This document shows, piece after piece, positions 1 to 64,000 of a DNA stretch of 64,000 bases; the stretch's first letter is position 1; the number at the start of each line of letters is the position of its first letter. The translations under genes were made by a program, and so were the position numbers. This DNA is from Ischnura elegans. Its lineage: Eukaryota; Arthropoda; Insecta; Odonata; Coenagrionidae. The stretch covers positions 63,162,069 to 63,226,068 of the forward strand of contig NC_060254.1 of assembly GCF_921293095.1 (NCBI RefSeq), given 5' to 3'. The notes under the pieces were generated by a model. The model made no database searches. It was given only the letters and a program-made list of their open reading frames with translations, and was not told the DNA's origin.

Positions 1-743
1 GTACATATATTTTATAATTATATCTCTTTTTATATTGACTTATTTTTTTAGTATAAATTCTTTTTTCGACTACATAATTAAATATTATTAAAAGGCCTTA
101 TGAACATTACTGTTAGTGCTGGATTTTTTTTCAAGCGGTAGCCTATCAAGATGGGCTTGAAGAAACAGCGAAGTCAATATTCTCCACAAGTTTTTGAGGA
201 TCTTGAAATTCGTATGACAAAGTAGGCAAACATAGGAAAGTACTGTAAATGCTTGAGTCAAGGAATATGATGGTTTCCCAATTCTTTTGTGGTCTTCCAA
301 GGTAGTGGGGATTTATTTTACTATGGGAAGAAATGTGTTGAACCTTTTACTATTGTCATCAATGATAATGAAGTTTGGTTAGAACTTGAACACAATGTTT
401 TGGTCTTTGTCTGCTTACTTACTTGCATAAATAACTATTATCCAAATTATATGTATTATTTATCATTATAATTTAATTTTTTTATTACAAATTATTTTCC
501 CTGCTGATTTTAAAAGAGGAAGGATAACATTGGACTAAGCTTGTCTAATATTGTCTTGTATTATTATACATACTTATAGTTTAATGAAATCCTTTCATAA
601 TATGTCAGTTGACATTCAAGTGTTCATTTTTTACAGTATTTTCTGAAGTTATATGTGGGGTAAACGTTTATTGGATAATTAAATTGCTAAAGTAGTGGAT
701 GGTGGGATAGCAACAGTAGTTAATTATTGTCTCTTATTTTTAG
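1..743. other. SUCO intron, 5' edge of window
   Basis: AT-rich intronic sequence ending in a polypyrimidine tract and AG at 742-743. Short open frames on both strands show no recognisable domain and are taken as chance. Confidence 0.6.
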
Positions 744-3700
744 CTTTGCTGAAACCAAAGATGCAAGCATTGTTGAAGGTGCTGTTGAACTTAACCGAGG
801 ACCAGAAGAGAAAGATGGGAGTAAGGCATCATTTACTCCTCATGTGCAAATTCCCATTCAGTTAGAGAAACAAGTAGTGGATGACAATGGCACTGTTGGT
901 GTCAAATCAGAGGATGTGAAGGAATCTCAGCAACCTAATCAAGAAAGTGCTGTGATATCACGGATACTAACTGATGTGAAAGATAGTGAGAGGTTGATCA
1001 AGGTTGGAGTGGTAGAATCTAATTTCCCAAAAGAAACTGAAGCGTATGATGTTAGGGCGGAACCTAAAGTTGTGGATGTGAAAAAAGCTGATGTGAGATC
1101 GAGTGAAAGTGATCTTCATGTTAAACTTGAAGCCGATGAAAATGTTACTAAACAAGAAAAAAGTGTGCCAGACATTATTCCTCAGGAGCCATTGTCACTG
1201 GACTCATTGAAAAGTGATCAGAAAATCAAAGTTGATGGGCATCCTCAGGATTTAGTGAAAGAAAAAGATGAAGGTAGTTTACAAGGAGAGCATGTTCCAC
1301 CTGAATCTACTAGTCCAACAGTTCCTGATCAACCATCTGAGTCATCTTCACCTCCACCTTCTGCATCTGCCAGTGAAGATATGCCATCATTTAGTGAGTG
1401 GACTCAAAAACGTCTTGAAGAGGCTGAAAGGCGTAAAGGTAGGCGTTTGTAATTTGTCTGCCTAAAATTCTTTTTCTTAGTCCCTAAATATTGTTTGTCA
1501 CCAGCTGACTCAATGTTTGGTTCTAATTTTATTATTGAGTAAATTTCAGGATCTTTCTATTTAAAATTTCATTATTTTACCTAGGAATGTAAGCATTTTA
1601 AGTAATACCTTTTTCAATAATTGCCTGTGAATGACCTTTTCCTCAGTAGAAGATAGATCTTTGTTATTTAGCTGCCATATAGCTGTGCACTGGAAAAGGT
1701 ATTGTCCTACGTAAACTTCTAGAGTTACTTTCTCAGGTGAATTGATTTTTTTGGCTCCAAATGAAGCACTGAAGCAATTCCAAATGCTCTAAATCTTGCT
1801 AATTTTATTTTTGGGGATAAGTCGCATTAGTTGTATATGAAAAGAACCCAAATAAATGCCCAATCATTGAAATGAGGGTCATATTGGTCAAAGTGGATCT
1901 TTAAGTAGCTGATAGTGCTGTGTGTACATATGTACCTATCATTACCTCTTGGGAATAAATGCTCAGTATTCATCCAGCATTGCATACTGCACACAACAGA
2001 TTCCTGCTATATAAATGCACCCAACTGCTTCCAGGCAGATTAGATAAGACAGAGGTGAGCAATTGTTTATCACTTCCTCCCAGCTGAGTGCATAGTTATT
2101 GCAGGGCTCCATAGTGTTTGCTACTGTAGGTAAAATTTGAGCATCTGGACATGGGAATGCATAGCTATGAAAAATTTTATTCTCAAACTTAAATTTCAGC
2201 TAAAATGGTGATATAATTTATTTTTAGTGCCAGATGCCGTGATATTCACTACACACCATCAACCTCAATCTTTAGTGTTAAAGGGCTTTGAATGGGGTTG
2301 CTCACTGAGATCCACCTTCACAATTAATTTAAAGTATTTGGTTGATGGAAGTAAATAGATATGTTTCAATAAAAAAATTGCCCTTACTTTAGCCATTCTA
2401 TAATAATATAATTTTTTTTAAATTGCGATAGTTGTTGCCCACTTTTCATGAGTTACTGATGTCACTCACAAGAGTGTAAACCACAACTAAGTATGTGAGA
2501 GACATGCACTAGGCAGAGGTATAGCTGAGAAGATGGACACACTCTCCATGAGCTCTTTGGCCTTAAATAGCCCGAGAAATAAGGGATGGATCAGGAGTAC
2601 ACTAAAATGTGGGTCTCTTTATTTTTCAAATCCTATCGCATACGACAGTTCAAAAATTTATGTAGTTATCTCACCCATTCTATCAATTTTAGAATTCTAT
2701 ATGTTGGTTTGTCTATATACAAGAATTGCCATGAGAAAAAATTCCCCTGGACTGGGAATCGAACCACGGACCTTTGGCTTTCCGGGCCAATGCACAGACC
2801 ACTACGCTATCCAGGTTCTTTAATACCCATAGCGATTATACCAAGGCTCATGGTACTAGTTGGTTGGTTTGTCTAGTCTGATAGAAGTTGCTTTATTAAT
2901 TTCGTGCCTGTGGTCAGTGTTTGAATAATTTCTAATTTGTCTGTTCTAGTTCATAATGATACTGCCAATCAAGGCAATAGTGATGGATCCACTGCATCCG
3001 CACCACATTCTGCGGGGTCACCTGGTGGCAGTTCAAAAACTGCTGCCGGATCAAGCGGAAGTGGCTCTGCTCCAGTGCCTGGGTCTTCGTCATCCAAAAG
3101 CTCAGGGGAAGGAAGTGTGGGATCAGGGAATAGTGTTCCTGGAGGCTCTAAAGTGAGGCAGAAAAACTATGCATCACCAGACTGTGGAGCAAAAATAGCC
3201 TCCTCCAATCCAGAAGCAGTTAGTCCTGGTTCTGTCCTGTCTCCATCCAGAGATGAATATCTATTGAATGCATGTGCTTCTCGAATTTGGTTTGTTGTGG
3301 AGCTTTGTGAAGCCATCCGTGCCAAAAAGGTACATTTAGTGTAATTGAAGTTTCCTATTTTTCACTTACATTTGTGAGCTGTTGCTGTAAAAATAATTGT
3401 AGTTGATCTATTGTTTGGAAATATTCAGTGATTTATATAGTTATGAACCCATTTATAAGTGCATAGAAACATAGTTTTTGTGGAGATTTAAATTAAATTT
3501 TGATAATTATACTATTGAGCAACAACTTCAGTGCCATTCAGGATTGTGAATAGATATTTTTACAATTTGTGTAATTGTTATTTTTGGTAATGTTTATTCT
3601 CTTCGTTATAGATTGAGCTTGCCAATTTTGAATTATTCTCATCTTCACCACGCGAGTTCTCTGTGTGGTCAAGTGATCGTTTTCCAACTCGTGATTGGAG

Positions 3701-6700
3701 CCTCGTTGGACGTTTCACTGCGCAAGACGAAAGAACGTTACAAAGCTTTCATCTTGAGCCTCATTTGTATGCAAAATTCATCAGGGTAAGAACATTAGAA
3801 TATCTCAACATGTCATCCTCTTCCAAATATGTGAATTATTTTGTGTGTTAACATTTTTTATTTTGTCCAACAGGTTGAACTGCATTCTCACTATGGGTCA
3901 GAGCATTTTTGCCCGGTATCCCTTTTTCGTGTGTATGGTACAAGTGAATTTGAGGTTTTGGAAACAGAACAGGAAGATGGGGTGAATGGTGTAATAGGAT
4001 CTGGAGACCCTTCAGGTTCTTTGACTGGAGATGATGGGGATGAAGATTCGGATGAAGAAGAACCATTAGGTGAGGGGAGAGATGTTAACTGTTCCCATTT
4101 ATTAGAATTACTCATTATAACATCATCATTTATGATTGAGTTTTTTTTGGTACTTATAGAAGTGAAGGGTGCTGGACATGTTTATTTGTGCTATCATTAG
4201 ATGTACATAATCATTTTTATTATCTTCCTTTATCTGTTTATCTCATGTCGGGGGCCATCATTACCTTATTTTTTATATATATTTTCAGTTGGACTTGTCA
4301 ATATGTTCTTCTTTCATTAAAAATTGCTGTGTCAAATTTATTAACTAGAGGGAAGTTTTAATTTGTGTGAAAATTTGTTATAATTAAGTAGAAATATATA
4401 ATCCATCCAACTCATGATTGTACCATTTATTATAACTTTTTTGTGCTCACCTTCTAATATAAAGTATTGTACTTCAAATGGTGATTTGTAATGTATGGTA
4501 GAGCAGTGGAAATAGGCCTCTTGGCCACAGATGCATAAGGTACCCTATCATGTTGGTTAATTCAATTTTTCAGATATAGAGACCACTGGACCACCTCGTA
4601 ATTTATTTGGAAGTGCCCGTGATGCTGTAATGAGTATTGTGAAGAAAGCTGCGGAAGCATTAGTGAAAGCAGGTAAGCCTTTAAGCAGCCAATTTTTAGC
4701 ATAGATGTACTCTGTAGCATGGAAAAAATGAAGTAATAGTTCTGTGAGTATGACTTCACTCCTCATGCATTAGATGCTTCTTCAAATCTGACTAAATTTA
4801 AATGAGAATGCCACAGCTTCCACGGGCTAAGAGTTTTGCTCTTGATTCATGTTGCATTCAAGTGCTTCAATGTGTATCATAATCTAATGCTTATTCTTTG
4901 GTTTATTTTATCAGGAGATTCAGCTAATGAGACAATCACTTTGGCTACGGAGTCACCGATTAAAGAAGTTCCAAAAAATGAGGCATCTGAACCAACTGCT
5001 GATGGTGAGGAGTCTGAGTCAGCTTTTTCGTCCTCAAGTGGTGGTGCCACTGAATGCAGAACCCTCCGTCGCCCTCCAGTGTGTGTAGGATGCGAAGAGT
5101 CTACAATACTGAGAGCAGCTGCCCTCTTGTCATGTCACTATGACACATTACAGCCCCTCACATCATCTCCTTTTGTTCGATCTGCCCTGGCTTCTGGAGG
5201 CCTTTGCTCAACCCGTTTCGGTCTGCCCCCTTCGGCAGCAAATCCTTCTTCATCCAAACCAGCCACAGACGGGGGCTACATATCTGCTTTGCTCCCAGTT
5301 GAGTATCTTGTGGCCCTCTGCAATGCTCTCATCACACCTGACATGGTGAGAGAATCTGACTCTCCATCCCTGCCAGATCTGCCTCCTATTCAGCCTCCCA
5401 CGCATTCACTCGAGAGCCACACTCAGACTCAATTATCACACCCTCACAAGCATGTTATGGATCCAACAATGGGTGGTGATTCATCGTCATTATCTTCAAT
5501 GATTAAGCCAACAAGGACATTGAAAGGTGATCCAGCCAGGAGCGGAGGGCAAGATGAGAGCATCCTCGAAGCAGGAACACATAATGAAGTATCGGATGGT
5601 GCATTCACTGGCTCTACGACTGTAGAAGTTCCTCAGAGCACATCAATGCCCAGTTTATCAACACTAACATCCAGTTCATCTTTCCACAATGTGGAACAAG
5701 CCAGCGTGTCAAAGGAAGATGCTGTCACAGTTGTAACATTGGAAAGTGCAGCGGCAATGAAACATGAAATCGTCGAGCCATGTAAAGATTGGTCTGAGGA
5801 AAATGAGGCAGGTTTTCAGGAAAGTTTAGAATCAGAAGAGGCAACAGTTGTCCCTCCAGTAACAGAGCCATCGGCTGGGACAGCATCTCCAACTTCGGCA
5901 CCCCCTTCTGCCAGCACTCAGGTCCCTCCATCCTCAGCATCTTCTTCGACTCTTCATTCCTCCAGTGAAGGTCTGCCTTCTCAGGGCACTCAATCCCCTG
6001 GGCCAAAGGGAGCTGAAGATCCAATTGCTCCGCCACCTCCGTCTCCCACCACACCAACACCTCCCTCTCAAGGACATTCCAAAGGCCAGGAGGCGAACAA
6101 CATCCCCAATGCAGCGCCAACTGCAGCCGTTATGCAGAAAGAGTCTGTTTTTGTCAGGCTCTCCAATAGAATAAAAGTGAGTCTTGATGATCTTTGGTGG
6201 TATTATCTCTATTTTTGATTTTGTATTAATTTGGGCATATTTAGCTGAATAATTCAAATCGGGGCCATAAAAATTATTTGTGGAGGTGATTTGATGCATT
6301 GACTGGCACGCCAGTCATAATGACCAGTAATGAAAGTTTCCACCACACCTTGCCATTTATGTTCCCAGCCATGATCCCAGTGGATTTAGTTCATTCTGAC
6401 CCGGTGGGTGATGGGGACCGTTTTTTTGGCACGGTTTTTTTAACCAAAGTGGTCTTTTTGACTGCAGTTTTACAAACCAGCATAAAATTCATTTTAGATA
6501 TTTTACCCTTGCCGGAAATAATAAAAATTTCCTAATTCCACTTTGAGACGGATGCTACCATCTCTTTCAAACTTTACTGTTTTGCCAATTTTGTTAATCC
6601 AATAGAAACTTAGATGCTTCAAGTTATCCTCAAATAAATGCTTCATGAAAGAGATTGGTTTTCACAATTTTATATATTGCTAATAAGTTGGCAATATGTA

Positions 6701-9700
6701 AAATTGTGTGAATGTTTATTCTCAGTACCTGTAAAGATAAATAATGGTATATTGGACTTCCTTTGCTTGCTTCACATTAAAAAATATAATTGATGGGAAG
6801 AAAAGAATTTAGGCAATTTAACTAATGGCCTGTCTTAATTATGTTGTTGTTGTAAAATGCCAAGGATCATTACTTGTGTAAAAATGAAGATTTCCATGCT
6901 TTTCACTAATTTTTCATTTGCTTTTATTTTAGACACTGGAACGCAACATGTCTTTAAGTGCCCAATATCTTGAGGAACTTAGCCGACGTTACCGAAAGCA
7001 ATTTGAGGAAGCACAGAAACAGGCTGTGGAAGCTCAGAAGCGAGACCGTCGCTTAGCTGAAGAGGCTGCTAGTTTGCAGGCACGGCTGGATGTGTTGGCA
7101 GAGGCTGTCAAAGGGTTGCTGGAAGCCCGAAAGAAAGAGGAGGAGGAGAGGAAAAAGGCTTTGGAAGAAGAGGAGGCTAAAAGACGTGAAGAGGAAGAGT
7201 ATGGTGAAAGCTTCCCTTGGTGGGGAGCCATTTTGATGTGGGCATGGAATACCATGGGAATTGCAGCTGTGAGTGATATCTTTATGAAACATTTCAAATA
7301 TTTCTTCATCATGCTATTATGCATGTATTTATTCATTATTTAACTCAGAAACATATGATTAATTTTGCTGGCCGTTGTTGTATCGCAAGGATGTAATATT
7401 CTACCAATTCTTGTTCTCTTTTCAATTTAATTTGCCAATTTTGATACTGTAAATTCAGCGGTATTATGTTATGCTGATCTTGATAGCGTAATATGTGATT
7501 TGGATAAGAAATTTTTTTGGCAAAACTTAAAGAGACTTATTCTCATCTGCTTACTCAAGCTAGTGGTAAATAAAAATGCCACTATTAGAGTTAATTCCGA
7601 TGTACATATTTGGATACTTCAGATTACCATGGTCTTTTTTCAGTTTTTAATCCTAATGCATGCCTAAAAATCTGTTACCATGTTCCTATGATGGAATTGT
7701 TTCTGATTTTAAAATGGAAAAAATTTAATTCAATCTTGGAGGAGTATAGACAAAAAGCAATGGTTCTAGCTGACTGTGTATTTTCATATCTATCAATAAT
7801 CTCTGCAAATGTGTAACAAAGCCAATATAATTAGTGGTGTTCAATAATCATGCTATGCAACCTTGCATTAATAGCAATGGTTGTCTATTATTTCTTCGGT
7901 ACAGCATGGTTGAATATCGGTTCCCCATATTTCATGAGGATGTGGTACATGTGTACACATTTAAGCCATTCCCTGCAAAGAATCAGTAAATATATTCTGA
8001 AATTTTTTAGTCTGAATAAGATATGACAAAAAGAAATTAAATTTATTAAGAATGTGTGAAAGTGACATGTATAATTTGTTGTCTGGAAATAAACCAGAAG
8101 TTCGATAAAATTTTGAATGATCATTGTCTTTTTAAGCCTAATACAAGTAGCTAGTGATACAGAAAGACATGAAAGTTAGCTATGAGCATTGACCTCTAAT
8201 CGTTATCTCAAGTCTTGCATGTATAAAATGCCAAGTAATATTCCTTTTTATATTATTGTCTCAATTACTTTTCTTTTAGGTTACTGTGGCTCAGCATGCT
8301 CTTATTTTTTGTGTGGAGCTCATGGTACTTTGGGCTGTAATGGGGCACTACCAAAGAAGGCGATGGGGTTGGTCAGGCGGTGCATCAGCTGGCCAGCTTG
8401 AAGCCGAATCCCAACAAAGTCTAGTTGGAGATGTGCAGGAGCAAATCAAATATGGGTCGGTTCGTAAGAGGAGAAAATGGGGAGGAGGATTGAGGGAAGA
8501 TGATTGGATTGAGTCTACAGAATCTGGAAGAAGCCCCAGAAAGCGGAAAACTACAAATGAAGATGTGGGATTGGAGGACGCTAGTGAAGGTATGTTACAA
8601 TCAATGCCTTTGGAAACATAGATAAACGCTTGCTTCACTTTCACTCTCTCAGTGATTCAACCCAAGGTTGGATTGGATAGGGCACAGGGTATAGCTCACC
8701 CCAAACTAAGCCATAGACAGGGCTGGACAGTATTTCAAATACAAATATTTTTAAGGGACCAAAGCAAAGTTAGTTTTTTGTGTACAAACCCCTGACAAAA
8801 TCATGGTAAATCTAAGGATTCTGGCAGCGTAATTGGTAGAGCACCCGGCCAGCAGCTGGGAGGTTCTGGGTTTGTATCCCAGTCAGGCCGCAATTTTACC
8901 GTCTGATTTCTGGCCTTTTTTCCATCTACGACACGTTTTCCTCATCCTTTTTCTATTATGTTTTCCTATCCCTTTCTTTCCTTATCTGTGAACTTATTTG
9001 TATGTTTGCGCTTAAGGCATGAAAATGAGGGAGAGTATTTTAAAATATGTGCATATTAGAAATGCATTTGTAATTTGTATTTCAAATACAAGAACTGAAT
9101 GTATCTTGTATTACAAGTAAAATTTTTTGGTATTTTCTCATTCTAAAATGGAAAATATTTTTGAAGTAGCTCTTATTTTAGAAAAGTTTTTAAAATTTTC
9201 CGTTAATGAATTTCGCTCTTCAAACGTTTCGATCTGTCCAGCATCTGCTGCTAGACCAGTATTCAAAGAAAATCCAAATTTATCCTTTATATAAGTCCAT
9301 TTCTGTTATGGATGAGTGAATTAATTTTTTTCTCCATGTTGGAATAAACTATCTGATCAATAAATGACCAGTGTTTAAAAAAAATGAACAGAACTTATCA
9401 CACCAATTACATTTTTTATACTCACCAGCAGAAAGTGTGTTAAGACTTATGGCTGGGCCATACGATATGGCTCCTCAACAATGTAATCGATGTAGCCGTA
9501 ATTTTGGGCTAGGCCATATGAAACTTACAGCTGAGCATATGTATGGACCCGTTTCTCAGAATAGCACTGCAGTGATGATTGAAATTCACTTTAGTGGAAT
9601 TACTTGTATTGCTCTGCTTGCCATTGCTAGCACCTTTAATGTGGTACCCATCTGAGTGCTTTGAATGAATTACATACTCAACTCATATGGTACCATATTG

Positions 9701-11033
9701 TCAAATTAAACTTTCAATTTAGTTTCATATATATGCATTATAATCAGTTGTGTCATGGTGCCGGAACGCACCGGAACAACGTTCCAGCGCTGGTTAACAA
9801 AATACATTGTACTCAAAAACAATTTTTTTATTTTAGTGCCTAAAAATTTCTAATAGGTATGTATATACATTTGTAACCAAATAAAAAAAAACAGAAATAA
9901 TAACTAGTAATAAAAAAAACGCACACTTCTAAAATAAGTTAAGGAAAGTGCGTTCCGGCACTGCTAATTTTGCCATGACATCACTGACTATAATATGTTT
10001 CTTTCAGTTATTCATTTGCAGTAAATAATCATAAAATTTTGAAAGAAATTGACATGATGAATTTCAAAACTTTGTGTAAACAAAAGTAGTTAATTAAGAT
10101 TTAAATTAATTCCTTAAATTCTCTTTCACTCGATTTAAATGCAAATTCATGGTTCTTCTATTTTATTGATTGCAAATAATATAATTTGATAACAAAATGC
10201 CCATTCATATTGTTTTTTTATTAATTAATCGTAATATTTCTTTCTCATTTAATTCAGGGCTTCCATTACCTGAGTTGAGCATTTATCAGCCTCATCAGAA
10301 ACCAAGGAGACGTAGAAGAAAACCCAAGTCTCCATCTACCGCTAGTCTGTCTTCCTGTCCCATAATTGTTACGTTTCCTTCTCCATCTGATACTCATTCT
10401 CCAATTCCTTTTTCTGATGTTCCCATCACTCAGCCATTAGATTCTTCACCTGTAGAAAATCTTAATGGATGGACTTGGCCTTATGGTGCTGACATGGGCA
10501 CTAGTAAAAGAGCTTCATTAGATGAAGTCACACCAGTGGGGAAGGAAGACTCAGTGAGTAATTCCGGGTACAGTGGAAGGAGCAGTCCTAAGAGTAATGG
10601 TGATGAGGCCAAGGAAGAGCTTGGGAAAGTGAAGTCAAGAAGAGTCTCAGCTCCAATATGCTTCCCCGAGGAAAGTGGGGCCTCAAAGAAACGTGCAGAG
10701 ACAACGTCTCCACTCTCCCGCAGTTCTTCGACAATTCATTCTAGTTTACGGGTCTGCTCACCCAAACTCAAGGGAGACAATTGGGAGTGGTTTACGGGGG
10801 CACGTGTCTCTGGAGATTTGAATTCTCGAGGATCTCGTGGTGTCAATAGAAACGGTCACAGTACTTTGCCGTCGGGAGATGGGGCAAGTGGCTCAGACAC
10901 GGGGGACGGGAGAGCTGGAAGTTCATCACCCACACCTAGTGGTTCCAGTAAAAACAAAGACAAGAAAAGTGGCAGCAGTAGTAGTGGGGGCGGAGGGAGT
11001 AGCTTTAAAAAGATTGTGAAGAGGTTCTTTTAG
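744..11033 (+). CDS. SUCO: SUN domain-containing protein of the SUCO/Slp1 family (3' part, nine exons)
   Basis: Coding exons read as 744-1438, 2950-3329, 3612-3785, 3874-4069, 4574-4672, 4915-6176, 6933-7268, 8280-8589 and 10258-11033, all with GT-AG borders and matching phases; about 1408 codons are in the window and the 5' end lies to the left. The first exon is acidic and ends in PSFSEWTQKRLEEAE, a SUCO-type motif. The SUN domain runs from KNYASPDCGAKI through RIWFVVELCEAI, DRFPTRDWSLVG and HYGSEHFCPVSLFRVYGTSEF. Then follow a Ser/Pro-rich region, the RLSNRIKTLERNMSLSAQYL block, a long charged coiled coil (about 6950-7200), one hydrophobic stretch split over the exons ending at 7268 and starting at 8280, and a basic Ser-rich tail ending VKRFF. 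SUCO/Slp1 proteins are ER or nuclear-envelope membrane proteins that protect client proteins. Family assignment is strong; the exact C-terminal function is not visible. Confidence 0.93.
2725..2824 (-). repeat. tRNA-derived SINE, family B
   Basis: Read on the minus strand it starts AACCTGGATAGCGTAGTGG (A-box-like) and has GTGGTTCGATTCCCAG (B box) about 45 bases on, followed by a non-tRNA stretch. A second copy of the same family is at 51660-51775. It sits in the intron before the first SUN exon. No complete cloverleaf is formed, so a working tRNA is unlikely. Confidence 0.7.
2950..4069 (+). other. SUN domain exons of the SUCO-like gene
   Basis: Three exons carry the SUN (Sad1/UNC-84) fold. 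The first (2950-3329) starts with a low-complexity Ser/Gly linker and ends with the conserved SRIWFVVELCEAI strand. The second (3612-3785) holds FELFSSSPREFSVW and the DRFPTRDW motif. The third (3874-4069) ends the domain with EHFCPVSLFRVYGTSEFEVLE and an acidic tail. Intron phases match, so the domain reads continuously. The SUCO branch has its SUN domain in the middle of the protein, unlike LINC-complex SUN proteins where it is C-terminal, and that is what is seen here. Confidence 0.9.
6177..6932. other. SUCO intron, no feature seen
   Basis: Intron between the large Ser/Pro-rich exon and the coiled-coil exon. AT-rich; I see no repeat ends, RNA gene or plausible coding exon. Confidence 0.6.
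7269..8279. other. SUCO intron inside the membrane segment, no feature seen
   Basis: This roughly 1-kb intron splits the codons of the single hydrophobic segment (GAILMWAWNTMGIAA upstream, VTVAQHALIFCVELMVLW downstream). No repeats or coding exons were recognised in it. Confidence 0.6.
8718..9248. mobile_element. possible hAT-like MITE with a nested SINE
   Basis: The left end reads CAGGGCTGGACAGTATTTC and the right end CTGTCCAGCATCTG, so an inverted GCTGGACAG is shared and the left end resembles common hAT termini. A clean 8-bp target duplication was not found, so the right border is uncertain. A tRNA-like SINE lies inside it. Confidence 0.35.
8818..8935 (+). repeat. tRNA-derived SINE, family C
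   Basis: GGCAGCGTAATTGGTAGAGC resembles a tRNA 5' half with an A box, and GGTTCTGGGTTTGTATCCCA resembles a T arm with a B box. The 3' part is unrelated to tRNA. It lies within the last SUCO intron. Confidence 0.6.
9745..9986. mobile_element. hAT-like MITE (242 bp)
   Basis: The ends are CAGTTGTGTCATGG and, inverted, CAGTGATGTCATGG. Flanking 8-bp direct repeats are ATTATAAT (9737-9744) and ACTATAAT (9987-9994), a 7 of 8 match. Both arms carry the inner motif GTGCCGGAACGCAC. There is no coding capacity. It sits in the last SUCO intron. Confidence 0.7.
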
Positions 11034-12275
11034 CGGTAGTTTTCATGGGTGAACGTGAAGGCCAAATAGGAAACAAACTTCAAGTCATTCCACTTGTTTG
11101 TGTAAAATTCATCTGCACTTCATGCCCTACCATTGACTCATTGATGATATCATTTTGACAGCAGACTTCCTATGGCTTCGTATTTAAGAATCAGCTCGTC
11201 AGAAGTGCTCATATATTTTTTTTTAGATTCCCTGAAATGTGTTATACACTATACATTGTTGTGATCTTTATTTTCCATGTCAATTGGTGGTCATGATTAG
11301 ATTCCTAATAATTGTGAATGTCATGTTGTATATCTCTCTGTCTGTCTTTAGTTTGTTGATGTGACTCACTTTTTCAATTTAATGCGTTATTTATTTGATT
11401 TTTGGCAGATTTGCAGTTGCTGTGATATTGTGCCAACATTGTAGCGGTAAGTGGCTGAGATCAGGAAACTCTAAAATGTTACCATAACCTTTTTATCTGA
11501 TAAACAACAGTTGGTTTTGATGTGGTCTTGCCATGTTGATTTTTTGGTTGACTTTTATGCATTTTAAATTTTTGTAGGATTTTAATGTGATTGTGGAAAC
11601 TTAATTTTGTGAAGTGGTTTAACCACATTCTTTGTGTAAATCTGCCAATTAATTTGCATTGCATTACTATGTTTAGTTTTATGTTTGTATCTAGTCTTGG
11701 AAGGTAACGTTAAGGTGAAGAATGAGTTTATAGTTCTGAAGGAATCATCAGAATTACAATCGAGGAGCGCACAAAATGAAGAACAAGATAATGTGGGAGA
11801 GGTATTTTTTCTAGTTGTATGTACTAGATTGGATAAATGCTTAATCTTAGAAAGGATGAAATGGAGTATGGGTCATGGGGATACTGACTAGTTTTGGAAA
11901 TTTGCTGCTCATGAGCTACATGTTCACCACAACACATTATCGGAAGTGTTGAATGCTCTAGAGTTCTAAATTAACTAATGAAAAAATTGATGTGCATTAG
12001 TGAACAAGTTTCGGCATGAAGTGTTGTGTGATGTTAAAAGGGAAGGCTGTGTCTAATTTTAGGTAAAATAGTTGCATTTTTATGAGTCTGTGTGTGAAAG
12101 ACAGTGTTTTTAGTTTTAAGTACATCAAAGACTGATTTGAAGGTCATGTTACCTATTAATTTTCCAATGCATTCAAAAGTCATTTCTCTTTGTGACCCTG
12201 AATATTCTGTTTGTGATGTCCTCTACAAACCGTGTAAATGATGTTAATAATAAAGTGTACTATTGTATTATGATA
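11034..12275 (+). other. SUCO 3' untranslated region
   Basis: No further convincing coding exon follows the stop at 11031-11033. A canonical AATAAA lies at 12249-12254 and is the most likely poly(A) signal. Short open frames at about 11.7-11.9 kb have no recognisable content. Confidence 0.5.
12249..12254 (+). terminator. poly(A) signal of the SUCO-like gene
   Basis: AATAAA about 1.2 kb after the stop codon, followed by a TGT-containing stretch. Earlier signals cannot be excluded. Confidence 0.45.
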
Positions 12276-12662
12276 CAGCAATTCTTATTGCACTGAGTTC
12301 TATTGTCAATAAGAATATTCTGTTCCTCTCCTTCTAACATTTTTGCAGTTTGATCATGGCTTAACGCAGAAACTCCTCCAGGTGATGTGGCCTTTGTACT
12401 ACTTTTTGTGGTCAAGTTATTTGGATCTAAATTAAAAGTTAATTTAATCAAGCGATTTTCAGGTTCTTTGTGTGCGACCATTATTGAAATTGAGAAATTC
12501 CAAGTGACATGACTACTCATCCCACCCTCTCCAATGTTACCATGTCATGGAAAATCAGTGATAGACTGAATCTAGCAATAGCATTTGTTTACATTATGTT
12601 TCTTTTGATTGAAGATTTTATTTCCCTTAAAATTTATGAGGAAAAAGAAGTACATATTAAGA

Positions 12663-13290
12663 AGGCTAATTTCCTTCATCAAAGAAAACGAAAGGCATTG
12701 ATTGAAATTTTTTACCCATACATTTTATTCTTCATACAAATTATTTGGTTTTAGAGATCCCAGTTTAGATGAATGTTAATGGTCAATTTTAACCTCATTT
12801 GAAAAAGGCCAGATTGGCGCCCATGCGATGCCACTCCACGTGACGTCACAGGGGCCCACATGCTATACGATTAGTCAGGAGTTTTACATCGTCTGAGATA
12901 CCAATGCATGCATGAGGCACAGAGGTCAGGGAAACATTTCTTAGTAATCACCTATTAAAATTGCCTAAGATCGGAAAGTTTCCTTCGTTTGATAGGGTAT
13001 TAATAATCCTTATTTAAGCTAATCGCTTCCTGCTAACAGCCTTCATCGTAAGGGGTGCTCATAGCCTCCCACCAAGGTGGCCTCACACGGTGGCAGCCGG
13101 AATAACGTCATATGGGCTTTTCCCAGCATTCATACTTAGCCATGTTTTCGCGCACTTGAAAATTTTCACTCTTCCTTTAATCGTGAAAAATAGATATTGT
13201 CATTTAAAAATCTAAAACTGTGAAATACATACTCCAGGAGTAATTACCTTTCGATTTAGGCAATTAAAAAAATGGGAAACCACCCTATTA
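12663..13290 (+). repeat. Dispersed ~600-bp non-autonomous repeat, copy 1
   Basis: Copy 1 of a family also present at 31438-32050 (+) and 43608-44180 (-). The family is bounded by imperfect inverted ends around AATAGGGTGGTTT. It has no coding capacity and looks like a non-autonomous DNA transposon of unknown superfamily. All three copies keep the motif CACGTGACGTCA (here 12837-12848). Confidence 0.75.
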
Positions 13291-13492
13291 TTATATTGAA
13301 GTTGGGGATTTCAATACTGTATTCTCAACCATTGGGTACAGCACTGCCACTTTGTGTACTCGGTTTATATTTACTCTGAGATTTCAATATCTCCATGGCC
13401 TCACTTTCTAGGGATGTCTGTGGCAATTTATATAAGGTCTACTTAGAGGTTTTGCAGGTACAGGAATCTTAATTGTAGGGCTCTTTCCACCG

Positions 13493-13916
13493 CAGTGGTG
13501 TAGCGTGGAATTTTGATGCCTGAGCCAGATGTGGCTGTTGATGCCTCCCCCCAAAAAAACTGTCATGGCAGTTGACCAAAGAATTAATTCTCCACATCCC
13601 ATTCCTTCATCTGGATGTAATAGTGAATTTTTAATGATGACAAACTTTTCTAAATTCGTTTTTGAGTTTCGATTTTTATTGTCAATGCTGTCAATTTTAT
13701 GATTACAGTTTTTCCGTGTTTTTAAGCACACTTTACCCTCTTTTCTTACCATGAATGTCTTATTTAATCATATCTATACTTCGATTTTGAATAATGATAG
13801 AGGAAAGATATATCATTGGGGTATATTTCTGTTAGAAAAAAAACTGCAAATTAATGCCCCTCTATGATGTGATGACCAGGTCAGGCCACCCCGTTACCCC
13901 TTATGCTACGCCACTG
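13493..13916. mobile_element. hAT-like MITE (424 bp)
   Basis: The left end is CAGTGGTGTAGCGTGG and the right end, inverted, is CAGTGGCGTAGCATAAGG. The flanking octamers are TTCCACCG and TTCCCCCA (6 of 8 match), the spacing expected of hAT. No transposase is encoded. Confidence 0.65.
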
Positions 13917-13924
13917 TTCCCCCA

Positions 13925-15579
13925 TCTCCTCTTGCCTTCAAAAATATCAAGTACATACGCATTTTTCTAGTGGCTTCACAGGTCCCTTCCAATGGTTTGT
14001 GCGTTGATTGTTGTTCCACCATCTCTAGGCAATATCATTATGTAACCAAAGCTGAATTCCTCAATGAAGAACCCTCGTTGTGATTCCTGAATGACATCTT
14101 AGTAACTTTCAATACGGAGCTTCAGATAATACATTGAAATCATCCATTTGCACTTCCCAAAAAGTGCTCATTTCAGCTAAAAAGAGCTCAAATAAAAGAG
14201 GAAGGAATTCTAAATTACTGCCCCCCCCACCCCCCCAGCCTTAATTCCTTGCTGTGCCCATGCCCCCACCCACCAAATTTGAGGTTACCTCAGGAGCAGA
14301 GGCATGGCACGTGAATCATTGCTCAGCATGGGGTGGGTGGTACACATCTACCCAGTTGCGGCTTGTGAGTACTCGCATCAAATGCTGGGGGGGTGGGGAG
14401 GGGGGCACACTACACCGGGAGGTCGAAATTTTAATATTTAGTGTATTTTAGTGAGTTTTTAAGGCAATCTAGGTATTTAATTTGTGATGCCATATGTTCC
14501 GTTTTTTCAACAAAAATACCTTGTTTTCCCAATAAAGCTTGATTAAAAAGACTATTAGATATACTTAATGTGGCGCCCCTGTGCGATTTACGGGCTCGCC
14601 AATAGAGGGACGAGGAGCACGACGTAAGGGGTGCAAAAAGGGGTTTTTCAGCTAGAGGTCTGGCAACCATTGTCGTGCATGCGTGCCGCCTGAGTGATTA
14701 TTGGCTGTGTTCATGTTTTTTTCGGAGTCACAATAAACTCCCGTTAAATTACATGGGTGCTTGGAGTCTTGTTATTGCTTAATCACCCATACTTCGAGTC
14801 TTACACTTACGCTTAAATATACTATTGGCATCAATCAATTTATGTACTTAATACATAATGGTTTTTTGACACTTCTTCATTTAGTTGTTGAATTCTTAAT
14901 CTGTACGCACGGTACGCACTATCTAATTGAACTCTTTGGTAAACTTTGCCTAACACGGTATACTCAATGTAAACATTAATATGTTTTCACTCAATTTATG
15001 TTTTTTGACTTTATCATTTATATGTTTTAAATCCGAGACACCATCCACCGTCCATGCACGGTCTGCAACTCCAATTACCAAACAAGGATATAAAAAAAAG
15101 ATTGTTTAACTTTGCACCCTCACAACCAATCAGCATTGTTGTACAACTTATTGGAAAATTTCCGAATAAAACTGTTTCGTGCTTTAGGGTGCTATCCAAA
15201 ATACGCTACATTCGCTACCAGATGCTACAGACAGCAGTGCTTCGGAGCACCGTTAGGACTTTAGACTGTGACTTAGGTCAGCGGAGGAGCGAGTCATTTT
15301 TTGGCGGAAATTCGAAGGGAGTGCAGTGAGGCGATTGAGAAATTACTCACTCTGCAGTTGTTGGACGCTTAATCTGGACGCCTTTTTTCAATAAAGGTGA
15401 CTCCGAAGTAGCGGAGTACGAGCAAATTGTAAATAGATGTAAGCTTCTCTTTATCTTTATGAAACTGTAACAACTCTTAATTAGTTTTTCAAATTATTTG
15501 CTCAAAAAAATATTTTCCTTGAAGAAATTAGCGATTTTTGTTTGTAGTGAGGGGGCAACTGCCCTCTCCTGCCCCTCAC
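13925..15579. other. Intergenic DNA with simple C/G-rich tracts
   Basis: Contains homopolymer-like C and G tracts near 14220 and 14390 and otherwise unclassified sequence. I cannot support a gene here. Parts of 14570-15420 look repeat-derived but no borders could be defined. Confidence 0.4.
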
Positions 15580-15588
15580 CAGGGGCGC

Positions 15589-15660
15589 AGCCAGGAATTA
15601 AGGCTTTGGGGTGTTTAGGTGCAACTACCCAGCCGGCACAATGTTTTAAATAGAACCAAA
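15589..15660 (+). repeat. Left fragment of a hAT-like MITE family
   Basis: CAGGGGCGCAGCCAGGAATT followed by TAAGG and TTTAGGTGC matches the left end at 32445. The opposite end of the same family is seen near 26338 as CGCTGCGCCACTG. Only a fragment is present. Confidence 0.5.
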
Positions 15661-16226
15661 ATATACGTATAATTTCCGTATAAAACGGAGAAATCATATA
15701 TGTTAAGAGAAATCATATACGTATATCTTAGAGAAAAGTTAGAGAAAAACTAGAGAAATCCAAGAGAAAGATTTCCTAAATACAAGAGAAATCATTTCTC
15801 TAGAAGAATGGGGCGCCGCATAGCGGCCATACAGGGAACTAACGGCGAATTTTTGGGCTCGTCAACGCCATCTAGCGGCCACAACCCGTACCACGGCTAA
15901 TTCAAATCCCGCTTTTCATGAAAATTCATTGCATAACATCAGTCTGCTACTCAATTTCACAAATTAACTCCCATACAAATGAAACTAGATTATGTAGTGT
16001 AATAACACCAGATTAAAATGAAATTAACTCCCACACCAAGAAATCTAGTAGTTTGCTCTGTTAAATAATACCAACCAGAAAATTAGCTGCAGCAATAGAC
16101 TTGTACAGGAATTTACAGACCAACAATTCGATCATATCCCCATCGCTTACTCGTAACATGATAAGGATTCGTCACATTGGGATATTTAAACACAAAATAA
16201 TTTCATAAGTCAGTAATAAATTGTAT

Positions 16227-19200
16227 TTATTGACACACATCTGTGACATTGTAAGGCAATTTTTGTACTCCAGTCCGTGCTCTTGCAAGGCGGAACCATT
16301 CGCCAATACTCCTGCCAACACCAAGGAGTTCCAATTGGGCCCCAGAGTCCCCCTTCGTTTTCAGCACATCTGAAAAAAGGAAGACATTAGCTACTGAATA
16401 TTTCAAGGTAATTAGCAATGCATACAATTCATAACAAATAATATCACTTACCGTAAACCAAATTCAACAACGAGGGGAAGCAGCTCTCGAATGAAACCTT
16501 TTTGGGATTCCTCCCCTTCATGCAGAACTGCATACCCAGGCTGTTAGCAAACAGCAGAGACATAATATCATTCACTGTCCTGTTCACTGCTGTTTGCATG
16601 AATTTTTCAGTGAGATTCCTAAATAGCACGTTTGATGACCTCTCACGCAGGTACTGCACCTAAAATGAAGATATTTCATCATCTTGCAAACCAAGCTACA
16701 GAGAAAATCACAAAAAAACATTTGTATGGCTAAAAATTTCATACCATGAACCTCCTATAAATGCTATTTGAGCATATTTCTTTGTCGAATTCTGTCACCT
16801 CCTGAATAGTCTCCATGGGGAGACTATGCAACAATTCTCCCTCTCCTTCATCCCCCTTACTTGCGATTTGAAGGGAGTCTATTTGTAATCTCAGGGCATT
16901 AATGGCCTCCTTCACCTCCTCAGTTCCCTGTGATATCTGCGCTCTCAACTCCCTCCTGAAGGCATTTCGCATCTCCCTTTTTAAATCTTCTAAGGACTCT
17001 CTGATGAATTCCTTCATTTCTAATTCATGAAAAATACAATGAGAACATATTGAGTATTTCGTTGTTCACTCAACAACGACAAGTGATAAAGATACCTATG
17101 TGCATGAATGGTCAAAAGAGTTGGCCTAAACTTCCACAAGTATAAGTTTAAAAATGGGTAAATACTAATTTCTATCATTCATATATACATACATAAAATA
17201 ATGTCAGCTTTTAGAAATCACATTGGCTAGTACGTTTATAACTCTAGAATGGCTGTACCAATTTTTATTTTTGTTTTTTTTTTAAATTCATCTCTGCCCG
17301 GGATAGCAGAATAAACACTAAAAAATAGTGAAAGAAAAAATAAGTTTTATAAAAATTTTTAATGTGAAAAGTTCGCCTTGCTGCGTCACTGCTTAGCTAC
17401 GCTGTTTTTATTTTTACTTCATCCACTTCATCTTGCACCTGATACAAAACAAGAACTATTTTAGTAGATTGTGCTTGACTGAAATGGTTAATACTGAATG
17501 CGTAGGACACACTGAGGTGCGTTTAAACATGAAGCACGTTTAAGTAGTACATTGCTTCTAAACAGTTACAATAACTGGCTTCCTAGAGGCATTTATTACC
17601 AGATTTTCAGCATCAGTGAAGCATCAGCTTTGCGGCATGTTAACTTGTGCCGTGAGTTTAGATAATCATGGATTACAGAAAATTAGAGAGACTTCAATAC
17701 CTGGAGAAGGCGGATTACTTATCATGTCATCCCTGTCGATATTCATATGAGCCATGCCTGGCCTCCTCACAGGGTTTTTGGTGACTACCTTGGCGGATGA
17801 TTTTATACTTGCCCTGCAAGCCTGAGCATCTACAAAGGAATATAAATGTTTATATAATCATGGATTACAAAAAAAACACTTACATATAGAATATTAGAGA
17901 CACTTCCATACCTGGAGAAGGCGGATTACTTATTATGTCATCCCTGTTGATATTCAAATGAGCCACGCCTGGCCTCCTAACAGGGTTTTTGGTGACTACC
18001 TTGGCGGATGATTTTATGCTTGCCCTGCAAGCCTGAGCATCTAGAAAGGAATATCAATGTTTAGATAATCACGGATTACAAAAAAACACTAACATATAGA
18101 AAATTAGAGAGACTTCAATACCTGGAGAAGGCGGATTACTTATTATGTCATCCCTGTCGATATTCATATGAGCCACGCCTGGCCCCCTCACAGGGTTTTT
18201 GGTGACTACCTTGGCGGATGATGTTATGCTTGCCCTGCAAGCCTGAGCATCTACAAAGGAATATCAATGTTTATATAATCATGGATTACAAAAAACACTA
18301 ACAAATAGAAAATTCGAGACACTTCCATACCTGGAGAAGGCGGATTACTTATTATGTCATCCCTGTCGATATTCATATGAGCCACGCCCGGCCTCCTCAC
18401 AGGGTTTTTGGTGACTACCTTGGCGGATGATTTTATGCTTGCCCTGCAAGCCTGAGCATCTACAAAGGAATATAAATGTTTATATAATCATGGATTACAA
18501 AAAACACTTACATATAGAAAATTAGAGAGACTTCAATACCTGGAGAAGGCGGATTTCTTATTATGTCATCCCTGTCGATATTCATATGAGCCACGCCTGG
18601 CCCCCTCACAGGGTTTTTGGTGACTACCTTGGCGGATGATGTTATGCTTGCCCTGCAAGCCTGAGCATCTACAAAGGAATATCAATGTGTATATAATCAT
18701 GGATTACAAAAAACACTAACAAATAGAAAATTCGAGACACTTCAATACCTGGAGAAGGCGGATAACTTATTATGTCATCCCTGTTGATATTCAAATGAGC
18801 CGCGCCTGGCCTCCTCACAGGGTTTTTGGTGACTACCTTGGCAGATGATTTTATGCTTGCCCTGCAAGCCTGAGCATCTAGAAAGGAATATCAATGTTTA
18901 GATAATCATGGATTACAAAAAACACTAACAAATAGAAAATTAGAGACACTTCCATACCTGGAGAAGGCAGATTACTTATTATGTCATCCCTGTCGATATT
19001 CATATGAGCCGCGCCTGGCCTCCTCACAGGGTTTTTGGTGACTACCTTGGCAGATGATTTTATGCTTGCCCTGCAAGCCTGAGCATCTAGAAAGGAATAT
19101 CAATGTTTAGATAATCATGGATTACAAAAAACACTAACAAATAGAAAATTAGAGACACTTCCATACCTGGAGAAGGCAGATTACTTATTATGTCATCCCT

Positions 19201-20934
19201 GTCGATATTCATATGAGCCACGCCTGGCCTCCTCACAGGGTTTTTGGTGACTACCTTGGCGGATGATGTTATGCTTGCCCTGCAAGCCTGAGCATCTACA
19301 AAGGAATATCAATGTGTATATAATCATGGATTACAAAAAACACTAACAAATAGAAAATTCGAGACACTTCAATACCTGGAGAAGGCGGATAACTTATTAT
19401 GTCATCCCTGTTGATATTCAAATGAGCCGCGCCTGGCCTCCTCACAGGGTTTTTGGTGACTACCTTGGCAGATGATTTTATGCTTGCCCTGCAAGCCTGA
19501 GCATCTAGAAAGGAATATCAATGTTTAGATAATCATGGATTACAAAAAACACTAACAAATAGAAAATTAGAGACACTTCCATACCTGGAGAAGGCAGATT
19601 ACTTATTATGTCATCCCTGTCGATATTCATATGAGCCACGCCTGGCCTCCTCACAGGGTTTTTGGTGACTACCTTGGCGGATGATTTTATGCTTGCCCTG
19701 CAAGCCTGAGCATCTACAAAGGAATATAAATGTTTATATAATCATGGATTACAAAAAACACTTACATATAGAAAATTAGAGAGACTTCAATACCTGGAGA
19801 AGGCGGATTACTTATTATGTCATCCCTGTCGATATTCATATGAGCCACGCCTGGCCCCCTCACAGGGTTTTTGGTGACTACCTTGGCGGATGATGTTATG
19901 CTTGCCCTGCAAGCCTGAGCATCTACAAAGGAATATCAATGTTTATATAATCATGGATTACAAAAAACACTAACAAATAGAAAATTCGAGACACTTCCAT
20001 ACCTGGAGAAGGCGGATTACTTATTATGTCATCCCTGTCGATATTCATATGAGCCACGCCCGGCCCCCTCACAGGGTTTTTGGTGACTACCTTGGCGGAT
20101 GATTTTATGCTTGCCCTGCAAGCCTGAGCATCTAGAAAGGAATATCAATGTTTAGATAATCATGGATTACAAAAAACACTTACATATAGAAAATTAGAGA
20201 CACTTCCATACCTGGAGAAGGCGGATTACTTATTATGTCATCCCTGTTGATATTCAAATGAGCTACGCCTGGCCTCCTCACAGGGTTTTTGGTGACTACC
20301 TTGGCGGATGATTTTATGCTTGCCCTGCAAGCCTGAGCATCTAGAAAGGAATATCAATGTTTAGATGATCATGGATTACAAAAAACACTAACAAATAGAA
20401 AATTATAGAGGCAACAATACCTGGAGGAGAAGGCGGATTACTTATTATGTCATCGCTGTCCATGAACTCTGACTCAGACTGTGGCTCGTTAGGGTATCTA
20501 ATATCTTTAGCAACCCTCTTTCTTTTTCCTCCTGTGCTAGGAAGGGTAGCCACAAAAGTTTCTAGGTCTGTGTCTTCACAATCTGCTACTTTCACCTCTA
20601 ATTGTGTAGCACCAATTATATCATCTGAAATGATAGATGTTGGGATGATATATACAAAGAATAGCTCACAAGTAATCTTATCATTTCATCAAGAAATTCA
20701 CAAACACTAACCAAATGGAGATGTGACATATCTACAAAGAAGCATGTCCCATGACTCAGCTGGTTCCTGCTCCTTTCTTATAAATCTTTGGACCAGAGCA
20801 GGAGGACATTCATTGGGTGGATACAAGACAAACTGAAGTTCAGCTTGCCTTGTAAGCCAGCATAGTGGTACCGTTTGCACAGTAATTCCCTCATACCCTC
20901 GGTGAGGAAAGAATTCCACAACCACCCACGGCAT
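16227..20934 (-). CDS. Transposon-borne DUF4806-like protein with 13 repeated 43-residue exons
   Basis: Read on the minus strand: exon 20934-20712 (starts MPWVVVEFFPHRGYEG), exon 20624-20421, thirteen repeat exons between 20340 and 17701, then 17019-16745, 16659-16452 and 16369-16227 (stop). Phases match throughout and give about 909 residues if all exons are used. The N-terminus (WVVVEF, then VPLCWLTRQ and LYPPNE) fits the start of insect DUF4806 proteins. The C-terminus has a charged helix (KEFIRESLEDLKREMRNAF), then LPMETIQEVTEFD and LGMQFCMKGRNPKKVSFES, which fits DUF4806. A poly(A) signal (AATAAA, minus) lies just downstream at about 16.22 kb. The gene lies directly downstream of the transposase on the same strand, so I take it as the accessory gene of one element. 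Its biochemical role is unknown. Confidence 0.75.
17701..20340 (-). repeat. Tandem array of 13 exon-intron units (about 209 bp each)
   Basis: Plus-strand exon starts are 17701, 17912, 18122, 18331, 18540, 18749, 18958, 19167, 19376, 19585, 19794, 20003 and 20212, each exon 129 bp, period 211, 210, then 209. Every copy has a donor GTATTGAAG or GTATGGAAG, an acceptor TTCCTTTGTAG or TTCCTTTCTAG, phase 1 on both sides, and no stop. Each encodes 43 residues with the core KVVTKNPVRRPG and end DDIISNPPSP. The following long exon (20421-20624) ends in the same DDIISNPPSP and looks like the source. Copies differ by a few substitutions only. Confidence 0.93.
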
Positions 20935-21040
20935 TCTGAAATGACAAAAACCAAATTAATATTATCATAAAAATCACTTAGCTACTGACAACCTTATACT
21001 TACAGCCAAACATAATACAACTTACAATTTATAATACCAT

Positions 21041-23083
21041 TTAACTGTGTAGAATTTCAGCAACATAATATTGGGATGGAGATGAAGAAGATGGAATCAG
21101 CATTGCTTTTCCTCGGACATCGGCAAAATTCCATAATTGACTACCAAGTAAATTACTGGCCACATATATCCCTATATTACAAGAGGGTGCCGGACAATCA
21201 TAAGACAGGGTAACCTTTTCAAAAGCTTTGCCTACTACACAAATGTCCCCATTTCCTGCTGCAATAACATCCACAATGACTATATGCCCACTTTTCATTA
21301 TAATGCAGTTGTTTGGAGCTTTATCGGAGATAACTGCATTCTTGAGAGGATATTGGGAATACTGAGGACCTTCCAGTCCAAATGGCAATTTTCTCAGAAT
21401 CCCCATACACTCCCGAGTCTTGGATGTGGGATGCACACACTGAGAAAAGAATGACTGTTCATGCAGTCGCCGTACTATTTGAGGCAACGGAAGGTTTGGT
21501 TTTCTCACAAGACGTTTTATTTGAGAGAGCTGATTCTCAAATTTGAAGGCACTGAACCTATCTAAGGGTCCATGAACCTTACAATCATCTGCTAAGTGGA
21601 TAAGGCCATGTACATTATACGATAAGCCTTCCTTTCCATAAAGAACTTCAAATTTCCTTACAAAGTACTGCAACAATGCCTTTGCATATTCTAAGTTATT
21701 TGAGTAATCAGCTGAGATAAGAGCTCGAATGGCATAATGCAGAGCCAGAAAGTGCTTGAATGCTGACGATGAAAGAATTCCTTCAAGCAAATATGGACCT
21801 GTGTACACTAGGAATAGCCTCAATTCTGTTGCCTTCCACCTCATGACATCTTGCATTATCCGGGGTTTTCTTGCAAATTCAAAGGGTATATGCCTGACAA
21901 TGGTTAGAATACGCTCATTCACTAATGTCACTTTTCTGGCATGCATCCTAACGTTGAGGCTACCCTTCACCCAAGCCACAAGCAGCTTCTTCATCACTCC
22001 AAGACAGACGAGGTGCATGTACTCATAAGGGAATTGCGTGACCATTTTTGTATCAGGAATATTCAACAAGGGTGAATTGCCAATATGGTGATCTTCATCC
22101 TCCATGCGCGAGAAGCTTTCATCAGTCCTTAATTGAGCATTCATGTCATCAAAAACCACTCTCCTGTTACAATATTCACCTTCCACAGTACATTTTCCAC
22201 ATCCAAAGTACCCTGAGTGAGATTTTATCTGAGCTATGTAGGCACGTGCAGGAGCATCACAGACATAGCAAGTTACAATCACAGGGATGGCCAGGCCATT
22301 AAACTCCACACCCTCCATTTTCAGTCTTGTCATTTCTTCCACATACTCAGCTAAATATTCGGAACATGATTTTGGCTTTTCATTCCCATGATACACACCC
22401 ACAACAAAGGGTGGAATGGAAGGAAAATCTTCTAGGCTCATTAATATGGGCCATACCTGACTGTTTGAACTTTTACTTAGAGGAAGCCCATCAATATTAC
22501 ATTGCAACTTTATTGCACCTGCGTCCAGGATGGAGGGGTTATCTTTCATTAAAGATAGTATCACTTTCTCAATGCCTATATGACAATAAGACCCACCAGC
22601 AATATTTTTTACATTAATTGCACGAGGGGTCTTCAGTAGAGTTCTCGAGTCAGCGGGAACATTCTTGAAACAATGGTGTCCTCTGAGAATACTGAGAATT
22701 TCATTAATTTTAGTAACAGATACACCTTTACTAGCCCATTTAGTTAGCTTCAGGAGGAAATCAACATCACCCTCAGCATTATCTGTCTCGGAAGCATCTG
22801 AGTCAGAGAGATCAGATTCAGACATGTCCGTTTCAGAATCCTCAGCTTCAGAGAAAGTATCAGTACCAGAACCAGGCACACTTTCATTATCCGAGGCAAT
22901 TTCATGATCATCCTCCGGTAAAATATCCATGGGATGAACCTGATGTAAATCATCTTGATGCTCATGAATAACATTTACCATGCCAGGTAAATGGTCTTCT
23001 GCAATAGCATTAGCTTCGGTTGCTCTAAGCTGACGCCTACGCCTCTTACTCAAAGTTACCAAAAGATGCCTTCTGTTTATCAT
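21041..23083 (-). CDS. CACTA/EnSpm-like (Tnp2-type) DDE transposase, apparently intact
   Basis: A single 680-residue open frame. Residues 1-60 are basic then acidic, 73-104 are Ser/Asp/Glu-rich. The core has the animal EnSpm-like pattern: CNIDGLPLS with a candidate catalytic Asp at about 198, YVCDAPARAYI with Asp at about 276, a zinc-binding-like HSGYFGCGKCTVEGEYC segment, the FPYEYMHLVCLGVMKKLL block, and FENQLSQIKRLVR with a candidate catalytic Glu at about 516. These would move the element by cut and paste. Absence of stops over 2 kb and preserved motifs suggest recent or current activity. The start ATG is the first in frame after a stretch with stops. It may have 5' untranslated exons, one ending at a donor near 24795. 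Confidence 0.82.
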   Translation of the reverse strand: MINRRHLLVTLSKRRRRQLRATEANAIAEDHLPGMVNVIHEHQDDLHQVHPMDILPEDDHEIASDNESVPGSGTDTFSEAEDSETDMSESDLSDSDASETDNAEGDVDFLLKLTKWASKGVSVTKINEILSILRGHHCFKNVPADSRTLLKTPRAINVKNIAGGSYCHIGIEKVILSLMKDNPSILDAGAIKLQCNIDGLPLSKSSNSQVWPILMSLEDFPSIPPFVVGVYHGNEKPKSCSEYLAEYVEEMTRLKMEGVEFNGLAIPVIVTCYVCDAPARAYIAQIKSHSGYFGCGKCTVEGEYCNRRVVFDDMNAQLRTDESFSRMEDEDHHIGNSPLLNIPDTKMVTQFPYEYMHLVCLGVMKKLLVAWVKGSLNVRMHARKVTLVNERILTIVRHIPFEFARKPRIMQDVMRWKATELRLFLVYTGPYLLEGILSSSAFKHFLALHYAIRALISADYSNNLEYAKALLQYFVRKFEVLYGKEGLSYNVHGLIHLADDCKVHGPLDRFSAFKFENQLSQIKRLVRKPNLPLPQIVRRLHEQSFFSQCVHPTSKTRECMGILRKLPFGLEGPQYSQYPLKNAVISDKAPNNCIIMKSGHIVIVDVIAAGNGDICVVGKAFEKVTLSYDCPAPSCNIGIYVASNLLGSQLWNFADVRGKAMLIPSSSSPSQYYVAEILHS

Positions 23084-23875
23084 TTCAGATAAGCAGAATA
23101 CAGAGATATATAAAGCCAGTAAAATACCTAATTTGACCCTCTGTTGCAGATCAGCCTAACAATAAAAAAAAGCCAATTTTTTAATCGACATTTCATAAGG
23201 ATTGTAAGCAAATTTATCTGTATATAAAAATAATACAGGTAGTATACTTATTTTAGTGATCTGGAAGGAAGAGTTTGAATGTCGCGTTTTTCCTATTACT
23301 TCAGTATTGAGACCAGTATAGCATTCTTTTGCATTTTATATCAAATTTCTGCAAATACACATCATAACAGTTTTAACAGGAATAAGTTCATATTTGTGAG
23401 GCATATCTACTAAATCAAAAGAATTACATATTAATTAATTAATGATGATAAGGAACTATGAAAACTGACTGTGCATCAAATATCACCGGTAATTACTGCT
23501 CTAAACTGAACGGAGAGGACTTCAAGCTAGTTTTCAGCGCACTGGCAGAAGATGATTGGGATAGCAAAGGAAGAATAAGCAACTAATTGGGGGTTCAATA
23601 ATCGTTATAACTTCATACATGAACTAATTTATATTGCTCATCCCCATAGCTAATAAAATTGTTTTTACTTCCGCATCCACAGTTTAACTGCAATACTGAG
23701 GAAAGACTAGACGGGGCTAGTAGGAATGCTTCAGCAATGGTGAGGGACAATAGGCTCGATAGTCACGGTTATGGCCAGTGCTTACTTTCTAGCAAATAAG
23801 GTTAGAGAACACATTATACATATGATTATCAGGTACAAGCCCCTGACTACACCTCAGATTTTGCAATAGTTGAAA

Positions 23876-24760
23876 TAAATTCCGGCATTATATTTTTTCA
23901 TTGCAATAACGGCACATTTAAATAATAGAGATAGGCATTGCAATACAATGCAAAACAATTTAGCAGCGAATAAAGATTGGGTTTTGGATAGAGTATGACA
24001 AAACGATAATTTATCCCTTAAGCACCGATCCCGACATTGTATATTTGCATTGAAATAACGGCACAACCAAAATTATTGAGATGTGCAATACCAATATAAA
24101 CTTAAATATTTAAGCAGCGATAATTTGCCACGGAGCACTAATACCGGCATTAAAATTTTAGATTGTGTTAACGGCACAACATTAATTAACGAGATATGCA
24201 TTACCGATATAAACCAAATAAATGTATCAACGAATGAAATGCTATTGCTTTAAGGGAGAGTACATTGACACGACATTGTATCACAAAGCACTGATTCCGA
24301 CATTATATTTTTGCATTAAAATTAACCGCACATCATGATTTACAGAGATATGTATCACAAAGACAACCAAATAAATGTATCCGCGAGCAAACTAAGGGAG
24401 AGAACATGAACACGATATTTAAATACACAGCGCTCTGATTCCGGCATTATATTTTCGAATTGAATTAACGGCAAACATGAAGTAAAGAGATATGCCTCAC
24501 CAATATAATCCAAATCGAATTGGCAGCAAATAAAATGCAATTGTTTTAAGGGAGAGTTGAGACGACATTGTAGCACACAGCGCCGATTCCGGCATATCTT
24601 TTTTGCATCGAATTAACGCCACAACATAAATTAAAGAGATTAGCATTACCAATATAAACCAAAACGATTTAGCATCGAATTAAATGCAGTTGCTTTACGG
24701 GAGAGTACATTAATACGATATTTATCACATGGCGTGCTCAGCTATACCACGTGAGTACTT
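23876..24760. repeat. Degenerate tandem repeats upstream of the transposase
   Basis: The phrase CATTATATTTTT..GCATTGAATTAACGG and the following AGAGATATGCATTACC AATATAAACC recur about six times (near 23884, 24032, 24152, 24299, 24443 and 24592), spaced about 120-150 bases. They are diverged from one another. Arrays like this near the ends of CACTA-type elements often bind element proteins; that function is inferred here. Confidence 0.6.
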
Positions 24761-25166
24761 CATGCACAAGTTAAGATAATAGAAATTAAGTTACCTTCGA
24801 GAATCCTTGTTTAACGACGATTACACTTCCTTCGGTACAGCGTGTGAAGAAATATTCTTCTGATGAGGCGAGATGGCCGTGGATTCTCACCGATTACCTT
24901 CTACTTCACAGCGTTGAGTATTCACGCGCACAGGATGTGCTCATGCACCGGCGTGGTGAAATAGATGGAATGAAATGGCGATGACGAAAAATGAATTGAT
25001 GAATGGAAGATATGATTCCACAATGAAATGAGCGAAAGATGGAAAATGAAAGATGCGATAATAACGTTGACTGTGCAAAGCACGGAAATCACTCTCGAGG
25101 AACGCAGGAGAAGGCAAGCCAAGCACCAGGTTGAACACGAAGTCACCGAGGATGAGCGAAGTTGAG

Positions 25167-25181
25167 GAATATATAGAACTA
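25167..25181 (-). promoter_or_regulatory. TATA-like promoter of the transposon genes
   Basis: On the minus strand the sequence reads AGTTCTATATATTCC. It lies upstream of a GC-richer stretch with a candidate 5' exon that ends at a GTAACTT donor near 24794. Direction fits the transposase. Confidence 0.4.
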
Positions 25182-25617
25182 TCAGATTCCAAAGTGCTAG
25201 TTTTCTCCAATAGATGGCTACCAAAGATGTTTAATAATATGGCGAATGTGCGCAGGAGGCCATGGCGCAGTGTAATAAGTTAAAAATCGTTAAAAATTAT
25301 AATCAACTATGAAAAAATAACGGCATTATAAATGGAATTATAGTTAGAAAATAAATCGTAGTATAAAATTATTATTACTGGAGTATTTGTTCAAGAATGT
25401 AAATGGCGATGGTGACTTCATACTTCCGTAATTCAACTAAATTTATACTACTTTATGAAAATACACTAGTGATAATTCATCTTTAATACAGCTCTATGAA
25501 TACATATGCATAATTGGTGTGCATTCTTACAGCTGTACGTATTACATAAGTATTATTTCTACTTGTAAAAATACGAATATTTTACATGCGATACGGCTGT
25601 ATAAATACATATGTATT

Positions 25618-26025
25618 TCTGAATGGTGGAACAAAAACATGAATTATTTCTTCACCTGCGTCAGCCATTAGCAGAATATGGTTTACGAGTAATTTCACTC
25701 CATTATTAGCGCTATAGCCGTAATTACGAGATTATTATTTAAATAATCTCGTGGGCTCTCTGCGAACAGAAAAGATAGGGAAATTCCTACCCTGTGATTT
25801 CTCTATGGATCCACTTCGAGAATTTTAAATGGTTGATTGCATGCTATTATAGTTTTTCGAATGGTGGAACAAAAACATGAATTAGTTATCCATCTGCGTC
25901 AGCCCTTTGAATATGATTTACAAGTAATTTCACTGCACTGTTAGCGCTAGAGCCGTAAATAATCTTGTGGGCTCTCTGCGAACAGAAAAGATAGGGAAAT
26001 TCCTACCCTGTGATTTCTCTACAGA
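25618..26025. repeat. Direct repeat of about 170-190 bp
   Basis: The stretch from GAATGGTGGAACAAAAACAT to CCTACCCTGTGATTTCTCTA occurs at about 25618-25803 and again at about 25858-26021. The first copy contains the palindrome CGAGATTATTATTTAAATAA with its reverse half (25727-25751), which the second copy has lost. No coding content. Confidence 0.7.
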
Positions 26026-26059
26026 TATATTTTCTCCATTTTTTCTCTTCCATTTATGT

Positions 26060-26345
26060 AAAGAATTTCTGCTGTGCCGGCTGGGTAACACTGGGGTGTG
26101 TGAGGGTACGGTATACCCACCAGGATAAGCGGTAGGTGCGAGATTAATAAATTGCGGAATTTTAAAGAAATGGTTCAAAATGGTGAGCTTTACGGCTTTC
26201 TGAGGGATACTTTATTCATCCTTACACTATTCTATAAGTCACAGCAATCCAATTATGTGAAATGGATTAAACTTAAAAATTTCTCTGAGGTCTGGGGGGG
26301 GGTTTATCCCCCTAAACCCTCCTCTCGCTGCGCCACTGGCCCCTA
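26060..26345 (+). repeat. hAT-like MITE family, right part
   Basis: The segment with TATACCCACCAGGATAAGCGG through AATTTCTCTGAGGTCTGG is repeated at 32510-32705. This copy keeps the right end (CGCTGCGCCACTGG), the other keeps the left end (CAGGGGCGAAGCCAGG). Confidence 0.55.
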
Positions 26346-26509
26346 CCACTACCATTCTTCATATAAATGCATGGTGATGGATTGGGACGTTCTGGCCAGC
26401 ACAAATACGAATTTATCGCGCTATTTTCCCACATTTTAAGTATGCGATTGAAAAAAAACACTTGTTAATTAGATGTATAATAGAATTGAATGGGTATTTA
26501 TTTTTTCCT

Positions 26510-27690
26510 TTTTCAAATCTTTGGGAGGGTCAGCGTCCGAGAGTCCTTATGGGCACGCCGCCACTGTATATGCCTCTGCCGGTTTTGATCGGACCATTAT
26601 TAATCATTTAACTTACGAGTTATCCTTCATCCAACGGCATCCTAAAAGGCACAGCGCATTTGACAGTCCGTCCCGTGAAGGTGTGGAAAAGTATCAATGT
26701 ACGATTGCTTAACCGGCGTTAACTAAGTGAATGTGAGCAGTGAGTGGTTTTTCAAAAGTATAATATTTGGGAGGGTCGGCGTCCGAGGGTCCTTATAGGC
26801 AAGCGGCCACTGCATATATGCCTCTGCCGGTTTTGATCGGACCATGTTTGATCGTTTTGATTGCTTTCAAATTTCATGTCTCGCTTGTTCACCAACAGCG
26901 CCTCGAGCTAAGGTTACTTGTATATACAAGGAAACAATAAGGAAAAGAGCAGCAAAGATAAGGGCAGTGACGATTGCCATGCGTTCGAAGGATAGCTTTT
27001 ATGGTTTCTTATCTACATCTTATTTTTAGTCTATGACAAATTATTAATCATGTAACTTACGAGTTATCCTTCATTCAACGGCATACTAAAAGTCACAGCG
27101 CATTTGACAGTCCGTCCCGTGAAGGTGTGGAAAAGTATCAATGTACGATTGCTTAACGGGCGTTAACTAAGTGAATGTGAGCAGTGAGTGGTTTTTCAAT
27201 AGTATAATCTTTGGGAGGGTCGGCGTTCGAGGGTCCTTATGGGCAAGCGGCCACTGCATATATGCCTCTGCCGGTTTTGATCGGACCATGTTTGATCGTT
27301 TTGATTGCTTTCAAATTTCATGTCTCGCTTGTTCACCAGCAGCGCCTCGAGCTAAGGGTACTTGGATATACAAGGAAACGATAAGGAAAAGGGCAGCAAG
27401 GGGGCAACGGGAGCAAGGGCAGCGAAGATAAGGGCAGAGACGATTGCCATGAGTTCGAAGGACAACTTTTATGGTTTCTTATATTCATCGTATTTTTAGT
27501 AAGTGACAATTTATTAATCATGTAACTTATGAGTTATCCTTCGTCCAACGGCATCCTAAAAGTCACCGCGCATTTGACAATCCGTCCCGTGAAGGTGTAG
27601 AAAAGTATCAATGTATGATTGCGTAAACGACGTTAACTAATTGTGAGTGAATGTGAGCTGTGAGTGGTTTTTCAAAAGTATTGGTCTCGT
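26510..27690 (+). repeat. Three tandem copies of the JAK 5'-flank module
   Basis: The module from GGGAGGGTCGGCGTCCGAGG through AACTTACGAGTTATCCTTC to GTGAGCAGTGAGTGG begins near 26519 (short, missing the middle), 26766 and 27210; the full unit is about 444 bp. A fourth, single copy lies at 33820-34100, before the second FERM exon. Each module ends in GTGAGTGG, a good donor site, and the FERM exons are preceded by acceptors, so the modules probably carry a 5' untranslated exon and perhaps a promoter. Confidence 0.7.
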
Positions 27691-27749
27691 GTCTTCTCAA
27701 AAGATTCATCTTGAAATTTATTCGTGGAATTTGATTTTCAGGACTTAAA

Positions 27750-60102
<32,353 letters not shown>

Positions 60103-61245
60103 ACACTAATCTACATTTTCAGCTGTTTCATCTCCCTAAATGTTTTGATTTGTGAGTAAACTCTCTCCTGCTGAATGTTGAGTGAAATATCTCAGTTATT
60201 GATGTTTTAAACAAGTTCAGTTTGCAGCTGTCTTGTACCATTTACAAATTGCTCGTATTTAACGAGTTGGAAAGAAATGGTTTGTATAATGGAAGGAAGG
60301 CATCTATGCTGGAGAAGTTGGCTGTTCTTTATAAGCAATCGCTGTTTTGCTGATCTTGACCACTGTGCCGTCATTGTTCGTCTGAGTCATGATGTCATGC
60401 TGAGGAATAATTTCATGGTCATGTCTCCGTCTGAGTCTTATTTGTGAACATGGAAGGATTATCTCTAAGTATGGTGCAAAGGAAAGAATGTTAATTCCAA
60501 TGGCAAATGTTAAATGTATATTTTGTATAGTTTATAACTGGAATGCTGTGCCATGAGATATTTGCTATGCTTGAAAATGATGCAAGTTGGAAAACTGCAT
60601 CATATAGCATTATTTCACTGTAGTTTTTAAGTTCTCATGACTCATGGGTGTTTATTTTACAGCCCACCCTACAGAAATATCTTGCCAATGGTTATGTTTT
60701 GTGGGAAGCTTTAATGTCATCCTTGTGAATTGATGGGAAACTCTTGCTGCATCAAGTCTTGATTTTGGATACTGTGCTATTGTACAATGGTGCAGTTTTA
60801 ATAAGGAATTTGAATTTGGAATGAAGCCGTATTGCTTGGTGGAGAGCACAAAGAGAATTAGTAATTTTTCCTGATCAAATTTGAGTTGCATTCCTTCACC
60901 GGTAGATGATGTAAAATTTTAAGTAATGAAAATGAAGACTGCTTATATTTACTGTTTGATTTACCACATGATTTCAATGCTAAGCACATTGATTTAAATA
61001 ATTATAGTAATTCTTGATGAAATTGACATTTTATCCTGAATACATCAAATTAATCATGAGGTGGTTCAATGTCAATGGATTTTCAGTGCATTCTGAAATG
61101 ATGAAAGTGCTCTCAACAGTTGTTTCATTTGAAGCTTATGCAGTGCCATGGCCATTTTGTAAGAGAGACAGTTTCCTAGATTTTTATAGGCATTATTTAT
61201 TCTTTTTAGATTTTTTTTCAAATAAATGCTATAAAATACAAATTT
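60103..61245 (+). other. hop: JAK 3' untranslated region
   Basis: No coding content after the stop. AATAAA at 61221-61226 is the best poly(A) signal, followed by AT-rich sequence. Confidence 0.5.
61221..61226 (+). terminator. hop: poly(A) signal of the JAK gene
   Basis: AATAAA about 1.12 kb after the JAK stop codon. The neighbouring gene on the opposite strand ends 325 bases further on, so the two genes converge. Confidence 0.5.
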
Positions 61246-61550
61246 AAAACATATTTATTTTTTTAGCTTCTTTTGTAGTTTGCCAGTTTAATGACTTGTA
61301 TAAAATTCAGTTTTAGATTACTTCTTAACATTTCAAGTATATATATATCTTTCCACCAACTTAAGTTCAATGCAATATTTCTAGCTACATGAAGTACATA
61401 ATTTGACGAGATTAATCCTCCGGCAAACTTCTCTTATTCTTGCATTCCCTTAATGGTAAAAAATGTGCATACAATATATGTAACAACATTTATGTAAGAA
61501 GTATGTCTATATATTTGTACATTTACAAGATATAAATTTTTCAAAAATTA

Positions 61551-62934
61551 TCAACCAGCCAAACTATTTTTATACAGCCCTGCCAAAGTCCTGGCTGCCG
61601 TCAGCAACATTTCACGTCTTGATACGCCAGTCAGCATTTGATGCCACTCTGTATGGTCCACCTGCAACAAGACAGACATTTGTATGTTTCCTTGAATTTA
61701 TGACATTTTTTTTGGTACCAAGATATTTTGCAGCTGCATTACACTTAATTTGATTTTATTATTCTGTGCTCATCCCACAAATGGATTCAATATTGATCCT
61801 TGCTTATCACGGGCATCTAAATTATGAAAAGAATGGACTAATTATCGAATATTAAATATTCAAGCAAGAAAAATGGTGACGGTTCCCCATTTTCATCTCA
61901 GGTGAAAATATATATTTTCTTCATATATTTTTCGTCCCCTCTAGAAATCACATTTAATGAGGGTGGCTTGTTTCCAGGCTCCATTTTTTTCATGAAAATC
62001 AAATCTTGTAGGACTAAGAATCATTGTCCCATTCAGGATCATGATATGCATATGCACATAATATATTTGAGGTCAGTTTCAGAGAATGCTTGCTAAGCTT
62101 AATTTGTAAAAAATCTTCAGGAGAGCCACTGAATTAGATTCATTTTAATGAGCAACTTCTTAGCTCAAATTTGATGTTTTTAACAGTTTCTGTCATCAAA
62201 AAGGTTGCTCATTAAGACACATAATTGCAAATTCATGAAAAGAATTGGAAGGGAAAGATAAGTAGCAACAAAAAAAATCTTCCTCTTGGTAGCCACTTTC
62301 TTTTAAGTTCAAAGTGAGAAAGAATAGAGACTATGAAGTCGTTAGAGTTATAGTTCATTAGTTCTTTAGGGTGAACTGTTCATTGAGGGAAGGAATCACT
62401 TGCAGGAGTTTAAACGATAACTAAAATGAATTTTTCTGGAATAAATTTACAAATGAATCAAAATATTTTAATTACCGATGTAGTAATTTCATACCATAGT
62501 ATGCTCCCACATTAATACATAATTGTGGATAAAAAATTATCTCATGTAGGAGTCATTTGAAAATATTTATCGTAATAACTTCCTTTTGATAAAATGAGAA
62601 AAAATGATTGAATGGTAAGAACAAAGAGGCAAGAAATATTTTAATGCTCAAGACGAGATTCAAGACCACAAATTACTTGTAAAACAATGGAAAATAGAAA
62701 TCACTACTAGTGCAGTTCATCGATACTCCACAGTAGGCACATACCTGGAGGTGCTTAGCCATCAGGCTGCCAATGGTAACAGAGAGACCAGACCATGAGA
62801 GAGGATAATCCTTAGGAGTTTCTGCCTGTGCCTGAGCTACAATTGATGCAGGCACAGGAGTCATTTGAGTATACGTATGGAGCTCAATTCCACGATGCTT
62901 ATCACTCAGAACAATAACACTCACTTCATACCAC
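61551..62934 (-). CDS. Unidentified protein, last two exons
   Basis: Minus-strand exons 62934-62745 and 61661-61551 with acceptors TTTCAG and GTTGCAG and a donor GTATGTG; phases match. They encode WYEVSVIVLSDKHRGIELHT, then SWSGLSVTIGSLMAKHLQ, joined to VDHTEWHQMLTGVSRREMLL and TAARTLAGLYKNSLAG with a stop. The composition and clean splice sites look like a conserved host gene, but I do not recognise the family. The rest lies to the right of 62934, perhaps beyond the window. It converges with JAK. Confidence 0.7.
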
Positions 62935-63860
62935 CTGAAACATCACAAAATTAGTAAAGATCATTATGAAAATTTATTACATATACCAATTATGTAGTTA
63001 AAACAGTTTTGAGGCCAACGACTAAGGGAGAAAGAGGATGAAATTTAGACAGACATCTTGGGGAATGAGCATGAGAAAGGAAGAGAAGTAACATTACACT
63101 CGGCCCAGTGATTATTTAACAACACTTTTGACTGCAGATTTTATCATGATGTACAACCCAAAAATGAGGATTATAATTTTTTTTCTCCACTAAGTACACA
63201 TTGTATATGAAGAGTAGAAAGTTCCATGTGATTTTGATTATCATTTTGTCATCCACAACGTACATTAAACCAGTTTCAATGTAAGTGACTGAAATGCTCG
63301 ACAGTCAGCATGTAAAATAAAAGACCCTAGTATATTTTACAAACTATGCATCCCATTTCACATAGATGCGGGCAATTGACTGGTCGCCGCATTTCATATT
63401 TATGCAGGGTAAAACTGTCTTCGTCTGATCAGTTAGGTTCAGCCAGCCAATTGCAATTAAAGCAATTGCTGTATTCCAGGTAATGAAAAAACGGAACAAC
63501 AATGTCCGTCAAAGGAGGTTGCCTGGTTACTAGTAATCTTCTCCCATATCTTTAACCAAAGATCAGGGTCTTGTACAAATCGTGCGGGATAATTCTAATC
63601 CAATTAATAGCACAATGTTAATTTCCTATCCATGGCAAAAAGATGTTATGTACTATTATCTCCGATCTCGCACTGATTCACGCAAATTGCTTGGTCTGCT
63701 TCAGCTGTCTGCATTCATGTGTAATCACAAACCTGTATGTGTGGCCCGTACAAATGTGTATGATCTGCTGTGTGTTGAGGCCACGCGAATGGATTCTCCG
63801 TGTACAGACGGTGGGTGCTCAAGTAAAAGCTTTCATTAATGTCAATGGAACCTAGTCTAA
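62935..63860. other. Intron or upstream region of the unidentified gene
   Basis: AT-rich. Overlapping short frames at 63.58-63.91 kb on both strands have no recognisable domain. No further exon of the minus-strand gene was identified. Confidence 0.4.
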
Positions 63861-63864
63861 ATGG

Positions 63865-64000
63865 GAGAAGCAAAAAAAAAGAAATTAACAGCAGAATAGG
63901 TGAACAGAGCATTCCACCAAAAGAAAGATCTACTTACGGCAGGGAAGTTAAACATAGAAGTAAGGAAACAACTTATCAGAACTTATATTTGTAGTACGTT
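63865..64000 (+). mobile_element. RTE-like LINE fragment at the window edge
   Basis: Plus-strand reading across frames gives KEINSRIG, then IPPKERSTYG, and in a shifted frame GKLNIEVRKQLIRTYIC, close to SRIAQAKRAFHQKRDLLTAG and NMEVKKQFIRTYIWSM of the LINE at 45.4 kb. It continues past the window. Confidence 0.65.

Follow-up and report, generated by a model that had tools for sequence, protein, structure and literature searches.

Several described systems come close to the locus reported here, as excerpts of the cited sources present them. In spider silk genes, including the flagelliform gene and Argiope MaSp2, near-identical units of exon plus intron stand in tandem with homogenised introns (PMC9779670). 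Unequal crossing-over has been proposed for these genes, some of which have alternating intron types (PMC9779670). Dscam carries tandem arrays of homologous exons that undergo mutually exclusive splicing (PMC1397879, PMC9013439). In the DNA transposon Tetris, units of ~220 bases, termed TIR-220, have been amplified to variable number, and a 37-base stretch shared with a neighbouring segment was read as pointing to an origin through partial duplication (PMC4079207). Finally, SmTRC1 and other animal CACTA-related (TRC) transposons have terminal repeats starting with CCC (CCCAGTCAAC in a 9.2-kb Aedes element), a 2-base flanking direct repeat, and a transposase frame with further 3' exons coding for other proteins. 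Alternative splicing has been shown for SmTRC1, which also contains a tandem-repeat region (PMC1636069).

The window, by which we mean the whole 64,000-nucleotide stretch of Ischnura elegans DNA that was analysed, holds a CACTA-like element with a 13-unit exon array in its second gene. Its features are:

15628 to 26085, minus strand: CACTA-like element of 10,458 bases, with inverted repeats CCCAGCCGGCACA and TA on either side; homology with copy L008 starts at 15628
24425 to 24706, no strand assigned: 149-base tandem repeat, 1.9 copies (TRF), within the element toward its 5' end
21041 to 23083, minus strand: transposase-like open frame of 680 aa, the first gene; DUF4218 match under the Pfam cut-off
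20712 to 20934, minus strand: first coding exon in the second gene (MPWVVVEF...), with a splice acceptor ahead of it
20421 to 20624, minus strand: long exon, phase 1/1, ending DDIISNPPSPP, donor GTATTG
17701 to 20340, minus strand: 13-unit array of head-to-tail 129-base exons with introns of 80-82 bases
20340, 20131, 19922, 19713, 19504, 19295, 19086, minus strand: exon starts of array units 1-7
18877, 18668, 18459, 18250, 18040, 17829, minus strand: exon starts of array units 8-13
16745 to 17019, minus strand: exon following the array, phase 1 to 0
16452 to 16659, minus strand: exon holding a large part of the DUF4806-like region (E 0.00049; 20.8 bits against a cut-off of 25)
16227 to 16369, minus strand: last exon of the second gene, carrying the stop codon

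The terminal inverted repeats are perfect over 13 bases (CCCAGCCGGCACA, at 15628 and 26085) and begin with CCC at both ends, as in the excerpted description of TRC elements (PMC1636069). TA lies on either side of the window copy; copy L008 has TT before its left end, the only end read. Pfam Transposase_21 gave no match in the window's transposase-like frame at E up to 1 or in five relatives at E up to 0.1, and the strict motif I, as printed in the excerpted text of PMC1636069, occurs in none of the 13 loci tested (the window's own and 12 related ones). In the window's frame, DGLPLSKSSNSQVWPI has the DG...WPI core but lacks the F/Y. As neither a Pfam Transposase_21 match nor the strict motif I was found, we name the element CACTA-like and do not file it as a TRC member. 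The array does not lie within the transposase, a placement that we considered and rejected; it sits in the second gene, and the transposase-like frame is a separate upstream frame (23083-21041). When 20934-20712, 20624-20421, the 13 units, 17019-16745, 16659-16452 and 16369-16227 are joined, the resulting frame of 2730 bases stays open and encodes 909 aa plus a stop; joins with 1 or 0 array units are open as well. The C-terminal exons match Pfam PF16064 (DUF4806) below the cut-off (20.8 bits against 25, E 0.00049), so we call this gene DUF4806-like only. A splice acceptor stands ahead of the second-gene start in the window copy and in all five relatives read (L033, L035, L038, L040 and L047), although in L047 there is no ATG at this start.

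Other features of the window lie outside the element. Two long open frames on the plus strand, at 27750-28511 and 34082-34936, are 92% identical over 254 residues and both match FERM F1, which marks a duplicated FERM-domain coding piece. A frame with a clear match to Coa1, cytochrome oxidase assembly protein 1, lies between the copies (33218-33640, minus strand). Matches to Copia-type gag at 29427-29885 and to an endonuclease/reverse-transcriptase type (Exo_endo_phos) at 48182-48760, both on the minus strand, are probably retroelement remnants.

The array clearly exceeds chance expectation: TRF reports one tandem array at 17677-20460, with a period of 209, 13.3 copies and 94% matches. Reading all 13 exons, we found the coordinates, lengths, phase and peptide of the original prediction to be correct. 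Each exon is 129 bases long, in phase 1/1, with AG before it and GT after it (13/13), as expected from the splice-competent borders and phase symmetry that had been claimed. All 13 are stop-free in the phase-1 frame, where each encodes 43 residues, including the codon split across the intron, and they are 94-100% alike over the exon length. The tail said to be common to the units and the preceding long exon is indeed shared, with units ending in DDIISNPPSP or a one- or two-letter variant and the long exon in DDIISNPPSPP. The basic, Pro-ending repeats carry a net charge of +1 to +4 per unit and would, if all were used, add the predicted 13 x 43 = 559 residues, for which we compute a net charge of +36. 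Any number of units keeps the frame, because the exon has 129 bases and is in phase 1/1. The intron after unit 1, if retained, would introduce a stop after ten intron-coded residues. Donors read GTATGG in seven units and GTATTG in six, and since they differ we predict that inclusion may differ between units. Within the array introns (window 17695-20420), these donors and the TTCTAG/TTGTAG acceptor variants are shuffled non-periodically among units, as exchange between units would lead one to expect. Although tandem arrays are easily mis-assembled, an assembly artefact is very improbable here: distinct unit variants occur in non-periodic order, units 5 and 8 are the only exact duplicates in 66 pairwise comparisons of monomers, 2.7 kb would be short for long-read assembly, and contigs in this genome reach about 170 Mb.

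When the array region was used as a DNA query, the same genome yielded five further places, L008 to L012, with zero to two units each. L008 has one unit; L009 has one of 134 bases, out of phase and followed by a second intron copy; L010 has none, its deletion running from the intron into downstream sequence; L011 has two, of which the first listed here has 128 bases and is out of phase, while the other has 132 bases and a lost donor; and L012 also has two, a truncated unit and a 124-base unit that contains stops. In L011, a frame unlike the element (4300-4602) reaches a CAG/GTATGG border directly before the first unit and may be a fusion at the truncation point. Searching the 1.72-Gb genome with a single unit returned the window array and at least four other places, and no second array; these counts are lower bounds, very common words having been skipped. 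On the same lower-bound counts, we reject a dispersed satellite, as all single-unit matches lie in copies or remnants of the element. With zero to two units at the five other places, the in-phase exon is inherited, and only its amplification is special to the window copy among the places found.

Several observations bear on how the array arose. First, its 13 units form one group apart from the five outside units, with a tree support of 0.972 (the L009 piece in this tree ended three bases short of the exon end and the L012 piece started two bases early), which points to one founder. Second, a search for exact runs of at least 230 bases within the array found a repeat of 407 bases that pairs units 4-6 with units 7-9 (a shift of 3 units), one of 302 bases that pairs units 2-3 with units 10-11 (8 units), and one of 264 bases that pairs units 4-5 with units 6-7 (2 units). 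We read them as multi-unit duplications or exchanges. Third, pairwise divergence within the array averages 4.2% and peaks at 6.7% (66 pairs from 12 of the 13 monomers, as the last has no full intron), whereas the window copy and L008 differ by 8.1% and 9.0% in two non-coding stretches. The lower divergence within the array places its diversification, or its homogenisation, after the split from L008. Finally, even with one unit, L008 has exon tail plus intron twice in direct orientation, the two copies being identical at 87 of 110 aligned bases. The original prediction had the 3' end and intron of the long exon seed the array; the tail is shared, but the whole unit exon occurs once or twice in array-less copies. 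We therefore reject the idea that the 3' end of the long exon by itself gave rise to the unit in the window copy; at most, the tails of the long exon and the units have exchanged sequence. Given the two-unit copies L011 and L012, the ancestral number of units may be two, not one.

We propose that a phase-symmetric linker exon, already present in the transposon's second gene, was multiplied in the window copy of this CACTA-like element. Judging from the anatomy of the locus, misaligned recombination or slippage between repeats of exon tail plus an intron of ~80 bases probably added units. For example, misalignment of two tail-plus-intron copies of the L008 type would yield a gain of exactly one exon and one intron. 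Since what is repeated is exon tail together with intron, every such event would add a complete exon with its acceptor, donor and frame, and no selection would be needed to keep the array in phase. If the gene is transcribed, some or all units could be spliced in, so that the basic, probably disordered linker joining the N-terminal part to the DUF4806-like C-terminus would become longer, a lengthening that would be tolerated, not selected. This amplification of an inherited in-phase linker exon, specific to the window copy and tolerated if spliced, is the account that we favour, with moderate confidence.

The openness of all 13 copies had been taken as more than chance would allow in a neutral satellite. 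The stop risk per mutation in an array exon is 1.3-1.8%, however, and an array without selection would be expected to show no stop with a probability of 0.76-0.82, so that we reject selection as deduced from openness. Variable sites number 15 of 129 in the array exons (10 non-synonymous and 5 synonymous) and 11 of 80 by substitution in the introns, where a run of T also changes length twice; the intron count begins after the first unit, and variable sites give the least number of mutations, as exchange between units could hide more. Site densities in exons and introns are alike (Fisher p=0.67). The comparison of synonymous with non-synonymous change that had been suggested as a check accords with neutrality: 10 N to 5 S is near the neutral 73-77% N (p=0.26-0.38), with no synonymous excess, and 26 substitutions spare the four GT/AG bases ~60% of the time. 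Twelve differences are fixed between the array and the L008 unit, three of them synonymous. Against L008, L009 and L011, dN/dS of the unit is 0.66-0.68, indistinguishable from 1 (Fisher p 0.48-0.64), and other exons of the second gene give 0.22 to 0.91 against L008 and 0.22 to 0.39 against L009. Neutrality is thus not rejected, and weak selection would also be compatible with such small mutation counts.

Could the array instead be a passenger, with its exons skipped or their inclusion ruining the second protein, in a copy on its way to decay like its relatives? We consider this an unlikely, though serious, alternative. Each of the five further places found is either broken or partial, and six of the 13 units have the GTATTG donor, without G at +5. 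On the window copy's branch, exons before the array show N 4 and S 6, and those after it N 12 and S 4; a genuine relaxation downstream would be a hint that the gene is harmed by the array and does not tolerate it, but the difference is not significant (p=0.11). The open transposase frame is weak evidence of recent function, with a 22% chance of no stop after 41 branch substitutions (indels not counted). Branch assignment of non-coding differences is poor, all 53 being ambiguous in the 3' stretch; in the intron before the 17019 exon, 22 fall to the window copy and 6 to L008, and 22 are ambiguous. By contrast, exons before, within and after the array are all open with standard splice borders, which speaks against the passenger reading. 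Broken units in other copies had been named in advance as grounds against functional exons, and four of the five untruncated units outside the array are indeed broken, only one being open, in phase and with standard borders. Their hosts, however, are decayed in the transposase too: four of the five (L008, L009, L010 and L012) have stops and indels in their transposase stretches, and L011 has almost none left, with only 129 bases aligned. The breakage therefore says little about selection in a copy that is intact.

More distant relatives bear on whether repeat number has a function. A transposase protein query gave at least 70 matches in the element's own genome (65 of 828 candidates scored). 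We examined 29 loci, L033-L061, two of which are copies already described (L046 is L010 and L053 is L008), leaving 27. In 18 of these, the second gene's first coding exon and long exon were both recognised downstream of the transposase; in the other nine, one or both went unrecognised. All four relatives read for it (L033, L035, L038 and L047) have the ISNPPSP tail of the long exon or a variant. The linker in related elements differs from that of the window copy; by eye, its charge is +15 of 164 residues in L035, +8 of 81 in L038 and weakly +2 of 62 in L033. In L035, the linker region (3958-4920) has short internal repeats of another kind (KRSMLPKPSVTKSSGLN / KGNMLPEMRMSKNPGVN), seen by eye, and these suggest linker lengthening by a different route.

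The original prediction saw in the array an adaptive, expandable domain, whose repeat number tunes a multivalent DNA- or protein-binding linker. All 13 units are open and basic (net +36), the linkers of L035 and L038, and weakly that of L033, are basic, and unit number differs among copies. The array nevertheless has no synonymous excess, its openness is expected by chance, and the unit dN/dS of about 0.67 is not significantly below 1. Moreover, TRF found no array with a period near 209 in the 29 loci, over ~530-940 bases beyond the long exon, and hence no comparable one in these stretches of the 27 related loci, with the gene recognised in 18. We regard such an adaptive role as improbable. 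A more general idea, also improbable, is that transposons of this kind carry an exon-multiplying device, in which a repeated stretch of intron plus tail would let unequal exchange add or remove whole in-phase exons. Linker length would then vary between copies and be explored as the element spreads, and longer, more basic forms would bind DNA or partners more strongly.

Amplification followed by tolerance has broader implications. It would be a clean natural case of an exon that multiplies without breaking its gene once exon tail and intron have been duplicated. It also illustrates that frames still intact in an array this young argue only weakly for selection. Should the exons be used, the product would be a transposon protein whose repeat number varies from copy to copy, of a kind that we did not find described among the matches listed. 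The 13 units are adjacent homologous exons with their own introns in one gene, and so have the genomic anatomy of a tandem exon duplication. In the literature searched, through titles and the starts of abstracts among the matches listed, we found no description of a tandem exon array in a transposon gene; on these excerpts, tandem exon arrays are known and transposon-internal arrays are known, and the combination was not found described. As far as the excerpted accounts go, the window element resembles TRC transposons in its CCC termini, transposase with a 3' second gene and tandem-repeat region, and perhaps in its 2-base flank, although the SmTRC1 repeat, unlike the window array, is not described there as repeated exons (PMC1636069). 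TIR-220 lies in the terminal repeats of a foldback element and has spread as a satellite (PMC4079207), whereas the window unit is a complete exon found only in copies or remnants of its element. Dscam exons are picked one at a time (PMC1397879, PMC9013439), whereas the window exons are 94-100% alike and any number of them keeps the frame. Spider silk genes share with the window array the tandem exon-intron unit, but the silk arrays belong to host structural genes (PMC9779670), and the array described here belongs to one copy of a transposon gene.
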